Shown piece after piece: positions 1 to 57,861 of a stretch of DNA of 57,861 nt (its first letter is position 1; every line of letters begins with the position of its first letter). Origin of the DNA: a virus. The notes under the pieces are model-generated. The model worked only from the letters and a program-made list of their open reading frames with translations. It searched no databases and was not told the DNA's origin. The translations under genes and the position numbers were made by a program. Location of the stretch: IMG/VR virus record IMGVR_UViG_3300020147_000011, positions 1 to 57,861 of that record; one strand, given 5' to 3'.

Positions 1-54
1 GTCCGCGGCGCGATGACTTCAAATTTTTTGAACTACCCCCCCGGGGGGGCATGA
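1..54. other. candidate cos/terminus region (left half)
   Basis: The first 54 bases follow the HNH stop codon and hold two perfect inverted repeats: TTCAAA-N3-TTTGAA at 18-32 and a 14-bp C7G7 palindrome at 36-49, plus CCGCGG at 3-8. Joined to the last 22 bases of the window they form a gap of about 76 bases between HNH and the small terminase gene. This is where HK97-type phages with an HNH next to terminase keep cos. The palindromes are seen directly. The cos role is inferred from position and from both window edges falling here. Confidence 0.5.
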
Positions 55-330
55 TCAGTGCCAGACACCACGCATGTGCAGTGACGCCTGCTCCTCGCGT
101 TGCGTCACGCTGTCATGGCAAGGCTTGCATTGCGTCTCGAGATTGTCTTCACACCAGAACAGACGCTCATCGCCTCGGTGAGGCGTCTTGTGATTGCACA
201 CCAGCTGGCTGGTATCGCCTACTAGCCTGCCACACTCCTTGCGCTGGCAGGTGTAGCCATCACGCAGGAATATCTTGAGCCGCAAGGCCTGCCATCGGGC
301 AGTCTTGTACCAGCGCTTCCATGGGTGCAT
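55..330 (-). CDS. HNH endonuclease next to cos/terminase
   Basis: A 91-residue HNH nuclease of the short phage type. It has a basic N-terminus (WKRWYKTARW), a zinc-knuckle pair (CQRKEC and CKPC) and the central VCNHKTPHRGD motif that supplies the catalytic His residues. Phages with this small HNH beside the terminase often need it for cos cleavage and packaging, which is known for HK97-like phages. Here it is the last minus-strand gene before the window edge, and on a circular map it lies immediately upstream of the small terminase gene. The next upstream gene or ORF ends about 100-300 bases away, beyond a terminator-like hairpin. Confidence 0.85.
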   Translation of the reverse strand: MHPWKRWYKTARWQALRLKIFLRDGYTCQRKECGRLVGDTSQLVCNHKTPHRGDERLFWCEDNLETQCKPCHDSVTQREEQASLHMRGVWH

Positions 331-425
331 CGGTGAAAGGGAGGCCGCACAGAACTTGGAGACCGTGCGGCCTCAGTCCAGGGAGGAAAGTTGACCATAT
401 CGGAGGGCATCCTGCATGGCCTACC

Positions 426-629
426 CTATGCACACAAAAGCCCCGGGCGTTTCCGCCTCGGGGCTTCAGGTAGGATGCCAGCTGTCCGCTCCAGCTTCCG
501 TTTCTCATAATCGCGCCTGTCGAACAGCGCGCTGGGTATCTGCTTTGGGCGTAGTTTTGGCTGGGGAAGAGACCGTTTTTTTTGGTCTCTTCGGTCCACC
601 ATCTCCGTTCCTGCATTCCCCAAATTCAT
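426..629 (-). CDS. possible small basic protein coupled to the NusG-like gene
   Basis: A 67-codon ORF whose ATG overlaps the TGA of the NusG-like gene (ATGA), the junction used throughout this operon. The product is rich in Arg and Lys, with runs such as KKRSLPQPKLRPKQIP, and has no domain I recognise. Its last codons run through a rho-independent-type hairpin (438-466), which is unusual for a real gene and is the main argument against it. It could be a genuine small DNA- or RNA-binding protein or a chance ORF in a leader. Confidence 0.35.
   Translation of the reverse strand: MNLGNAGTEMVDRRDQKKRSLPQPKLRPKQIPSALFDRRDYEKRKLERTAGILPEAPRRKRPGLLCA
436..466 (-). terminator. intrinsic terminator after the NusG-like gene
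   Basis: Read on the minus strand this is an AAGCCCCG stem, an inner GGCG stem closed by a GAAA tetraloop, the complementary arms CGCC and CGGGGCTT, then TTTTGTG. Seven to eight outer pairs plus four inner pairs and a short U run make a convincing terminator for the early transcript. A NusG-type antiterminator encoded just upstream could act on it. Confidence 0.65.
566..592. promoter_or_regulatory. 9-bp perfect hairpin with A/T-rich loop
   Basis: GAAGAGACC at 566-574 and GGTCTCTTC at 584-592 form a perfect 9-bp stem around a loop of one G and eight T (plus strand), or A8C on the minus strand. It lies 34 bases past the stop codon of the NusG-like gene and upstream of the terminator at 436-466. 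No U tract follows, so a plain terminator is unlikely; an RNA signal is possible. Confidence 0.4.
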
Positions 630-1216
630 GAGGACGGTACTAGCGAGAGGCCCAACGCCTTCCGAAGTGTCTGATTCCGTATCTTGGAGTCAAGCCTCAT
701 CAGCCGATCCTGGAATTCCGACGGGGGATGTGCAGCGACCACGCCTTCGTCGGCGACCTTTTGCTTACGATATCCACGCGATTTGCGCGGCCGCCAAATT
801 GGACGTTGCCCATTCTCAACGGCACGCACAATGTCGATTACCTCATCAGCGATCACCACTGGCGTGCCCTCCGATGCGAGAAACTGCATCACGCCGGGCG
901 TCGACCTGATCCTGGTGTAGTTTCGGTCGGTCAGCCACACGAAGACGAACAGATAGCCCGGAAACATCGGCCGGACGATATCAACCTTCCGACCACGCTT
1001 GATCTCGCTCCTCACTTCTTCCGGCAGGTAGATGCCGAACCGGCGGCTTGACAGTTCCTCGGCAACCGCGCGATCCGCATTCGCATAGGTTTCGATCACA
1101 TGCCACGTCGGCTCCAGATTGCCCTTCATCTCGGCATTGCGGTAATCGAGCGTCACAAATGGCCGGGCCAGTTCCGCCATCACGTCCGCCGAAAACGCCT
1201 TCGGTAAGTCGTTCAT
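626..1216 (-). CDS. phage NusG-like transcription factor (NGN domain)
   Basis: A 196-residue protein with a NusG N-terminal-type domain at about residues 36-120: PTWHVIETYANAD, then a processed-by-length middle and the MFPGYLFVFV strand typical of NusG/RfaH, followed by the STPGVMQFL segment. The C-terminal third (RPIWRPRKSRGYRKQK onward) is basic and I see no KOW domain, so it is not a standard NusG. NGN domains bind the RNA polymerase clamp and promote processive elongation, as established for NusG and RfaH. It is the last sizeable early gene before HNH and cos, so on the circle it sits just upstream of the late operon. A late antiterminator role, analogous in position to lambda Q, is inferred. 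Confidence 0.75.
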   Translation of the reverse strand: MNDLPKAFSADVMAELARPFVTLDYRNAEMKGNLEPTWHVIETYANADRAVAEELSSRRFGIYLPEEVRSEIKRGRKVDIVRPMFPGYLFVFVWLTDRNYTRIRSTPGVMQFLASEGTPVVIADEVIDIVRAVENGQRPIWRPRKSRGYRKQKVADEGVVAAHPPSEFQDRLMRLDSKIRNQTLRKALGLSLVPSS

Positions 1217-1580
1217 CCCTCCGCATCGCTTTCCCCTCTCGCTTGGTGACAGATCGAACCCGGAATGGAAGGCCGGGCTTTTGGGCTCAAAAAGATATTC
1301 CGATTGAGAATATTTTTTCCGGGAGGAAGGCTGGGAGGTTCATGGGAACATCCAGCTTTCAACCTCAATCCAAGAAAACACTGTGCCGCAGGGCTTTCTT
1401 AGATTCTTTGGGAGGATGGGAGGATTGGGAGCTTATTTCCGTCTGTAATATACGCTCGCCCGCGCGCACGCGCATGTGACATAAGAAACAAGCTCCCGAA
1501 CTCCCCTCAAGCTCCCATCGTCAAGCAATTCAACACGTTAAGCGCCGTCAATTCCTCCCGATTATGGGAGGATGGGAGGA
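1217..1580. other. gap with G-tract repeats and a hairpin
   Basis: No convincing gene in 364 bases. The plus strand carries clusters of GGGAGG(A/T): 1318-1345, 1409-1431, and 1566-1577, with CTCCC on the same strand at 1488-1518. TCCTCCC (1553-1559) and GGGAGGA (1566-1572) form a 7-bp hairpin directly after the helicase stop codon. Further GGGAGG copies occur inside the helicase gene near 3190 and 3264-3318. The repeats could be replication iterons, G-quadruplex elements or RNA signals; none of these can be decided by eye. Confidence 0.5.
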
Positions 1581-3749
1581 TCAGATTTCCATATCGACAC
1601 CTTCACTCGCCTCCTTTGGCCCGTCGTTGCGCACGCGGATGGGCTTGCCTTCATGGTCGACGAAGTCGTTCACGCTCTTGACGAGTTTCATGTCGAGCCA
1701 CCAGACGACGTCGCTCTGCTTGCGCTTGTAGCCGCGCTCATCCATCGCGAGCGAGAAGCCGCGGTTCTTCCAGGCGTTCTCGCCGGCGGACGCACACCAT
1801 GCCTCGTAGACCTGGTGCAGCACGCTCGACTGCACACGATCGCCGATCGAGTCGACGATGCATTGCGACAGGAAGCGGCCAAGAGGATCGGAGGCGGAGC
1901 GGTATTCCGCCGTGGCCTGCAGCACGTCCTCAGGCTCGTGCAGGCCCTTGTCGATCCAGACCCGCAGGCCATCCAGCAGCCAGTTCAGAATGCCCGACGC
2001 CTCGGCCCGCAGCTTTTCGTGCAGGTGGATGTCGCGCTCTTCCTTGGGGATGGTGATGCCGAACGGTACCAGCCGCACGCGCCGCCAGATGCCTTCGTCC
2101 GTTCCCGATATCGTCGGCCGGTAGTTGCCGCTCATGGTGAGCTTGAACTGTGGGTAGAACTTGAAGAAATCGCGGTTGAGGTGACGCGCCTGGATCGGCT
2201 CGCCGCCGGTGACGAGCTTCACCATGGCTTCCGCAAGCTTTGCGCCCTTCTCAGGCTCGGAGGTGCGCAGGAAGCGCACGCCGGGCAGGATGGCGAGATC
2301 CGGCGTCGCCTGGCCGCCGCCGCGCGCCTTGCCGTGGTCGAGGAAGGTCTCGATCGGGACGGTCTCGCCGTAGTCGCCGGCGACGAAGCTGACGGCATCG
2401 ATCAGCACGGACTTGCCGTTGCCGCCCTTGCCGTAGAAGAACGCCAGCAGCTGCTCGGTGACGTCGCCGGTCAGCGACAGACCGAGCCATTGCTGGATGA
2501 AGGAGCGCATCTCGTCACGCGGCTGCACCTTGGCGAGGAAGGCGTCGAACGCCGGCCGCTGCGCCTCGGGATCGAATTCGACGGGCGCCAGCTTGGTGAT
2601 CAGGTCGGATGGATCATGCGGCTTGAACTCGACGTAGTCGCCCTCGGACCTGCGGCGGACGACCAGCGTGCCGTTGCGCACGTTGATCATCATCTTGTCG
2701 GCATCGAGCTTGTCGATCGCGACCGCAAAGTATGGCGCGCCGCGCTTTGACAGGGCGCCGAGCTTGTTCAGCGCTTCGGACGCGCGGCCCCAGCTGGCGA
2801 TCTTGTCCGAATACATCGTCTTGTTGCCGTCACGGTCGACCTTGAACACGTAGTCGCGCGCGCCCCACGGCGCATCGTCGGCTTCCTTGTCGCCGCTTTC
2901 GGCGACCGCGTCAGCCTCATCCTGGATGGCCCGCACGGTGTCGTGCTCGGCGATCTTGACCAGGTCGTCGGCGCCGTCGCGGCTCCAGCGGCGGCCGTCC
3001 CATGCGAGCCAACCGATCGCAGGGCACCACAACAGCTTGTCGCGGTAGCGTTCGCGAAAGCGTTCGGCATTGCCGAGGTCGGTCAGCGGAAAGAACGCCA
3101 GCCGCATGTTGCGCGCGCCGTCGTCCTCGCGCCGGCCCGGCGGCCGCCCCCCGCCCCCCACGCCAGTGTCGCCATCGGCGCAATCTCCCGTTTGGGAGGT
3201 TGCGAACCCGCTTCGCCCCTCAGGGGGCGCGGGGGCGACAGACGACGACGAAGCGGAAGGATCGGGAGGAATGTCGGATTCCCGCGCCGCCGCGGGTGCG
3301 GCCGGGAGGTCGGGAGGGTCGGAAACCTCAGCAGAGGAAGATAGGCGGACAGCCGCGCTATTCCCGGCTTCGCCGGGGCGCGGCAGACTCAGCATGGGAT
3401 GGCCGAAATCGCGCGGGGCCTTCTTGCCGGCCTTCAGCGCGGCCGCGATGGTCGCCTTCACCGCCTTGGCGCCGATCTCCTTGAGGAGGCCGACAGCGGC
3501 GGCTGCGTCTTCCAATAGGGCCTTTGCAAAGGGCTCGCTGAGTGCGCCGGCGCCGATGATGCTGCCGGCGGCTTGGGCGGCCTCCTGCAGGGCGCCGGCG
3601 CGGGCCTCGCCTTCGGCACCGCGCAGTCGCTGGATCTCCTGGTCGAGCGCGGAGAGGCCTGCGCGGCGCAGCTCGTCGGGGGACAAGGCTTGCGGCTCGG
3701 CGAAGGCGGGCGCGGCGTCGATCAGCTCGAGGACGGCGGTGCCGGTCAT
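1581..3749 (-). CDS. P4-alpha/D5-type SF3 replicative helicase
   Basis: A 722-residue protein. An Ala-rich N-terminal region (1-125) is followed by a low-complexity Pro/Ser/Gly linker (130-215), a D5-type N-terminal domain, and an SF3 helicase core with Walker A GKGGNGKS at 440-447. Past the core, MSGNYRP and GIWRRVRLVPF fit the SF3 C-motif and arginine-finger region. It probably unwinds the origin and loads the replisome, working with the separate Toprim primase encoded upstream. The ATG at 3749 overlaps the TGA of the upstream gene; a longer reading would add 50 residues over that gene. The linker is encoded by G-tract repeats matching those after the gene. Confidence 0.9.
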   Translation of the reverse strand: MTGTAVLELIDAAPAFAEPQALSPDELRRAGLSALDQEIQRLRGAEGEARAGALQEAAQAAGSIIGAGALSEPFAKALLEDAAAAVGLLKEIGAKAVKATIAAALKAGKKAPRDFGHPMLSLPRPGEAGNSAAVRLSSSAEVSDPPDLPAAPAAARESDIPPDPSASSSSVAPAPPEGRSGFATSQTGDCADGDTGVGGGGRPPGRREDDGARNMRLAFFPLTDLGNAERFRERYRDKLLWCPAIGWLAWDGRRWSRDGADDLVKIAEHDTVRAIQDEADAVAESGDKEADDAPWGARDYVFKVDRDGNKTMYSDKIASWGRASEALNKLGALSKRGAPYFAVAIDKLDADKMMINVRNGTLVVRRRSEGDYVEFKPHDPSDLITKLAPVEFDPEAQRPAFDAFLAKVQPRDEMRSFIQQWLGLSLTGDVTEQLLAFFYGKGGNGKSVLIDAVSFVAGDYGETVPIETFLDHGKARGGGQATPDLAILPGVRFLRTSEPEKGAKLAEAMVKLVTGGEPIQARHLNRDFFKFYPQFKLTMSGNYRPTISGTDEGIWRRVRLVPFGITIPKEERDIHLHEKLRAEASGILNWLLDGLRVWIDKGLHEPEDVLQATAEYRSASDPLGRFLSQCIVDSIGDRVQSSVLHQVYEAWCASAGENAWKNRGFSLAMDERGYKRKQSDVVWWLDMKLVKSVNDFVDHEGKPIRVRNDGPKEASEGVDMEI

Positions 3750-4195
3750 TTGCGGTCCGCCACGATGTCGTGCGCGCCGCGAAGCACATCGCTCGGTGTC
3801 CGAAACTGACGCGTTGGTGTGGGTCCATCTTCGGACCAGTCGCAGAAGTAATCGCGAACGATACACTCCAGCGCTTCCCACGATGTCTGCTCGTCCCACT
3901 CCGGCTCGTAATAGCCGCTGACCGCGCCGACCATGATCGTGCCCTTGAGGGGATGACTCGGCGGTGTCATATAAATCCAGCCGCCTTTTCCGTCGCGGGC
4001 GGGACGCTTCAACATGTCATCGTTGAACAGATCCGGATGCGACGAACGGCCGCGCTCCCAATGCTTACGGGCTCGAATGATCATGCCCGTGTAGCTGTCC
4101 TGCCGCTCCGCCCGGAATTGCTTCCGCTTGTCGTCCAACAACGGCAGCAACGGTGCCGCGCGCTTCGACAGCTTTTTGAGAATTCGCAAATTCAC
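3746..4195 (-). CDS. hypothetical protein between primase and helicase
   Basis: A 149-residue protein with a basic N-terminus (LKKLSKRAAPLLPLLDDKRKQF) and a mixed C-terminal part rich in Trp, Asp and Glu (YEPEWDEQTSWEALECIVRD). I do not recognise the family. It starts four bases inside the primase gene and its TGA overlaps the helicase ATG, so it is translated with the replication proteins. A role as helicase loader or replication accessory protein is suggested only by position. Confidence 0.75.
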   Translation of the reverse strand: MNLRILKKLSKRAAPLLPLLDDKRKQFRAERQDSYTGMIIRARKHWERGRSSHPDLFNDDMLKRPARDGKGGWIYMTPPSHPLKGTIMVGAVSGYYEPEWDEQTSWEALECIVRDYFCDWSEDGPTPTRQFRTPSDVLRGAHDIVADRK

Positions 4196-5361
4196 GCCGC
4201 ACCCCGCAGCACGTCGTTGAAATCGACCCCCGACGGCGCGAACGCAATCCGGATCACGCGGCCGTCTTTGGCGTAGCGCCGAGCTGCCCGGACCATGGCG
4301 TATTCGGTCAGCACCTTCTCGCTGTCGCCGTCGCCGAGCAGGATCAACTCGGTGACAGGCTCCGGAATCGACAAGCCGCTGTCGTCAGGATCGGGCACGG
4401 GCCCGGGCACGCGCATCGGATGGCCGTTCGGCCGCTTCAAGATCGGGTGGCGAACGGCTTCCGTGGCGCGGCCGGCCATGTTGCCGAGGTCGCCGGCGGC
4501 CCAGAACGCGGTGTCGCCGATCGGCCGCATCGCGGCCTGGTGCGCGGTCCAGACGGCCAGCACGGTCTCGATGCCCTCGCCGATGATCAGGCGCGACGGA
4601 TCGGAGGGCGCGGCGATCGCGATGTGCGCGGAGGTCTTCGAGCCGCGCATCTTTTTCGCGTTGAGGATCTCGCCGCTGTCGGGATCGATGATCTCGGCCT
4701 TGCCGGGAGGATCCTCCGCCGACAGCCAGGTCAGGTGCAGCCCACCGAACTTGCCATCCGGGCGGATGAAGGCCGCGCACATCGCAGGTCCCGTGTGGAC
4801 CATGCGGGGCGAGGTTCGGCCCCGCGAGTCGATCACCTCGCCGTGCCAGTACGGCATCGAGGGCATATAGCGCAGGCCGGGACACGTCTCCGGCAGCTTG
4901 AGGCCGCGGCCCTCGAGGTAGCGCGCCGCCGGCGTGCCGTGGATCGGCATCGCGCCCTGCCAGGTCTTGAACAGCCGCTTGCGCTCGGCCTCGCGATAGG
5001 AGGCGGCGGTCTTTTCCCGATCGAGGCGTTTCTGCTCGCGGGCTTCGAACAGCGCTTTCGCCGCGGCCTTGTCGATCTCGGTGCGGCCGCCGAGCCGCTC
5101 GATCGCAGCACGGAAGTCGCAGCCCTCGGCCTTCATGACCAGTTCGATAACATCACCCCCGCCAGGGCAAACTGCGCATACCCAACTTTCACTATCCTTG
5201 ATGATCTCGAAGCGTTGCGAGGTCGCGCGGCCGCCGCAGATCGGACACGGCCCGACCAGGCGGGAGCCGGCGCGGCGCAGTTTTACGTAGCCGCCGGCGA
5301 TCGCCTCCAGCGGGTTGCGGGCCTTGATGTCGTCGAGATCGTCGGGAGAGAGGCGGTTCAT
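4192..5361 (-). CDS. DnaG-like primase (CHC2 zinc finger and Toprim)
   Basis: A 389-residue primase. The N-terminal zinc-binding domain shows Cys39, Cys42, Cys62 and Cys65 (CPIC...CAVC) in the CHC2 arrangement. A helical linker (residues 95-130) leads to a Toprim domain with IGEGIET, the conserved Glu, and a later LLGDGDSEK acidic motif. It makes RNA primers for phage DNA synthesis. In P4-like systems primase and SF3 helicase are fused; here they are separate genes with one small gene between. ATG and TGA overlap at both ends. Confidence 0.9.
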   Translation of the reverse strand: MNRLSPDDLDDIKARNPLEAIAGGYVKLRRAGSRLVGPCPICGGRATSQRFEIIKDSESWVCAVCPGGGDVIELVMKAEGCDFRAAIERLGGRTEIDKAAAKALFEAREQKRLDREKTAASYREAERKRLFKTWQGAMPIHGTPAARYLEGRGLKLPETCPGLRYMPSMPYWHGEVIDSRGRTSPRMVHTGPAMCAAFIRPDGKFGGLHLTWLSAEDPPGKAEIIDPDSGEILNAKKMRGSKTSAHIAIAAPSDPSRLIIGEGIETVLAVWTAHQAAMRPIGDTAFWAAGDLGNMAGRATEAVRHPILKRPNGHPMRVPGPVPDPDDSGLSIPEPVTELILLGDGDSEKVLTEYAMVRAARRYAKDGRVIRIAFAPSGVDFNDVLRGAA

Positions 5362-5636
5362 TCGTCGTCCGCCTCCTCGATCGACGCGGCATCCGTGGCC
5401 GGCACCGGCAGCTGCGACAGCTTACCGAGCCGCTCCAGGATCACGGCGTCGCTCTGGATCAGGTCGATCAGCCGGACGATGCCGGCGAAGTCATCGCGCA
5501 AGCTGACCTGGTCGGGCATCGGCTCTTTCAGCATGCCGAGCTTGACCCGGCCGTCCTGGCTGATCTCGATGCGCTCGGCCTCCGACAAGGCGGCGAGCTG
5601 CATGCGAGTGAGCGTGGTTTTGCCGGGAGGGATCAT
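5358..5636 (-). CDS. hypothetical 92-residue protein
   Basis: An acidic protein with a helical, hydrophobic middle (FAGIVRLIDLIQSDAVILERLGKL) and an acidic tail ending EEADDE. No family recognised. The start follows a GGGAGG ribosome site and the stop overlaps the primase ATG, so it belongs to the replication operon. It could be a small partner of the primase, but nothing beyond the overlap shows that. Confidence 0.7.
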   Translation of the reverse strand: MIPPGKTTLTRMQLAALSEAERIEISQDGRVKLGMLKEPMPDQVSLRDDFAGIVRLIDLIQSDAVILERLGKLSQLPVPATDAASIEEADDE

Positions 5637-5896
5637 TTTGACTTTCGATCTCCGCGGCGCTTTGGCGGGAACGGCTGCATGAACTGCTTCAGCTTGCCGG
5701 CCTCATAGGCGTCGGCGAGTGCGCGCAACCCCGCCGGCGTGATGCCGTGCCACGCGTCTGGCCTGTTTCGAAGGCGGGGTTTGAGCAGCCCGCGCTTCAC
5801 CAGGGATTTCGAGACGGCATCGCCGACGACCAGGAGCATCGAGGGCGAAGCCAACCCCAGCAAGCGCTCCAACTGCAGCTTTCCGAGGGGTCGCAT
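5633..5896 (-). CDS. small protein, winged-helix-like
   Basis: An 87-residue protein, LQLERLLGLASPSMLLVVGD followed by SLVKRGLLKPR and a strand-turn (AWHGITPAGLRALADAYEAG), which looks like a short winged helix with a basic tail (PPKRRGDRKSK). The ATG at 5896 is preceded by GGAGG at a good distance and overlaps the upstream stop by one base. An ATG two codons earlier would leave no room for that ribosome site. Its target is unknown. Confidence 0.65.
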   Translation of the reverse strand: MRPLGKLQLERLLGLASPSMLLVVGDAVSKSLVKRGLLKPRLRNRPDAWHGITPAGLRALADAYEAGKLKQFMQPFPPKRRGDRKSK

Positions 5897-6165
5897 CAGC
5901 ATCCTCCGTTCGGCCGCAGGTCCGCGGCATTGAGCCAGTCGTTGATCTTGACGCACGCCAGGCGGCGGGCTTCGGCAAGGTCGCGCGCCGGCCGCCAGGC
6001 TGCAGATGTCGAGGCTTCGGGCAGGGTCAGCCGGAAGCAGGCCTGGTGCCGGCCGCCATCGGTCGGCATGATCTCGCCGACCTGGACGCGGCCGAGCATC
6101 ACCGCTTCACGGCCGAGCGTGAGGGGCTGAAACGCCACCACGCCGTCGTGCGATTCCCCGCCCAT
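5896..6165 (-). CDS. hypothetical 89-residue protein
   Basis: A compact protein of alternating strands and helices (EAVMLGRVQVGEIMP, CFRLTLPE, LAEARRLACVKINDWL). The C-terminal helix resembles small phage proteins that end with a Trp-containing amphipathic helix, but I cannot name the family. It lies 26 bases below the ParB-like gene and overlaps the next gene by one base. Confidence 0.65.
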   Translation of the reverse strand: MGGESHDGVVAFQPLTLGREAVMLGRVQVGEIMPTDGGRHQACFRLTLPEASTSAAWRPARDLAEARRLACVKINDWLNAADLRPNGGC

Positions 6166-6191
6166 GGATGGATTCCCCTGTGATGCAGGCC

Positions 6192-8111
6192 TCAGCGCTT
6201 CTTCTTCGCCGAGGTCTTTTTGGCTGCCTTCTTCGCTGACGCCGCGCGCTTGGCAGGCGCCGCCTTGGCGGGCTTCTTCGCCTTCCCTGACAGCGCCACT
6301 ACCTTGCCCTTGGCGACCGGAGGGCCGTCATAGCCCTTGGCGCGCAGCTGCAGCGGCAGCCAGCCGGTTAAGGCCACGTTCTCGACTGCGAACGCGACGA
6401 TGTCTGGCTTGCCGTTCTTGCCCTGCTGGCGGGCGATGTCGGGGCCCATCGCCTCCTCGATCGCCTTGAGGCACAGCGCCTTGCTGACGCCGCCGAAATA
6501 GTCCTTGGCATCGAAGGCGCCGCGGGCGGCGGCGTTGAAGGCCTTGGCGTCGATCGCGTTGACGATCGCCATGGCGCCGTCGTGCGGATCGTTATGGTCG
6601 GTCGACGTATGCTGGAAATCCAGCGCGTTGGCCGCCAGCTGCGTCAGCAGCGTGATCCGCTCGGCCGGCTTCAGCTTCTGCGCCAGCGGCAGCGCGCGCT
6701 TCATGTCTTCGGCGCCGAGCACGCTCCGCTCGTCACGGCTGCCGAGGCCTGAGATCGAGGCCTTGACGCCGCAGTTTGAATAGCAGCCGACGCCGGCGAT
6801 CAGCACGGACAGCGCGAGCTGCTCGTCCTGGATTAGCGCGGTTGCGGCGGCCTTAGTCAGCTGCACGGACAAACGATGCAGCAGCGCCTGCGAGATATCG
6901 GCTTCATCGGCCTCGGCCGGCGTTACTGCTGCGGCTTTCTTTCCCGGCTTGGCCGGCTCGTCTGCCGGAGTCTGTGACGGCAGCCTGGCTTCATCCGGCT
7001 TTTTCACGCCATAGAGGATGACGATGCGGCCGTTCTCGACGTCGACGATGCAGCCGAGCTGCTTTCTTTTCTTGGACTCCAAGCTGCGCGCGCGGACGGC
7101 GGAGGTGATTTCCGCCATCTCCGCTTCGAGCTTTTGCTGCAGTTCTTCCTGCTCGTTGTAGGAGAGATCGGAATCCTCTTCCAGCGACTGCAGCTTTGCG
7201 TCCAGGGCGTCATAACGCGCCTTTTCGTCGCCCTGATAGTCGAGATGTTTCGGCTGCGACTGCGACCAGTAGCGCGCGCCGTGCGGCAGGTCCTCGTTGA
7301 TCTCGGCCCAGGCCCAACCATCGGCCTGCAGTTCCTCGCATTTCGAGATCAGGAGCTGGCGCGCCATCTGCTTCAGCAGGACTTCGTTGCTGATGATATG
7401 GGAGGTGCCGAACAGGTCTTCCGTGACGTCGCCGCCGGCGTTGCGGTAGGCCTCGATGCCGACGACATCGAGCAGCTGGGTCACGCTGGCGTCGACTGCG
7501 CCGGCGCCGAGTTCCTTCTTGACGAAGGTTTCATAGAGCCGGCCCTCCGCGTGCAGCTTGTCGAAGGTCTTGTCCTGGGTGTCATGCCCCAGCGCCAGCG
7601 TGAAGGCGCGGGCGACCTCCGCCCTGATCTCCCCGGCCCGCCAGGCATCACGGATCTTCGGGCTGAGCCGGCCGAGCGCCAGCGCCTGGCGCACTTCCTT
7701 CTCCGTCATGCCGTACTGGCGAGCGATCTCTTCATGGGTCTTGCCGCGCTCCTCGAGCCGGGCAAAGGCCTCGTACTGGTCGACCGGGTGGAGCTGCTTG
7801 GCGGTGATCGCGGTCGTCAGCGAGAATTCGAACGCGCGGGTCTCGTCGACGTCGTGCAGGGTGCAGTTGATCGGCTGGTCGGAGTCCGCGGTGTAGATCA
7901 TGTGAAACGCCGCCAGCCGCCGGTTGCCGTTGGCGACCGAATAGAAGCCGCCGCCGGCGTCTTTCACGATCAGGTTTTCGATCTGGCCCTGCGCGTGCAG
8001 GTTGGCGGCGAGTTCGGCAATGCCGTCCTGCCGGCCGGCGACGCGGGCGTTGATGCCGGCGCCGTCGTCCTGGCCGAACTTCAGGCGGTTCAGTGGAATC
8101 TGCATGTCCAT
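6192..8111 (-). CDS. ParB/Spo0J-like protein with basic tail
   Basis: A 639-residue protein. The N-terminus (IPLNRLKFGQDD...INARVAG, then GQIENLIVKDAGGG, VANGNRRLAAF) is a ParB/sulfiredoxin-like domain. An HTH-type segment follows (EARLEERGKTHEEIARQYGMTEKEVRQALALGRLSPKI). The long C-terminal part has charged helices and ends in a Lys/Ala-rich histone-H1-like tail (residues about 600-639). Large ParB-like proteins of this kind are common in rhizobial prophages and plasmids. Roles could be DNA partition, replication or host takeover; no partner ParA is seen. The ATG at 8111 has GGAGG eight bases upstream; the longer ORF start would overlap the preceding small gene. Confidence 0.85.
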   Translation of the reverse strand: MDMQIPLNRLKFGQDDGAGINARVAGRQDGIAELAANLHAQGQIENLIVKDAGGGFYSVANGNRRLAAFHMIYTADSDQPINCTLHDVDETRAFEFSLTTAITAKQLHPVDQYEAFARLEERGKTHEEIARQYGMTEKEVRQALALGRLSPKIRDAWRAGEIRAEVARAFTLALGHDTQDKTFDKLHAEGRLYETFVKKELGAGAVDASVTQLLDVVGIEAYRNAGGDVTEDLFGTSHIISNEVLLKQMARQLLISKCEELQADGWAWAEINEDLPHGARYWSQSQPKHLDYQGDEKARYDALDAKLQSLEEDSDLSYNEQEELQQKLEAEMAEITSAVRARSLESKKRKQLGCIVDVENGRIVILYGVKKPDEARLPSQTPADEPAKPGKKAAAVTPAEADEADISQALLHRLSVQLTKAAATALIQDEQLALSVLIAGVGCYSNCGVKASISGLGSRDERSVLGAEDMKRALPLAQKLKPAERITLLTQLAANALDFQHTSTDHNDPHDGAMAIVNAIDAKAFNAAARGAFDAKDYFGGVSKALCLKAIEEAMGPDIARQQGKNGKPDIVAFAVENVALTGWLPLQLRAKGYDGPPVAKGKVVALSGKAKKPAKAAPAKRAASAKKAAKKTSAKKKR

Positions 8112-8115
8112 CGGA

Positions 8116-8280
8116 CTAGCCTCCCTGGCTGGTTGATTGTTCACGGATGAGTTGAGCGGTCTCGCGGTAGCGCTTGCGCAGCATTTCGCGGGTGCCGTCC
8201 GGACCGGTGGAGCCGATCGGGATCAGCGCCTCGAGGATGGCGATCTGGTTGAGCAGAATCTGGCGCTCGATGGCGGTCAT
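8116..8280 (-). CDS. 54-residue helical protein
   Basis: A short gene that is easily missed. It encodes MTAIERQILLNQIAILEALI, then PIGSTGPDGTREMLRKRYRE and an acidic/polar tail: two amphipathic helices with a Gly-rich turn. The ATG overlaps the nuclease-like gene's TGA (ATGA) and the ParB-like start lies five bases after its stop codon. Function unknown. Confidence 0.7.
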   Translation of the reverse strand: MTAIERQILLNQIAILEALIPIGSTGPDGTREMLRKRYRETAQLIREQSTSQGG

Positions 8281-8984
8281 CCGATGAGCCTCGGATTTTC
8301 GATGATGACAGGCTGCGGCTGAACGAGGCCGATCGGCGCATCGGTACCTTGGGCAAAGGCGTCACGAGCTCGCAACGCGCGGCAGACGGCTCTCACCACT
8401 TCGCGCCCCTGAAGCATGTCTACAAGCTCGGAAACGAGGGTGAGGTGGTTCGGCCGCTTCGGGACCGCGACTTGATGGCGCCCCGCGATATTGATCAACT
8501 CAGAGACGTGCAGCATGTCGAGCATTTGCGCCAGCCATGGCTTGTTTGCCCGGTAGTAGTCGCCGGCTGTCACGGTGACGGAAGAGGCCGCAGCATCGAC
8601 CGTCCAAACCTCGATGCCAGCGACGCGCCGGATGATCTGCTGCGTCTCAGTAAATTGTTGCTGATAGCCAATCCCGCCGGATGCATGCTCGGTCTTGATG
8701 GTTGGCAATTGTTCGTTCCAGCGCGGCGCGAGAGCTGCGATCATGCGCGAGCTGATCGGCTTAAACGCCCGCAGCTGCGCTTCCAGCCGATCCATCACGT
8801 CCCGGCTCGATTTGATCTCGACCGAAACGATCTCGTCCTCGGTCACTGCCGCAAGATCGATCCGGTTGCTCGAATACCGCAGCGGCAACTCGTGGATAAT
8901 TCTTGCTGCAGGATAGCGCTTACGCAATTCCGGCACGATCAGAGCGCGCATTGCTAGTTCTTCATCGGAACGGTTGTGCGTCAT
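8277..8984 (-). CDS. PD-(D/E)XK-like nuclease (MmcB-type)
   Basis: A 235-residue protein. RYSSNRIDLAAVTEDEIVSVEIKSS carries a D-x(n)-ExK motif with the spacing of the PD-(D/E)XK superfamily, near residues 40-60. The rest (YYRANKPWLAQMLDMLHVSEL) resembles the C-terminal part of MmcB-like DNA repair proteins. Such proteins act on branched or damaged DNA; here a role in phage replication or recombination is inferred. Both ends overlap the neighbouring genes. Confidence 0.7.
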   Translation of the reverse strand: MTHNRSDEELAMRALIVPELRKRYPAARIIHELPLRYSSNRIDLAAVTEDEIVSVEIKSSRDVMDRLEAQLRAFKPISSRMIAALAPRWNEQLPTIKTEHASGGIGYQQQFTETQQIIRRVAGIEVWTVDAAASSVTVTAGDYYRANKPWLAQMLDMLHVSELINIAGRHQVAVPKRPNHLTLVSELVDMLQGREVVRAVCRALRARDAFAQGTDAPIGLVQPQPVIIENPRLIG

Positions 8985-9313
8985 CGATCGTCCTCGATCA
9001 GAAACGCCGCCGCCCGCCCCAAGGGCGAGGCCGGCGAGCCGTCCGGGTTGCGCTTCATGGCGTGGGCGATGTCGGAGGGCGGGCAGCCGTATTGCAAAAG
9101 CATCGACATCAGGATGGCGCCGTCGCTGGCCAGCGTGTCGGCTTGCGTGTTGACCTTCTGGGCGTTGAGGAACACCTCGACGATCGGGCCGACTTTCGCG
9201 CGCTCGACGCAGACCAGTTCACGGCCGAGGCCGATCTTGTAGCGCTGGCCCTCGTGCTCGATGGCGATGGTTTCATGGGTGCGGCGGCTGGCGAGGCGGT
9301 GGCGGGAGGTCAT
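8981..9313 (-). CDS. TSCPD-like small phage protein
   Basis: A 110-residue protein with the small TSCPD/ribonucleotide-reductase-tail pattern seen in alphaproteobacterial prophages: a basic start (MTSRHRLASRRTHE), a beta section (KVGPIVEVFLNAQK), then DGAILMSMLLQYGCPPSDIAHAM and a final GSPASPLGRAAAFLIED. Free-standing members have no proven enzyme role. The first 84 bases of this gene recur at 9733-9816 as a decayed copy, so this intact gene appears to have arrived in a recombination event that left the old start behind. Confidence 0.75.
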   Translation of the reverse strand: MTSRHRLASRRTHETIAIEHEGQRYKIGLGRELVCVERAKVGPIVEVFLNAQKVNTQADTLASDGAILMSMLLQYGCPPSDIAHAMKRNPDGSPASPLGRAAAFLIEDDR

Positions 9314-9372
9314 AACCAGCCCTCGACAAGCGGCAGCGAAACCCTCATATCTGCAGAGACAGGAACAGACCG

Positions 9373-9603
9373 ATGACGAAGGCCACCAAACCGAGAAGGC
9401 AGCTTGCCGAATTTATCGTTGAACGTGTCAATCTTGCAGCGCCCGAGAAGCTCGAAGGCATTGACATCGTTCCCGGCGCTCATCCGCTTGCCAACTGGAG
9501 CCCAGGCGTTTACTGGCCACCGGCAGTCGCGGGGGGTGCAACTGAACGCATCCTCCAGAACGTGGTGCTCGACCTGCAACGGGAATTTGATATCTCGGAC
9601 TGA
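9373..9603 (+). CDS. plus-strand small gene inserted in the early operon
   Basis: A 76-residue ORF opposite to the operon: MTKATKPRRQLAEFIVERVN, then PEKLEGIDIVPGAHPLANWSPGVYWPP and an ending helix. Amino-acid composition looks natural and the codon-level GC pattern fits coding. No family recognised. It sits exactly between the intact TSCPD-like gene and two gene remnants, the position expected of an inserted moron. A weak AGGAA ribosome site precedes the ATG. Confidence 0.5.
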   Translation: MTKATKPRRQLAEFIVERVNLAAPEKLEGIDIVPGAHPLANWSPGVYWPPAVAGGATERILQNVVLDLQREFDISD

Positions 9604-9605
9604 GG

Positions 9606-9725
9606 TCACGCTGCTTCCCCCGTAAATTCCAACTCGTCGCCCCAGGAAACCCATCCGGCCCTTGTCCGCCTTGCCTGCAGCGCGAGGTAATCGCCTTGCG
9701 TCAGCCACTCGATGCGCTCCAGCAC
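9606..9725 (-). pseudogene. remnant: 3' end of a second MT-A70 gene
   Basis: About 120 bases closely match 10866-10985, the last 40 codons of the intact MT-A70 methyltransferase gene, with scattered substitutions. In another frame it reads as the C-terminal DYLALQA...GWVSWGDELEF-like tail. It has no start and is not expressed as a methyltransferase. The divergence from the nearby intact copy suggests it came from a related phage rather than a fresh local duplication. Confidence 0.7.
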
Positions 9726-9729
9726 GGCC

Positions 9730-9816
9730 CAAACCGATCTTTGTAGCGCTGGCCCTCATGCTCGATGGCGATGGTTCGTGGGTGCGGCGGCTGGCGAGGC
9801 GGTGGCGGGAGGTCAT
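9730..9816 (-). pseudogene. remnant: 5' end of a TSCPD-like gene
   Basis: A near copy of 9226-9313. It keeps the ATG and the MTSRHRLASRRTHE start, which overlaps the stop of the ASCH gene as the real gene would have done. A two-base-scale indel near 9774 breaks the frame, after which it runs into the MT-A70 remnant. The 172-codon ORF at 9310-9828 is made of these fused fragments and should not be taken as a protein. Confidence 0.75.
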
Positions 9817-10256
9817 AGCGGCTCCCACTTGATCACGACGCCCTCGAAGGTAGTGGCGCCATGCGTGTCGAACCAGAAGGCCTTCATGTCGTCAAAATCG
9901 TTGAAGCCGTCGTCGCGCGCAAACTGATCCATATCCGCGATCGGCCGCAGCGGGCCCACGCGCCGAAACTCCCTTGGCGCATGTTCGAACAGGTCAAACA
10001 GACAATAGGACGGCCATTCCGACCACTTCAGCAGCACGCCGCCGAATCCGACGCATCGGCCCTCGCCGAGCAACTCGCAGTTTCTGGTTCGCATGCCGGT
10101 ATAGAGCTGGACGATCTCTCCCGGACTCGCATGCCGCCGCTTGCCCATCGCACGGATGGTCTGTCGTTTGGGCCAACGATCGAACGACAGCGAAACGCTG
10201 CTCAAGCCGACGCGGATCGGTTCGGCAAAACGTCGCTGGAAGCTGTAGGCGACCAT
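9813..10256 (-). CDS. ASCH-domain protein
   Basis: A 147-residue protein with the ASCH signature: YSFQRRFAEPIRVG, RQTIRAMGKRRHASPGEIVQLYTGM, then CRCVGF-type beta strands (CELLGEGRCVGFGGV) and a C-terminal EFARDDGF-like segment (MDQFARDDGFNDFDDMKAFWF). ASCH proteins are PUA-like and are proposed to bind RNA or modified nucleotides; phage members are common and uncharacterised. It overlaps the upstream gene by one base (TGATG). Confidence 0.8.
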   Translation of the reverse strand: MVAYSFQRRFAEPIRVGLSSVSLSFDRWPKRQTIRAMGKRRHASPGEIVQLYTGMRTRNCELLGEGRCVGFGGVLLKWSEWPSYCLFDLFEHAPREFRRVGPLRPIADMDQFARDDGFNDFDDMKAFWFDTHGATTFEGVVIKWEPL

Positions 10257-10489
10257 CAGGCTTGCCCCCGCTGGTCGATCGCCCGCCGGCCGATCGGCGG
10301 ATCGCCCATCACCACGGCCGTCAGGTCGGCATGCTGCAGCGGGGCATCGCGCATGGGGTCATAGAGCGCGTCCGTCCGGCTGACGCGGATGTCGACCTGG
10401 TGCATCCACGGCGTTTCCGACTTGTATTCCGCGCGCTTGTGGGCGCGCTGGTAGGCGATATCCTGTTCGGTTCTGCGGCGGCGGCTCAT
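10256..10489 (-). CDS. hypothetical 77-residue protein
   Basis: Starts with a basic helix (MSRRRRTEQDIAYQRAHKRA) and continues with mixed segments including MHQVDIRVSRTDALYDPM. No family recognised. It overlaps genes on both sides, so it is translated as part of the early operon. Confidence 0.6.
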   Translation of the reverse strand: MSRRRRTEQDIAYQRAHKRAEYKSETPWMHQVDIRVSRTDALYDPMRDAPLQHADLTAVVMGDPPIGRRAIDQRGQA

Positions 10490-10866
10490 GCCTCACCTTT
10501 CCGTTCAGCGATGCCCGGACGCATGCGATTGTCGACGCCGGCGAGCTGCAGATGCCAATTCGACAACGCCGCGGCGGTGCTGATCGTATGGTGTTTGGCC
10601 TTCTCGACGTCGCCGTTGATCGCGGACGTCGCGGCCTTCTGCGCGAGATATCCGATCAGCCAGAACCAATCGAGCGGAGCCTTGCCGGCATCGTGGGCGG
10701 CGCCCCAGCGTTCGCGCTGATGTGCGGCCTCCAGCGGGACGCCCCTCATGAAGGCTTCCGTCTCCGGTTTGTTGATCTGCGCCTCCAGCTCGGCAATACG
10801 CTCGCGCAGTGCAGTGACCTCTGCTTCCGAGATCTTCGCTAGACGAAACTCCGCGGCCCTGTTCAT
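10486..10866 (-). CDS. conserved phage protein with coiled-coil start
   Basis: A 126-residue protein. Residues 10-35 form a coiled coil (AEVTALRERIAELEAQI). The main part, HQRERWGAAHDAGKAPLDWF then WLIGYLAQKA and AKHHTISTAAALSNWH, is a helical block seen widely in phages. The E/D/H-rich helices suggest a MazG-like all-alpha fold, but I cannot confirm catalytic residues. Overlaps the methyltransferase gene at its 5' side. Confidence 0.7.
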   Translation of the reverse strand: MNRAAEFRLAKISEAEVTALRERIAELEAQINKPETEAFMRGVPLEAAHQRERWGAAHDAGKAPLDWFWLIGYLAQKAATSAINGDVEKAKHHTISTAAALSNWHLQLAGVDNRMRPGIAERKGEA

Positions 10867-11960
10867 GCTGCCTCTCCCGTGAATTCAAGTTCATCTCCCC
10901 AGGACGTCCAGCCCGGCCTTGTCCGCCTTGCCTGCAGCTCGAGGTAATCGCCTTGCGTCAGCCGCTCGATGCGATCGAGCCAGGCGTCGGGCTTGCGCGA
11001 GTGCTCCATGACGGGGGCGACGATCAGCTGGCGGACGTCGGCATAGAGCCGCTTCGGATGGCCCTTGGTGGCGAGCCAGCATTGTTCCGGGTTGGCGCGG
11101 GTCCAGTAGCCCTGCCCCATGTGCCAGGTGGAGTTGTCCCAGATGTCGAGGCCGGTATCGTCGCCGTTGGTCTTGATCCAGGTAAAGGCCGTGGTGACGT
11201 GGCGCAGCCCGTAATGCGCGAGCAGATCGAGCGCGTCCTGCGGGCACCAGTCGACCATCCACATGTAGAAGGCGCCGTCGTCGGCCAGGAGTTCGCCGAC
11301 GGGGAGGTTCTTGATCTTGTCAACCTCCTCGGTCTTGTAGTGGACATTGGCGCTGCGGCCTTCGCCGGCGGCCGAGCGCGTCAGGAATTTCCATTGCGGG
11401 TCGGAACCGATCGAGCCGAACTTGCGGCCCTCGCGCGCCATCCGGCCTAGATCCTCGACACTGCCGCCGTTGATGGTGCGCGCGGCATGCGCGGCGCGGC
11501 GGGTGTCGACCTCGGCGGTCTTGGCGTGCGCCTTCACCGGGTCGATCAGGATGGCGTGGCCGCTTCGCACCTTGTCGCGGGCGCCGGCGACGATGGTTTC
11601 GAATTCCGCTTCGTCGAGCGCTGCGGCGCGCCTGGAGGCGGCCGACAGTTTGTAGTCGACGCCGATGTCCGGCAGCGTCGCCGGGCGCGGAGCATCGTCC
11701 GCCGGGGCAGCCTTGGCCTTGCCGCGCTGGCCGCGGGCGCGTAGTTCGCCGGATTGCTCGGCGGCGGCGAGCTGAGCCCCCAGGTGCCGCTCGGCACGCA
11801 GTTGCAGTTCGGTTGCTTCCGCCAGCAGCTCGCGGTCCTGCACCTTTCGCGCGTAGAGCTTGAGATGGTCGATCAGGTCGCGCACCTCCAGCGTATCCTT
11901 GACCGTGCGGGCCTCGGCGATCGCGGCGCGGGCGCGGTCGTATGCGGCGAGCAGATTCAT
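10863..11960 (-). CDS. MT-A70 family DNA adenine methyltransferase-like protein
   Basis: A 365-residue protein. Residues 1-160 are helical and charged; the MT-A70 domain starts near 180. The catalytic motif expected as DPPW reads DPQW (187-190). Later conserved blocks are clear: ADDGAFYMWMVDW, FTWIKTN, GYWTRANPEQCWLATKG, and EHSRKPDAWLDRIE. MT-A70 phage enzymes N6-methylate adenine and can protect phage DNA. The start at 11960 is chosen because a longer reading would run into the winged-helix gene. The Pro-to-Gln change may alter activity. Confidence 0.85.
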   Translation of the reverse strand: MNLLAAYDRARAAIAEARTVKDTLEVRDLIDHLKLYARKVQDRELLAEATELQLRAERHLGAQLAAAEQSGELRARGQRGKAKAAPADDAPRPATLPDIGVDYKLSAASRRAAALDEAEFETIVAGARDKVRSGHAILIDPVKAHAKTAEVDTRRAAHAARTINGGSVEDLGRMAREGRKFGSIGSDPQWKFLTRSAAGEGRSANVHYKTEEVDKIKNLPVGELLADDGAFYMWMVDWCPQDALDLLAHYGLRHVTTAFTWIKTNGDDTGLDIWDNSTWHMGQGYWTRANPEQCWLATKGHPKRLYADVRQLIVAPVMEHSRKPDAWLDRIERLTQGDYLELQARRTRPGWTSWGDELEFTGEAA

Positions 11961-11965
11961 GGTGC

Positions 11966-12706
11966 TCAGATGTCTTTCAGCTGGTAGCCGACGCCCTTGA
12001 CGGCGCGCAGGTCGAGGCCGATCGGGGCGAGGCCGCCCTTCAGGTCGGCGGCGATCAGGCGCAGCTGCTCGGCAGCATCGCGCGGCGGCTTGCCGTCCCA
12101 CAGCGCGCCGACCAGGAAGGATTCCGCAACCGGCGCCGGCCGCGGCTTTGCGAGCAGCCGGACGAACTTCGCCTGGCGTGTGGTGACTTCCGTCGCCTTG
12201 CCGTTGAAGGTGATGCTTTCGGAATCGAGCGTCAGATCGATCGTGATGCCGTTGACCGTCTCGCCGACCGGGGCGCTCTGTCTTCGGGCAACCTTGGCCG
12301 GCTCGGTTGGCTTGTCCGGGTTCTTCGCCGGAGGCGGCAACAGCTTCGGGCCGTCATCCGGTGGAATGTCGATCTCGATGCCAGCTTCGACGATGCGCGC
12401 GTCAACCGGCCGCTGCTTGTGCGGCGTCACGCCGATCGCCGGCACCATGCCGAGCCGGAAGAAGAACGCGCCGGTCTTTTTCAGCTCGCGGGCACAGGCG
12501 ACCCCTGCCTTGTCCTTGACGATCCGCAGCTTGCCGACGTCTTCATCGGTGCCGAGCTGCGCGCTGAAGGTGTCCTTGACGTTGAAGCGGGCTTGCGCGA
12601 CCAGGTCCTTGCGCAGCGCCACGACTGTCTTGCCGTTCTGCGTGATGGTGATGCCGGCGGACTTCCTAGGCTGGTTGACCGCGATTTCAATCCGTTCAAA
12701 CGCCAT
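11966..12706 (-). CDS. protein with C-terminal OmpR/PhoB-like winged helix
   Basis: A 246-residue protein. The N-terminal 130 residues are of unknown type (IEIAVNQPRKSAGITITQNG, RFNVKDTF). A Pro-rich linker (118-140) precedes a C-terminal domain that resembles the OmpR/PhoB effector fold: FNGKATEVTTRQAKFVRLL and the terminal wing VKGVGYQL, matching the classical RGxGY. No receiver domain is present. It may be a DNA-binding regulator of the early or late phase. Its ATG overlaps the end of the radical SAM gene by 11 bases. Confidence 0.65.
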   Translation of the reverse strand: MAFERIEIAVNQPRKSAGITITQNGKTVVALRKDLVAQARFNVKDTFSAQLGTDEDVGKLRIVKDKAGVACARELKKTGAFFFRLGMVPAIGVTPHKQRPVDARIVEAGIEIDIPPDDGPKLLPPPAKNPDKPTEPAKVARRQSAPVGETVNGITIDLTLDSESITFNGKATEVTTRQAKFVRLLAKPRPAPVAESFLVGALWDGKPPRDAAEQLRLIAADLKGGLAPIGLDLRAVKGVGYQLKDI

Positions 12707-13520
12707 GAAGGTTCCCCGTGGTTGGAAATGCGGATGCGTGGAATTGATCGACGCGCAGCGGGTTGTGGTAACCGGCCGGCAGATACGGCTGCAGATCGAG
12801 CTTGATGTAGTGGCGCTTTCCCAGCGCCTGCAGCTTGTCGATCACGCGCAGCGTGTAGCCGCGCCAGTCCGTAGTTCGGGTGATCTCTTTGAGGTAGTTC
12901 GCGCGGCCGACCTTGTAGAGGTCGACGAATTCATGGGTGGCGTCGACGATCGACAGGCTGGCCTCGATGTCGAGCGTCGGCTCGAGGCTCACCCAGGTGA
13001 AGATGCCGCGATCGTGGAACGCCTTCAGCGCAGCGAGACGGTCAGCGGGCAGCGCGGCGTTGCGCTCCCACTTGCGCGAGAAATCATCGTCGAGCGTCGT
13101 CAGCGTCGACGCGAAGGCGTCGCGATCGGGCCGGAAACGATGGATATCGCGCAGCGCGCGCGTGCCGCCCTTGGTCAGGGTGCAGAAGCCGAGCCCGTAT
13201 CCCTTCAGGACTTCCAGAACGACGCTGGTCAGCGACGTATCGCCAGGGTGGAACGGGTCCGTGGTGAATGAAAGCATGACCTGCTCGGTGATGCCCGCGG
13301 CCTCGTACTTCTCGGCATCGCGCACCAGGTGACGGCGGAAGTCTTTGCGCTCGACGGCGCCGGCGTCGAAGTCCGGCCGGCCTTGCTTGGTCACCAGCGG
13401 CACGTAGCAGTAGGCGCAGCCGTGGCCACAGCCGCGATAGGGATTGGTCGCCAGCGGCGCATACTCGCCGGCCTGCCCCTTGGGCGCATAGATGTAGGTG
13501 CAGCCAGCCACGGACGCCAT
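12696..13520 (-). CDS. radical SAM protein (spore photoproduct lyase-like)
   Basis: A 274-residue protein with the cluster-binding motif CGHGCAYC (Cys31, Cys35, Cys38) after NPYRG, and later blocks FTTDPFHPGD, TLTKGG and VSLEPTLD. This matches the SPL-like radical SAM family found in rhizobial prophages. The substrate is unknown; damaged or modified nucleic acid is a family-based guess. The start at 13520 gives one-base overlap (TGATG) with a small Cys-rich gene. Confidence 0.8.
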   Translation of the reverse strand: MASVAGCTYIYAPKGQAGEYAPLATNPYRGCGHGCAYCYVPLVTKQGRPDFDAGAVERKDFRRHLVRDAEKYEAAGITEQVMLSFTTDPFHPGDTSLTSVVLEVLKGYGLGFCTLTKGGTRALRDIHRFRPDRDAFASTLTTLDDDFSRKWERNAALPADRLAALKAFHDRGIFTWVSLEPTLDIEASLSIVDATHEFVDLYKVGRANYLKEITRTTDWRGYTLRVIDKLQALGKRHYIKLDLQPYLPAGYHNPLRVDQFHASAFPTTGNLHGV

Positions 13521-13690
13521 CAGTTCGCCCTCGCCAGCTTCAGCGCGTGCTCGCGCTTGCGCTCGATCAGCAGCGGGCAGTTGTCGCAGGACGCGTGCGG
13601 GCCGGTCCATTCGTCGACCGAAAGCTTGCCGCAGCAGTGGTCGGCTTCTGCCAATGACATCTGGCGCGCGTGGGTGTCGGTGAGGCTCAT
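13520..13690 (-). CDS. 56-residue Cys-rich protein
   Basis: A small gene between the radical SAM and deoxyribosyltransferase-like genes. The product has HCCGK, then CDNC followed by a basic helix (LLIERKREHALKLARAN), which looks like a minimal zinc-binding knuckle. ATG overlaps the upstream TGA and its own TGA overlaps the next ATG, so the operon reading is tight. It may be a partner of the radical SAM enzyme. Confidence 0.7.
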   Translation of the reverse strand: MSLTDTHARQMSLAEADHCCGKLSVDEWTGPHASCDNCPLLIERKREHALKLARAN

Positions 13691-14118
13691 GTCGCGAGCG
13701 CCCTTTCAACTTCACCCATCGAGACGCAGATGTCGGTTGCGAGCAGAGCCATCAGCTCCGGCTCTTCGCCGTCGCGCGTCAGGATGATGCAGCGCTTGCC
13801 CTGGCCGCAGAACCATCCGGCTTCGAGATGTGCGGACCGGCCGCACGGCAAGGCGAGCAGGCAGGTGTCCGCCCACTGCATGCCACGAAGATCGCTGAGA
13901 AAGCCGGCAGCGGCGATCGGAGAGGTAGTCAGCAGCTGGCGATAGCGCTCCGCCGACCACGCCTGCCATTCCGGATCGATCTGCGACCAGGCGAAGCCCG
14001 GAACGCCGTTGAACGGGTTTCGGAAATCATAGACCTCGTGGCCGAGCGCTCTAAGGCGCTCGACGATTGCGGGTTGGTGCGGGTTGCGCCATGACGACGC
14101 CACGTAAATACGCTTCAT
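13687..14118 (-). CDS. nucleoside 2-deoxyribosyltransferase-like protein
   Basis: A 143-residue protein. It begins MKRIYVASSWRNPHQPAIVE, the usual start of the family, then VYDFRNP, LPCGRSAHLEAGWFCGQGK and IILTRDGEEPELM, consistent with the nucleotide-binding fold and its conserved Asp/Glu. Such enzymes exchange bases on deoxynucleosides; phage copies may adjust nucleotide pools or make modified bases. The start at 14118 overlaps the upstream stop (ATGA). Confidence 0.8.
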   Translation of the reverse strand: MKRIYVASSWRNPHQPAIVERLRALGHEVYDFRNPFNGVPGFAWSQIDPEWQAWSAERYRQLLTTSPIAAAGFLSDLRGMQWADTCLLALPCGRSAHLEAGWFCGQGKRCIILTRDGEEPELMALLATDICVSMGEVERALAT

Positions 14119-14441
14119 GATCCCCTCGCCTGCTTCTCGTCGTTCAGCGCGCGCCAGGCATCCGCCCGCAGCATCGGCAGCAGGCAGCCGGCCACCATCA
14201 GCCAGGGCGCGCCGGGATCGCGCTCGCCGTCGCGGTAGGCTTCGAGCGCGATCACCATCGCAAGGGCTGCATTGGTGCAGCGGACGCCCTCGGCGGGCCT
14301 GGCGTCGGCGGCGCGGACTTCCTGGGCGACCGTAATGAAGCGGTCGTCGACGATGTTGCCGGCGAGCGAAAGCCCGTGGCGGGTGACGACGTTGCCTGAG
14401 ATCGTGATCAGCTCGGTGAGCGTCTTCGATAGCTCCCTCAT
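14115..14441 (-). CDS. hypothetical 108-residue protein
   Basis: A helical protein (LSKTLTELITISGNVV, CTNAALAMVIALEAYRDG, WLMVAGCLLPMLRADAW). No family recognised. It overlaps both neighbours and shares the Ala-rich helical style of the next upstream gene, which may point to a common origin. Confidence 0.6.
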   Translation of the reverse strand: MRELSKTLTELITISGNVVTRHGLSLAGNIVDDRFITVAQEVRAADARPAEGVRCTNAALAMVIALEAYRDGERDPGAPWLMVAGCLLPMLRADAWRALNDEKQARGS

Positions 14442-14791
14442 GGCGCATAGCCTCCGGATTGCTTCAGCTCGTTCGCCTCGGAGCGCACCAGCTCGACCAG
14501 CGCGCCCATCACGTGCATCCAGCGGTCCTGGCGGGCGCTGCCGGCGTCTGATTGTGCCGCTCCCATCAGGGCGACCACCAGCAGCCGCGCCGGATCGAGG
14601 ATTGCGCGGGCCGCGGGATCATCGGGGGCGGCGACCAGTTCGCAGGTCACCGCGCGCGCATTGGCGAGCGCCTGGGCTGCGTCATGGCGGCCGTCGAGCA
14701 GCGCTGTGGCATGCGCCACGACCTTGGCGCCGAGGAAGTTGGCATGCTCGGCGGGCGTGAAATTGGAATAGAGGGTGGTTCTACCGAGCAC
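14438..14791 (-). CDS. hypothetical 117-residue helical protein
   Basis: Contains FTPAEHANFLGAKVVAHATALLDG and ARLLVVALMGAAQSDAGSARQDRW. I chose the GTG at 14791 because GGGAG lies eight bases upstream and it overlaps the preceding membrane-protein gene by only 11 bases. An ATG at 14848 is also open and would add 19 residues over that gene. Function unknown. Confidence 0.55.
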   Translation of the reverse strand: MLGRTTLYSNFTPAEHANFLGAKVVAHATALLDGRHDAAQALANARAVTCELVAAPDDPAARAILDPARLLVVALMGAAQSDAGSARQDRWMHVMGALVELVRSEANELKQSGGYAP

Positions 14792-15062
14792 GGCGTTCAC
14801 TCCCTGATAAGGTGCGGGCAGCGGCGGCCCCTTGAGAGGACTTTCCATTGCCGCCGCTGCCCTGGTCCGCGCGGCTGGCAGGCCTTGCGGAATCGGGGAA
14901 GGAATGGTCGCGCAGTGATCCCGAAGGCAGCGGCATCACCTCGCCGAACGGATGCGCAAATGGATCGGAGGCCTCAGCCTCGGTGGGCCAGGCCATCACG
15001 ATGATGGTGATGCCGAGCGAGATCGCGGCGAAGCCGGCCATTGCGAGGTCAATCAGGTCCAT
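14781..15062 (-). CDS. small membrane protein
   Basis: A 93-residue protein with one N-terminal transmembrane helix (IDLAMAGFAAISLGITIIVMAW region, residues 3-25) and a polar Ser/Gly-rich cytoplasmic or periplasmic tail. Early membrane proteins in phages often act in exclusion or host membrane effects, but nothing here shows which. Confidence 0.5.
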   Translation of the reverse strand: MDLIDLAMAGFAAISLGITIIVMAWPTEAEASDPFAHPFGEVMPLPSGSLRDHSFPDSARPASRADQGSGGNGKSSQGAAAARTLSGSERRAR

Positions 15063-15092
15063 GGTGGAATTCCCCGTCGGTTCAGTGGCCGA

Positions 15093-15266
15093 TCAAGCCG
15101 GAAACTTTTCCCAGCGCGCGAGCTGGGCGGATTGGCGCAGATAACCGTCGAGCGCTTCGGTCAGCGGCTTGGCTTCCGGGGCGTTGTGCGGCATCACGCG
15201 CAGCGCCTGGTGCACGAGCAGTTCGGCGGCGAGGATGCGCAGTTCGGAAACGATGTTCATCAGCAT
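15093..15266 (-). CDS. hypothetical 57-residue protein
   Basis: Encodes MLMNIVSELRILAAELLVHQ, then a linker and LTEALDGYLRQSAQLARWEK: two amphipathic helices. The start could also be six bases further on or at 15302. It is the first gene of the tightly packed run that continues to the helicase. Confidence 0.5.
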   Translation of the reverse strand: MLMNIVSELRILAAELLVHQALRVMPHNAPEAKPLTEALDGYLRQSAQLARWEKFPA

Positions 15267-15385
15267 GACGTGCGTCCCGGTGTGAGAGACAAGACGGCTC
15301 ACGCTCGGAAATAACCGGGCGGGCCAGAGGTTTTCGATTTCAGGGGTACGCAGTGATGCTACTGGAACTAGGAGCGAGAGATCAG

Positions 15386-15517
15386 CTATCGGAGCCGGCG
15401 ACCCTCGCGAATTTCAGGTGACGATGGCGCCGTCCGGTAAGCACAGAGCGTCCGGACGGCCAGGATCAGCGCATTGATGATTAACCAGGCGACGATGATC
15501 TTGGCGAAGAGGATCAT
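15386..15517 (-). CDS. 43-residue membrane peptide
   Basis: MILFAKIIVAWLIINALILA is a single transmembrane helix followed by a short basic tail. The ATG at 15517 is preceded by GGAGGG at a good distance, the strongest support. Function unknown. Confidence 0.45.
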   Translation of the reverse strand: MILFAKIIVAWLIINALILAVRTLCAYRTAPSSPEIREGRRLR

Positions 15518-15827
15518 GCGGCCCTCCGAATTAGGTGAGCGTCTCTCCGCCCTGTCGCGTCCATTATCTCAGACGTTGCAGGCTGAACCGCGACAGCCTC
15601 GCCTACTCGCAACCCCGTTCCGGCGGTCGATCGTCTTACGGGGCCCGTGACCCCAGCCGTTCCGGCTTTGCCTCTGGTTGCTTTCGCCAGGGATTCATCT
15701 GAAGTTGCAGGCGAGCCGCCATCGGCTCCTTTTCGGAAACCGCGATCGCGGACGCCGCCGGCGTCACAATCGCCGGTGACAGGCGGGGATAAGGCCCCGC
15801 TGCGATCCGAAAGGAGGTGATGACACC
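15518..15827. other. gap without a clear gene
   Basis: No convincing gene. A 28-codon minus-strand ORF at 15636-15722 has AAGGAG four bases before its ATG and may be a very short peptide. The long minus-strand reading across 15514-17148 has the composition of an out-of-frame ORF and covers real genes on the other strand and frame. Confidence 0.4.
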
Positions 15828-15989
15828 ATGCGGAAGCATGGCGGTGCACCGAAGCATGTTCACGTCCGACGGTATGCCCAATGGCGACGGGGAAAGCGCA
15901 CGAGAGTGGGAGACCACCCGCGCGGCGCCAATCCGAAGCCGGCAAGCAGACCGAGCCCAGGGCAACTTGAACTGTTCGATGACGAATGA
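15828..15989 (+). CDS. 53-residue basic protein ending in a clamp-binding-like motif
   Basis: A plus-strand gene with an ideal ribosome site (AAAGGAGGTGATG) seven to ten bases before the ATG. The product is rich in Arg, Lys and His (HVHVRRYAQWRRGKRTR) and ends GQLELFDDE. QLELF fits the QL(S/D)LF beta-clamp-binding consensus. It sits alone in the switch region, opposite in direction to the early operon. Binding of the host sliding clamp is inferred from the motif only; the motif is short and could occur by chance. Confidence 0.55.
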   Translation: MRKHGGAPKHVHVRRYAQWRRGKRTRVGDHPRGANPKPASRPSPGQLELFDDE

Positions 15990-16163
15990 CGGGACTCGCA
16001 ATCCCATCACCCCGATGGCGGCTCACCATCCGGTCAATTGATGCGCAGGAAATGAAAACGAGACGTGCACTGAGTGCCGCGAGGGATCGGTCATCGGCAC
16101 CGAGGTGCTTACGGCCTTTCCGCTGGGGGCCGGGCAGGCCGTACCAGACGCCTCTCTGGGTAT

Positions 16164-16547
16164 TCAGATTTTCCTGATGGCAACCCCAAACCGTACCTCT
16201 CCGGTCGCGGCTTGACGCATTGTGCGTCGGCGATGGCAATTCGCACACCGAACCTCGCATTTGGCCATCTCGGCGCGAACTCGACCCAGCGTCTTCCTGC
16301 CACGCCGCGCCTCCGCCATTGTGAACAACTTGAGCTTTGGGTTTCTGTGGTCGAATTCGAGAACAATCGGGTCGGCCTCGCCACAGTCCACGCAGGGATG
16401 CGTGCTCAAGTGATCGAGCAGAAGGCTCTTTACTGCGCCAACAAGGAGTCGGTTCTTCGCCATACTCCGCGCCGACTCTCTCGCAATGTTTCTGTGATAG
16501 TAAGCGCGCTGGCGCGCACGTTTTTTGATCGGGTCTTCGTACCCCAT
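16164..16547 (-). CDS. HNH endonuclease (homing type)
   Basis: A 127-residue protein. A basic N-terminal helix (RARQRAYYHRN) precedes CVDCGEADPIVLEFDH, then EMAKCEVRCANCHRRRT: two CxxC zinc pairs around an HNH/His-Asp core. This is a stand-alone HNH of the kind that moves as a homing element in phages. It interrupts a sparse stretch of the early operon between the HTH gene and the small membrane genes. Different family from the HNH at the cos edge. Confidence 0.8.
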   Translation of the reverse strand: MGYEDPIKKRARQRAYYHRNIARESARSMAKNRLLVGAVKSLLLDHLSTHPCVDCGEADPIVLEFDHRNPKLKLFTMAEARRGRKTLGRVRAEMAKCEVRCANCHRRRTMRQAATGEVRFGVAIRKI

Positions 16548-16594
16548 GCCAACATCCTAAACTAGACGAGCCTTGCCAGGTGCCACTCGGGCAT

Positions 16595-16843
16595 TCAGTC
16601 GCCAAGGATCGCGCCATGGAGCGCGTACATGGCCTTGGCATTCGGCTTGCGCTTGCCGTCGATGAGAAAACTCGCGTGGCGCTTCGTGCATTTCGCACGC
16701 TGCGCGAGGCCGGCAACCGGATCATCGGGCCAGAGCGCCCAGACGACGAGACCGAACCTAGAAAGATTTTCGCGACGCGGATGAACAGTTGTTCCGATGT
16801 TCCGGCTTGGCCGCTGCCGCCGCTGATTCGAAATTGTTCCCAT
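16595..16843 (-). CDS. small HTH-like regulator
   Basis: An 82-residue protein. After a basic start the segment LWPDDPVAGLAQRAKCTKRHASFLIDGKRKPNAKAMYALHGAI has the helix-turn-helix spacing of a rhizobial prophage family in which a basic recognition helix is followed by KPS/KPN. The ATG at 16843 has GGGGAAG upstream. It is transcribed in the same direction as the Cro-like gene and is probably the second regulator of the early phase. Confidence 0.65.
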   Translation of the reverse strand: MGTISNQRRQRPSRNIGTTVHPRRENLSRFGLVVWALWPDDPVAGLAQRAKCTKRHASFLIDGKRKPNAKAMYALHGAILGD

Positions 16844-17144
16844 GAATGAACTTCCCCACGCCACAACACTGTCGATCGAACTGGAAACGAAGCTGCGCAA
16901 TACTGCGGCGTATCTCGGCGCGCATCACGCATCGGTTGAATTGCGTTGCATTGACTCGCATAGCGAGTCCCAATTCGAAACAGAGGCGCAACGCCGCAGC
17001 CGAAAGGTGCAGATCGAATTAGGTTCACAAACCCGAAATGGTTGTCATACACTGTCCCCTCAACCGGCGTCCGGCGGCGGGCGGTCGCCCCTCTGTTGGG
17101 GGTATAAGAACAATGGGAATAGTGGTTTGCTTTCCGAGGCCGCG
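16844..17144. other. leader between the two early regulators
   Basis: About 300 bases with no gene I can support. A G/C hairpin lies at 17089-17101 (CCCCTC, TGTT, GGGGG). ORFs here have skewed composition in both directions. It may hold regulatory RNA or a terminator in the early leader. Confidence 0.35.
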
Positions 17145-17402
17145 TCATGTCCGGGCCTCATCGAAACTGTTTGCCTGTCGACGCGCCGCGACCTCAGCCA
17201 AGATTTCAAGAGTGATTTCATTTTTGCCGGCTTCACCTGCCAGCTTGACGACGGCCGCCCAATGCTTTCCCGGGATGCCGCCGGGCCGTGATCGCCAGCC
17301 GCTGACCGTGGATGCAGACTCTCCGAGCCCCTCGGCAACACCCTTGGTGCCGCCGATGGCGTCAATGACCGAGCCCCATGTCCAATCCGAATCACTTGTC
17401 AT
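17145..17402 (-). CDS. Cro-like repressor
   Basis: An 85-residue protein: WGSVIDAIGGTKGVAEGLGE, then SASTVSGWRSRPGGIPGKHW and a C-terminal helix (EITLEILAEVAARR). The GGTKGVAE...STVSGWRSRPGGIP pattern is the Cro/YdaS type HTH. It is divergent from the XRE repressor, as in lambda. The ATG at 17402 coincides with the expected transcription start of the minus promoter (see 17410-17439), so the mRNA may be leaderless. A start at 17423 would lie inside the operator and promoter. Confidence 0.8.
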   Translation of the reverse strand: MTSDSDWTWGSVIDAIGGTKGVAEGLGESASTVSGWRSRPGGIPGKHWAAVVKLAGEAGKNEITLEILAEVAARRQANSFDEART

Positions 17403-17409
17403 GCACCAA

Positions 17410-17439
17410 GAAATAGTTCGCATTTCGCGAACCTGTCAA
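17410..17439 (-). promoter_or_regulatory. early promoter of the Cro-like gene with internal operator
   Basis: On the minus strand TTGACA (17439-17434) is followed by an 18-base spacer and TATTTC (17415-17410). The spacer contains the 15-bp operator 17417-17431. The predicted start of transcription falls at the ATG of the Cro-like gene. Confidence 0.7.
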
Positions 17440-17479
17440 GACTACGCAACTTGCGAAACGACATTTCGCGAGTCGCGTG
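17417..17479. promoter_or_regulatory. three-site operator array between Cro-like and XRE genes
   Basis: Consensus TTCGC-N5-GCGAA. Site 1 at 17417-17431 is perfect, site 2 at 17443-17457 has one mismatch (TACGC), site 3 at 17465-17479 matches the left arm and part of the right arm. Centres are 26 and 22 bases apart. The layout recalls the three right operators of lambda and is the likely target of the XRE and Cro-like proteins. A fourth partial site lies inside the repressor gene at 17527-17541. Confidence 0.7.
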
Positions 17480-17493
17480 TTCGAATATCCACC

Positions 17494-17823
17494 ATGGATA
17501 GTGATGTGGATGTTGGCCGCCGGTTGATCGCATTTCGCGAGTCCCGGGGCATGAACCAGGTCCAATTGGCCGGCGAGCTCAATATCGCAAAAAACACGCT
17601 CAATGGATACGAAACCGGCGAGCGCCCATTACCAGCTGAAAAAGCGAAGAGAATCCGCGAGCGGTTCGGCATCTCGCTGGACTGGCTGCTTTATGGAGAT
17701 ATCGGCCAGCCAGGCTATGAGATCGCGGTAAAACTAGGCCCCAAGCCAAGTATCAAGGCCGACACCAAGGCGGCCCCGGCCCAGAAGACGCCAGCAAAGC
17801 GCAAAAAATCTGCGAACCGGTAA
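17494..17823 (+). CDS. XRE-family phage repressor (CI-like)
   Basis: A 109-residue protein with an N-terminal XRE HTH: VGRRLIAFRESRGMNQVQLAGELNIAKNTLNGYETGERPLPAEKAKRI. The segment FGISLDWLLYGD follows, as in short prophage repressors. The C-terminus is a Lys/Ala/Pro tail with no LexA-like peptidase, so induction cannot use the classical RecA self-cleavage route. A GAATAT box at 17483-17488 would place the transcript start at the ATG itself, suggesting a leaderless message as for lambda cI from PRM. Operators on both sides point to control of both divergent units. Confidence 0.85.
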   Translation: MDSDVDVGRRLIAFRESRGMNQVQLAGELNIAKNTLNGYETGERPLPAEKAKRIRERFGISLDWLLYGDIGQPGYEIAVKLGPKPSIKADTKAAPAQKTPAKRKKSANR

Positions 17824-17898
17824 TTCGCATATTGCGAACTTTCTGTTGACAGGTTCGCAAAGCGCGAACTAAGATGTTTCCCGTGAGATCAATCACGG
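17824..17898 (+). promoter_or_regulatory. promoter of the integration operon with two operators and a leader hairpin
   Basis: TTGACA (17846-17851), an 18-base spacer, and TAAGAT (17870-17875). Operator TTCGC-N5-GCGAA fills the spacer (17854-17868) and a second perfect site lies just upstream (17824-17838). The start of the transcript carries CCGTGA/TCACGG arms (17881-17898). The -35 and first half of the spacer match the Cro-like promoter almost base for base, so both units should answer to the same repressor. Confidence 0.75.
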
Positions 17899-17910
17899 GG
17901 AATCATCGTC

Positions 17911-18333
17911 ATGCGTACCTCTGCCCGTTCAACCTCCTCCATCGTCGCTTTTCCGGCCCGCTCGCGATCCTTCGCCCGCCGGCCGCTGTCGTCGTTTGCC
18001 GGCCACGTCACCTGCCTGATGCTGTTCCGGCACGGCGAAAGCGCGACCGAGATTGAGGTTTCCGATGATGGTGACCCGGTCGGCGCCGTCTGGCTGCCGA
18101 AGGCACTGATCTCGATCGACCGCACCGACCGCGGCCGCTTCCTGGTGGTGACGCTGCCGCAGAAGATCGCCCATCAGCACCGCCTTTACACCCCGATCAT
18201 CGATCGCGCGCGCTTTACGGCGGCCGAGCGCGCCGACCTCGAGGACGCCATCATCACCGCCGCGCGGGCCCGCAAGCGGCTGAGCGGACGGGAAGACGCG
18301 CTGCCGTTTCCGGGGAGGAACGCATGGGCCTAA
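17911..18333 (+). CDS. hypothetical protein, first gene of the integration operon
   Basis: A 140-residue protein. The N-terminal 30 residues are Ser/Arg-rich; the rest (ATEIEVSDDGDPVGAVWLPKALISIDRTDRG, FLVVTLPQKIAHQHRLY) is a beta-rich domain. No family recognised. It lies 29 bases past the predicted promoter and a GGGGA ribosome site is present. An internal ATG near 18016 is possible. It overlaps the next gene by ten bases. Confidence 0.6.
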   Translation: MRTSARSTSSIVAFPARSRSFARRPLSSFAGHVTCLMLFRHGESATEIEVSDDGDPVGAVWLPKALISIDRTDRGRFLVVTLPQKIAHQHRLYTPIIDRARFTAAERADLEDAIITAARARKRLSGREDALPFPGRNAWA

Positions 18334-18662
18334 TGCTCGCAACTGCTGTGACCGACGAGATGCGCGCAAAATGGGAAGCCGCGAGCCGGGCCCGCGAAGC
18401 GCGGCTGGAATACGGGCGCACCGTCGGCGATCTGCGGCGCCTGCTCAAGGGCGCGAGACAGGTGCAGATCGCGCTGCGCACCGGCAGCGCCGACAGTGCG
18501 AATGACGTCGTCTTCCCGGTCGTCTCGGCCGCCGCAGTTCGCATCATGTTCAAATACTACAAGGATGACGAGTTTGCCCCGTGCGAATTCGATCCCGAAG
18601 AGAAGAGCCTTTCGATCGGCACCCTTCGCGCCATTCACAAGGCGCAGGAGACCGCGTCATGA
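18324..18662 (+). CDS. hypothetical 112-residue protein
   Basis: A helical first half (DEMRAKWEAASRAREARLEYG) and a mixed second half (VFPVVSAAAVRIMFKYYKDDEF). GGGGAGG stands before the ATG. Its TGA overlaps the following ATG. No family recognised. Confidence 0.6.
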   Translation: MGLMLATAVTDEMRAKWEAASRAREARLEYGRTVGDLRRLLKGARQVQIALRTGSADSANDVVFPVVSAAAVRIMFKYYKDDEFAPCEFDPEEKSLSIGTLRAIHKAQETAS

Positions 18663-18904
18663 TGCCCGCCGAATTCCGATGGCTGAAAGGACCGATCGTG
18701 GTGAAGCCAGCGACCTATCGCCAGCAGCTGACCGAAAGCATGGCTCGCAGCCTGGAGCAATCCGGCTGCGCCGGCGACGAGCGCGACGCGATCCGCTGGC
18801 TGATGCACGAAGGCTACGCATCGGCGGACATCCTGATGCTGCTGGATGACGTCCGCGCGCTGGCGATGCAGGAGCTGGTCGGCCGCGAGATGTCGCGGCG
18901 ATGA
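18659..18904 (+). CDS. hypothetical 81-residue protein
   Basis: A helical protein (YRQQLTESMARSLEQSGC, AIRWLMHEGYASADILMLLDDVRALAMQ). The start is the ATG that overlaps the previous stop; an upstream reading of the same frame runs over the preceding gene. Function unknown. Confidence 0.6.
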   Translation: MMPAEFRWLKGPIVVKPATYRQQLTESMARSLEQSGCAGDERDAIRWLMHEGYASADILMLLDDVRALAMQELVGREMSRR

Positions 18905-19479
18905 TCTCCGATCGAACTCATTCTTCCACCGCAGTAGTACAGCGTATCAGCGCGGTGGCCCCGCCCGGCTCGCTTCTCAAGCGCGGACAAGTCCAGCCCC
19001 GGACGCGCCTCGAAGTGACCGGGCGGGATCTCGATCCCGACTACCTGCGGATGGTCAGGGAATGCCCATGCCTGATGTGCGGACTGGACCCTTGTGGCGA
19101 AGCGGCCCACGTCAGATTTGCCAGCGCCGCCTACGGCAAGGCCTCCGGGCTACAGAAGAAGCCTGAGGACCGATGGGCGTTGCCCTGTTGCGGGCAGGAC
19201 CATCGCGTCGCCAGGCACGCGCAGCACAACCGAAACGAACAGGAATTCTGGGCATCGCTCGGCATTATTGCCCTGCAGACATGCGTCCGCCTCTATGCGG
19301 TCCGCGGCGACCTGGTCGCGATGCGCGCCGTGGTCATGGTGGCGATTTCAGAACGCACCGCTCCGCCGTCCTCCGTGGCCGTTCCAAACACGGCGGCATC
19401 ACCGGCTTCACCGCCGCGGCGGGCGCACCCCCCGCGCCCGTCGATCAAGCCGGAGGACGGCGGAGGCTCCTCACAATGA
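18901..19479 (+). CDS. Ref/DUF968-like HNH nuclease
   Basis: A 192-residue protein. PDYLRMVRECPCLMCGLDPC then EAAHVRFASAAYGK, KPEDRWALPCCGQDHRVARH and NEQEFWASLGI match phage proteins related to P1 Ref and DUF968: zinc Cys pairs, the AAHVR His and the CGxxHR block. Ref is a RecA-dependent nuclease in P1, and relatives lie in recombination regions of many phages. The C-terminal 60 residues are Pro/Ser-rich and probably disordered. It may cut at recombination intermediates for this phage. Confidence 0.7.
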   Translation: MISDRTHSSTAVVQRISAVAPPGSLLKRGQVQPRTRLEVTGRDLDPDYLRMVRECPCLMCGLDPCGEAAHVRFASAAYGKASGLQKKPEDRWALPCCGQDHRVARHAQHNRNEQEFWASLGIIALQTCVRLYAVRGDLVAMRAVVMVAISERTAPPSSVAVPNTAASPASPPRRAHPPRPSIKPEDGGGSSQ

Positions 19480-19760
19480 GCGGCAAGCCGAAGAGAAGCG
19501 GCCGCATTGGCGAGCGCGGCAGGCCCGGCAATCTGCGAAGGCAGGCCGCCCGCGGCGTCGCCACGCCGACCGGCGAGGTCCAGGTGGTCTGTGCTTTCGA
19601 TCCGGAGACTTTTGCCGAGATCCGCGAGATGGCCGTTCGGACCCGGACCAGCTTTCGCGCCCAGGTGCGGCTGCTGGTCGAGTTCGGCCTTGAGGACATC
19701 AAGCTGGCCGAGGCGGAGCCGGCCGAGCTGCTGATCAACTGCCAGAAGGTTGAGCGATGA
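19476..19760 (+). CDS. ribbon-helix-helix-like small protein
   Basis: A 94-residue protein with a basic Gly/Arg-rich N-terminus (residues 1-30) and an Arc-like segment VQVVCAFDPETFAEIREMAVR then SFRAQVRLLVEFGLED. The strand plus two helices suit a ribbon-helix-helix DNA binder. It overlaps both neighbours and could regulate the operon or act in excision. Confidence 0.6.
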   Translation: MSGKPKRSGRIGERGRPGNLRRQAARGVATPTGEVQVVCAFDPETFAEIREMAVRTRTSFRAQVRLLVEFGLEDIKLAEAEPAELLINCQKVER

Positions 19761-20272
19761 TTCAGTCGAAGATTACATCGAACGTGATACCATTCGATGC
19801 GCGCCGGTTTTGGCTGCAGCGATATCCCGTGATCGAGGAAACATTCTTCAACCGCGACCAGGCGGCGGCATACTGCCGCCTCACAGTTCCGGCCTTCTCG
19901 GCAATGGTTCGCGGAAAGCTGTTGCCCGCTCGTTTGAAAGACGGCTGGTGGAAGGATCATCTGGATGAGGCAGCGGCCAAAATCGATCCACTGCTTTTCG
20001 ACCGTAACGTTTACGGCTCGGAGGTGTACTTCATTGAGTGCGAGTGTTTTTGCAAGATCGGTTTTTCAGCCTTTCCGCCTTCAAGAATGGCCGACCTGCA
20101 GGCCGCGACACCGTTTCAACTCCGATTGCTTCACACGATCCGCGGCGACGAACGGATAGAGCAGCAGCTTCATGACCGTTTTGCCGCCCTGCGGGTCCGT
20201 GGAGAATGGTTCAACAAAGCGCCAGTGCTTCTTGCCTACATTGATTGGCTGAAGGCGAACGGTACCAAATGA
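19757..20272 (+). CDS. T5orf172-type protein with N-terminal HTH
   Basis: A 171-residue protein. Residues 28-68 (ETFFNRDQAAAYCRLTVPAF, GKLLP) look like an excisionase/MerR-like HTH. Residues 90-165 form a T5orf172/MUG113 module of the GIY-YIG superfamily: VYFIECECFCKIGFSAFPPSRMADLQ, QLRLLHTIRGDERIEQQLHDRF and RGEWF. Phage proteins of this kind are suspected DNA nickases or binding proteins. Notably the gene after the integrase also carries a GIY-YIG domain. It overlaps the excisionase-like gene by four bases. Confidence 0.7.
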   Translation: MIQSKITSNVIPFDARRFWLQRYPVIEETFFNRDQAAAYCRLTVPAFSAMVRGKLLPARLKDGWWKDHLDEAAAKIDPLLFDRNVYGSEVYFIECECFCKIGFSAFPPSRMADLQAATPFQLRLLHTIRGDERIEQQLHDRFAALRVRGEWFNKAPVLLAYIDWLKANGTK

Positions 20273-20664
20273 CCAACCTTTCCGCATCAGGCATCGAGGA
20301 CGTCCCCCCCCACGTCCTAGCCGCCTTCGAGGGACACCCGCATCTGACGATGCCGCATCTCGCTAAGGTCCTGGAAATGGACAGGAAGACGCTGGACCGG
20401 CACCGGGAGGCCGATAATCTGCCCGTGCATATCAAGGGAACCGGGCTTGAGCGCCGGCACTATGTCTGTACGTTGGCCGACGTTGCCGAGTTCTACCGCC
20501 GCACGGGGCCAGCATGTCAGTATTCCGCGTCAAGGGATCGCCCTACTTCCAGTTCGATTTCCAGCTCCAAGGTCATCGCTTTTACGGGTCCACGCGGTGC
20601 ACGAATGAACGTGAGGCCCGCGAAGACGAGAAGGCCCGCCGGGCAGAGGCCGCCGTCCTCGTAA
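20269..20664 (+). CDS. excisionase-like HTH protein reading into int
   Basis: The first 82 residues (HLTMPHLAKVLEMDRKTLDRHREADNLPVHIKGTG, then RRHYVCTLADVAEFYRR) are a MerR/excisionase-type HTH, normal for the gene before int. The frame then runs 151 bases into the integrase gene, adding about 50 residues of Ser/Arg-rich sequence that look like a shadow reading. At other junctions here the downstream start ATGA supplies the stop; the int start is ATGTCA, so that stop codon has been lost. The natural protein probably ended at about 20517. Confidence 0.65.
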   Translation: MTNLSASGIEDVPPHVLAAFEGHPHLTMPHLAKVLEMDRKTLDRHREADNLPVHIKGTGLERRHYVCTLADVAEFYRRTGPACQYSASRDRPTSSSISSSKVIAFTGPRGARMNVRPAKTRRPAGQRPPSS

Positions 20665-21659
20665 AGCAGGCGCTCGCCGCCGGCCGCAAGCCGATGACGT
20701 TCGGCGCCGCCTGCGATCGCTGGTGGGACCAGGTTGGCAGCCACGGCAGCGATCCCGACCTCAAGCGCGCGCTGGACTGGCTGAAGGATCAGATCGGCCA
20801 TCAGGTGGCCCTGCACACCGTCAACGACGACATGGTTTCCCGGGCCGTGGAAGCCCGCAGGAAGTGCGTCATGCGCGCCGGCCGCGATGCAAAGGGCACG
20901 CAGCTCTACCGCCCCCTCTCCGCGCGCACGGTCAACAAGACCGTACCCAGCCTGCTCCGCCGCGTTATGAACCGGGCGCGCAAGGCCTGGTCGGTCGCGA
21001 TCCTGGTCGAGCCGAACTGGAAAGAGCACTTCCTCGCCGAGCGGAAGCGGCCGGTGCGCGAGATCACGGCCGCGGAAGATGCCGCGCTCGACGGGATCGA
21101 AAGCCTTGAGTATGCCGGGCTGCGCGAGTTCGCCGAGATCATGGGCCTGCGGCGGAAGGAACTGCTGCTCACCTGGCCGCAGGTCGATTTCGACAAGGCC
21201 ACCATCAGCATCATCGGCAAGGGCGGCGTGCCGGCGATCCTGCCGCTCACGAAGCGGGCCTATCACATCCTCTGGGGCCTGCGCGGGCACGACAAGATGC
21301 ACGTCTTCACCTTCGTGGCCCAGCGCACCAGGCGCTGCCCGAAGACCAAGCGCGACTTCGTCAAGGGCCAACGCTACCCGATGACCTATTTCGGCATCGG
21401 CACCAACCGGCGCAGGAAGTGGTCCAAGGCGGGCGTGGATGCGCGGCTGCACGACACCCGCCACACGACAGGCCAGCGCGCGCTGCGCACCACGGGCAAC
21501 CTGCGGCTCGTACAGCAGCTGCTCAGGCACACCGAGATCCGGACCACCGCGAAGTTCTACACCGACACTACTATGGCGGACCTGCGGGCTGGGATGGAGG
21601 CCGTCGAACAATCAAAGCCTGCAAAGCCCGATCAACCAAAAAAGGTGACTGGCGAATGA
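20514..21659 (+). CDS. int: tyrosine-family phage integrase
   Basis: A 381-residue recombinase. The N-terminal 40 residues (MSVFRVKGSPYFQFDFQLQG) are the arm-site-binding type. A core-binding domain follows. The catalytic set is complete: Arg213/214 (GLRRKE), Lys236, His313 and Arg316 (LHDTRHT), His339 and Tyr349 (HTEIRTTAKFY). It should integrate at the tRNA-Arg core 22371-22415. Its start overlaps the excisionase-like ORF and its TGA overlaps the next ATG (ATGA). It is under the repressor-controlled promoter at 17846. Confidence 0.95.
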   Translation: MSVFRVKGSPYFQFDFQLQGHRFYGSTRCTNEREAREDEKARRAEAAVLVKQALAAGRKPMTFGAACDRWWDQVGSHGSDPDLKRALDWLKDQIGHQVALHTVNDDMVSRAVEARRKCVMRAGRDAKGTQLYRPLSARTVNKTVPSLLRRVMNRARKAWSVAILVEPNWKEHFLAERKRPVREITAAEDAALDGIESLEYAGLREFAEIMGLRRKELLLTWPQVDFDKATISIIGKGGVPAILPLTKRAYHILWGLRGHDKMHVFTFVAQRTRRCPKTKRDFVKGQRYPMTYFGIGTNRRRKWSKAGVDARLHDTRHTTGQRALRTTGNLRLVQQLLRHTEIRTTAKFYTDTTMADLRAGMEAVEQSKPAKPDQPKKVTGE

Positions 21660-22336
21660 GCGTTTTCAAGGTCCGGAACTCGCCCTACTATCAGTATGAC
21701 TTCCGTCGAGAAGGCCACCGCTATTCTGGATCGACCAAGTGCCTCAAACTGGCCGATGCGGAAGCCTTTGAAATCGCGCAGATCGGGTTGGTCGAGCGCC
21801 GCAATGAGTCACTGAAGCTGGCTGCGATCCTTCCGCGGCATGTCATACGCGAGCCCCTTGGCGACGGATGGCGATATTACTTCATCGTGCCGAGCAAGGC
21901 CCGCAAGGCCGGTTGTCCGGTTCGCAATGAGAGCCTTGGCACTGTCTTAGATACCGCCATAGCGCGGGCCGAGGATCACCTGCTGCCCGAGTTCGACGCA
22001 TGGCATGCGAAGCACAAAACCACGATGGGGGTGAATGGTGTCACCGAGCGGTCAGACCCTCCGCTCGTTGGGGTCTATCTGCTGTTGCTCAAAGGCAAGG
22101 TCGTCTACATCGGATCTAGCAAGAACATGCCCAGGCGCGTTAGGCAGCATCGGAACGGCAGCCGACCGTTCGACAACGCCTACTATATTGCAGCCTCGGA
22201 AAGCGAGATGAGGAGCCTGGAGGCCTCTCTGATCAAGGCGATGCTGCCGACGCAGAACACGAGCGGGATTGCGCGACGGCAAAAAGCCCCATGCCCAGCC
22301 CCAGAGTACCCCGACGCACCATCTTCAAGCCTTTGA
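21656..22336 (+). CDS. chimera: integrase N-terminal arm domain plus GIY-YIG nuclease
   Basis: A 226-residue protein. Residues 1-38 (MSVFKVRNSPYYQYDFRREG...GSTKC) repeat the start of the neighbouring integrase with about half the residues identical. Residues 45-120 form a middle segment of unknown type (YYFIVPSKARKAGC). Residues 138-205 are a GIY-YIG domain: GVYLLLLKGKVVYIGSSKNMPRRVRQH, with the Y, YIG, Arg and later Glu. Known GIY-YIG enzymes cut one DNA strand or make double-strand breaks. The integrase-type arm domain may deliver it to attP arm sites. The gene ends 34 bases before the att core. Confidence 0.8.
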   Translation: MSVFKVRNSPYYQYDFRREGHRYSGSTKCLKLADAEAFEIAQIGLVERRNESLKLAAILPRHVIREPLGDGWRYYFIVPSKARKAGCPVRNESLGTVLDTAIARAEDHLLPEFDAWHAKHKTTMGVNGVTERSDPPLVGVYLLLLKGKVVYIGSSKNMPRRVRQHRNGSRPFDNAYYIAASESEMRSLEASLIKAMLPTQNTSGIARRQKAPCPAPEYPDAPSSSL

Positions 22337-22370
22337 TGCACTGAGTAAAAATCGCATCGTGACCCACGTC

Positions 22371-22415
22371 TTTCGATTCCGAGGGTCGGGAGTTCGAATC
22401 TCTCCGAGCGCGCCA
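22371..22415 (+). other. attP core: 3' part of tRNA-Arg(TCG)
   Basis: These 45 bases read as a tRNA from the anticodon loop to CCA: loop TTTCGAT (anticodon TCG), stem TCCGA, variable GGGTC, T stem GGGAG, T loop TTCGAAT, CTCTC, acceptor strand CGAGCGC, discriminator G and CCA at 22413-22415. No 5' half precedes it. This is the classic core of a tyrosine integrase that uses a tRNA gene and restores its 3' end. Because only the 3' part is present next to int, it is either attP in the phage form or the int-side junction of a prophage. Confidence 0.8.
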
Positions 22416-22597
22416 CGTCTACCCGCCTACGTTCATTGAAAACATTGAGAAAAGGCGCGGGAACAAGGCCGCTCAGCACCGGTCCGGAAGGCGAACGCAA
22501 GGGGATCAAAGGTCACCTTGTGTTGCGCTAGCGGACGGTGAGTCCCAGAAAAAGCCCCAGACTCCGCTTGCGGACCGTTGCGACCTATATACCGGCC

Positions 22598-22981
22598 ATG
22601 TCCCAAGACGACCCCGTCCGCATCATTCCCCACGCTCCGGAAGGCATCCCCGACACCGGCAGCTTCGAGGTCGTCTGGCCGGGCGGGAATCGGCACTTTT
22701 ACTGGGATGAGAATGCCGGCCGCCGGGCGATCACGCTGCACGACAGCCGGGACGAGGCGCTGGAAAAGGCCCGGGCCCTGGCGCGCGCCGAGCGCGACCG
22801 GCTGGAACACGCCTGCCCGGGATGCGACGGCACCGGCTGGGTATGCGAGGATCATCAGGACCAGCCGTGGGATGGTCCGCACGCCTGCAGTTGCGGTGCT
22901 GCCGGCGCGCCCTGCCCGCGCTGCAACTGGCCGGAAGATGGCGAGCTGCCGCGGATGCCGGACGGATTCCAGCCGGGCTGA
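22598..22981 (+). CDS. zinc-finger-like accessory protein
   Basis: A 127-residue protein. The N-terminal half (TGSFEVVWPGGNRHFYWDEN, ITLHDSRDEALEKARALARAE) is soluble and mixed. The C-terminal half has a DnaJ-like Cys pattern, CPGCDGTGWVC, CSC and CPRCNWPEDG. Proteins of this design are frequent in Bradyrhizobium chromosomes and prophages, function unknown. It is the first gene after the att core. The start at 22598 is preferred over 22538 because the extension has no conserved look. Confidence 0.65.
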   Translation: MSQDDPVRIIPHAPEGIPDTGSFEVVWPGGNRHFYWDENAGRRAITLHDSRDEALEKARALARAERDRLEHACPGCDGTGWVCEDHQDQPWDGPHACSCGAAGAPCPRCNWPEDGELPRMPDGFQPG

Positions 22982-23007
22982 CCCGCGAAACCGCAGCTGC
23001 GTCTGGG

Positions 23008-23100
23008 CTAGGTTCGCTCAGTCGGCACGATCCCGATGGCAAGGACGACGACCCCGATCGCCAGCACGATCATCAACATGGCCATCAAAGCCAGATACAT
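23008..23100 (-). CDS. possible 30-residue membrane peptide
   Basis: MYLALMAMLMIVLAIGVVVL with a short polar tail forms a single transmembrane helix. No strong ribosome site precedes the ATG. The composition is hard to explain by chance but the gene is too short to be sure. Confidence 0.35.
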   Translation of the reverse strand: MYLALMAMLMIVLAIGVVVLAIGIVPTERT

Positions 23101-23498
23101 GCCAGCCTGCCCTGCGGAACAAGCCTCAGCCCACCGTGGAAGCGGTGAGCTGAGGCCCGGGAGCGGAACGGTCGCTGTGAGACAACCGCGCAGCAAACGC
23201 AATCGCCGCACAGATGTTCCAAACCGGGTCGCGTTTTCTATCGGATAACATCTCGGGCTGCGGGCGCCCGGTGACGGCTTCGAGCTGGCCCCGCCGATGA
23301 TCACGCGCGCCGACGCCCGCTGAGGCCAGTACTTTCGCTTGTTCCACCGCCAAACGTGAGTCTGTAAACTTAACATTTGTTGGGGAAACAATTTCGCATC
23401 AACCTACGTTAACTTCTATCACCGCTCGGTCCTCGGCAGTCATCGGTGATGAGAACGCCGGTAGCGCTCCCGCCTTCCTCTAGCGAAAGGAGCGCGCC
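23101..23498. other. gap without a clear gene
   Basis: About 400 bases. ORFs in both directions are short and of biased composition. I see no tRNA, terminator or repeated element. Confidence 0.4.
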
Positions 23499-23726
23499 AT
23501 GACCATCACCCGGCGTCGTTTCAAACAATCCACATCGTTCCAGGATCGGCTTGCAGAGGAAGCCAAGCGCTTCAGAGAAGAGGCGGACAAGCTCCCGCAC
23601 GGCCCGCAAAAGGAACTATACCTGCGGCGCGCCCGACAATGCGAGACGGCCAGTCACATCAACGACTGGCTCACATCGCCCGGCCTACAGCCGCCAACTG
23701 GCTTGTCCAACCATGCCGACAACTAG
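23499..23726 (+). CDS. small host-like hypothetical protein
   Basis: A 75-residue protein: SFQDRLAEEAKRFREEADKLPHG, ELYLRRARQCETASHINDWLTSPGLQPP. The ending helix with HINDWL is a common Bradyrhizobium small-protein motif. GAAAGGAG stands nine bases before the ATG. It is probably of chromosomal origin. Confidence 0.75.
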   Translation: MTITRRRFKQSTSFQDRLAEEAKRFREEADKLPHGPQKELYLRRARQCETASHINDWLTSPGLQPPTGLSNHADN

Positions 23727-23730
23727 TCGC

Positions 23731-23916
23731 ATGGATAAATTCAAGCATATCCTCACCTTTGTGAACCGACCCGGCTTTGTCGCGCTCGACGTGGCCGATG
23801 ATGAGGCCGCGTTGGCCGTGGGCAGGATGATCGCCGAAGAGACAGGCGGCGCCGTCGTTGTTCGCGATTCGCAACTTGTTGAGATCGACACGATTCCTGC
23901 GCCGCAGAGAAACTGA
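23731..23916 (+). CDS. small hypothetical protein
   Basis: A 61-residue protein (MDKFKHILTFVNRPGFVALD, EAALAVGRMIAEETGGAVVVRDSQLVEIDTI), alternating strands and a helix. It starts four bases after the previous stop, so the two are probably co-transcribed. The family is unknown to me. Confidence 0.6.
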   Translation: MDKFKHILTFVNRPGFVALDVADDEAALAVGRMIAEETGGAVVVRDSQLVEIDTIPAPQRN

Positions 23917-24080
23917 GGCCGCCTGAGACGACGGCGAGCCGCCGGGGTTCGAGCCCGGGCACAAGCTCTTAAATGGTTGCCCGCGAATCCGGTTGACACG
24001 GCCGCAAAATTGCATCGCTAACTGATTCGCTTTCCAACTTTTCCCGCCCTATTTTGGACTCGGGACGTTGGGAGTTGCAT

Positions 24081-24416
24081 ATGAGTTCACCGTCAATTGT
24101 TCCAAATGACCGTTTGGACAAAGATTTTTATCTGGTCCTTGAGAATTTCAGAGCCGGCGCCGCATTCCGGGAAACCGATGAGGGCATTACCTACACCACC
24201 CTGATCGACGACCTGCTGACCGGGCAATACGACCAGGTGCTGCGGATCGTGGCCTTCAATCCCGTCGAGGGCTGGTCGCGCGACGCCTCCGAAGATGTCG
24301 CCAACGCGCTCGAGCAGCACATCGCCGCCGAAGGCCGCGAGGTCTCGGAGGCCATGCGGGATTTCATCGAAGGCCAGACCGGGCGCAAGATCGGCCAGCA
24401 GCTGGCGTTGTTCTGA
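24081..24416 (+). CDS. conserved host-like hypothetical protein
   Basis: A 111-residue protein: RLDKDFYLVLENFRAGAAFRETDEG, YDQVLRIVAFNPVEGWSRDASED, IAAEGREVSEAMRDFIEGQTGR. It looks like a small regulatory or adaptor protein of Bradyrhizobium; function unknown. GGAG precedes the ATG. It overlaps the next gene by one base (TGATG). Confidence 0.7.
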   Translation: MSSPSIVPNDRLDKDFYLVLENFRAGAAFRETDEGITYTTLIDDLLTGQYDQVLRIVAFNPVEGWSRDASEDVANALEQHIAAEGREVSEAMRDFIEGQTGRKIGQQLALF

Positions 24417-24721
24417 TGGGCGCCAGTTTCGCCGTGTCGCCGCTGATCCTGTCCGCGATCTGCGTGGCGGAGAGGGATGGCAATCCGCCGATGACCGCCG
24501 ACGAGATTGCCTTCATGCTCGAATTGCCGCGGGAATTTATTGACCCCGCCCTGGATCAGCTGGTCCGGAACGGCTCGATTGTGCGCGCTGGCGACCATTA
24601 TCGCTATGACAAAGACCGATCGCTCACCGCATCCGAACTGGCCGAGATCGAACTGCTCCACGACGAATTGCAGGCGATCGTTCCCCTTCTGGAAGCAATT
24701 CCGCCGCGTCTGGACAGTTGA
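24416..24721 (+). CDS. winged-helix-like hypothetical protein
   Basis: A 101-residue protein with the order of a winged helix: MTADEIAFMLELPREFIDPALDQLVRNGSIVRAGDHYRYD. A C-terminal helical segment with acidic residues follows. It may be a small DNA-binding protein co-expressed with the upstream gene and the ligase domain gene that begins 21 bases downstream. Confidence 0.65.
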   Translation: MGASFAVSPLILSAICVAERDGNPPMTADEIAFMLELPREFIDPALDQLVRNGSIVRAGDHYRYDKDRSLTASELAEIELLHDELQAIVPLLEAIPPRLDS

Positions 24722-24741
24722 GGGTCAGTCAATCCCCGCTC

Positions 24742-25335
24742 ATGTTGAAGTTTGAGTATTGCAAGCCGGTCAACGCCAAGGCCGTTCCGACCGGCGACGA
24801 ATGGATTCACGAGGTCAAATACGACGGCTACCGCGGGCGCATCGTCCGCGACGGCCGTGACGTCAAGCTGCTGTCGAAAAGCGGCCTCGACTGGGCCTGG
24901 CGCTTTCCGTGGATCGTCGAGACCGCGCTGAAGATCCGGCAGAGCCAGTTCATCATCGACGGCGAGATCTGCGTGCTCGACGTCCAGGGCATCTCCGATT
25001 TCAACGCCCTGCATTCGAACAAGCACAATGACGAAGCGCAGCTTTACGCGTTCGACCTGGTATCGATCGGCGGGGAGGATCTGCGCGACGTGCCCCTGCT
25101 CGATCGCAAGGGCCGGCTGGAAAAGCTGCTACGCCGCCGCGTACAGGGAATCTTCATGGCGCCCTTCGAGCGCGGCGAGATCGGGCCGGACCTCTTCACC
25201 GCCGCCTGTCGCATGCGGCTCGAGGGCATCGTGTCAAAGCACGAGGGGCGGCGGTACCGGGCCCGCACCTGCGACTGGGTCAAGGTGAAGAACCGACAGC
25301 ACCCGGCGTTCGCCCGGGTGATGGACCAGTTCTGA
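24742..25335 (+). CDS. minimal ATP-dependent DNA ligase domain
   Basis: A 197-residue protein with the nucleotidyltransferase core of ATP-dependent ligases: motif I KYDGYR (active-site Lys), IDGEICVLD (motif III region), AFDLVSIGGEDLRDVPL, GIVSKHEG (motif IV) and WVKVK (motif V). It ends at motif V, with no OB-fold domain, so it is much shorter than LigD- or T4-type ligases. Several Bradyrhizobium chromosomes carry similar minimal copies. It may seal nicks or work with a partner domain. A TTG start at 24718 is possible. Confidence 0.85.
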   Translation: MLKFEYCKPVNAKAVPTGDEWIHEVKYDGYRGRIVRDGRDVKLLSKSGLDWAWRFPWIVETALKIRQSQFIIDGEICVLDVQGISDFNALHSNKHNDEAQLYAFDLVSIGGEDLRDVPLLDRKGRLEKLLRRRVQGIFMAPFERGEIGPDLFTAACRMRLEGIVSKHEGRRYRARTCDWVKVKNRQHPAFARVMDQF

Positions 25336-25370
25336 CACGGTTAACGGACCGTTCGTACACGGGAGCGGCC

Positions 25371-25604
25371 TTACTGCTGCCTTTTCTTTGAACTTATGAA
25401 GATGTGAAAGAGCGGCCGGCTTGCCTCATCCGTTACTTCGATGCTCCACTCCTGGCCGGGCCGGAACTTGCCGTCGATGTCCCTGAACAGATCCCCGGCA
25501 AAAAGGGTAGCCGCTTTCCACGCCGCTTCATCGTCGGGGAACTCCTCGCCCACGTCATCAGTGCTTGGTTCGACGTCATGGACGTTGAAAAAGTATCTCG
25601 GCAT
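25371..25604 (-). CDS. DUF6894 family protein
   Basis: A 77-residue protein, MPRYFFNVHDVEPSTDDVGEEFPDDEAAW, then EWSIEVTDEASRPLFHIFIS. The MPRYFFNV start is the mark of DUF6894, a family with many copies in Bradyrhizobium chromosomes. Function unknown. It is convergent to the ligase gene with 35 bases between. Its presence is one of the strongest hints that this region came from a Bradyrhizobium-type chromosome. Confidence 0.8.
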   Translation of the reverse strand: MPRYFFNVHDVEPSTDDVGEEFPDDEAAWKAATLFAGDLFRDIDGKFRPGQEWSIEVTDEASRPLFHIFISSKKRQQ

Positions 25605-25929
25605 TGCCGCAGAAAAATGCCGGTTGGGAGCATTTGTTCCGGCGTCGGTTGGCTGCCCCCCGTAGTTCTCCGAACGGAGAATGTTAACGGCTGCACAATT
25701 CCAACCGCATGGAGGCGGACGCAGGTGGCACGGGTGTTGCTAATTACCCAATGACTGAGATTTCAGGTTCAGTCTGAGACAGGGCGCCGCCGGGACAACT
25801 CATTTCGAGCCCGGCGGCGTATCCTTTTGAAACGTTCGGGCGGGTTGGCACAAACTGGACGTGACAAAGGGACCGTCGGGAACTTCAACCTGTCAGGGAA
25901 GTTACAATCGGCAGGCATGGAGGCTCCAA
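25605..25929. other. gap with one short inverted repeat
   Basis: No gene I can support. TTCTCC and GGAGAA arms at about 25660-25680 form a short hairpin. The rest is ordinary sequence upstream of the small secreted protein gene. Confidence 0.4.
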
Positions 25930-26187
25930 ATGATAGTCACAATCGCTGCTGCAGCCCTCGCTGCTCAACTTGGCGCAGCTCCCGCGGGCGACACCAATAG
26001 TTTGGTGCACCAGGTTCGTCGTGGGTGGTGCAGCCACGGTTATGACATCGACATCCATGGACGTTGCTATCCCAACGGCGTCATTCCTCCTCAGTATCAA
26101 GCCGGGCGACAATACCGCGGATACGGCGCCTACGGACGATACAGGGGGCGGTATCAGGACCATCCAAGGTTCTATCGTCGCTACTAG
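25930..26187 (+). CDS. small secreted Gly/Tyr/Arg-rich protein
   Basis: An 85-residue protein. Residues 1-20 (MIVTIAAAALAAQLGAAPAG) are a signal-like segment; the middle has WCSHGYDIDIHGRCYPNGVIPP with two Cys, and the tail is rich in Gly, Tyr and Arg. Proteins like this are common, unexplained, in Bradyrhizobium. GGAGG precedes the ATG and a terminator follows 18 bases after the stop, so it looks like a complete single-gene unit. Confidence 0.7.
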   Translation: MIVTIAAAALAAQLGAAPAGDTNSLVHQVRRGWCSHGYDIDIHGRCYPNGVIPPQYQAGRQYRGYGAYGRYRGRYQDHPRFYRRY

Positions 26188-26205
26188 GACCTCAAACCAC
26201 AACAG

Positions 26206-26240
26206 AAGGCCCGCCAGCGTGAACCGGCGGGCCTTGTTCG
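26206..26240 (+). terminator. terminator after the secreted protein gene
   Basis: AAGGCCCGCC (26206-26215) and GGCGGGCCTT (26226-26235) form a perfect 10-bp stem, followed by TTGTT. Strong hairpin with a weak U tract. Confidence 0.65.
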
Positions 26241-26587
26241 AGACATCCGGTGAAGTCTACGCCATCCCGTGCAGCCGGAAATAGCTCAGCGCCACTTGGT
26301 AGGAAATGATCGCCTGCTGTCCGTAGGTAAGCCGCGCCTTGTCGTAGATCGCCGCGGCGGCGGCCGGTTAGACACCCTGCCTCAAGACTTATCCTGGTCG
26401 CAGATTGGCCGCGGCCTCGTCTGTAGGGAGCCGGCATCAAAGGTTCTGTGCACGTCGTGCCAAACTGGCATGACAGAGCTGCTGCTGCCGAGCGATTCAC
26501 CCGCCATTGGAAAACATGAGAACTCAGCTTTGAAAATGACTGCCGCGCGACCTTTCTGAAACGGCTGCCCGTCGTCTTCTGGAGCAC

Positions 26588-26776
26588 GCCCACGCCTTCG
26601 AACCCATTCAGGATGGGCTGGATCTATATCGAGAAGCTCAATGGCCCTTCCTGTTCCGCGACAAAGGCACGCTCGCGGAGCACAGCGCCGGCGAAAAGCT
26701 CGCCATTGAACGAGGCTGGTGGAAATTCATGACAGCGGGACTTTCGAACAATTCACCGCCGCCGGCGCGGATGTAA
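26588..26776 (+). pseudogene. decayed host-like gene
   Basis: Segments of one protein appear in different frames: GWIYIEKLNGPF, then FRDKGTLAEHSAGEKLAIERGWWKF, then HDSGTFEQFTAAGADVIA and a stop. The pattern matches a small Bradyrhizobium family that ends with an ERGW...ESGT...F..AGA motif. At least two frameshifts break it. The stretch 26236-26587 before it holds no gene I can support. Confidence 0.6.
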
Positions 26777-26852
26777 TCGCTTGAGGCTTTGAACCTTCTC
26801 CAGCCCGGCAAGCCATATAGTTGAGGTCCCCCAAGCCCTCGCAAGCCCATCA

Positions 26853-26883
26853 GAAAGCTCCGTCCCTCCTAAGGCGGGGCTTT
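26853..26883 (-). terminator. probable terminator of the FkbM methyltransferase gene
   Basis: Arms AAAGCTCCGTC and GGCGGGGCTTT pair with two mismatches; it lies 37 bases after the minus-strand stop codon. The downstream U run is short. Confidence 0.4.
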
Positions 26884-26919
26884 CGCTGGCCGCGATGACC
26901 GCCGCGCCACCGCTCATGC

Positions 26920-27729
26920 TCAATGAACCGTGTGCGCCGCCGGGTTTTCCTTTAACCTGAGATCGAGATAAACGTTGTACTCGCCGCATTGGATATATTG
27001 AAAATCGAAGTCTTGCAGAGCTTTCAGCACCTTCGACTCCGCTTCCGCAGAATGTATCTCGACACAGAAGTTGCGAACGAACTTCAACCAACGTTTAGCA
27101 TCCATATTAAAAAGCGTCGCCTCGGCACCTTCGATGTCGATCTTCAAGATATCGATGATCGGTTTGGGGCACATCTTGAGAACGGTCGGCATATCGATCG
27201 CCTCGACGTCAGCATTTTCAAGGTCGCTCGTAGGAGCGACCTGAGTTGCCCATTCCCGACCATCGCGAAAAGCTCCACGAGAAAGCGATAAACGGGTTGA
27301 GCGATCCCATATGGCCGCTTCAACTATCCGAGCGCGAGGACCATATGCAGCAAGATTTTGAGCGCAGATATAGGCGTTATTCGGATCAGGTTCGACAGCC
27401 AACACGAAAGCGTCGGGAAAGGCATTTAAGAAAAAGACGCTTGAGTATCCGACGTTCGCTCCCAAATCGACGATCACTCGAGCGGACTGCGTTCGAGAGG
27501 CAATTTCGGACAGGATTTGTTCGATGAAAATCGCATCGAACACCTCAGGATCGCTGCTACCACCTAATCTCATAAGCACTGAATGCCCGGAGCTTGGCAC
27601 ACGCGCCAGTCTCATGGTCTTAGGAAGAAACCTGCTACCGTTGCTTCCACGGATCACGCACCAGCGCAGTCCGCTGAAAACTCCCAAAACGCTTATGCAA
27701 CGCTGTAGCTTCCTGAAATGATTGCGCAT
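26920..27729 (-). CDS. FkbM-family methyltransferase
   Basis: A 269-residue protein. VIVDLGANVGYSSVFFLNAFP is the SAM-binding motif I; AVEPDPNNAY follows at the next strand; the FkbM signature IIDILKIDIEGAEATLF is complete, ending with VEIHSAEAE. FkbM enzymes methylate sugars, lipids or other small targets; in phages they may modify the cell surface after lysogeny. GC is visibly lower here than in neighbours, which suggests separate transfer. The ATG at 27729 is used; a GTG two codons earlier is possible. Confidence 0.85.
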   Translation of the reverse strand: MRNHFRKLQRCISVLGVFSGLRWCVIRGSNGSRFLPKTMRLARVPSSGHSVLMRLGGSSDPEVFDAIFIEQILSEIASRTQSARVIVDLGANVGYSSVFFLNAFPDAFVLAVEPDPNNAYICAQNLAAYGPRARIVEAAIWDRSTRLSLSRGAFRDGREWATQVAPTSDLENADVEAIDMPTVLKMCPKPIIDILKIDIEGAEATLFNMDAKRWLKFVRNFCVEIHSAEAESKVLKALQDFDFQYIQCGEYNVYLDLRLKENPAAHTVH

Positions 27730-27989
27730 CGACACCTACGCGAAACATCGAAATCAATGCAGAAAACTAAATGATCGCGCTGCAATGCTTAGTTCGTCAA
27801 TGGATCTCGCCGGTACCTAGCCGGGATCGTGCGAGGCACGTCGTCGCAGGCAACCTGGCGAAGTTGAGCCGGATTGCTCGTCTTTGAGGTGCGCGGTGAG
27901 AGTCATCGCACGGCAATCAGGCTAACGGACGCTGGGCTCCAGAAGATGCGTTCGCCAATCTAAAGACCGCTTGTGAAAGGCTGAAGTTG

Positions 27990-28448
27990 ATGGGGAGAGG
28001 CGCGGCTGATGCCGTTGGGCAAGGCGGCTTGGCTGAGTTACCTCACCGGGTTTTGGTGCTATTTGTTTCTTGGGGCGTTAGCTGCGTGGCCGCGGTTGCC
28101 CTAACGGCTAGGCTCAAGTATTTTTTCACAGAAAGCTGGCCAGGCAGCGATGTGGCCTCATTTGAGTTCCACTGGTGGTCCCTCGCAGCCAACCATCGCC
28201 ATTTTTTGGATGATCAGCTCGGAATGCCTACAAAGGACGACCTTCTTAAGATTGTTCCAATCGGAGAGGAGAATGCGGTCTCATCCCGCTTGCTCTGGCA
28301 GCAGCTCGGCATGTGGTCCCTCGCGAGTATCAAAAAAACGCTGAGTGAGATGGCAGAGGCAGGCCTGATCGAGCGAAGGCAAGATTGTCAAGAAGAGAGA
28401 GCAGCCAACTTGTATTTCAGGCTCCCCGACCCGGCCGCCCGCTTGTAG
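27990..28448 (+). CDS. winged-helix protein (MarR-like C-terminus)
   Basis: A 152-residue reading. Residues 85-150 form a clear winged helix: AVSSRLLWQQLGMWSLASIKKTLSEMAEAGLIERR and ANLYFRLP. The N-terminal half is hydrophobic and less convincing, so the true start may be an internal ATG at 28224, giving 75 residues. It could be a local regulator of the accessory region or lysis genes. Confidence 0.6.
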   Translation: MGRGAADAVGQGGLAELPHRVLVLFVSWGVSCVAAVALTARLKYFFTESWPGSDVASFEFHWWSLAANHRHFLDDQLGMPTKDDLLKIVPIGEENAVSSRLLWQQLGMWSLASIKKTLSEMAEAGLIERRQDCQEERAANLYFRLPDPAARL

Positions 28449-28458
28449 AAGGCAAGAA

Positions 28459-28563
28459 ATGAACGAACTGGAGCCTAAGGCATCCCAGCAGTGGCTTTGG
28501 TTTGCGGCGGCGCTATTGGCTATGGCGGTGATAGCGGTGATTGTGACTAAGCTTCCCGTTTGA
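28459..28563 (+). CDS. 34-residue membrane peptide
   Basis: MNELEPKASQQWLWFAAALL continues as a single transmembrane helix and ends VTKLPV. It starts ten bases after the winged-helix gene with AAGG ahead. Its last 17 bases overlap the end of the convergent lipoprotein gene. Confidence 0.5.
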   Translation: MNELEPKASQQWLWFAAALLAMAVIAVIVTKLPV

Positions 28564-28816
28564 AACGGTTCTGCGCGGCGGCAGGCGGCTCTGCAGGCGC
28601 AGCTGCCGCCAGGTCGATTTCGCGGTTGGTTTGGTCCCGGCGGTATCCCTCGGTGTCCACCCATCGGCCCTTGTCGGGATCGTAGGTCGAGGCCCGCTCG
28701 CCGCACCCCGCGAGTGAGATCAAACAAAGCGCCAGCAGCACCAGGATGACCGGTGGGCAGGCCTCGAGGAGTCTGTCAATGTACCAGGGGACAGGCATTC
28801 CGCGCCGTCGTCTCAC
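28547..28816 (-). CDS. small lipoprotein of the lysis region
   Basis: An 89-residue protein. A hydrophobic segment (VILVLLALCLISLAGC) ends in a lipobox LAGC at about residue 38, then a polar domain (STYDPDKGRWVDTEGYRRDQ). It is the last minus-strand late gene. Outer-membrane lipoproteins at this place may act as o-spanins or in exclusion. ATG overlaps the previous stop. Confidence 0.65.
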   Translation of the reverse strand: MRRRRGMPVPWYIDRLLEACPPVILVLLALCLISLAGCGERASTYDPDKGRWVDTEGYRRDQTNREIDLAAAAPAEPPAAAQNRFKREA

Positions 28817-29007
28817 GTCGCAGTCCCAACTGGAATCCGGCTCAGTTCACGCCAGTGCCAGATCCACCGGCAAACGATATGCTCCGGCTCCTTCAGGTGG
28901 GCGGCAATCTCCGCCGTGTTGAAGCGACGGGACCACAGCTTCAGCGCGATCGAGTATTTGCGGAACAGTTCGCGCTCGATGTCGTCGCTTCGGGTGAGGC
29001 CGCTCAC
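28813..29007 (-). CDS. 64-residue HTH-like protein
   Basis: GTG start overlapping the end of the preceding gene. LTRSDDIERELFRKYSIALKLWSRRFNTAEIAAHLKEPEHIVCRWIWHWREL has the helix-turn-helix spacing of small rhizobial phage proteins. A longer ORF in the same frame (to 29265) is an out-of-frame reading of the upstream broken gene. Confidence 0.65.
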   Translation of the reverse strand: MSGLTRSDDIERELFRKYSIALKLWSRRFNTAEIAAHLKEPEHIVCRWIWHWRELSRIPVGTAT

Positions 29008-29008
29008 G

Positions 29009-29350
29009 TCATCGCCCCGGCATAAGCGGATCGTCAGCCCCATGTAGCCCTGCGTCGGTTCGATCACCGCGCTTTCCGGCACGTCGATCCATTCGCCGTT
29101 GATACGCACGCGGTAGCGGCCGTCGCGGCTTTCCCAGTTCAACGTCGTCGAGCGGGGTGGCGTCGGTGCCGTCGCAGCATGCCGCGCCGGCACGGCTGGT
29201 GAGGCCCTTGAACCAGCCGTCGAGTTCGGGCCGGTGATGATCGTAGGCGCGCGCCGGTTTGACATGGATCAGCAGCGCCATCGCCAGAAGGATCAGCGAG
29301 ACGATGATCAGCGCCAGCCAGCCGTTGAAGCGCATCTTCTGTTCGCTCAT
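29009..29350 (-). CDS. small secreted protein, centre read out of frame
   Basis: A 113-codon ORF. The start (FNGWLALIIVSLILLAMALL) is a membrane or signal helix and leads to ELDGWFKGLTSRAGAACCDGTDATPLDDV, a known rhizobial phage family. From there the expected continuation (WESRDGRYRVRINGEWIDVP, then VIEP) lies in the other minus frame, and the end MPGR returns to the first frame. An extra base near 29140 and a compensating deletion near 29025 explain this. About 38 residues are therefore scrambled, so the product is probably inactive. Confidence 0.6.
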   Translation of the reverse strand: MSEQKMRFNGWLALIIVSLILLAMALLIHVKPARAYDHHRPELDGWFKGLTSRAGAACCDGTDATPLDDVELGKPRRPLPRAYQRRMDRRAGKRGDRTDAGLHGADDPLMPGR

Positions 29351-29514
29351 ATCCCGGCCAACCAGGTGAGGCCGGCGAGCAGCCCGGACAGCACGCCGAG
29401 CATGACGATCACCCCGCCGAGCGTTTCCTGCGGGCCGGACTTCGCGAGCGCACAGAGCGTCGCGCCGAGCGCGAGCAGGATGCCCGCGGTCAGCAGCATG
29501 ATGGCCGTCAGCAT
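29347..29514 (-). CDS. two-helix membrane protein (holin-like)
   Basis: A 55-residue protein, missed by long-ORF searches: LTAIMLLTAGILLALGATLCALA, a polar turn, VIVMLGVLSGLLAGLTWLAG. Two transmembrane helices and the lysis-region position suit a holin or antiholin. AAGGAAAG lies seven bases before the ATG, and its TGA overlaps the next ATG. Confidence 0.65.
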   Translation of the reverse strand: MLTAIMLLTAGILLALGATLCALAKSGPQETLGGVIVMLGVLSGLLAGLTWLAGI

Positions 29515-29546
29515 GGGGAAGCTTTCCTTTGGGATCTTGGGGAGCG

Positions 29547-29924
29547 TTACGCGCCGTATTCGCCGTCGACCGCCGAGCGATGGCTGCGGATGAAGCCTTC
29601 GCCCCGCCGCAGCTCGTCGATCTGGCGGCCCTGCGAGGTGACGCGGCGGTCGAGGTTGAGGATGCGTTCCTCGACCAGCGCCTGCTTGATCAGGATCTCG
29701 CTCATCTTCTTCAGTTCGCTCTGCACGCCGGCAAACTGCGCACCGGTCTGCTCGCGAATCGCTTTGAATTCCTCCTTGTTGTCCTCGCCGTCCGCCTTCA
29801 GCTGGTCCTTCAGGGTTTTGACCGTGTTGCGCAGGGTGACAATGGCCGCCACGCCGCCGCCGGCGATCACCGCCGTCTGCAGGATGGTGCCGATGCTGAT
29901 CGTCAGATCCAGGGTAACCGCCAT
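29547..29924 (-). CDS. membrane-anchored coiled-coil protein
   Basis: A 125-residue protein. TISIGTILQTAVIAGGGVAAIVTL is an N-terminal transmembrane helix; residues 35-115 form a long coiled coil (LKDQLKADGEDNKEEFKAIR, ELKKMSEILIKQALVEERI). The topology is that of an i-spanin or a membrane tether. The start at 29924 follows the stop of the o-spanin-like gene; the upstream extension has no coding character. Confidence 0.65.
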   Translation of the reverse strand: MAVTLDLTISIGTILQTAVIAGGGVAAIVTLRNTVKTLKDQLKADGEDNKEEFKAIREQTGAQFAGVQSELKKMSEILIKQALVEERILNLDRRVTSQGRQIDELRRGEGFIRSHRSAVDGEYGA

Positions 29925-29931
29925 TTTTGCG

Positions 29932-30165
29932 TCAGCGCCTTTTTGCTTGGGCGCACGCACGCGCAACAGCGCGATCGCCAATGGATTGCACGGCAACTTC
30001 TGCCAGCGCCGAACTGGGTGCGGCGCGCATTTCGGCCGCGACCTTGTTGCGGAATTCGCGCGTCCACGTCCGGACCGGCGGGCACACGACGGCGGGGGGC
30101 GGTGTCAGGTCCGTGCAGGTCATCTGCACCACGAAGAAGGCAAAGCCGGTGCAGTGAAGCGTCAT
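29932..30165 (-). CDS. Rz1-like small secreted protein
   Basis: A 77-residue protein. A hydrophobic start (LHCTGFAFFVVQMTC) is followed by PPPAVVCPPVRTWTREF and Ala-rich helices ending ACAQAKRR. The CPPV...TW/YSxEF motif recalls small o-spanin-like proteins of Caulobacter and rhizobial phages. It starts inside the end of the coiled-coil i-spanin-like gene (ATGA), the usual Rz/Rz1 arrangement. Confidence 0.6.
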   Translation of the reverse strand: MTLHCTGFAFFVVQMTCTDLTPPPAVVCPPVRTWTREFRNKVAAEMRAAPSSALAEVAVQSIGDRAVARACAQAKRR

Positions 30166-30431
30166 ACCTCGCCGTCCCCTTCCAGCTTGCGGATGGCGTC
30201 CTCGACCGATCGCGGCGCGTTGGCCTGCGCCTCGAGCTGAGCCTTTTGAGACGAGATCGTGACGTTGCCTTGCTCGACATGGGCCTTGGCTTCCCCGAGA
30301 TCCTGCGCGTTCTGCTCGGCGCGTTTGGCGGCCTGGCTGGCGTTGAGGGTCGCGCCGAGCGACTTGAGGAATACCTCGAGGAGCGGCGCGAGCACCGCCA
30401 GCAGGCCGCTCCTCGCAAGCCAGGCCAGCAT
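30162..30431 (-). CDS. Rz-like i-spanin candidate
   Basis: An 89-residue protein with an N-terminal membrane helix (MLAWLARSGLLAVLAPLLEVF) and a helical polar domain (AKRAEQNAQDLGEAKAHVEQ). With the overlapping Rz1-like gene it forms a likely spanin pair that would join inner and outer membranes at lysis. Confidence 0.6.
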   Translation of the reverse strand: MLAWLARSGLLAVLAPLLEVFLKSLGATLNASQAAKRAEQNAQDLGEAKAHVEQGNVTISSQKAQLEAQANAPRSVEDAIRKLEGDGEV

Positions 30432-31015
30432 CAGCTTGGCTTGACGCTGTCGACCACGGCCGGGAGCACGGCCGCGTCCGCGCCGTCGCCGAGGTTGAGC
30501 TTGGCCCAGATCTTCTTGGCGATCTGCTCGGGCCCGCCGGCCCAGGACTGGAGCCAGCCCGGCGCGTTGTCGATCGCATACTGCAGCGCCTCGCGCAGCA
30601 CCTGGTTGCCGACATCGACCTCGAGCTTCTTGTCCTTGACCGCGCCGGCAACCGCATTAAGGCCGTAGTTGATTGCGTTGTCGATCAACAGCTCGACCCG
30701 GGCATTGCCGAAGATCGCAACCAGGTTTGCCGGCAGCTTGCGCAGCATCACCATGGCCAGCGATACCAGCACCCACGCGACGGCGGAGGCGATCTCCGAG
30801 ACCGTGGCACCCCAGGCCCACACCACCTTGTTGGCCTCGGAGGTGGCCTGCGCCACCGTTTCGGGGGCGCTGTCGGCTGCGAACGCAACCGCATGAACGA
30901 TCGCGACGTCGGCGATCGGGGCGACCGCGAGAGCGAGGAACATCACCGGCACGATCGGGGCGGCGACGACGGAAAGATACGCGGCAGCGATTGCCGCGCG
31001 AGCATAGCGCATCAT
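30431..31015 (-). CDS. holin-like membrane protein
   Basis: A 194-residue protein. Three hydrophobic segments occur in the first 95 residues (AAIAAAYLSVVAAPIVPVMF, AIVHAVAFAADSA, IASAVAWVLVSLAMVMLRKL). The C-terminal part (EVDVGNQVLREALQYAIDNAPGWLQSWAGG, IAKKIWAKLNL) resembles holin LLH-type phage proteins. It lies just past the endolysin and ends one base into the i-spanin start. Confidence 0.7.
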   Translation of the reverse strand: MMRYARAAIAAAYLSVVAAPIVPVMFLALAVAPIADVAIVHAVAFAADSAPETVAQATSEANKVVWAWGATVSEIASAVAWVLVSLAMVMLRKLPANLVAIFGNARVELLIDNAINYGLNAVAGAVKDKKLEVDVGNQVLREALQYAIDNAPGWLQSWAGGPEQIAKKIWAKLNLGDGADAAVLPAVVDSVKPS

Positions 31016-31073
31016 GGTTTTACCTTTGGGGTTTGGGGAGGGTTTACGCGATGCCGTCGCGCGGCGGTTTACT

Positions 31074-31241
31074 TCAGCTGAACCACCAAGCCAGCCACAT
31101 AATGACGGTGCCGATCCAAGCGGCGGCGATCAGACCGGCGCCTTGGAACTTGCCAGGCGACGACCGCATGGCGTTGGCCCAGAGCACCACGAACGACCAT
31201 CCCAGCGCGGCCAGTGTCGCGACGCTTGCAAGAACGATCAC
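31074..31241 (-). CDS. 55-residue membrane protein
   Basis: GTG start overlapping the endolysin TGA. The product has two transmembrane helices (VLASVATLAALGWSFVVLWA and GLIAAWIGTVIMWLAWW). Probable holin or antiholin next to the endolysin. Too short for ordinary ORF lists. Confidence 0.65.
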   Translation of the reverse strand: MIVLASVATLAALGWSFVVLWANAMRSSPGKFQGAGLIAAAWIGTVIMWLAWWFS

Positions 31242-32074
31242 GACGCCACCTGGATAAACCGCGCCGCGACATAGTCGTCGCCGGCGATCTTGAACCAGAG
31301 CGTATCGCCGTTCCTGGTGTCTCCGATGATCATCACCGTGTCGCCCTTGTGAAGCACGCGGGTCACCGGCGACTTGCCGCTGGGCTCGTCGCGGACGTTG
31401 AGAAAGTCATCGACCGAGACGTTGACGATGCCGATGCGACCCGGCTTCGGCGTCACCGCCGGCGGCGGATCGTCGTCCTCGTGCGCGCCGCTATCCGACA
31501 GCCGCGCCATCGCCTGCCGGATCAGGTCGACCATCTTCAATTTGTCGACCTTGCGGCCCGGGCAGGTTTTGGTGGTCTTCGGATCGTCGCGATGGAAGTG
31601 CAGCCCGCTGGTCTTGAAGGCGTAGCCGTCAGGACTGATGCCGAGCGAAAGATGCAGGCAGGCCATCCCCTCGGCGTAGCGGTCGGCGAGATCCGGCGTG
31701 AACGCCTCGCTGTCGAAGTTGCCGACGCATTCGACGCCCCACGAATTGGCGTTGAAGGAGACGGCGTGCACGCCGCGCTTCTCGGGGAGCGACAGCACGC
31801 AGAAATTATCCGGCGTAAAGAAGAAGTGCGGGCCGGCGCTCCAGCCCATTTCGTTGCCGTAGTAGCTGGAGAGGTTCTTCATCCACGCGGCATCCGTGAT
31901 CGGCACCTTGCGGGTGCCGTGGGCGTAGGTCTTCCAGGTGGCAAGGCTCGGGCCACCGGTATGGTGCATGGTGACAAAACGGGGACGCCAGGCGCCGAAC
32001 TTGATGCCGTCGAGGTAATCGAGGAACAGCGCAGCCGTGGGGAAGCACTTCCCGACATAGGGAATCGGCGCCAT
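31238..32074 (-). CDS. N-acetylmuramoyl-L-alanine amidase endolysin with SH3 domain
   Basis: A 278-residue protein. The amidase_2/PGRP fold is clear: FVTMHHTGGPS (zinc His), SWGVECVGNFD, and HFHRDDPKTTKTCPGR with the second His and the catalytic-region Lys/Cys. A Pro-rich linker (198-213) leads to a C-terminal SH3-like domain (DFLNVRDEPSGKSPVTRVLHKGD). It cleaves the amide bond between peptide and glycan in peptidoglycan at the end of infection. No signal peptide, so release needs a holin. Confidence 0.9.
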   Translation of the reverse strand: MAPIPYVGKCFPTAALFLDYLDGIKFGAWRPRFVTMHHTGGPSLATWKTYAHGTRKVPITDAAWMKNLSSYYGNEMGWSAGPHFFFTPDNFCVLSLPEKRGVHAVSFNANSWGVECVGNFDSEAFTPDLADRYAEGMACLHLSLGISPDGYAFKTSGLHFHRDDPKTTKTCPGRKVDKLKMVDLIRQAMARLSDSGAHEDDDPPPAVTPKPGRIGIVNVSVDDFLNVRDEPSGKSPVTRVLHKGDTVMIIGDTRNGDTLWFKIAGDDYVAARFIQVAS

Positions 32075-32184
32075 GGGGATTTCTCCAATGGTTTGAGTCC
32101 AATTGTCTCAACCGTTGATATATATCGGGTTACGCTCGCGATCTTACGTTGATCGCTGCACAGTTGCAGTGCTAAAACGCTGCC

Positions 32185-32349
32185 ATGTCTTCAGCAGAGA
32201 CGCCGCCAGATCCAGACGAGCCCGAACCGACTCATGAAGAGGCAGTCGAAGGCTGCAAGCGCTGGCTGTTTTGGGTTGGCTGCCTGACCGCGCTTGCATT
32301 GACGGTGATTGGCTACGGCGAGGTCGCCGGACGAATTAGCTTTTTCTGA
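32185..32349 (+). CDS. plus-strand membrane protein inserted in the late operon
   Basis: A 54-residue protein. A polar acidic start (ETPPDPDEPEPTHEEAVEG) precedes one transmembrane helix (WLFWVGCLTALALTVIGYGE). It is transcribed against all surrounding late genes and has its own upstream A/T-rich stretch (32118-32180), including TTGATC and TAAAAC boxes 18 bases apart. This is the build of a moron expressed in the lysogen, for which superinfection exclusion is one possible role. Confidence 0.6.
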   Translation: MSSAETPPDPDEPEPTHEEAVEGCKRWLFWVGCLTALALTVIGYGEVAGRISFF

Positions 32350-32370
32350 TCAGGCGCGCGGTCGCGACCT

Positions 32371-33273
32371 CTAGAATAATTCCGCAACCAGCGTGCCATA
32401 GCAAAGCAGAGCGCCGGCACCGCCCGTGAAATTCGTTTGCATGACCGCGTTGAGGTTACCGCCACTCGGCAGGTTGAAAACCCGCTCCATATTCGGGAAA
32501 ATCCAGCCGTTCGGATCATTGCTCGTCAGATGCATCGCAGTCGTCGCACCACCGGCCGGCGACGTCTGGATGCTCGTCGTCCCGATCCCAAAGTCTGAAT
32601 GCATGTGCGAGATCACCGGCGTTGTTCCAGTATTATGAATGACGCCCGACTGGCACAAGCAGCGCCAGTTTCCCGCCGGCAGCACGATAACATTCCAAAC
32701 TTTGTCGACGCTATCCACCAGCCCGACATTGTCTGCAATGCTGATTATGCTGGTGAGCCGATGCCCCTTGTAGGGATACGGAATCGAATAGTTGGCCCAT
32801 GCGGTATGCGTGCCGGACTGCGTGCCGGTAAAATTGATCGACGTTCCAGCGATCGCGTTTGCGATGCTGCTTGATACCCGAAACGAATTCGTCTGCAGCG
32901 ACGCGCCCGCCGTAACATAAACGATTGACCCCGCCGTCAGGCCGGTCAGCAGCGCGCCTGTAGTGGTCAGAAAGAGCGGCGTGTAAGCCGGCAGGCCGTG
33001 GCCGGTCCAATTGATGGTTCCAGGACTCCCAAGCGTCAGCGTGACCGTGGCCGTCTTTGGCATTGCGGCCAAAATCAACCCGTTCGGGATCGGAGCTACG
33101 GCCGCGGCGGCCAGCACCGCCGCCGCGGCGTCGGCCATGGCGTCGGAAACCTCACCCTCGAGAGAAGCCGCCCACGCGATGACGTCGGCCTTGACCGGAC
33201 GATGCGGACCGCTGGCCGGAACGCCGTCGACATTGTAGAGCCGCCAGACATCGGCGCCCGCAGGAGTAGTCAT
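32371..33273 (-). CDS. tail fibre or appendage protein
   Basis: A 300-residue protein. The first 60 residues (TPAGADVWRLYNVDGVPASG...WAASLEGEV) are a short attachment segment common in rhizobial phages. The rest is Gly/Ser/Thr-rich beta sequence (TVTLTLGSPGTINWTGHGLP, TVWNVIVLPAGNW-like strands). Position after the tail tip gene supports a fibre. It may contact the host surface. Confidence 0.7.
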   Translation of the reverse strand: MTTPAGADVWRLYNVDGVPASGPHRPVKADVIAWAASLEGEVSDAMADAAAAVLAAAAVAPIPNGLILAAMPKTATVTLTLGSPGTINWTGHGLPAYTPLFLTTTGALLTGLTAGSIVYVTAGASLQTNSFRVSSSIANAIAGTSINFTGTQSGTHTAWANYSIPYPYKGHRLTSIISIADNVGLVDSVDKVWNVIVLPAGNWRCLCQSGVIHNTGTTPVISHMHSDFGIGTTSIQTSPAGGATTAMHLTSNDPNGWIFPNMERVFNLPSGGNLNAVMQTNFTGGAGALLCYGTLVAELF

Positions 33274-33296
33274 GGGATCGCTTCCTTTTTAAGCTT

Positions 33297-34799
33297 TTAG
33301 ATTTCCGCCAAAGCGGCGGGATCAACCAGGATCCAGGAGAACAGCACGGTGCCCGTCAAAAGGTCGATCGTTGGCGACGGCTGGATCTCGACCACGCAAT
33401 CCTCGAGATCGGCGAGGAACGGATACTGCACCTTGACCCAGCGCTTGCCGAAGTATCGCAGGCCGATCAGTTTGGTGGTGAACGTGCCCGATCGGCGCGG
33501 GTTGAGCCGCTGCAGCGCCCGGCCGGCCAGCCGCTCGGCCTGCGCTTCCGACTGCACCCAGGTCAGCGAAAGCGGCTTCGGCCGCTCGGCGCCGAGTTCG
33601 GAAATCGATATTTCGTCGCGCACGTCATCGAGCGCGGCGCTGACGAATTTCTGCGCCGGATCGGTGAAACTGACATTGAGCACGTTAATGATCTGCTCAT
33701 CAGCCTGGCCACAGTGCAGGCTGACGCCGACGATATCATGCTCGGTCAGCGGCGGCTCGGTCGGCTCGCGATAGACCCCGACCGTCAGCGACAGCGTGCC
33801 GTCGCCGGCCTCGGCCAGCCAGCCGTCGCAGGTCGACAGGATCGAATTGATCACGTCCTCCGGCGAGGTGTCATAGCGAAACCAGCCGTCGGAGACGTAG
33901 CGCGGCGCGCCCTCGACCAGCGCGTCGCACAGATCGGCCTCGACCATCCATTGCGCCAGCACGTCCGGCGGAAACACAATGTCGAGATCCTGCCCCATGC
34001 CGCCATCCTCGCGCGTGACGTAATCGATCAGCTCGAGCACCGGGTTTGATTTCGTCACCCACGTCGAAGGATCGCCAAAACTCTGCGCGCCGTCGCGCGG
34101 ATCCCAGATCGGCGAACAGTTCGCCACCACCGACAATTCGGGACGGCCTCGTGGGTAAATGCGGCTATGCTCCGATGGATCGCCGATGCCGGCACAGATG
34201 ATGCCGGCATAGGCAATGCCGTCCCCGCGGTGTGTGCTGTCCCATCCCACAATGCTCGACATTGCCGTTTGCGATGCGTCCCCGAGCCGAATCTGTATCA
34301 ACACGGGGTGTCCTGTGCCGCCGGAGGGTATCTGATAAGAGCCATCCGATAGCCCTTGCACTTCGCCGGCAGACAAACCGCCATTTAGAACAGAAGGAAT
34401 CGTCGATATCGAATCGTCGCTCAAATACATGCCGAGCAGCGAATCGATCTTGCCGGAATGAAACGCGATCACGTCATAGGACTGTGCGGGAGGCCCGCCG
34501 GAATCCGAGGCCTCGAAATACATATAGGCGCCGGCGAGCCTGTTAATGCCGTAGCCGCGCTGCCGCGCCGGGATCGACTGCCGGATTGCCTGCGAACCAT
34601 CCTCCGGCCGAGGTGCCCCCGGCGTGCCGTTGAGCGCGTATTGCAGCCCGATCGACGCGCCGATGATCGCGGCACTGCCGACGATCGTCGTTAGCCCGAC
34701 GCCGACAACGGTCGTCGACGCCAGGGCGAAGCCGGCCGGACCAGTGACGCCGGCGGCCGCCACGGCGTTGATGATCAGAAGGCCTACCGCTTCAGCCAT
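33297..34799 (-). CDS. tail tip/host-specificity protein (gpJ-like core)
   Basis: A 500-residue protein. An N-terminal hydrophobic Ala/Gly stretch (residues 1-50) precedes RQSIPARQRGYGINRLAGAYMYFEA, a typical start of phage tail tip proteins, then VLELIDYVTREDGGMG, DGWFRYDTSPEDVINSILSTCDGWLAEAGDG and QAERLAGRALQRL. This resembles the central region of lambda J. It forms the distal tail end. The ATG at 34799 has GGAGG upstream and overlaps the previous gene by eight bases. Confidence 0.8.
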   Translation of the reverse strand: MAEAVGLLIINAVAAAGVTGPAGFALASTTVVGVGLTTIVGSAAIIGASIGLQYALNGTPGAPRPEDGSQAIRQSIPARQRGYGINRLAGAYMYFEASDSGGPPAQSYDVIAFHSGKIDSLLGMYLSDDSISTIPSVLNGGLSAGEVQGLSDGSYQIPSGGTGHPVLIQIRLGDASQTAMSSIVGWDSTHRGDGIAYAGIICAGIGDPSEHSRIYPRGRPELSVVANCSPIWDPRDGAQSFGDPSTWVTKSNPVLELIDYVTREDGGMGQDLDIVFPPDVLAQWMVEADLCDALVEGAPRYVSDGWFRYDTSPEDVINSILSTCDGWLAEAGDGTLSLTVGVYREPTEPPLTEHDIVGVSLHCGQADEQIINVLNVSFTDPAQKFVSAALDDVRDEISISELGAERPKPLSLTWVQSEAQAERLAGRALQRLNPRRSGTFTTKLIGLRYFGKRWVKVQYPFLADLEDCVVEIQPSPTIDLLTGTVLFSWILVDPAALAEI

Positions 34800-35229
34800 G
34801 GTGATAAGCCTCCAGCAGCGGCAGCCGATCCTGATCGGCAATGACGATGCCAAGATCTGACGTGATCACCGCCAGCAGGCGATCCGAAACGCAGATCGCG
34901 CCGGTCGGCCGGCGCAGGATCCGGCCCTGCCGAACCGCATACGGCGCCATCACGACGGCGATATCGCCGCCCGCCGGCGCCGGCGTCGGCGCATAGCCGA
35001 CGGCCGCAAGTCGCCTGGCGCACGATCTGGCAAATCCGCCCTCGCGGCGCAGGATCCGGCGGAACTCGCGTTCGCTCGAATAGGTGCCACGCACGTCGGC
35101 GATCGGATCGACGCCGCGAACGGCCATCACCCAATCGGCCATGAACACGCCGCAGTCGAGCGCGCCCGGCTGCCAGCGCCGGCCGGCAAGCGACGAGAGA
35201 TAGTTTTTCAACCTGGGAATGTCGGCCAT
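34792..35229 (-). CDS. DUF6950-like tail protein (possible cysteine peptidase fold)
   Basis: A 145-residue protein: WQPGALDCGVFMADWVMAVRGVDP with a conserved Asp-Cys, DVRGTYSSEREFRRILRREGGF, then a beta-rich end (GDIAVVMAPY, LAVITSDLGIVIADQ). The block matches DUF6950, found between tail tip genes in many siphoviruses, in the place held by NlpC/P60 peptidases in others. It may be a degenerate peptidase needed for tail tip assembly. Confidence 0.7.
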   Translation of the reverse strand: MADIPRLKNYLSSLAGRRWQPGALDCGVFMADWVMAVRGVDPIADVRGTYSSEREFRRILRREGGFARSCARRLAAVGYAPTPAPAGGDIAVVMAPYAVRQGRILRRPTGAICVSDRLLAVITSDLGIVIADQDRLPLLEAYHHG

Positions 35230-35822
35230 TTCTTGTTGAAGTTGTTGGCATAGCGCGCCGTGAATTCGCAGAACGCGTCGCCGGGCGAGCGCGCCTGCTG
35301 GTCGCGGTCGGAGAAATAGGAAAAATTCGGCCGCCGCCGCGACGTCAGCAGCGATCCGCATGACAGCGTGACGGTCCGCACGATCGACGCCTGCGGATCG
35401 GTGACCGGCGGCTGGTCGATCGACAACCGGTCGGCGCGATAGGTCGCCAGCCAGCGCGGCGGACCGAGCAGCTGCCACGCACCGGACAGGATGCCGAAGC
35501 CGACCGCGACCCGCTTGCCCTTGACCTCGTCGGCGTCCTGGTTGGCGGCGATCTGCAACACCTCGCCCGAAACGCCCGACAGCGTGAACTCGACCCGCTG
35601 CGCCGCGCCGTTCATGATCTGGTTGAATGACGGCAGGTCGCGCAGCTCACCGAACCCGACATATTCCGCGCCGTCTGGATCGAACACATTGCTGGCCGCG
35701 CGGATATTGCCGAAGCCAAGCCAAAGCCGCACTACCGGGTCGGTATCGAGCCTGAAGAACGCGGCGATGTTCTGCACGCCGGATTGCAGCGCCGCGATTT
35801 CGGCATCGTTGAAATTGATCAT
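35208..35822 (-). CDS. minor tail protein (distal tail)
   Basis: A 204-residue protein: FFRLDTDPVVRLWLGFGNIRAA, AEYVGFGELRDLPSF, AQRVEFTLSGVSGEVL, and a C-terminal RSPGDAFCEFTARYANNFNK. The order tape measure, two minor tail proteins, DUF6950 and tail tip is usual in this group. Start at 35822, two bases after the previous stop. Confidence 0.7.
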   Translation of the reverse strand: MINFNDAEIAALQSGVQNIAAFFRLDTDPVVRLWLGFGNIRAASNVFDPDGAEYVGFGELRDLPSFNQIMNGAAQRVEFTLSGVSGEVLQIAANQDADEVKGKRVAVGFGILSGAWQLLGPPRWLATYRADRLSIDQPPVTDPQASIVRTVTLSCGSLLTSRRRPNFSYFSDRDQQARSPGDAFCEFTARYANNFNKKWPTFPG

Positions 35823-35824
35823 GG

Positions 35825-36553
35825 CTATGCCGACTCGACGAAATCGACACTGGCCGAATTGAAGGTCCACGGCACGACGCTCAGATCCATCGATCCCGGA
35901 TTTGCCAGCCGCATCCTGCAGCGTGGCCGATCGAATTCCAGCGGCGTCCCGGCCTCGATCGACTCGCGCAAAGGCGGGTTGAACGTGATGGTCGCCGTCG
36001 TGCTCGACGTCATGTCGACGGTCGCGATCTCGTAAAGCCGCCAGTCCATCGTATCATGCGCGATCGAGAACGACTCGCCGCCGATCAGTTCGCCGGCATA
36101 ATTGAGCGTGATATCCATACTGGTCGCGCGCAGGTCCACCGCGTCCGTCGCCTCGATATCGATCACCGACTGGTAGTATCCGGCTCCGTCATCGAACAGG
36201 GTATCGTCCGCGTGCGCGATATCGATGCCGGCGGTCTGCGAGACGCCGGCCGGCCACGGCCGGAACAGCGTGTCATTGCGCCAGACGATGATCGGCGTCA
36301 CGCCGCCGTTGCATATCTGCCGGACCGCGCGCCACAGCAGCGTCGAGATCCGCTGCCGCTGCCTGCCCTGCGAGCCCGGCAGTCCGCCCGACAGACTGAC
36401 GTCCGACATCGAGCATTTCCAAAAGCCGCCGCCGTCGCTCCTCGTCAGAACGGAAACACTGTTGGCCGTATCGCCTGGCGTCGCGGCGACGCCGGCCAGA
36501 TTCCAGCTGTGGCTTTTCTCGCGCAGCAGCAGTCGCGGGAAATGAACCGTCAT
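35825..36553 (-). CDS. minor tail protein
   Basis: A 242-residue beta-rich protein (LLWRAVRQICNGGVTPIIVWRND, SVIDIEATDAVDLRATSMDITLNYAGEL, RPRCRMRLANPGSMDLS). It follows the tape measure gene with one-base overlap (TGATG) and is probably the distal tail or tail hub protein. No enzyme motif seen. Confidence 0.7.
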   Translation of the reverse strand: MTVHFPRLLLREKSHSWNLAGVAATPGDTANSVSVLTRSDGGGFWKCSMSDVSLSGGLPGSQGRQRQRISTLLWRAVRQICNGGVTPIIVWRNDTLFRPWPAGVSQTAGIDIAHADDTLFDDGAGYYQSVIDIEATDAVDLRATSMDITLNYAGELIGGESFSIAHDTMDWRLYEIATVDMTSSTTATITFNPPLRESIEAGTPLEFDRPRCRMRLANPGSMDLSVVPWTFNSASVDFVESA

Positions 36554-38415
36554 CAACCGACCCCTGTCGACTGCATGCGCTGCGCACTGGTGAAAGCCCG
36601 GTTCTGGCCGGCAATGGCGCGCGCATGCTGTGCCAGCACGGACTGGATGCGGGCGACCGTTCCACTGTCGGCGCCGGCGGCGTTGATCTGATAGACCGGC
36701 GCAAATGTCTGGCCGCGACTGCCAGCCGCGGATCCAACCCGCGGCAGGATCATCCCGCTGCGGTTAGGAACAAACAGCTCCGGCCGCTTCTCGCCGACGA
36801 CGTATGCCTTGCCCGCCTCGACCGGACCGCCGGCCGCCCTGGTGCCGCCGAAGAGACTGCCGAGATTGAAGCCGCCGCCCCCACCGCCGAGCGCCGCGGC
36901 GATCGGCCCCGTGATCGCCTGGCGAATGGCAATCCGCGCCAGGTCCGCGATGATCGCATTGGCCATCGCCGTGAAGGCATCGGCCGCGCTCGCGGTCCCG
37001 GTCACGATCCCGACCAGGGCATCCTCAAACGAGCGCAGCCCGCCCAGCGCCGCATCCTGCAGCGCCTTGTCGGTGTCGCGTGCCTCGCGCGCAAACGTTC
37101 GCAGCGGCGAATGCGCCTCCTCGGCCGCCACCTTCGACCTGGCGTAAGCCTCGGCCAGCGCATCGATCTGCAGGCGCTGCTCGGCCGTCACCTTGGTCGC
37201 GTCGAGGCCAGCCTGCTTGTTGGCTGCTTTAGCCGCGGTCTCGAGCTCGACGGTCTTGCGCGCCCGCTCGCGGGCGAACGTGTTGAGATCGATGGTCTCG
37301 GTCTCGACATTGGTGACCGCAATGCGCTTTTGCGTCTGATCGATCTCGCGCTGAAACGCATCCCTTGTTGCCGCGTCATCGCCAGCGGCACTCGGCAGCC
37401 TGGTCTTTTTCCCGGTGACCTCGACGCGCGTCGGCGGCTTGATACCGACCGCGTCATAGAATTTTGCCGCATCGTCCGCCGAAAACTCATTTCCGCCGCC
37501 GACCGTCAAGCGCTGCTTGGCCGCCTCGAAACGGCTGATCAGGCCGAGCGCCTCGCGCACGCGCCCCGATGCCAGCAGATCGAAGCTCAGCGCAAACATC
37601 TTGACCGCGACCTCGAGCCCCTTGAAGGTTTCGAGCAACGCCGGCCCTCCCCAGTCGACCGACATCCTTTTGTAGGCGGTCGCGGTACGCTCCTCGAGCT
37701 TGCGAAACGCCTTGTCGAGCTCGCCGGCCTTGTCGATCAGGCCCTGATCGAGCACCACGCCCGCCTCTTTCGCCTTTTCGATCAGCGCCGGCAGGCCCTG
37801 CTCGGCGATCTCCTTGAGCGTGCCGACCATCTTCGGACCCGCCTGGCGCCCGAAGGCATCGGTTGCGAGTTTCAGACGTTCCTGCGGTGTCGCCGCATTG
37901 GTCACCAGCCGGGCAAAATCAACCAATAGCGCGCTGTTGTCGCGCAGGGTGCCGCTGCTATCGCGTAGCGCGACGCCGTTGGCGTTGAACACCTTCATCA
38001 GGTAGCCGGAACCGAGCGCCGCCTCGGCGACGCTATCGGAAAACTTGTCGAAAGCCTTGTCGGCCAGTTCGGCATCGCCGCCGGCCTGGCCGAGCGTATG
38101 CCGCAACGCCTGGATCGCATCAGTCGACAATCCAACGCGTTCCGACAGATCGCCGAGGTCGTCGACCTCGCCGATCGCTTTTCTGATACCGACGATCGAC
38201 TGCTCGAGCGCAAAGGCACCGGCGGCCGCGCCAACCAGGCCACGGCTGAACGAGTTGAGAAAACCGTCCGCAACACCCGGATTGATTTTCTTGAACCGAT
38301 CCTCGATGCCGCGCGCGGCCTTGTCGGTCCCGCTCATCGCTTTCGCCAGCGATTTCTCATACTTGGAAATGTTCGCCTCGAGCGAGACGACCAGGCGCTC
38401 CAGATCGGTTGCCAC
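36553..38415 (-). CDS. tail tape measure protein
   Basis: A 620-residue protein with a GTG start and AAAGGA ahead. Long helical regions (residues 1-470), a Gly-rich hydrophobic stretch (ARIAIRQAITGPIAAALGGGGG) and the tape-measure tail end GGPVEAGKAYVVGEKRPELFVPN. Its helical length sets the tail length in siphoviruses. The gene lies just after the tail chaperone frameshift cassette, the standard order. Confidence 0.9.
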   Translation of the reverse strand: MATDLERLVVSLEANISKYEKSLAKAMSGTDKAARGIEDRFKKINPGVADGFLNSFSRGLVGAAAGAFALEQSIVGIRKAIGEVDDLGDLSERVGLSTDAIQALRHTLGQAGGDAELADKAFDKFSDSVAEAALGSGYLMKVFNANGVALRDSSGTLRDNSALLVDFARLVTNAATPQERLKLATDAFGRQAGPKMVGTLKEIAEQGLPALIEKAKEAGVVLDQGLIDKAGELDKAFRKLEERTATAYKRMSVDWGGPALLETFKGLEVAVKMFALSFDLLASGRVREALGLISRFEAAKQRLTVGGGNEFSADDAAKFYDAVGIKPPTRVEVTGKKTRLPSAAGDDAATRDAFQREIDQTQKRIAVTNVETETIDLNTFARERARKTVELETAAKAANKQAGLDATKVTAEQRLQIDALAEAYARSKVAAEEAHSPLRTFAREARDTDKALQDAALGGLRSFEDALVGIVTGTASAADAFTAMANAIIADLARIAIRQAITGPIAAALGGGGGGFNLGSLFGGTRAAGGPVEAGKAYVVGEKRPELFVPNRSGMILPRVGSAAGSRGQTFAPVYQINAAGADSGTVARIQSVLAQHARAIAGQNRAFTSAQRMQSTGVG

Positions 38416-38420
38416 TTACA

Positions 38421-38655
38421 TCAATCCTTTGATTGCAGCCATTCCCAGAGATCGTCAGCCTCGGCCGGGCTCAGGGAATCCCCGATCTCGATCTGGCCGG
38501 ATATCATCGCGAAAAACTGCCACATCGACATCGCGTCGACCTGCTGCGGCGACAAATTCAATTTGCCGCCGGCGCCGTAGATGGCTCCGAACCGGATTTT
38601 CCCTCGTGGGAGATCGTCGACGCGCGCGCCCGACGCGGAGCCCTTGATTTTTTTT
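38421..38655 (-). CDS. tail assembly chaperone extension (reached by -1 frameshift)
   Basis: This frame has no good start of its own. From the A8 run (minus strand; T8 at 38648-38655) it reads KIKGSASGARVDDLPRGKIRF, then KLNLSPQQVDAMSMWQFFAM and ends AEADDLWEWLQSKD. The SPQQVDAMSMWQF block is typical of the second tail assembly chaperone. A -1 slip on A AAA AAA would fuse it to the upstream chaperone, as for lambda G and GT. An independent start at the MSMWQF methionine would give only 36 residues. Confidence 0.65.
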
Positions 38656-38977
38656 CGATTCTCTCCTCTGGCGCGCCGTAGCAGCCGGCAGACAGCACCG
38701 CGATCGCATGCAGCAGATTTTCCGCCGGCGGCCGCGCCTCGACATAGGTGCGCGTTTTCTTCAGCGCCTCGACAGGCGCCAGGCCGCCGCCGATCAGGCC
38801 ACAGCGCAGCACGTTTGAGATCTCCTCGATTCTGCAGACTTTCGCCTGCAGGCGATCAAGGATCACGAACGGCCCGGCGTCGCAGGCCTCCTGCAGCAGC
38901 GCGATCTCGCCCCAGCCCAGACGGAACCGATAGGTTCCGTCCGCCCAGTCCAGCATCAGAGATGCGTCGCGGCTCAC
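38558..38977 (-). CDS. tail assembly chaperone (GTA/DUF3356-like)
   Basis: A 139-residue protein with a GTG start overlapping the tail tube stop. RDASLMLDWADGTYRFRLGWGEIALLQEACDAGPF is the hallmark of the gene-transfer-agent tail chaperone family; ISNVLRCGLIGGGLAPVEALKK follows. Past residue 107 (ERIEKK) the normal frame gives an Arg/Ser-rich tail, while a -1 shift leads into the second chaperone domain. It escorts the tape measure protein during tail assembly. Confidence 0.8.
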   Translation of the reverse strand: MSRDASLMLDWADGTYRFRLGWGEIALLQEACDAGPFVILDRLQAKVCRIEEISNVLRCGLIGGGLAPVEALKKTRTYVEARPPAENLLHAIAVLSAGCYGAPEERIEKKSRAPRRARASTISHEGKSGSEPSTAPAAN

Positions 38978-39414
38978 GGCGAAACCGTGCGCGCGAGCTC
39001 GCCGTCGCTTTGCATTTCGATATTCGCGGTCACGCGCCCGCCCTGTTCGGCGCCGGCGGTAAACGTCGCGATATGCATCAGCCCGGTCCAGGTGATCGTC
39101 TTGGCCGGAAACTCGACCTCGATCTTGACCGGAATGCTCTCGACGCTTTCCCAGCCATCGAGCCAGGCCTCGACCGATTCCGCGGCCAGCACACCCTCGC
39201 CGGAGACCGCAGCCGACAGGCTCGCGGCGTCGCGACCAACCCAGGCAACTGCGTCCGGATCGTCGCAATCCGGCAGATTGACGTCGGTCAGATCCTTGGT
39301 CAGCGTCAGCGATTTCGACGTGAAACCGCACGGCGACGCATAGGTAATCGGATCGGCGTCGTCGCCGAGCAGCACGCGGAATTTTCCAAACCTGGCGGTT
39401 GTCGGTTGCGCCAT
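38974..39414 (-). CDS. major tail tube protein
   Basis: A 146-residue protein: TTARFGKFRVLLGDDADPITYASPCGFTSKSLTLTKDLTDVNLPDCDDPDA, then EFPAKTITWTGLMHIATFTAGAE. This is the usual pattern of rhizobial siphovirus tail tube proteins, with the TGLMHI strand near the end. It polymerises around the tape measure. Located directly before the chaperone genes. Confidence 0.85.
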   Translation of the reverse strand: MAQPTTARFGKFRVLLGDDADPITYASPCGFTSKSLTLTKDLTDVNLPDCDDPDAVAWVGRDAASLSAAVSGEGVLAAESVEAWLDGWESVESIPVKIEVEFPAKTITWTGLMHIATFTAGAEQGGRVTANIEMQSDGELARTVSP

Positions 39415-39443
39415 GACAGCAGTCTCCTTTTGTGAAAACGGGG

Positions 39444-39848
39444 TTAGGGTTGCTCAACCAGCGCGACGAATTCGATGACGGCATGGCTGGTCTGACCGTC
39501 AGGATCCGGCAGGATCCGCGTCTGCCGATGCTCGATCGACAGCAACGCGTTGTCTGTTAGCGACAGATCGAAGCCGTGCAGCGCCAGGCGAACTGCCTCG
39601 GCGACACGCTTGACCTCGACCCGTCCCTCAGTCCGCGACCATGCGTCGAGCTGCAGGAACACCTCGAAAGCCGTCAGGCATTCCGCGTCGTCAGAAACAA
39701 TCTGATCCGGCCCCACAGAAATGTAGGGAAAAACCGCCTCATCGGGCACGGCGTCATAGACCCGATCAGCGATCAGCGCCGTCAGCGGCGCAAACCCGAC
39801 CAGGCGCGCGACGATAGCCCCCTGCAGCTCGAGCGAAACACTACTCAT
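39444..39848 (-). CDS. tail completion protein (DUF3168)
   Basis: A 134-residue protein: LELQGAIVARLVGFAPLTALIADRVYDAVPDEAVFPYISVGPDQ, EVFLQLDAWSRTEGRVEVKRVAEAV. The start, the YDxVPxxAxFPYISxG motif and the WSR strand define DUF3168. It caps the tail at the head junction. Confidence 0.9.
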   Translation of the reverse strand: MSSVSLELQGAIVARLVGFAPLTALIADRVYDAVPDEAVFPYISVGPDQIVSDDAECLTAFEVFLQLDAWSRTEGRVEVKRVAEAVRLALHGFDLSLTDNALLSIEHRQTRILPDPDGQTSHAVIEFVALVEQP

Positions 39849-40318
39849 TTGCCAGCTACTTTCTTCGCCGCCCGGTTGGTCGCCCTGGTGATGCGCGATT
39901 TGACCCGCTTGCGCAGCGCCCGATAGGCAGGAAAGAAAAACGGCTGCGGCGCCGTGCCGGGATGCTGCGTTCCCTTGAACTTGCCGCCATTGACATGCGG
40001 CGCCGTGCCGAACTCGACAAACGACGCATAGTAAGCCTTCGCATCTCCGGCATGGATCGTAACCGTGAGATCCGGATCGCCCGCACCGGCAAAGGCGCTG
40101 ACGCCGCGCACATTCGCGTTTTCCGCCCGATATTTGCCGAAGGTCGACCCGATGCTTTTGGCCAGGTCGCCACTCTGCTTGGGAACAAGGCGCCGCTGCA
40201 TATCCGTGATCTCGTCAGCCCCCTCGGCCAGCGCCTGCTTGATCGCCGAGCGCACCTCGGACGGCAGCGCCCGCATCTTGGTGAGCAGCCGATCGCGCCC
40301 CTTCGTTCTCGCGGCCAT
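39845..40318 (-). CDS. HK97 gp10-like head-tail protein
   Basis: A 157-residue protein: LPSEVRSAIKQALAEGADEITDMQRRLVPKQSGDLAKSI, then YASFVEFGTAPHVN and PQPFFFPAYRALRKRVKSRI. This is the HK97 gp10 family of tail completion proteins. The ATG at 40318 follows GAGGTTACGG; upstream readings run over the neighbouring gene. Confidence 0.9.
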   Translation of the reverse strand: MAARTKGRDRLLTKMRALPSEVRSAIKQALAEGADEITDMQRRLVPKQSGDLAKSIGSTFGKYRAENANVRGVSAFAGAGDPDLTVTIHAGDAKAYYASFVEFGTAPHVNGGKFKGTQHPGTAPQPFFFPAYRALRKRVKSRITRATNRAAKKVAGK

Positions 40319-40463
40319 CCGTAACCTCACCCGCTTGCGCTGAAACGATTGCCCTGACCGCAGCCTCTGGAACGCGCCGGTAGGACCGGCCGGCACGATA
40401 CGCCACGATGACACCGGCCCGCGGCCGGTAGTCGAAATCCCGCAGCATGGTCACGCTCTTCAC
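40215..40463 (-). CDS. small head-tail junction protein with extended reading frame
   Basis: GTG start overlapping the adaptor stop. The first 47 residues (MLRDFDYRPRAGVIVAYRAG...RRVPEAAVRAIVSAQAG) look like a conserved short phage protein. The frame stays open for 104 bases into the gp10 gene, adding a Gly/Ala/Arg tail that looks like shadow sequence. The natural stop has probably been lost, or the overlap is real and harmless. Confidence 0.55.
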   Translation of the reverse strand: MKSVTMLRDFDYRPRAGVIVAYRAGRSYRRVPEAAVRAIVSAQAGEVTDGRENEGARSAAHQDAGAAVRGALGDQAGAGRGG

Positions 40464-40801
40464 GTCGCCACCCCGGATTGGCACAGCATCTCGAGCCATT
40501 GGCCGCCGGCATCCGGATCCGCGATCGAGCGGATGTTATAGATCACGCCGGTTCGCACATCGCGCGCGCGCCAGTCGGTCGTAATCTCCGCGGTCGCGCC
40601 GACCTGCCTCACGGTGATCACGACCGGCTGTTGACCCGATAGCCGCGCCGCGGTCACCGCCTCGCCGCCGAACTTGGCGACGATCGCTGCCGCGCAGACG
40701 AACTGCTGCTCGAATTCGCCGCGCACGTTGCCGAAACCGTCGGAGACGACGGATCGCTTTTCGAACGCGACGCGCTCGCGCAGCTGGCGGGCCCGCGGCA
40801 T
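40460..40801 (-). CDS. head-tail adaptor (head closure) protein
   Basis: A 113-residue protein: ARQLRERVAFEKRSVVSDGFGNVRGEFEQQF, RARDVRTGVIYNIRSIADPDAGGQWLEMLCQSG. This is the classic phage head-tail joining protein pattern. It closes the portal exit after packaging. Confidence 0.9.
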   Translation of the reverse strand: MPRARQLRERVAFEKRSVVSDGFGNVRGEFEQQFVCAAAIVAKFGGEAVTAARLSGQQPVVITVRQVGATAEITTDWRARDVRTGVIYNIRSIADPDAGGQWLEMLCQSGVAT

Positions 40802-40804
40802 GGG

Positions 40805-41212
40805 TCAGTTAGCGACGGCGGTATAGTGCGGCTGGACGTCGAGCACCGAGGCAGAGTCCGCCAGGCCGACCAGGTTGACGTATTCGCCGGAGCCGACATC
40901 GGCGATCGGGCAGATCCCCCCGGGGGTGTCACTGCCGTAGTAGGCGAGCCCTGGCGTTAGCGTTGCGCCGATCGTGATCTTTCCCTTACCGAGCGTGATC
41001 GGCTGATTGAGGGAAGCCGCATTCAGCGCAACGTGCGAACCCTGGCGTGCCGCGGCGGTCGCTGAATTCGAATCCGCCAGCATCCACTTACGCGACGTCG
41101 GATCCAGATAGCAAAGCTTGCCTTGAGCAATCGTCTCGCCCGCGGTCCCATGGACGCGCGTTGCAGACGGTGAGGCAACGACGTTGGCGGCGGTGATCAC
41201 GATGTCGGTCAT
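40805..41212 (-). CDS. head decoration-like protein
   Basis: A 135-residue protein: VHGTAGETIAQGKLCYLDPTSRKWMLADSNS, IGATLTPGLAYYGSDTPGGICPIADVGSGEYVNLVGLA. A DUF2190-like beta-rich small protein. Such proteins decorate capsids or tip head fibres; the neighbouring head fibre gene supports this. It lies between connector and adaptor genes, so it could also be a joining protein. Confidence 0.65.
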   Translation of the reverse strand: MTDIVITAANVVASPSATRVHGTAGETIAQGKLCYLDPTSRKWMLADSNSATAAARQGSHVALNAASLNQPITLGKGKITIGATLTPGLAYYGSDTPGGICPIADVGSGEYVNLVGLADSASVLDVQPHYTAVAN

Positions 41213-41251
41213 TTGTGACGTTCCTTTTCAGGTTGCGGGTTAAGCAAGATT

Positions 41252-41845
41252 TCAGCGATAAACCCGATACGGCTGCAGCAGCCGGTAGATCGTATCTTTC
41301 AGCCGGGCCCGCTCCTCGTCGGTCGGCCCGTCAAACGTCATCTCGACATGCAGCTTCACCGCCGACTTGAAATTGTTCAGTCGGATGTCGCTGGCGGGGT
41401 ACCCGACCCAATATCGGATCCGGATGCACTGTTCCTCGCCCGACACTACCGGCCAGCTCTGGCCCGACTTCAGCAGCACGCGGCATTTGCTGGCGTTCTC
41501 GCCGTCGACGATCCGATAGACGGTCCCGACCAGCGTCTGCTCGACACCATCGGCATCGTCATAGAGGATCACCGGCTCCGCATCCGGATCGGTCAAAAGC
41601 GGCCCGCCCGGCAGCGCGATCTCCGAACCGCAAAAACCGTCGAGCCGCAGCTCCACCAGCCGCGGCAGCATCGAGCGCCCAAGGAAGCCGAGTTCGGGAT
41701 CCTCGAACTCGGTGATGGCACCCCAGATCTTGGATTCGATATCGGCATCGTCATCGTCAAAATCCTGACGCAGATGCGCCTTGACCTCTTCAACCGACGG
41801 CACCGGTTCATCCGGCGGTGTGATAACGACCAGCGTGCTGCCCAT
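41252..41845 (-). CDS. head-tail connector (gp6-like)
   Basis: A 197-residue protein: TPPDEPVPSVEEVKAHLRQDFDDDDADIESKIWGAITEFEDPELG, then IRYWVGYPASDIRLNNFKSAVKLHVEMTFD. This is the gp6-like head-tail connector family, a helical bundle that binds under the portal. The ATG at 41845 is used; a TTG precedes it. Confidence 0.85.
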   Translation of the reverse strand: MGSTLVVITPPDEPVPSVEEVKAHLRQDFDDDDADIESKIWGAITEFEDPELGFLGRSMLPRLVELRLDGFCGSEIALPGGPLLTDPDAEPVILYDDADGVEQTLVGTVYRIVDGENASKCRVLLKSGQSWPVVSGEEQCIRIRYWVGYPASDIRLNNFKSAVKLHVEMTFDGPTDEERARLKDTIYRLLQPYRVYR

Positions 41846-41873
41846 CAAATGACCAACCTGATTTGAAGTACGA

Positions 41874-43250
41874 TCACGGAACGAGTTTCGACAGCACGGG
41901 ATACAGATCGCATTCCACTGTGGAGCCGTCGGCGTTCACCAGTGTCAGCAGCCCCTGCCCGTCGACCGCCATCTCGATGATCGCGGGCCCTGCCGCGCCG
42001 CGCGGCCCCACCCCGCCGCGTTCGCCCGGCTTTCCGGTCTTGCCTTGTGTCGATATCACCTGCCATCCCGCACCCGGGCACGGCCCCGGATTATCCTTGC
42101 GCGCGATGAACGCCGCGCCGCCGAGGGCTACGATGTCGAGCTCGCGGTAATCCTGCTCCCCGGCATCAAAGGTCTCGCGCACCCGCGGGCTTCGGCCATC
42201 ACGCCCGGCGGCTGCGATGCAGGTCCAGTCCGCATGCGGCGGCGCGTGACCGGTATCCTTTGCAGCCTGCCAGGTGGATCCGGCGAGCGTCACCACCTCG
42301 CCCTCGTAATGCACCCGGTCGCTCCAGGCGCGGACCACCGGCATCTTGCCGTCCGCGCCCCTGTCGCCCTTCTCCGGCTTCGGCAGGGCCGCCACAGCCT
42401 TGGCGACCACATCATCGACCAGCGGCGCCAGCTGCTCGACCGTGACGCTCTCACCATCCTTCGGCGCCGGCAGGGCGGCCACGGCCTTGCCTACCGCCTC
42501 GTCGATCAGCGGCCGTACATCGTCGATCGTGACGCTGTCGCCGTCCTTCGGCACCGGCAGCGCCGCCACGGCCTTGGCAACTGTGTCCTCGACCAGCGGC
42601 GCGAGCTGCTCAACCGTCACGCTCTCGCCGTCCTTCGGCGCCGGCAGCGCCGCCACGGCCTTCTCGACCGTTTCTGCAACCAGTGGCGCGAGCTGCTCCA
42701 CCGTGACGCTGTCGCCGTCCTTCGGCACGGGCAGTGCCGCCACTGCCTTGGCGACTACATCTTCGACCAAAGGCGCGAGCTGCTCGACCGTTACGCTCTC
42801 GCCGTCCTTGGCCGCCGGCAGCGCCGCCACCGCCTTCGCGACCACGTCGTCGACCAGTGGCGCCAACTGCTCGACCGTGACGCTGTCGCCGTCCTTTGCC
42901 GGCGGCAGGGCTGCTACGGCCTTGCCGACGGCATCCTCGATCACCGGCCGCACATCGTCGACCGTGACGCTCTCGCCGTCCTTCGGTGCCGGCAACGCCG
43001 CCACGGCCCTGGCGACCACATCGTCGACCAAAGGCGCGAGCTGCTCGACCGTCACGCTCTCGCCATCCCTGACCGACGCCAGCCGATCGGCAACCGCGCG
43101 CTCCAGATTGACCAGGCGCAGCTCGCGCTCGGCGTCGATCCGGCGCAGGTCGGCGATCGCCGCCTCGATGCGAAGCCCCGCTTCGCGTTCGATCCGTCCC
43201 GCGACGGCGCCGAGCTCCTCGGCGAGGATGTCAAGCGGCGTGGCGGGCAT
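41874..43250 (-). CDS. repeat-rich head fibre with carbohydrate-binding-like domains
   Basis: A 458-residue protein. Residues 1-60 are a helical base that may dock to the capsid. Residues 61-292 hold eight 29-residue tandem repeats (KDGESVTVEQLAPLVDDVVA consensus). The C-terminal part has two CBM5/12-like modules (VHYEGEVVTLAGSTWQAAKDTG; YRELDIVALGGAAFIARKD), a collagen-like run (GKTGKPGERGGVGPRGAAGP) and a final beta segment. It lies between portal and connector, an unusual spot for a fibre, and may be a capsid fibre binding polysaccharide. Start at 43250 overlaps the portal by 20 bases. Confidence 0.75.
   Translation of the reverse strand: MPATPLDILAEELGAVAGRIEREAGLRIEAAIADLRRIDAERELRLVNLERAVADRLASVRDGESVTVEQLAPLVDDVVARAVAALPAPKDGESVTVDDVRPVIEDAVGKAVAALPPAKDGDSVTVEQLAPLVDDVVAKAVAALPAAKDGESVTVEQLAPLVEDVVAKAVAALPVPKDGDSVTVEQLAPLVAETVEKAVAALPAPKDGESVTVEQLAPLVEDTVAKAVAALPVPKDGDSVTIDDVRPLIDEAVGKAVAALPAPKDGESVTVEQLAPLVDDVVAKAVAALPKPEKGDRGADGKMPVVRAWSDRVHYEGEVVTLAGSTWQAAKDTGHAPPHADWTCIAAAGRDGRSPRVRETFDAGEQDYRELDIVALGGAAFIARKDNPGPCPGAGWQVISTQGKTGKPGERGGVGPRGAAGPAIIEMAVDGQGLLTLVNADGSTVECDLYPVLSKLVP
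42375..43070 (-). repeat. eight 87-bp in-frame tandem repeats
   Basis: Eight copies of an 87-bp unit (29 codons) within the head fibre gene. Two units (2 and 7) carry the variant VDDVRP in place of VEQLAP. Copies differ by scattered, mostly silent or conservative changes, so the array is not a recent copy-error product, though unit number may vary between relatives. Confidence 0.85.
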
Positions 43251-44601
43251 GTGCCGATCGGAAGAGTTGGCGCGCGCGCTCGTTACCATCCGCATCAGCC
43301 TCCGGCTTGTCTTGCTCTGGATCTTCGGTATCGCCGGCCGGCGGTTTCGCCGCCGGCGCCGAGACCTTGCCCGCCATGCTCAGCGGGATGTCCTGCTGCT
43401 GCACCAGGATTTCGTCGCCACCGGCTTTTGCCGGCAGGTCGAGATACCGCCGCGCTTCGTTGACCGCCATCACGCGGCGGGTGCCGTTCGACAGCGCGTC
43501 GAGCATTTCCTTGAAGGACGAACGCAGCAGCGCGTTGGTGTCGAACTCAACATACTCCTCGGGAAAGCCCTTCAGCCGGAACAGCAGGCCGAACGCTTCC
43601 TCGATGTGGTTCAACGCAAAGCCGAGCCCCATCGCCCGCCAGGACGACATCAGCGCCTCGGTCGACGCGAATGGGGTGCCGCCGATGCCAAGAATCTGCA
43701 GCGGCATCCGAAACGCCAGCGCCACGTTCTGGTCCGACATCTTCAGCATGTCGGCCAGCATCGTATCGCCCACGGCCTGGGTTGCCGGCTTGGCCTTCAG
43801 TCCCCATGCCAGGACCGTCGTGCTGCCGGCGTTTTCGCCGGTCGTCTGGTCGATCCAGCGCTGCCGCAGATCCTGCGTCTGCTGCGCCGTCAGCTGCTGG
43901 TCGGTTTCCAGCATGAACGACGGGCGCGACTGATTGAGGTAGTAGGTGATCTGCTGATTGAGCGCCGCACCCGAGAACATCATCTCCAGCGCGGTCGCGA
44001 GGATCGGGCTTTCCCCCTTCAGGGGATGCCGCGGCGTATGCAGGCGGATGTGCAACACGTCCCGCGCCGGAATCGGTCGTGAAAGGTCAAAACGCTTTTC
44101 GGCGATCTCGTTGCCATACAGCGCATAGAAGATCTCGCCGCCGGCGCCGAGCAAGGGCTGACCCTCGCGCATCCAGTGCAGTTCAGCGATCTCGCTGCGA
44201 TCGTTACGCACCCCAGCATAGGCAAACGCCTCGCCCTTGGAATAGAGCCGGCGCGTCATGTTGAGCAGCAGGTCCGACATCGACTGGTAGTCGTTCGGCC
44301 GGCGGATGATGCGCGACAGCGCCGAGCTCGTGACGCGTTCGCGGCCGCCATCACCCGTCGATCGCCAGTGATCGCCCGGACACATCGCGACCGTCTGCGA
44401 ATAGGCCGACACACAGGCCTCGACCATGGCCCCGCTCTGCCCGTAGTCGAGCGAGTAGCCCTTCTGCCACCAGTTCATGAACTTGCCGGCGGTCGCCGAC
44501 AGCCAGCCACCGTCAAGCAAATACGGTCCGGGGCGGTACTCGCCCTCGGCGGGCACCGCCTTCAGCCGCAGGCCGGTCAGGATCCTGTCCAGGAGGCGCA
44601 A
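43231..44601 (-). CDS. HK97-type portal protein
   Basis: A 456-residue protein. SLDYGQSGAMVEACVSAYSQTVAMCP at the N-terminal domain, RIIRRPNDYQSMSDLLLNMTRRLYSKGEAFAYA, IPARDVLHIRLHTPRHPLKGESPI, TPFASTEALMSSWRAMGL and NALLRSSFKEMLDALSNGTRRVMAVNEARRYLDLP are all diagnostic of HK97-family portals. It forms the ring for DNA entry. The start is TTG in the present reading. It lies about 9 kb from the capsid gene, unlike the usual terL-portal-protease-capsid order. Confidence 0.9.
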   Translation of the reverse strand: MRLLDRILTGLRLKAVPAEGEYRPGPYLLDGGWLSATAGKFMNWWQKGYSLDYGQSGAMVEACVSAYSQTVAMCPGDHWRSTGDGGRERVTSSALSRIIRRPNDYQSMSDLLLNMTRRLYSKGEAFAYAGVRNDRSEIAELHWMREGQPLLGAGGEIFYALYGNEIAEKRFDLSRPIPARDVLHIRLHTPRHPLKGESPILATALEMMFSGAALNQQITYYLNQSRPSFMLETDQQLTAQQTQDLRQRWIDQTTGENAGSTTVLAWGLKAKPATQAVGDTMLADMLKMSDQNVALAFRMPLQILGIGGTPFASTEALMSSWRAMGLGFALNHIEEAFGLLFRLKGFPEEYVEFDTNALLRSSFKEMLDALSNGTRRVMAVNEARRYLDLPAKAGGDEILVQQQDIPLSMAGKVSAPAAKPPAGDTEDPEQDKPEADADGNERARQLFRSAHARHAA

Positions 44602-44605
44602 GGGA

Positions 44606-44920
44606 TCAATCCGCCTTGGTTTCGCGGGTCTTGTAGCCCAGCTGCTGCTGGTCGTCGGCCTTCATGGCCTTGCCCTTGCCGCCACCACCACCCTTGCTGG
44701 CAGCGTCGGCCTTGGCCTTGGCGTCGGCATCTGCCTGAGCCGCGGCTTCCGCCTTGGCGCGCTCGGCAGCGGGATCCACCCCGCGGGTGCGCGGAACGCC
44801 AGGCGCGCGCATCGCGACCGGAACGCCGCTCGCATGCACCAGGGCGCCGCCCTCATCCAGGGCTACTTCGGATGGATCGACGGTTCGGCCGTCTTCCAGA
44901 ACGTACCAGGTATCCTGCAT
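44606..44920 (-). CDS. small virion-region protein, MQDTWYVLEDG family
   Basis: A 104-residue protein. The first 40 residues (TWYVLEDGRTVDPSEVALDEGGALVHASGVPVAM) form a small domain; the rest is a Lys/Ala/Asp-rich tail. The N-terminal domain recurs at 53308-53709 (YRLMDGTQADP...SGVKVAI) and as a truncated copy at 45832-45915. It is probably a structural or scaffold helper next to the portal. Confidence 0.7.
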   Translation of the reverse strand: MQDTWYVLEDGRTVDPSEVALDEGGALVHASGVPVAMRAPGVPRTRGVDPAAERAKAEAAAQADADAKAKADAASKGGGGGKGKAMKADDQQQLGYKTRETKAD

Positions 44921-45001
44921 CGGTCAGGCTTCCTTCTGTGAAATGGGCCCCTTACCCCTAGACAGCAAAAAGCCGCCCGGAGGCGGCTGTGGGGAACGGG
45001 G
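44838..45001. repeat. direct repeat, left copy flanking the FkbM gene
   Basis: About 164 bases that match 45832-45995 with scattered differences. The unit covers the first 28 codons of the MQDTWYVLEDG gene, its leader, a GGGGTAAGGGG element and a terminator. The plus-strand methyltransferase gene lies exactly between the two copies. Confidence 0.8.
44947..44992 (-). terminator. terminator with GGGGTAAGGGG element (copy A)
   Basis: AGCCGCC (44971-44977) and GGCGGCT (44982-44988) pair around a 4-base loop; read on the minus strand they are followed by TTTTG. Eight bases after the T run comes GGGGTAAGGGG (44948-44958), then the AAGGA ribosome site of the next gene. Confidence 0.7.
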
Positions 45002-45085
45002 ACAAGATTTCAGCCTGGCTGATTGGACCTTACGGTTGAATTGCTGACCTATCCTGCGGAGGAAACGTGGCGTAGAGGGTTGGGG

Positions 45086-45817
45086 ATGCTCCAAAGAATT
45101 GCCTCGTCCCTGAAATATCGCGCGAAGTGGGCCAACCTCGGCGTTCTATACGCCCGGCAGCCGGACATAAGCCATATCAAGGTTGGAGGGCGCCCCGTAA
45201 GGCTCCAGCTTCCTAACGATGAGCGGCCTCGCCAGGAACACGAGTTCCACAAGATCGTCTTTGAGGACTGCTACCGCCTGGCAAGCGCGCCCAGCGCCAA
45301 TACTGTCCTCGACATCGGAGCCAACATCGGCCTCTTTGCCATTGCTGCCCGGAATCGGTTTCCACGGGCTACCATCCACTGTTACGAGCCCAATGCAGCG
45401 GTGCTGCCAAACCTTCGCGCGCACGGACTGCAGATAGACGCATCTTGTTTCCCGGAAGCCGTAGGACTCACGGCCGGCAAGATATCCCTCCAAACCTCCG
45501 GGGACGGCTCGCTGTTCTCGGTAAGCAAACCTGACGCTGCGGGTCTGATCGACCAAGTTTCGTTCGCCAGTGCAGTTGGCAAGCTTGGCAACGTCGATCT
45601 GCTCAAGCTCGATTGCGAGGGCGCTGAATGGCAGATATTCGAAGATCGCGAGACGTGGAAATCAGTGAAGCATCTCGTGATGGAGTATCACCTCTGGGCG
45701 AAAGAGGGCTCGACTGTTGCAGAGCTTAAGTCAGTCATCGCCGGGCTAGGGTTCAGTCGGGTAGATGTGCGGGAAGACAGCCCAAAGTTTGGGATAGTGT
45801 TCGCATCCCGCGCGTAG
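45086..45817 (+). CDS. FkbM-family methyltransferase in the late region
   Basis: A 243-residue protein on the plus strand. NTVLDIGANIGLFAIAARNRFP is SAM motif I, CYEPNAAVLPNL follows, then NVDLLKLDCEGAEWQIFED, the FkbM signature, and VMEYHLWA. It is a second FkbM enzyme, not a copy of the one at 26920. It lies between direct repeats inside the minus-strand late operon, so it is a moron likely expressed in the lysogen and may alter surface glycans. A TTG at 45023 could add 21 residues. Confidence 0.8.
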   Translation: MLQRIASSLKYRAKWANLGVLYARQPDISHIKVGGRPVRLQLPNDERPRQEHEFHKIVFEDCYRLASAPSANTVLDIGANIGLFAIAARNRFPRATIHCYEPNAAVLPNLRAHGLQIDASCFPEAVGLTAGKISLQTSGDGSLFSVSKPDAAGLIDQVSFASAVGKLGNVDLLKLDCEGAEWQIFEDRETWKSVKHLVMEYHLWAKEGSTVAELKSVIAGLGFSRVDVREDSPKFGIVFASRA

Positions 45818-45831
45818 CGACCGCAACGCCG

Positions 45832-45915
45832 CACCAGCGCCCCGGATTCGTCATGCGCCACCTCGTTGGGATCGACCTTGCGGCCGTCCTCCAGAACGTA
45901 CCAGGTATCCTGCAT
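45832..45915 (-). pseudogene. truncated copy of the MQDTWYVLEDG gene
   Basis: The first 28 codons (TWYVLEDGRKVDPNEVAHDESGALV) match the intact gene at 44606-44920; after that the frame runs into antisense of the FkbM gene until 45688. The leader, terminator and GGGGTAAGGGG element are also duplicated upstream. Confidence 0.75.
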
Positions 45916-45942
45916 CGGTCAGGCTTCCTTCTATGAAACGGG

Positions 45943-45982
45943 CCCCTTACCCCTACACAGCAAAAAGCCGCCCGGAGGCGGC
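45943..45982 (-). terminator. terminator with GGGGTAAGGGG element (copy B)
   Basis: GCCGCC (45967-45972) and GGCGGC (45977-45982) with TTTTT on the minus strand (45966-45962); GGGGTAAGGGG follows eight bases later at 45943-45953. Confidence 0.7.
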
Positions 45983-46059
45983 CTGGGGAGAGTGGGGATA
46001 GGCAGATTAAGGCCGGTCAAGACCTAGATTGGACCGGCACCGTGGGGTAGTGGTGGGGG

Positions 46060-46628
46060 ATGAAGGCCCTTGTCCTGATACTAGCGCTAGCGCTTGCGCC
46101 CGTGGCGACAGCCACCTGCGGAATACCTACCGGCAGACCCTGGCGCACTGGCTGACCAAGGTATCCCCTCCCCCGACCGTTTTTATCCGCGACAGCATCA
46201 CAGCCGGGGGGCAATGGTTCGATGACGTCAGGAATATCAATCTCGCTTCGAATGGTCTCATCACCGAGCAGATCGCGGGGCTTCTAAAACTGGCCCAAGC
46301 CTATCGCCCGAAGCGTATCGTCATCATGGCCGGTACAAACGATGCCACCCGCGGTTTTGATGCCGACAAGCTTCGCGGCCTGTGGGAAACCACATGCAAG
46401 GAACCGACCATCGTCATCACTTTGGCGCCGCCGTCAACGAATGTCGAGACGAACCGACGTATTGACCAGATCAACCGCATCGCTATGGATAGCTGTCCTG
46501 GAAAGCCCGTCATCACTCTGGATATCGGCGACGAACAAGGCCGATTAAAGCCTGAATTTACCGTTGACGGCACCCACCTTGGACCGAAAGCTTATGCGCA
46601 ATGGGTCGCTCGATTAAAGGCGCTCTAA
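46060..46628 (+). pseudogene. broken secreted SGNH/GDSL hydrolase
   Basis: A signal peptide (MKALVLILALALAPVATATC) begins at 46060 with GGTGGGGG ahead. The frame then stops; the next piece (EYLPADPGALADQGIPSP) lies in the +1 frame from 46121, and the rest (TVFIRDSITAGGQWFDD to QWVARLKAL at 46628) in the third frame. So two frameshifts break the gene. The catalytic block reads RDSITAGG, where GDSITAGG is expected, while LASNG, GTND and GTHLGPKAY blocks are kept. It looks like a decaying gene for a secreted esterase, perhaps a deacetylase of surface sugars. Confidence 0.75.
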
Positions 46629-46631
46629 TAG

Positions 46632-46808
46632 ATGGACGAAACGCTTTGGCACAAGTGCCGCACACCGTTCTTTCCTCGCCGCACTGTCGACGGCGGTTGG
46701 ACCGACGTTCTCGGTCAAGGCCAATGCTGGCGGCGGCGGGTCAACGGAAAGTGGGAATATCGAGAGGACGAAGAATCCGCGAGCGATTGGCTTAATCGGC
46801 AATGGTGA
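46632..46808 (+). CDS. 58-residue hypothetical protein
   Basis: MDETLWHKCRTPFFPRRTVD, then a Trp/Arg-rich part ending SDWLNRQW. Starts three bases after the broken hydrolase. Family unknown. The TGA overlaps a possible upstream ATG of the next gene, so they are probably co-transcribed. Confidence 0.6.
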   Translation: MDETLWHKCRTPFFPRRTVDGGWTDVLGQGQCWRRRVNGKWEYREDEESASDWLNRQW

Positions 46809-46834
46809 ATTTCAGCACCGAATCGAGGTTGGCG

Positions 46835-47086
46835 ATGTCTCAGGGTACATGCACTATTTGTGGCAAGATGAATTGCGAGTGGGTCGCTGGCCCCTATTGC
46901 GATGGAGCCTCGCCTCCCGCGCCCGATGGATATAGAATCCGGGTAGCCATGCAAAACTTCGGCGGCTTCTTTTTCTATGCTGAGCAGAAGCATCGGAAAT
47001 GGTTTCGCAATCGCTGGGAGCAGATCACCGGAGTGATGGGATCAACCCCGGAAGAGGTGCTGGCGTCACTTCGGAGCAAGATCTAG
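46835..47086 (+). CDS. small Cys-containing hypothetical protein
   Basis: An 83-residue protein with CTICGKMNCEWVAGPYC, a possible zinc knuckle, followed by a mixed domain (HRKWFRNRWEQITGVMGSTPEEVLASL). GAGG lies seven bases before this ATG; an earlier ATG at 46802 is open. The stop codon abuts the stop of the convergent spike gene. Confidence 0.65.
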   Translation: MSQGTCTICGKMNCEWVAGPYCDGASPPAPDGYRIRVAMQNFGGFFFYAEQKHRKWFRNRWEQITGVMGSTPEEVLASLRSKI

Positions 47087-49771
47087 CTACGGCGGCAAGT
47101 TCTGATTAGTCCGTAGCGTCACCGTCACCTGTGGGCTGTCGCTGGGTGTGTTGGCGGAGAATATTGGCGCTGCATTAAACCCACCAAAGACGGCCCCCGC
47201 TGAGGGAGCCGTGAGCGTGTCACCAACCTGAGTTCCTGTTGCGCCGGATGGCGTCAACGTGCGCGTTCCGCCACCGGCAGACGCTGGAAGCTTCATATTT
47301 ATCATTCCGCCTGAACTCGTTGCCGTGCCGAAATCCACCTGAACGTTGTCCGTGCGCAGCATCTTGATCTGGCCGAACTGGGTGATCGACCAGTTTAAGG
47401 AGCCCGTGTTAGTGTACGGCACGTTGTTGGTGAACGTAAAGGTGTCCAGTTCACCCCACATCGTAGGGACGTTTGTTGAAACCGTCGTGCCTGCTGCGCC
47501 GCCTGTATAGGTAAGGTTTGCACAAGAGAACATCGGCGATTGAGCTGCGCATCCACCGAAAAGGGTAATGCTATTTACGCCTGTTGGGTTCGTTATAGTG
47601 AGTTTTGGCGCTGGATGTGGTGTGACGCCGAGGCCGTTTGTTGTCCATGCTCCCGTTGGAAAGCCGCCCGCCTCGCTGGTTTGAACATAGGTGTTCACCA
47701 AATCTTGCGTCACATCTACGACTTTGAACGAACGTCCCGCTTGGGCAGTCGTGCCGCCGCCTCCGCTACCCGCCCAGAACATATATTTGCCCGGAACGAT
47801 GTACCGGGTCTGCGTCTCGAACGCTCCCACAGCGCCGGTGCTAATGGCATTCGGGATCGTGATGACTCCGCCTGACATGGTCCACAAAGTCGCAGGAGCG
47901 GTATCGCCAGCGCGTGTGACGACGCCCGGCGATGATACGCTGCAATTGGTGCAAATGGTTTCGTCCGAGGCGCCATAGGAATCTGTCCCGATCTTGAATA
48001 TAGCGTCAGTCGAAATACAGCCAGGACACGAAATCGGAGAGTTGGTGAGGGTTAGCTTTTTAGGGCTGCCTTGCCATGACCGAATGCTTGTCCCGCTTAG
48101 ATTGATTTCGTCCATAGACGAGCTTTGGACGTGAACTCGTCCTACCAATCCTCCGGTTATATTCCATTTTCCGACGAGCTTATCTGTCTCGATGGTGCAG
48201 GTAGATGCGTCAACGTTGATCCAGTTGTGCGTTTCGTTCTGCGTCGGGGCGACGCAGTTAACCCCGGCCATCTTTATATTTTCAAAGGTGACACTCCGGC
48301 CGTTAAAATATGTCTGGCCTGGGATGTCCAAGGTGAAGTCTTTGAAGACAGCAGTTTGCTCCCACAGCGGGTCCAGCGCATAGAGCGTAGCAGGCCCGCC
48401 GGGATCGACTTCAAAGAGGTTGCCGGTGTTGTACTGCGGCCAAGCCGCCTTATAGGAGTTTGCCAGTGGTGTATCGAAGCATACCTGATGCGTGCCGGAG
48501 TTTGTGCTGGCGACGGTCTTAAATTCGAACCAATGGTTATTGCTGGGGAAACCATAGGGCCCAGCCCAATAAGCCTGCAACACATAGCCGGTCATCATGA
48601 CCTTAGAGCCGACTGGTGTCAGCGACGTTCGATCGCCGCCGCCAGTGCCGCCGCTGGTATAGGAACCATCGTAGTCGCTCTGGAAGATATCAATCTGCGT
48701 ACCGTTTATAACCTTGATCCAACGCAGGCCGTTTGTCCGCTGAGCGAGCAAGCCGCGCGATGTGATGCCGGTCAAGTAAAGCGTGTCGCCAGATGTCAGG
48801 CCCGCCGTGGAATTAAGCGTGACTCGCGGTTGGCCGTTGCCTTGGAACTGCCTGCTACTGACGGTAGAGAGCGGAGGCACGTCGAGTTGATAGGTCCCAG
48901 TGCCGCCTGCTGAACCGGTCAACTGGGACTGGATCGAGACCGCGTTACCTTGAAGGCCGCCACCATTTGGGTACACCCACATACCGACAGCGAGGGCGCC
49001 ATCCTGAACAGCCGAGACGGTCATGACGCCTGTGGTAGCGACACTGGCGGTAAATGATGCTGGCTTGGTCACGACGGTCTGGGATGAGAATGTGGCGGAG
49101 ACGCTTAACGCATACGTGCCAGTTCCTCCGACACCGGTCGTCCCGGCGGTGCCGTAAGGCTGGATTGTGTTGAACGACCCCGTGCTACTGTCTTGGTTTC
49201 CGATGATAGCGCCGGGGAGGATGGTCCCTGACGCCACCGCCGTCACTGTCATTGTGGTCGTGGATGACGACGCTGTGAATGTTGCACGAGCAGGAAGGTT
49301 GTTGCCAATCGCGGATACGGTGACCGCTGATGCAGTCTTGATGATAACGCAACTATCACCAGCATTCGCGTCGTCGGTGCGGAGGCTGTGCGCGTTGTCT
49401 TGAACCTGCCCACGTCCTCCTATCATGAGGGCTCCAGACGCGCGCTTGATTGAGGTTGTCGCTGCGCCGGTCCCAGCAACGACCAGATCGGCTACACCTC
49501 CAAATATGAGTTGATTGTCCCCCGAACCGGCCGGATTAATCAGACACGTTCCAGCAGGAAGGTTTAACTGGACCGGAGCCGTGCCTTGAAAGGCCGCCTT
49601 GAACGCGAGGAATGCTGCCGTGTCATCGGTCACTCCATCGCAGACTCCACCGTAGGTGGAGAGGCTTACCTGAACGCGATTGTCGGCGCCTAGACCTCCC
49701 AACGTACCCACCGCCGCATAGACACTGCCGTGCAGCAACAGCAGCATAAGAGCAGCGACAACATTTCTCAT
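47087..49771 (-). CDS. large tailspike with parallel beta-helix and Sec signal
   Basis: An 894-residue protein. Residues 1-19 (MRNVVAALMLLLLHGSVYA) are a Sec signal peptide with an AxA-like cleavage site. STYGGVCDGVTDDTAAFLAFKAAFQ is the start of a pectate-lyase-3/beta-helix spike domain, followed by long Gly/Thr/Ser/Val-rich beta sequence. Spikes of this class bind and often depolymerise host polysaccharide. A signal peptide on a virion protein is unusual. The ATG overlaps the stop of the lectin-like gene by one base. Confidence 0.8.
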   Translation of the reverse strand: MRNVVAALMLLLLHGSVYAAVGTLGGLGADNRVQVSLSTYGGVCDGVTDDTAAFLAFKAAFQGTAPVQLNLPAGTCLINPAGSGDNQLIFGGVADLVVAGTGAATTSIKRASGALMIGGRGQVQDNAHSLRTDDANAGDSCVIIKTASAVTVSAIGNNLPARATFTASSSTTTMTVTAVASGTILPGAIIGNQDSSTGSFNTIQPYGTAGTTGVGGTGTYALSVSATFSSQTVVTKPASFTASVATTGVMTVSAVQDGALAVGMWVYPNGGGLQGNAVSIQSQLTGSAGGTGTYQLDVPPLSTVSSRQFQGNGQPRVTLNSTAGLTSGDTLYLTGITSRGLLAQRTNGLRWIKVINGTQIDIFQSDYDGSYTSGGTGGGDRTSLTPVGSKVMMTGYVLQAYWAGPYGFPSNNHWFEFKTVASTNSGTHQVCFDTPLANSYKAAWPQYNTGNLFEVDPGGPATLYALDPLWEQTAVFKDFTLDIPGQTYFNGRSVTFENIKMAGVNCVAPTQNETHNWINVDASTCTIETDKLVGKWNITGGLVGRVHVQSSSMDEINLSGTSIRSWQGSPKKLTLTNSPISCPGCISTDAIFKIGTDSYGASDETICTNCSVSSPGVVTRAGDTAPATLWTMSGGVITIPNAISTGAVGAFETQTRYIVPGKYMFWAGSGGGGTTAQAGRSFKVVDVTQDLVNTYVQTSEAGGFPTGAWTTNGLGVTPHPAPKLTITNPTGVNSITLFGGCAAQSPMFSCANLTYTGGAAGTTVSTNVPTMWGELDTFTFTNNVPYTNTGSLNWSITQFGQIKMLRTDNVQVDFGTATSSGGMINMKLPASAGGGTRTLTPSGATGTQVGDTLTAPSAGAVFGGFNAAPIFSANTPSDSPQVTVTLRTNQNLPP

Positions 49772-50592
49772 TACAGCATTCCCGCCCAGCTAAGACCCGC
49801 GCCACTGTTGTAAAGAGAAGTTACATCGCCGGCAGAAAGAATACGCCCTTTCCAAAATCCGCACTGGTCAAAGCGATAACCCGTCGCAACACCGGCGCCG
49901 CCGAAAGCGCCTCTACCAATAGATATTTCATTTGTCGTGGACTGAACAGCGTTTGTAGCAGTGGCCGTTCCTACTGATGCCCCATTCTTATAGAGGGTCA
50001 GACCCTTTGTGGCGCTGTCGTATGTAGCAACTAGATGCACCCATACATTGTTTGTAATAGACGCGGAGTCATCTGCGTTGGTAACGTTTGATGAACTGTC
50101 GTAGTGGAAGAACGACCATTTATTAGACCCAGAAAAACGTGATCCTAGAGACCATTCTGCATTTCCAAATCCTGAAGTACCCTTGCCAAACGCCACCGAT
50201 CCAGGACTTCCGGGACTGTAAATCCACATCTGCACGGAGAATGAGCCGCCAGCCGTGACAATGTTAGAGTTGCTTGCGGCAGTGAGATAAGCGCTACCGG
50301 GAAGAGCGAGGTAGTTGCCAACCAAAGCAGGCGCGGTATTTGTCGACGTTGGACTGCCAGTCGCTGTGAGCGTGGTAGCGCTGGCAGTGTCGTCTGTCCA
50401 CGAGCCTGTTTCGAACGACCAGAAGCCAGTGCAGCTGGTTTGCAGGCCGAGCCCACCACCACCAGTCGAGTGGACGGTCCCTGGCCCCGGTCCCATACCA
50501 CCCTGGGCCCTCGCCTTATCAGGCCGGATGATGGCCGGGATTGCCGGGACGAAAAGCCCGGCGGCTGTTTTCAAAAACCGGCGGCGGTCCAT
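49771..50592 (-). CDS. LamG/concanavalin-like lectin protein with Tat-type signal
   Basis: A 273-residue protein. It starts MDRRRFLKTAAGLFVPAIPA, a twin-arginine motif (RRRFLK) with a hydrophobic stretch, and ARA near residue 28 as cleavage site. A Gly-rich linker leads to a LamG-like domain: GGSFSVQMWIYSPGSPGS, NNVWVHLVATYDSATKGLTLYKNGASVG, EISIGRG, DQCGFWKGRILSAGDVTSLYN. LamG domains bind sugars. It sits in one operon with two other exported fibre-like proteins. Confidence 0.8.
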   Translation of the reverse strand: MDRRRFLKTAAGLFVPAIPAIIRPDKARAQGGMGPGPGTVHSTGGGGLGLQTSCTGFWSFETGSWTDDTASATTLTATGSPTSTNTAPALVGNYLALPGSAYLTAASNSNIVTAGGSFSVQMWIYSPGSPGSVAFGKGTSGFGNAEWSLGSRFSGSNKWSFFHYDSSSNVTNADDSASITNNVWVHLVATYDSATKGLTLYKNGASVGTATATNAVQSTTNEISIGRGAFGGAGVATGYRFDQCGFWKGRILSAGDVTSLYNSGAGLSWAGML

Positions 50593-51953
50593 CAGCGTGC
50601 CACCCGCCAGTTGAGCGTGATGGCGCCGGGCGTGATCGAGCCCGACGTATTATTGCATACCTTGAAATTCACGTTGTTCGCTGACGGATAGGCGATGATC
50701 GTCAGCATGCCGGCGACCAACGGAACATAGCCGGTGACTGCTGTCGGATCGCCATTGAAGCCCCACCAGATGACGTCCGTCGTGGCCGTGTTGGTCGCGG
50801 TAGTCGTGACCACCGTTGCGCAGGTGGCCGAGGATATCGCGCTCGTGCCGAGGGCTGAGGTCCCGCTGGCCACCGTCGTGCTCAAGCCGCCGGCTGCCGA
50901 CAGGTTGGCTGCGGCAGCCGTCGCGACGCCAGTACCCGGCGTGGTCGAGCAGAGCGCCGTGCCGTTGCTGAGATCGGCGCAGGCAGCCTGAGATACGACG
51001 CCGGAGCCGTTGCCCTTCAGTGCTCCGCTAATCGTGCCTGCGCCGCCCCTGGCCGCAGCAAGCGTGCCCGCAGAGAAGGTCGAGGCGTCCATGCCGAAAT
51101 CGGGGACGACGACATAGTTCGTGCCGTCTGAAACGATCCCGGCGCAATTCGGCCGCGCCGCGCTGCCGGCGGGGAGGACGAACGTGGAGGCGCCGCCGAT
51201 CGTCGAGGTCGTCGGCGTGATGGTCTGTGCGCCAGCCCCGATGTTGCAGGCGGTCGCGTACCACCCGCTCGTGAAGCTTCCGGTACCCGCCTGGGCAATC
51301 GTCGGCGCCTGTGGCGCGGCATTGCTGAGGTAGATGATCTTGGTGAGGTCAGTGCCCTGGAAGGCGTAGTTCGTGCCGGTCTGCACGCTGGGCACAGCGG
51401 AGGCCGCCCCACCGCCCGTCAGCGTGGCGCACGCCAGCCCGGAGCCGTTGACATAGACGAGCGCATGCGTCCCGTCATTGGCGCATGCAGGAACGGCTAC
51501 GTTCTGCATATCCGCCGTCGATCCGGTCGGATTGATCCAGATCGAGTTGGCGATACCCTGCGGCAGCTGCGCAAGCGTCGCGCGGCCCGTCACGCTGGAC
51601 ATTGCCGGCGTACAAGCAGCTTGGGACGCGGCAGTGATCAAGCCCTTGGCGTTGACGGTGATGCTGGTGCACTGCGTCGCGCTGCCGAACGATCCGACGT
51701 TGCTGTTGACCGTCGCAAGGGTGTGGGTACCCGTGCCGTTGGCCGTGAGATCGCCTGAAGCGAGGCTGTAAACATATGCCGCTATCTGAGCCGCCGAAGG
51801 CCGCACGGCAGGATTGGCGCCTTGATAGGACGGAAACAAGTCGGCACCGATAACGGAACCACGGCCGGCACCAAGATTATTGATGGTCTGCGCGACCGCG
51901 GCCGACGCAAACAGTGTCAGCGCAATCAATACCCCTGCGAAATGCTTCTTCAT
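50592..51953 (-). CDS. fibre protein with Sec signal peptide
   Basis: A 453-residue protein. MKKHFAGVLIALTLFASAAV ending AQ is a standard Sec signal peptide. LGAGRGSVIGADLFPSYQGANPAVRPSAAQIAAYV is a block seen in rhizobial prophage fibres. The remainder is Ala/Gly/Thr/Ser-rich beta sequence. Start at 51953 is chosen because the signal begins there; the longer ORF runs over the preceding gene. It overlaps the lectin-like gene by one base. Confidence 0.75.
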   Translation of the reverse strand: MKKHFAGVLIALTLFASAAVAQTINNLGAGRGSVIGADLFPSYQGANPAVRPSAAQIAAYVYSLASGDLTANGTGTHTLATVNSNVGSFGSATQCTSITVNAKGLITAASQAACTPAMSSVTGRATLAQLPQGIANSIWINPTGSTADMQNVAVPACANDGTHALVYVNGSGLACATLTGGGAASAVPSVQTGTNYAFQGTDLTKIIYLSNAAPQAPTIAQAGTGSFTSGWYATACNIGAGAQTITPTTSTIGGASTFVLPAGSAARPNCAGIVSDGTNYVVVPDFGMDASTFSAGTLAAARGGAGTISGALKGNGSGVVSQAACADLSNGTALCSTTPGTGVATAAAANLSAAGGLSTTVASGTSALGTSAISSATCATVVTTTATNTATTDVIWWGFNGDPTAVTGYVPLVAGMLTIIAYPSANNVNFKVCNNTSGSITPGAITLNWRVAR

Positions 51954-51954
51954 G

Positions 51955-52140
51955 TCATTGCACCAAAATAGGTTGACCGGTGTCCGCCAGGATCGGCTGC
52001 CCGGTGTCAGCCAGGAGTTCATCGCTGCCACCCCCTCCCCCGCTCGCCGCCTCGACATCGGCCTGGGTGAGTTCGTCGGTCAGCTGGCGGACCAGGCGCG
52101 TGGTGATCGGCTGCATGAGCGGCCGGAAAAGATTAACCAC
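51955..52140 (-). CDS. small protein with a short terminal repeat
   Basis: A 61-residue protein, LFRPLMQPITTRLVRQLTDELTQADVEAA, a Gly/Ser stretch, then ADTGQPIL twice. It overlaps the gene before it by eight bases and ends two bases before the fibre start. Possibly a fibre chaperone or attachment peptide. Confidence 0.55.
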   Translation of the reverse strand: MVNLFRPLMQPITTRLVRQLTDELTQADVEAASGGGGGSDELLADTGQPILADTGQPILVQ

Positions 52141-52408
52141 TGAACACCCCGCATGCCGCCGCTCCGGCGGAACGGCTGAAGCGATACGTGCCGGCGCCGA
52201 CGATGACGAGGCTCGATCTGCTGCCGGTCAGGGTCGCGACCGTAAAATATTCGCCGGCGTCATCCTTGAGCTGGATCTCGACCCTGGCGTTGCCGACGCC
52301 CGGTCCCGCCGCATCCTTCAGGCAGACGGTGAGTGTCGATCCATCAGCGACCGTCACGTCGCTCGAACTTGCAGCCGTGGTACCGACCGCTAGGATTTCC
52401 GTGGCCAT
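52133..52408 (-). CDS. small Ig-like virion protein
   Basis: A 91-residue beta-rich protein (STLTVCLKDAAGPGVGNARVEIQLKDDAGEYFTVATLTGS, VIVGAGTYRFSRSA). The pattern of an Ig- or Big-like domain suggests a capsid decoration or fibre part. It lies between the decoration-like gene 52499-52876 and the fibre genes. Confidence 0.65.
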   Translation of the reverse strand: MATEILAVGTTAASSSDVTVADGSTLTVCLKDAAGPGVGNARVEIQLKDDAGEYFTVATLTGSRSSLVIVGAGTYRFSRSAGAAACGVFSG

Positions 52409-52498
52409 CGATCAGGTCCCGCTTCTAGATGAAGAACTGAAGGCGCTTGAAGCGCGCAGCCCGCGCCAGGTCGGCGCAGGCTGGCGTTGTCCGTCGAC

Positions 52499-52876
52499 CT
52501 ACCTGGCGTCGTCGACCACGATATGGAACGCGCCGCTCTTGGCGTTGCCGCCTTGCGCGATCACGATCTTCACGCGGTCGCGGCCGAGCGCGATGCGGTC
52601 GTTGACGGCGACGCCGCCGGCCGCATACAGCGCCGCGACACCGACGGTCGAATGCGTCGCCTGGCGCGGGGCCTTCACAGCGGCCGCGTTGACGTCGCTC
52701 TGGGTCCAGATGTTCTCGCCGGTCGCTTCCGCCGTGATCGCGAAATCGACGCCGTCGGCAAAGTCGGTCTTGATGTAATGGATCTCGTGGATATAGCCCG
52801 AGATGTAGGGCGAATAGGCGGTCGCGCTGCCGTCAGCAGCGGTGGTGACCGAAACCGGGAACCTGCGCAGAGCCAT
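52499..52876 (-). CDS. conserved virion protein
   Basis: A 125-residue protein: MALRRFPVSVTTAADGSATAYSPYISGYIHEIHYIKTDFADGVDF, WTQSDVNAAAV, GRDRVKIVIAQGGNAKSGAFHIVVDD. A widespread phage beta-sandwich protein next to capsid genes; probably decoration or minor capsid. GAAAGG lies ahead of the ATG at 52876, after terminator copy C. Confidence 0.7.
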   Translation of the reverse strand: MALRRFPVSVTTAADGSATAYSPYISGYIHEIHYIKTDFADGVDFAITAEATGENIWTQSDVNAAAVKAPRQATHSTVGVAALYAAGGVAVNDRIALGRDRVKIVIAQGGNAKSGAFHIVVDDAR

Positions 52877-52904
52877 GGGTTTACCTTTCGTTATGGAGGA
52901 ATAG

Positions 52905-52956
52905 CCCTCTACCCCTGTTGACGAAAAAGCCCGGCGCATCGCTGCACCGGGCCACG
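52905..52956 (-). terminator. terminator with GGGGTAGAGGG element (copy C)
   Basis: GCCCGG and CCGGGC arms with an inner GCA/TGC stem around a GCGA tetraloop; TTTTT on the minus strand, then eight bases and GGGGTAGAGGG (52905-52915). Confidence 0.7.
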
Positions 52957-52981
52957 CGGCCTCACGCGAAGTGGAAGACGA

Positions 52982-53311
52982 TTATTCCTTTGGCGGCTCG
53001 GAGCCTTCGGATTCCGGCAAAGGGATGTTCGAGATCTGGCTCAGATTGTCGCGCGCCTCCTTGGCGGCGGCGGCGACATCCTTGGCGAAGGCGGAGTATT
53101 TCCTCGCCACATCCGCCTGCTCGGCGTAGGCCGCCTCGAGTTCGGCCGCCGCCGCATCGGCTTCGGCGTCGGCCTGCTTCATCAGATTGCCGGCCGCGTT
53201 CGCCAGCCGCTGAATTCCGCGCATCCTGTCATCCTTTTCGTTTTCGCGGCCGGACAGCTCGGCGATGGCTTGACCGAGATGGCGGTCAAGCCGCTCGCCG
53301 GCCGGCGTCAC
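52982..53311 (-). CDS. coiled-coil virion-region protein
   Basis: A 109-residue protein that is helical almost throughout (LDRHLGQAIAELSGRENEKDD, AEADAAAAELEAAYAEQADVARKYSAFAKDVAAAAKEA) and ends in a Pro/Glu-rich tail. Possible scaffold. It overlaps the upstream gene by four bases. Confidence 0.6.
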   Translation of the reverse strand: MTPAGERLDRHLGQAIAELSGRENEKDDRMRGIQRLANAAGNLMKQADAEADAAAAELEAAYAEQADVARKYSAFAKDVAAAAKEARDNLSQISNIPLPESEGSEPPKE

Positions 53312-53709
53312 GTAGGGGCGGCGGGTGTCTTGTCACCCTCGAGTGCCGGCTTCTGCTCGCCATCACCGGCCTTGTTGGCGTCTGCTTCCGGCTGCAACGC
53401 GGCGTCGTTCGTCTTCTGCTGATCGCCGAGCCCGAGCACGTCGGTCTGCAGCAGCAAGGGATCGCGATCGACATTGCCTTCGTCGGACGACCGCGCGGGC
53501 TTCTGTTCGCCATCCGGCTTGCCGGCGTGCGCGGCCATCTCATTGGTGGCGGCGCCGCCGGCGATGGTCTCCGGCTTTCCCTCGCCGTCGATCGCGACCT
53601 TGACGCCGCTCCTGTGGCGCAGGATACCATCCTCGCCCTTGGCACAATCGTCCGGATCCGCCTGGGTACCGTCCATCAGACGATACATGTTTCCGATCTT
53701 CATGATCAC
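53308..53709 (-). CDS. small virion-region protein, second member of the MQDTWYVLEDG family
   Basis: A 133-residue protein. MYRLMDGTQADPDDCAKGEDGILRHRSGVKVAI shares the layout of the portal-side protein (Y.L.DG..DP then a SGV.VA ending). The remainder is polar and probably disordered. It lies just after the capsid fusion gene and terminator copy D. The start could be two codons later; GGAGG precedes it. Confidence 0.7.
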   Translation of the reverse strand: MIMKIGNMYRLMDGTQADPDDCAKGEDGILRHRSGVKVAIDGEGKPETIAGGAATNEMAAHAGKPDGEQKPARSSDEGNVDRDPLLLQTDVLGLGDQQKTNDAALQPEADANKAGDGEQKPALEGDKTPAAPT

Positions 53710-53730
53710 TAGCCTCCTTCGAATGACCCA

Positions 53731-53779
53731 CCCCTTACCCTTGGAAACGAAAAAGCCCCCGACCGAAGCCGGGGGCTTT
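53731..53779 (-). terminator. terminator with AGGGTAAGGGG element (copy D)
   Basis: AAAGCCCCC (53752-53760) and GGGGGCTTT (53771-53779) with a TTCG-like inner loop; TTTTT follows on the minus strand, then eight bases and AGGGTAAGGGG (53731-53741). Confidence 0.7.
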
Positions 53780-53802
53780 CCAGTCTTGTGCGTCTCGCCG
53801 AA

Positions 53803-55674
53803 TTACCAGCTGGTGCCGTTCACCCAGGAAACCATACCGTCGCGTCGCATGGTCCAGCTGACGTCCATCAGCATGCGGACGCCGACGCTGGCGGTCTGCC
53901 ACAGCGAGCGGACCGGATCGGCTGTGGTGGGGCCGGTGCCGCTGACAATTTCGAGAGGAGTGGTATCCTCCATGTGAATAGTCGCCTGCTCCGACACATC
54001 GAAGTCCGGATCGCCGCCGGCGCCCGCGAAGTCCGAGGCGCGGATCGCGATCAGGCGACCGGCCGGCACGTTGGTCGACTCGATGAAGCTGACGCGATCC
54101 TTGATGCGCTGCATCCAGTTCGGGTCGCCCACCGGGCCGTCCATCAGCGACATGTTGAGGCCCTGCGTCGGGTTCATCAGCACCACGATGCCGTCCGCGG
54201 CGTTGGCGGTGTGGAACGGCGCCACCAGCGCCTTGATATCCTCCTTCACCGCCTGGTAGTCGCCGCCGGCAAATCCGACGCCGACCGCCGCCACGCCATT
54301 GAGGAGGCCCGCCGGCCGCGCGGTCGAGGCCGCGGTCGCGTCCAGCAGGATCGGATCGAGGATGGCCGCGGTGTCCTCGAGGATCGCCTGGCGAACGATG
54401 CCCTCGATCGCGGGCGTCGAGCGCTTGGCGAGCTCCTTGGAGAACGCGACGATCACGCCCATCTTCTTCGGGGTCAGGCTTGCGGAGGCGGTGGTGATCT
54501 TGCCGACGCGGATCGGCGCACCTTCGGCGACGAATCCGCCACCGGCTCCGCCGGCCGTGCGGCGCGGCATCGTCAGCGTGCCCCAGCGATCGAACGTCAG
54601 CGACAAACCACGGCCGAGCAGATCCGGGAAAATCGAATGCCCGGCCAGCGCCTCGATGAAGCCCAGATACGCAGTCTGCACCAGGTCGTCCGCCCAATGC
54701 GAGCCCGTGGTGGTGCCGATCGTCTGATCGGCCTTGGCGATGATGCCGACCGCCTCATGGCCTGGGTAGCGCGCTTCGAGCGCTTTCTCGATCGACATGC
54801 CACCGAAGTGCGCCGTGCCGCGAACGACCAGCGCCTTGACCAGCAGGTCCATGCCGTTCTTTTCCTGGTGACCCAGCGGCTTGCGCGCCTGGGCCGGAAC
54901 GGTCGGCGTATCGCGGACGGCGCCGGCGCCGATCTTCGCTTCCGCCGCCTTGAGCGTGGCAACCGTCTTCTCTTCGGCGTCGATTTGGCTGGTCAGTTCA
55001 CCGATCGCGGTTTCGTCCAGCGTGTCCGCGCCGGTCAGTTCGGACAGCTTGTCCTTCTTGGCAACGAGGGCCGTCTGCGCATCCTCGATGCGCTGGGAAA
55101 GGGTCTTCATGGTGATGGGTGCCTTTGTGGCAGGAGGTGATGCGGCATGCTCGCCGGTGTTGGACACGTCCTTTCGCCTCACTTCGGCATGCTCGCCAAA
55201 GGCCAGGGACATGGTTTCGGAAGAGATGTTGAGCTGCTTCGCCAGGGTCAGCGCCGACGGATTTGCCGGCACGGACACCAGCGATGTCTCCAGCAGCTCC
55301 TGCTTGGTGTAGCGCTGTGGTCCGTAGGGCCGATCCGGATTGATCGGCTCGGACTTGATCGGAATGAAGCCGACCGATACCGCGCGCAGCACGCCCTGCT
55401 CGACCAGGCTGATCAGCTCGTCGATGCGAGCGCTGGTGCCGCGGGCGGCAAGCTTCAGCTTCGCAACCAGCTTGTTGCCCTCGACGCGGACATCGGTCCA
55501 GGTGCCGATCGGAAAGCCGTTCGAATGACCGAACAGCGCGATGGGGTTCTTCTTGAAATTCGTCAGCACCCAGCCGGCGGCCATGATGATATCGCCGTAG
55601 CGGTCGACCGTCTCGTCGGACAGAACGAACTCGAGGCCGCCGTCGCTCGCGACGGTCTTGAAGATCATGTTCAT
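53803..55674 (-). CDS. fused prohead protease (S78) and HK97-type major capsid protein
   Basis: A 623-residue fusion. Residues 1-165 are the HK97 U35/S78 protease: LSDETVDRYGDIIMAAGW, the His of FGHSNGFPIG (His50), the Ser of VLRAVSVGF (Ser100), and ETSLVSVPANP. Residues 190-260 are a coiled-coil delta-like scaffold (LSQRIEDAQTALVAKKDKLSEL). Residues 275-623 are the HK97 capsid fold (GRGLSLTFDRWGTLTMPRR, IVAFSKELAKRSTPAIEGIVRQAI, ASVGVRMLMDVSW). Self-cleavage would release the capsid. An internal ATG at 55110 could give a separate capsid start. Confidence 0.9.
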   Translation of the reverse strand: MNMIFKTVASDGGLEFVLSDETVDRYGDIIMAAGWVLTNFKKNPIALFGHSNGFPIGTWTDVRVEGNKLVAKLKLAARGTSARIDELISLVEQGVLRAVSVGFIPIKSEPINPDRPYGPQRYTKQELLETSLVSVPANPSALTLAKQLNISSETMSLAFGEHAEVRRKDVSNTGEHAASPPATKAPITMKTLSQRIEDAQTALVAKKDKLSELTGADTLDETAIGELTSQIDAEEKTVATLKAAEAKIGAGAVRDTPTVPAQARKPLGHQEKNGMDLLVKALVVRGTAHFGGMSIEKALEARYPGHEAVGIIAKADQTIGTTTGSHWADDLVQTAYLGFIEALAGHSIFPDLLGRGLSLTFDRWGTLTMPRRTAGGAGGGFVAEGAPIRVGKITTASASLTPKKMGVIVAFSKELAKRSTPAIEGIVRQAILEDTAAILDPILLDATAASTARPAGLLNGVAAVGVGFAGGDYQAVKEDIKALVAPFHTANAADGIVVLMNPTQGLNMSLMDGPVGDPNWMQRIKDRVSFIESTNVPAGRLIAIRASDFAGAGGDPDFDVSEQATIHMEDTTPLEIVSGTGPTTADPVRSLWQTASVGVRMLMDVSWTMRRDGMVSWVNGTSW

Positions 55675-55687
55675 CGTCGTCTCTCCG

Positions 55688-57376
55688 TCAGGCGACCATC
55701 GCCGCGACGTCGGCGACGATTTGAGGTGATGGATTCCAGCTCATCAGGATCGCGGCCTCGAACAGTGCGATCAAAGGATCTATCTTGGCGCGGCCGGAGA
55801 TCTGCTTTGTGATCATAAGATGGTTGCCGCGCGGCTCGACCTTGGCGTTGCCCATCACCCAATCCATCAGTGCTTGCTCGGCATGCCAGAACGTGCCGTC
55901 ATCGAGCTTCAGTTCCAGCCCGTACATCGCCGGCGCCAACGCCGGGCCCTGCAGCAGGCGCCTGATCTGTTCGGGTGCGATGCCACCCTCGGCCAGTGCT
56001 TCGAACACGGCCGCCGCATTGTTCGGATCGACGCCAGCGGCATCCTTCTTCGACAACAGCCCGGAGGCCACCACCTGGCGCACCAGTTCGACGAAGCGGG
56101 CGTGGCGCGCGGCGCCGTCACCGATAGTCAGCGAGCCCTCGTCCTTGAAACGCAGTAGCGACGGCGCGATCGACTTGCGTCGCTCCAGCACCTTCGGATC
56201 GGCAAACGCGTGGCACCATGACAGCCACTCGCGCGTCGAGCGGTCGCGGCCGATCACCGCGAGTGCGAGCAGATCGTCGAGGCCGCCGCCATCGGCGCCG
56301 ATCGTCACCACCTCGGAGCGCGCCAGCAGCGACTCCAGCGTTAGCGTCGGATCGGCCGCGGCTTCCCAGAAGTCGGCACCGCGCCAGGTGTCGTTGGTGA
56401 TGCCCACACCGATTTCTATGTTCAGGTGCTGGCTGGCCCAGATCTGCTCGGCCTCGGCGTTGATCTTGCCGTTGTTCTGGTAATCGTCGATCAGGCGCTG
56501 CGGGTCGATCGAGCGCCCAAGGTTCGGCAAAATCAGCGGCCAGTTTTGCGGATCGCGCCAGTAGTCCTGGTCGCGCTGCAGCTCCGGCGGATACTCGTAC
56601 AACACCGGTAGCAGGATTGGATTGGGTCCGCCGGTGCCGTCACGAATATTGCGGGCCTTCGAAAGCTCGTTGGCCCAGATTCCATCCGGCCTCTCGTCCG
56701 ACTGAGTGGTGATCATCAGCACCTGACCGCCCTGCATCGTGATGCCACCGCCCCGGATCTGCTGCATTACGGCCGCGGCCTTCGCTTTCTTGCCGAGCTC
56801 GTGCAACTCATCGAGGATGGTCAGGATCGGGATCTCGCCGGTGACGATCGTGGTGTCGAAGGTCTTGACATCGAGCTTGGTGCCGGTCTTGCGCCGCGTG
56901 ATGCACTTCAGGTGATCCTGCACCTTGAAGATCTTGTTCAGCCGCTCATCGAGCCGGATCATGCCCTGCGCCTGCTCGAAGCATCGCTCCGAGATGTTCT
57001 GGCTCGGACCGACCAGAAGCATCTGCCGGTTGGGCGCGTCTTCCATGTAAAGCGCTGTAAGGCCGAGCGCTGCGACGTTGGTGGTCTTCGAATTCTTCTT
57101 CGGCACCATGCACAGCAGCTCCCACACCAGGCGCCGCTTCGTCTCGGGATCCTCGCTCGCCAGGAACGCACACAGGATGTCGCGGAACCAGTCGCCGCAG
57201 GCTTCCGACATCGGCGGGTTGCCGGGGACATCGGGAAGCCTGAGGCGATTGAAGAACGCCAGCGCCTTCGCGGCCTTGGCGGCATTCAACGGCACATGGG
57301 CCATTGGTGTCTGTCCGCGCTGGATCCGGTGCCACCAGTCCGGACAGGCGAAGCGCGGAAGATCAGTGGACGGCAT
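55688..57376 (-). CDS. terL: terminase large subunit
   Basis: A 562-residue protein. Walker A is the variant VPKKNSKT (residues 91-98), Walker B ILTILDEL with DE at 189-190, and coupling motif region follows (VLMITTQSDE). The nuclease half has GADGGGLDDLLALAVIGRD, the first Asp of the RNase H-like site. Matches the HK97-type TerL family. It pumps DNA into the head and cuts at cos. Overlaps the small subunit gene by 14 bases. Confidence 0.95.
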   Translation of the reverse strand: MPSTDLPRFACPDWWHRIQRGQTPMAHVPLNAAKAAKALAFFNRLRLPDVPGNPPMSEACGDWFRDILCAFLASEDPETKRRLVWELLCMVPKKNSKTTNVAALGLTALYMEDAPNRQMLLVGPSQNISERCFEQAQGMIRLDERLNKIFKVQDHLKCITRRKTGTKLDVKTFDTTIVTGEIPILTILDELHELGKKAKAAAVMQQIRGGGITMQGGQVLMITTQSDERPDGIWANELSKARNIRDGTGGPNPILLPVLYEYPPELQRDQDYWRDPQNWPLILPNLGRSIDPQRLIDDYQNNGKINAEAEQIWASQHLNIEIGVGITNDTWRGADFWEAAADPTLTLESLLARSEVVTIGADGGGLDDLLALAVIGRDRSTREWLSWCHAFADPKVLERRKSIAPSLLRFKDEGSLTIGDGAARHARFVELVRQVVASGLLSKKDAAGVDPNNAAAVFEALAEGGIAPEQIRRLLQGPALAPAMYGLELKLDDGTFWHAEQALMDWVMGNAKVEPRGNHLMITKQISGRAKIDPLIALFEAAILMSWNPSPQIVADVAAMVA

Positions 57377-57839
57377 TCTGCGACGCGGCTTCCTCGTCGA
57401 GCTCGGCCATCAGGTCGGCGTCGGCGTCCATCGCGATCTGAGCGGCGACCACCTTCTTGCCGGCAGTCGGCTGCGTCTTGTCGCGGCCGGCCGCCATCTC
57501 GCGTTCGGCTTCCATCCGGTCGTTGCGTTCCATCAGCTTGCCGAATTCCTTCAGCGCGCCGACGTTGCCGCTCTCGGCGAGTTCCCATGCAAGCTCGAGG
57601 CGCCGCAGTTCCAGCCGATCGCGCGCGACCTCCTGCTGACGCAGCTCATAAAAATAATGCTTGCGCAACGTCGGCAGCGTGACGCCGAGCGTCGAGGAAA
57701 TCCGCGGCGTCGACCAGCCGAGCGCCAGCAACATGCTGACTCTGTTGCGGGTTCTGACCGTGACGACATGCGGCGGCCGGCCGCGCCGAACGGGTGCGTC
57801 GATCCATGGGTTGCCGAACAGGTCAAAATCCGCGTCCAA
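57363..57839 (-). CDS. terS: terminase small subunit
   Basis: A 158-residue protein with a TTG start. VSMLLALGWSTPRISSTLGVTLPTLRKHYFYELRQQ is an N-terminal HTH that should bind the cos region directly upstream. A helical middle (LELRRLELAWELAESGNVGALKEFGKLMERND) follows. It lies 22 bases from the window edge; on a circular map HNH precedes it across the putative cos. The TTG is preceded by AGGGA. Confidence 0.85.
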   Translation of the reverse strand: MDADFDLFGNPWIDAPVRRGRPPHVVTVRTRNRVSMLLALGWSTPRISSTLGVTLPTLRKHYFYELRQQEVARDRLELRRLELAWELAESGNVGALKEFGKLMERNDRMEAEREMAAGRDKTQPTAGKKVVAAQIAMDADADLMAELDEEAASQNAVH

Positions 57840-57861
57840 GATTAAAAAATCCCTGAATGAG

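Follow-up and report, generated by a model that had tools for sequence, protein, structure and literature searches.

A GIY-YIG nuclease joined to two integrase N-terminal domains at the junction of a phage integrase gene and its attachment site

The viral DNA analysed here (57,861 nucleotides in full, hereafter the window) carries, directly after its tyrosine integrase gene (int), a gene that joins two domains resembling integrase N-termini to a GIY-YIG nuclease. At the level of sequence comparison, we could show the fusion of these domains, the intact catalytic residues, what looks like a clean insertion, the position of a tandem repeat, the reassortment of nuclease and integrase, and a further construction that involves a different integrase type. 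We put at about one half the probability that the gene encodes a homing-type, possibly partly domesticated, GIY-YIG endonuclease with DNA-binding domains acquired from tyrosine integrases. The findings suggest that the nuclease is selfish or weapon-like and is directed at the sites where related phages integrate.

Domain composition of the nuclease

The start of the nuclease gene overlaps the stop of the integrase gene by four bases (ATGA, 21656-21659), so the nuclease is probably co-translated with int. Its parts are as follows.

21656..22336, + strand: chimeric nuclease gene (226 aa) with arm-type domain A, arm-type domain B and a GIY-YIG nuclease, as predicted
21656..21829, + strand: domain A (residues 1-58), 51% identical over residues 1-39 to the N-terminus of the adjacent integrase; predicted arm-type fold
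21830..22015, + strand: domain B (residues 59-120), 33-61% identical to integrase N-termini; predicted lambda Int-like fold
22058..22264, + strand: GIY-YIG nuclease domain (residues 135-203); Pfam PF01541, catalytic columns kept

A search within the window matched residues 1-39 of domain A to the adjacent integrase N-terminus (51% identity, E 6e-10), with the SPYxQxDF and GST blocks common to both. This agrees with a preliminary description of the same DNA, which had seen residues 1-38 repeat the integrase N-terminus. That description also recognised the nuclease domain at residues 138-205, close to where we find it, and left residues 59-116 blank; these turned out to be a second integrase domain. 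They share 33-61% identity with the N-termini of another tyrosine-integrase family, which was found mainly in Bradyrhizobium and its relatives. All matches inspected were integrases, some of them frameshifted or ended by a contig edge, and scans with domain B likewise yielded only integrases, some frameshifted. Judged from these alignments, domain B is the N-terminal domain of a second tyrosine integrase, from an unrelated subfamily. For L011, L013 and L014, an apparent reach of the match into the GIY part was spurious, their ORFs being integrases. As a separate observation, B-type integrase genes are frameshifted or broken in Bradyrhizobium and relatives (L022, L025, L026, L031, L042, L052 and L054).

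Residues 139-170 matched the Pfam GIY-YIG family (24.9 bits against a curated cutoff of 22.6), and residues 135-201 aligned with the GIY-YIG domain of UvrC. In the latter alignment, Y141, Y151, G153, R161, E189 and N201 fill the catalytic columns. These residues, whose retention the preliminary description had left to an alignment, are invariant among four homologues. The T5orf172 family scored below its cutoff of 20 against the ORF (14 bits, E 0.075). The ORF gave no Phage_integrase match, that is, no R..HxxR..Y catalytic domain, residues 135-203 being GIY-YIG; nor does it contain a RepA_N-type domain, residues 1-116 being integrase N-terminal domains. No Pfam arm-domain family matched A or B in sequence searches, and no curated family covers either. 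Among PADLOC defence models there was no full-length match, and the GIY stretch alone matched parts of UzuA and PDC-S14.

The AlphaFold2 model of the ORF had a mean pLDDT of 80, with 88-97 across A and B in 10-residue blocks. Both domains were modelled as a small β-sheet followed by a long helix. Modelled domain A resembles the arm-type domains of P4-like/HPI integrases (3rmp, Z 4.8, rmsd 2.2; also 3jtz and 3ju0), and modelled domain B resembles the lambda Int N-domain (1kjk, Z 5.3, rmsd 2.5, 49 of 49 residues). The modelled C-terminal part matches UvrC, EndoII and I-TevI. Fold-match Z scores of 4.2-5.3 for A and B are modest and insufficient alone; they agree with the sequence evidence. Together, sequence and model point to an integrase arm-type fold in both domains. 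If the models are right, A and B share their fold with the arm-type domains of lambda Int (1kjk, 2wcc) and of P4-like/HPI integrases (3rmp, 3jtz, 3ju0), and differ from them in preceding a nuclease rather than a core-binding or tyrosine catalytic domain.

The integration module and the insertion

The nuclease gene lies among the following elements.

20269..20553, + strand: HTH protein overlapping int; phrog_66 (E 0.008) and HTH_17 (E 0.006), both weak
20514..21659, + strand: tyrosine integrase with an A-type N-terminus; Pfam PF00589 (E 5.6e-14), phrog_1
22286..22305, + strand: putative P-arm tandem site within the 3' end of the nuclease gene, from the tandem pattern and its position in relatives
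22358..22415, + strand: att core, the 3' end of a tRNA gene, from comparison with relatives
22542..22561, + strand: putative P'-arm tandem site, from the tandem pattern

The HTH protein is 59-73% identical in relatives and is kept in those that are nuclease-free; it is likely an excisionase or regulator. Further upstream, at 19757-20272 and three places from the nuclease gene, the preliminary description had noted a T5orf172 domain, and this gene indeed joins an HTH-like N-terminus to a MUG113/T5orf172 domain. A homologue (33%) occupies the same place in the nuclease-free locus L097 and is absent from the other loci examined. The gene is probably a separate accessory gene, and the two nicking-type proteins that had been described as flanking int probably do not form one system. 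Elsewhere in the window, two ORFs beyond attP are possibly cargo: one resembling a short ATP-dependent DNA ligase (24718-25335, phrog_114) and one resembling a methyltransferase (26920-27735, phrog_8156). A large ParB-like protein is encoded on the minus strand at 6192-8144 in the phage early region (phrog_7783 over its full length; phrog_1033).

In four relatives (L093, L094, L095 and L097), int runs straight into the att core, with no nuclease there. This core spans 45-58 bp and is 95-98% identical. In the window it starts 21 bases after the nuclease stop, not 34 as first described, and the putative P-arm site falls inside the gene. Homology between the window and the L097 record extends over 20314-21598 (the HTH gene and the integrase body) and resumes over 22326-22415; these flanks lie 727 bp apart in the window and 48 bp apart in the L097 record. 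On this comparison, the nuclease gene looks like a clean insertion of about 680 bp between the integrase body and the putative P arm. No GIY relative was found anywhere in the full records of L093, L095, L096 and L097.

A generic repeat search at attP was uninformative, and the tandem repeat emerged upon comparing relatives. It has a 12-bp period and the consensus AGYCCCAGA, and occurs exactly twice in the window, flanking the core, with 0 expected from shuffled sequences. The same tandem occurs exactly twice in L139 (L097 record) and in L140 (L093 record), and its two copies lie 256 bp apart in the window and 254 bp apart in each of the others. Of 17 nuclease-free A-type integrases, 12 had a tandem YCCC repeat in the final 110 bp of the gene, compared with 1 of 136 integrase-body pieces (Fisher p about 4e-13, an optimistic value given the relatedness of the loci and a pattern that was chosen once some of them had been seen). 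The P-side copy thus described lies in the 3' end of int in nuclease-free relatives and in the 3' end of the nuclease gene here. In both the window and the homologous locus L092, the repeat sits in the nuclease tail and the int tail is without it; in a third locus, L134, there is a degenerate repeat in the nuclease tail only, which fails the strict pattern, and none in the int tail. From the position and repetition of the tandem, we infer that the repeats are arm-type sites of the integrase and that insertion of the nuclease gene separated the P arm from the integrase body. Across the A-type integrases L093-L106, a tandem YCCC with a period of 11-12 bp in the 3' end of int is likely a P-arm site, and a brief look at the literature found no description of such a repeat.

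Homologues, a second architecture and reassortment

The preliminary description had proposed looking for the same fusion next to other integrases, and homologues were found beside several. A scan with the A block identified L092, a full-length homologue (52% over residues 1-201) that directly follows its own integrase and overlaps it by four bases, GTGA. A scan with the GIY block identified L134, an A-B-GIY protein 3' of an A-type integrase. The integrases preceding these homologues are 35% (L092) and 69% (L134) identical to that of the window. Full-length homologues are 48-63% identical and their frames are open. In L135 and L136, the GIY domain (58-64% identity) is joined to a third type of integrase N-terminus, giving a C-GIY protein. 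The C-type N-terminus follows the pattern 'LPDYV..DRHGHARFYFRRTG..LPGLPWSPEFMAAY', and the C-GIY gene lies directly before an integrase that itself has this N-terminus. Within the same bacterial order, 19 of 150 sampled genomes have integrases of this type. In L142 the upstream gene meets int by an ATGA overlap, and in L135 the nuclease lies between the two, which looks like a second clean addition of one gene. No arm sites were identified in the C-type module, where the nuclease gene is 5' of int. The C-GIY protein was modelled poorly (pLDDT 52), and its model was left out of the fold comparison.

The known carriers are five contigs with four distinct proteins, and the GIY model recovers all five. 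A final scan added no further members, and the fusion was not seen in any of roughly 1,100 alphaproteobacterial genomes searched at the level of order, class and families. With the nuclease ORF as single query, viral and genome contigs gave no match. Most weak matches of one genome search had the length and matched region expected of UvrC. The nuclease family is real but rare, with two architectures, in each of which the domain type is matched to the neighbouring integrase.

Among the three A-B-GIY loci, the closest nuclease pair is L092 and L134 (63% amino-acid identity, bootstrap 0.994), and the closest integrase pair is the window and L134 (69%, bootstrap 1.0), the L092 integrase being 35% identical to the others. 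These conflicting phylogenies suggest that nuclease and integrase have reassorted, unless rates differ strongly. Pairwise dN among the three A-B-GIY proteins is 0.36-0.55, well below a saturated dS, which fits purifying selection. At the DNA level, identity between the A domain of a nuclease and that of its own integrase is 53-67%, from which the join appears to be old; a recent duplication of the 5' end of int as the origin of A was rejected on the same figures. Sequence-level tracking of the nuclease A domain to its own integrase was not supported (44-56% amino-acid identity), and the match of A to integrase thus holds at the level of domain type only.

Homing, interference and the known systems

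Several features of homing endonucleases are found here: an endonuclease class with its catalytic residues, a precise insertion together with empty alleles, and incongruence across three loci. That the domain type agrees with the neighbouring integrase in each of two separate constructions also argues for homing. We infer arm-repeat binding, cleavage, self-protection and homing along the following lines. Domain A would bind the tandem arm-type repeat of attP, and domain B would add a second DNA contact. The GIY-YIG domain would cut near the arm repeat, probably in the conserved 3' end of int in phages without the gene. Once cut, such a phage would be repaired with a nuclease-carrying copy as template and would thereby receive the gene between int and the P arm; the insertion would separate the cut site from the binding site, leaving the carrier protected. 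Against homing, both tandem repeats persist in the carrier's own attP, so that self-protection must depend on the putative cut site next to the P arm. The location of the C-type gene 5' of int, the degenerate repeat of L134 and the small number of carrier contigs (five) also speak against it. More generally, bioinformatic data alone often cannot show active homing of a nuclease gene (PMC10448857).

Free-standing homing endonucleases of the I-TevI and phage T4 type resemble the window protein in combining a GIY-YIG nuclease with separate DNA-binding modules, in their clean intergenic insertion by conserved genes, in their empty alleles and in their reassortment. Their nuclease domain is N-terminal, whereas that of the window protein is C-terminal. 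The window protein also differs in that its DNA-binding part would consist of two integrase arm-type domains, its gene lies at the int-attP junction, and its homing is presumed.

The main rival, which we judge unlikely, is an interference nuclease that acts without homing and cuts attP or the int-attP junction in temperate phages or satellites that compete with the carrier and share its integrase type. By analogy with Odn of phage ICP1, the outcome would be superinfection exclusion or anti-integration immunity. Odn is a nuclease with a RepA-like/RepA_N domain that cuts a satellite's replication origin (PMC8263062), a precedent in which the borrowed domain goes with cleavage of the cognate origin. 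Some T5orf172 nucleases related to Odn carry two RepA_N domains of different origins (PMC10448857), much as A is followed by B. The domain type matched to the neighbouring integrase and the selection on the protein fit interference as well. However, the carrier's own attP has the same repeats and would need protection, and homing predicts the precise placement of the insertion at the P arm, along with empty alleles, neither of which interference needs. Homing and Odn-like interference need not exclude each other.

The closest functional precedent is Odn. It shares with the window protein a GIY-YIG-superfamily nuclease and a DNA-binding domain from another element's core machinery and, among its relatives, sometimes two borrowed domains of different origin in one protein. 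The design principle is thus already known from Odn (PMC8263062) and from nucleases with two RepA_N domains (PMC10448857). Unlike Odn, the window protein borrows what appear to be integrase arm-type domains rather than RepA_N, its nuclease belongs to the GIY-YIG family PF01541 and not to T5orf172, and its expected target is attP rather than a replication origin, with the gene adjoining that presumed target. The preliminary description knew of no such system, and we likewise found no earlier report: neither a nuclease fused to integrase arm domains nor a homing nuclease at an int-attP junction was described in the open-access literature that we covered, which is weak evidence.

A helper of recombination, which would nick attP DNA or compete with Int for arm sites and so set the direction or timing of integration and excision, seems distinctly improbable to us. 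The four-base overlap with int and probable co-translation, the position next to attP and the modelled arm-type fold are in its favour. However, relatives with up to 81% identical integrases, the same HTH gene and the same att core do without the nuclease, the A domains do not track their partners (44-56% identity to their own integrases'), and nuclease and integrase reassort. The preliminary description had proposed a nuclease aimed at attP arm sites that might promote excision; a nuclease with an arm-type domain beside attP is what we find, and integration or excision is unlikely to require it, since the same HTH-int-attP module occurs in relatives that lack the nuclease.

A non-functional by-product, in which a fragment of an integrase 5' end and a nuclease fragment joined by chance and drifted, would fit the rarity of the protein and the position of A and B outside curated families, but is very hard to credit given homologues that are full-length and 48-63% identical, keep their frames open and retain the catalytic residues, dN well below dS, and an independent construction with another integrase type.

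Beyond the homing-type endonuclease that we prefer for the window gene, we tentatively entertain, at a little less than even odds, a broader reading: an integration-directed GIY-YIG family that carries arm domains of the neighbouring integrase's class, cuts attP or the int-attP junction in whichever phage or satellite has an integrase of that class, was built at least twice (A-B-GIY and C-GIY), and serves as a weapon or gene drive inside the integration module. The comparison also provides candidate arm sites for this integrase group, in the form of the tandem YCCC repeat coded in the 3' end of int. If the proposed activity is true, the principle of Odn, a nuclease using another protein's DNA address, would extend from replication origins to attachment sites, and integrase arm domains would be exchangeable targeting modules. 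The spread of a nuclease through phage integration modules could then be tested directly on this family.
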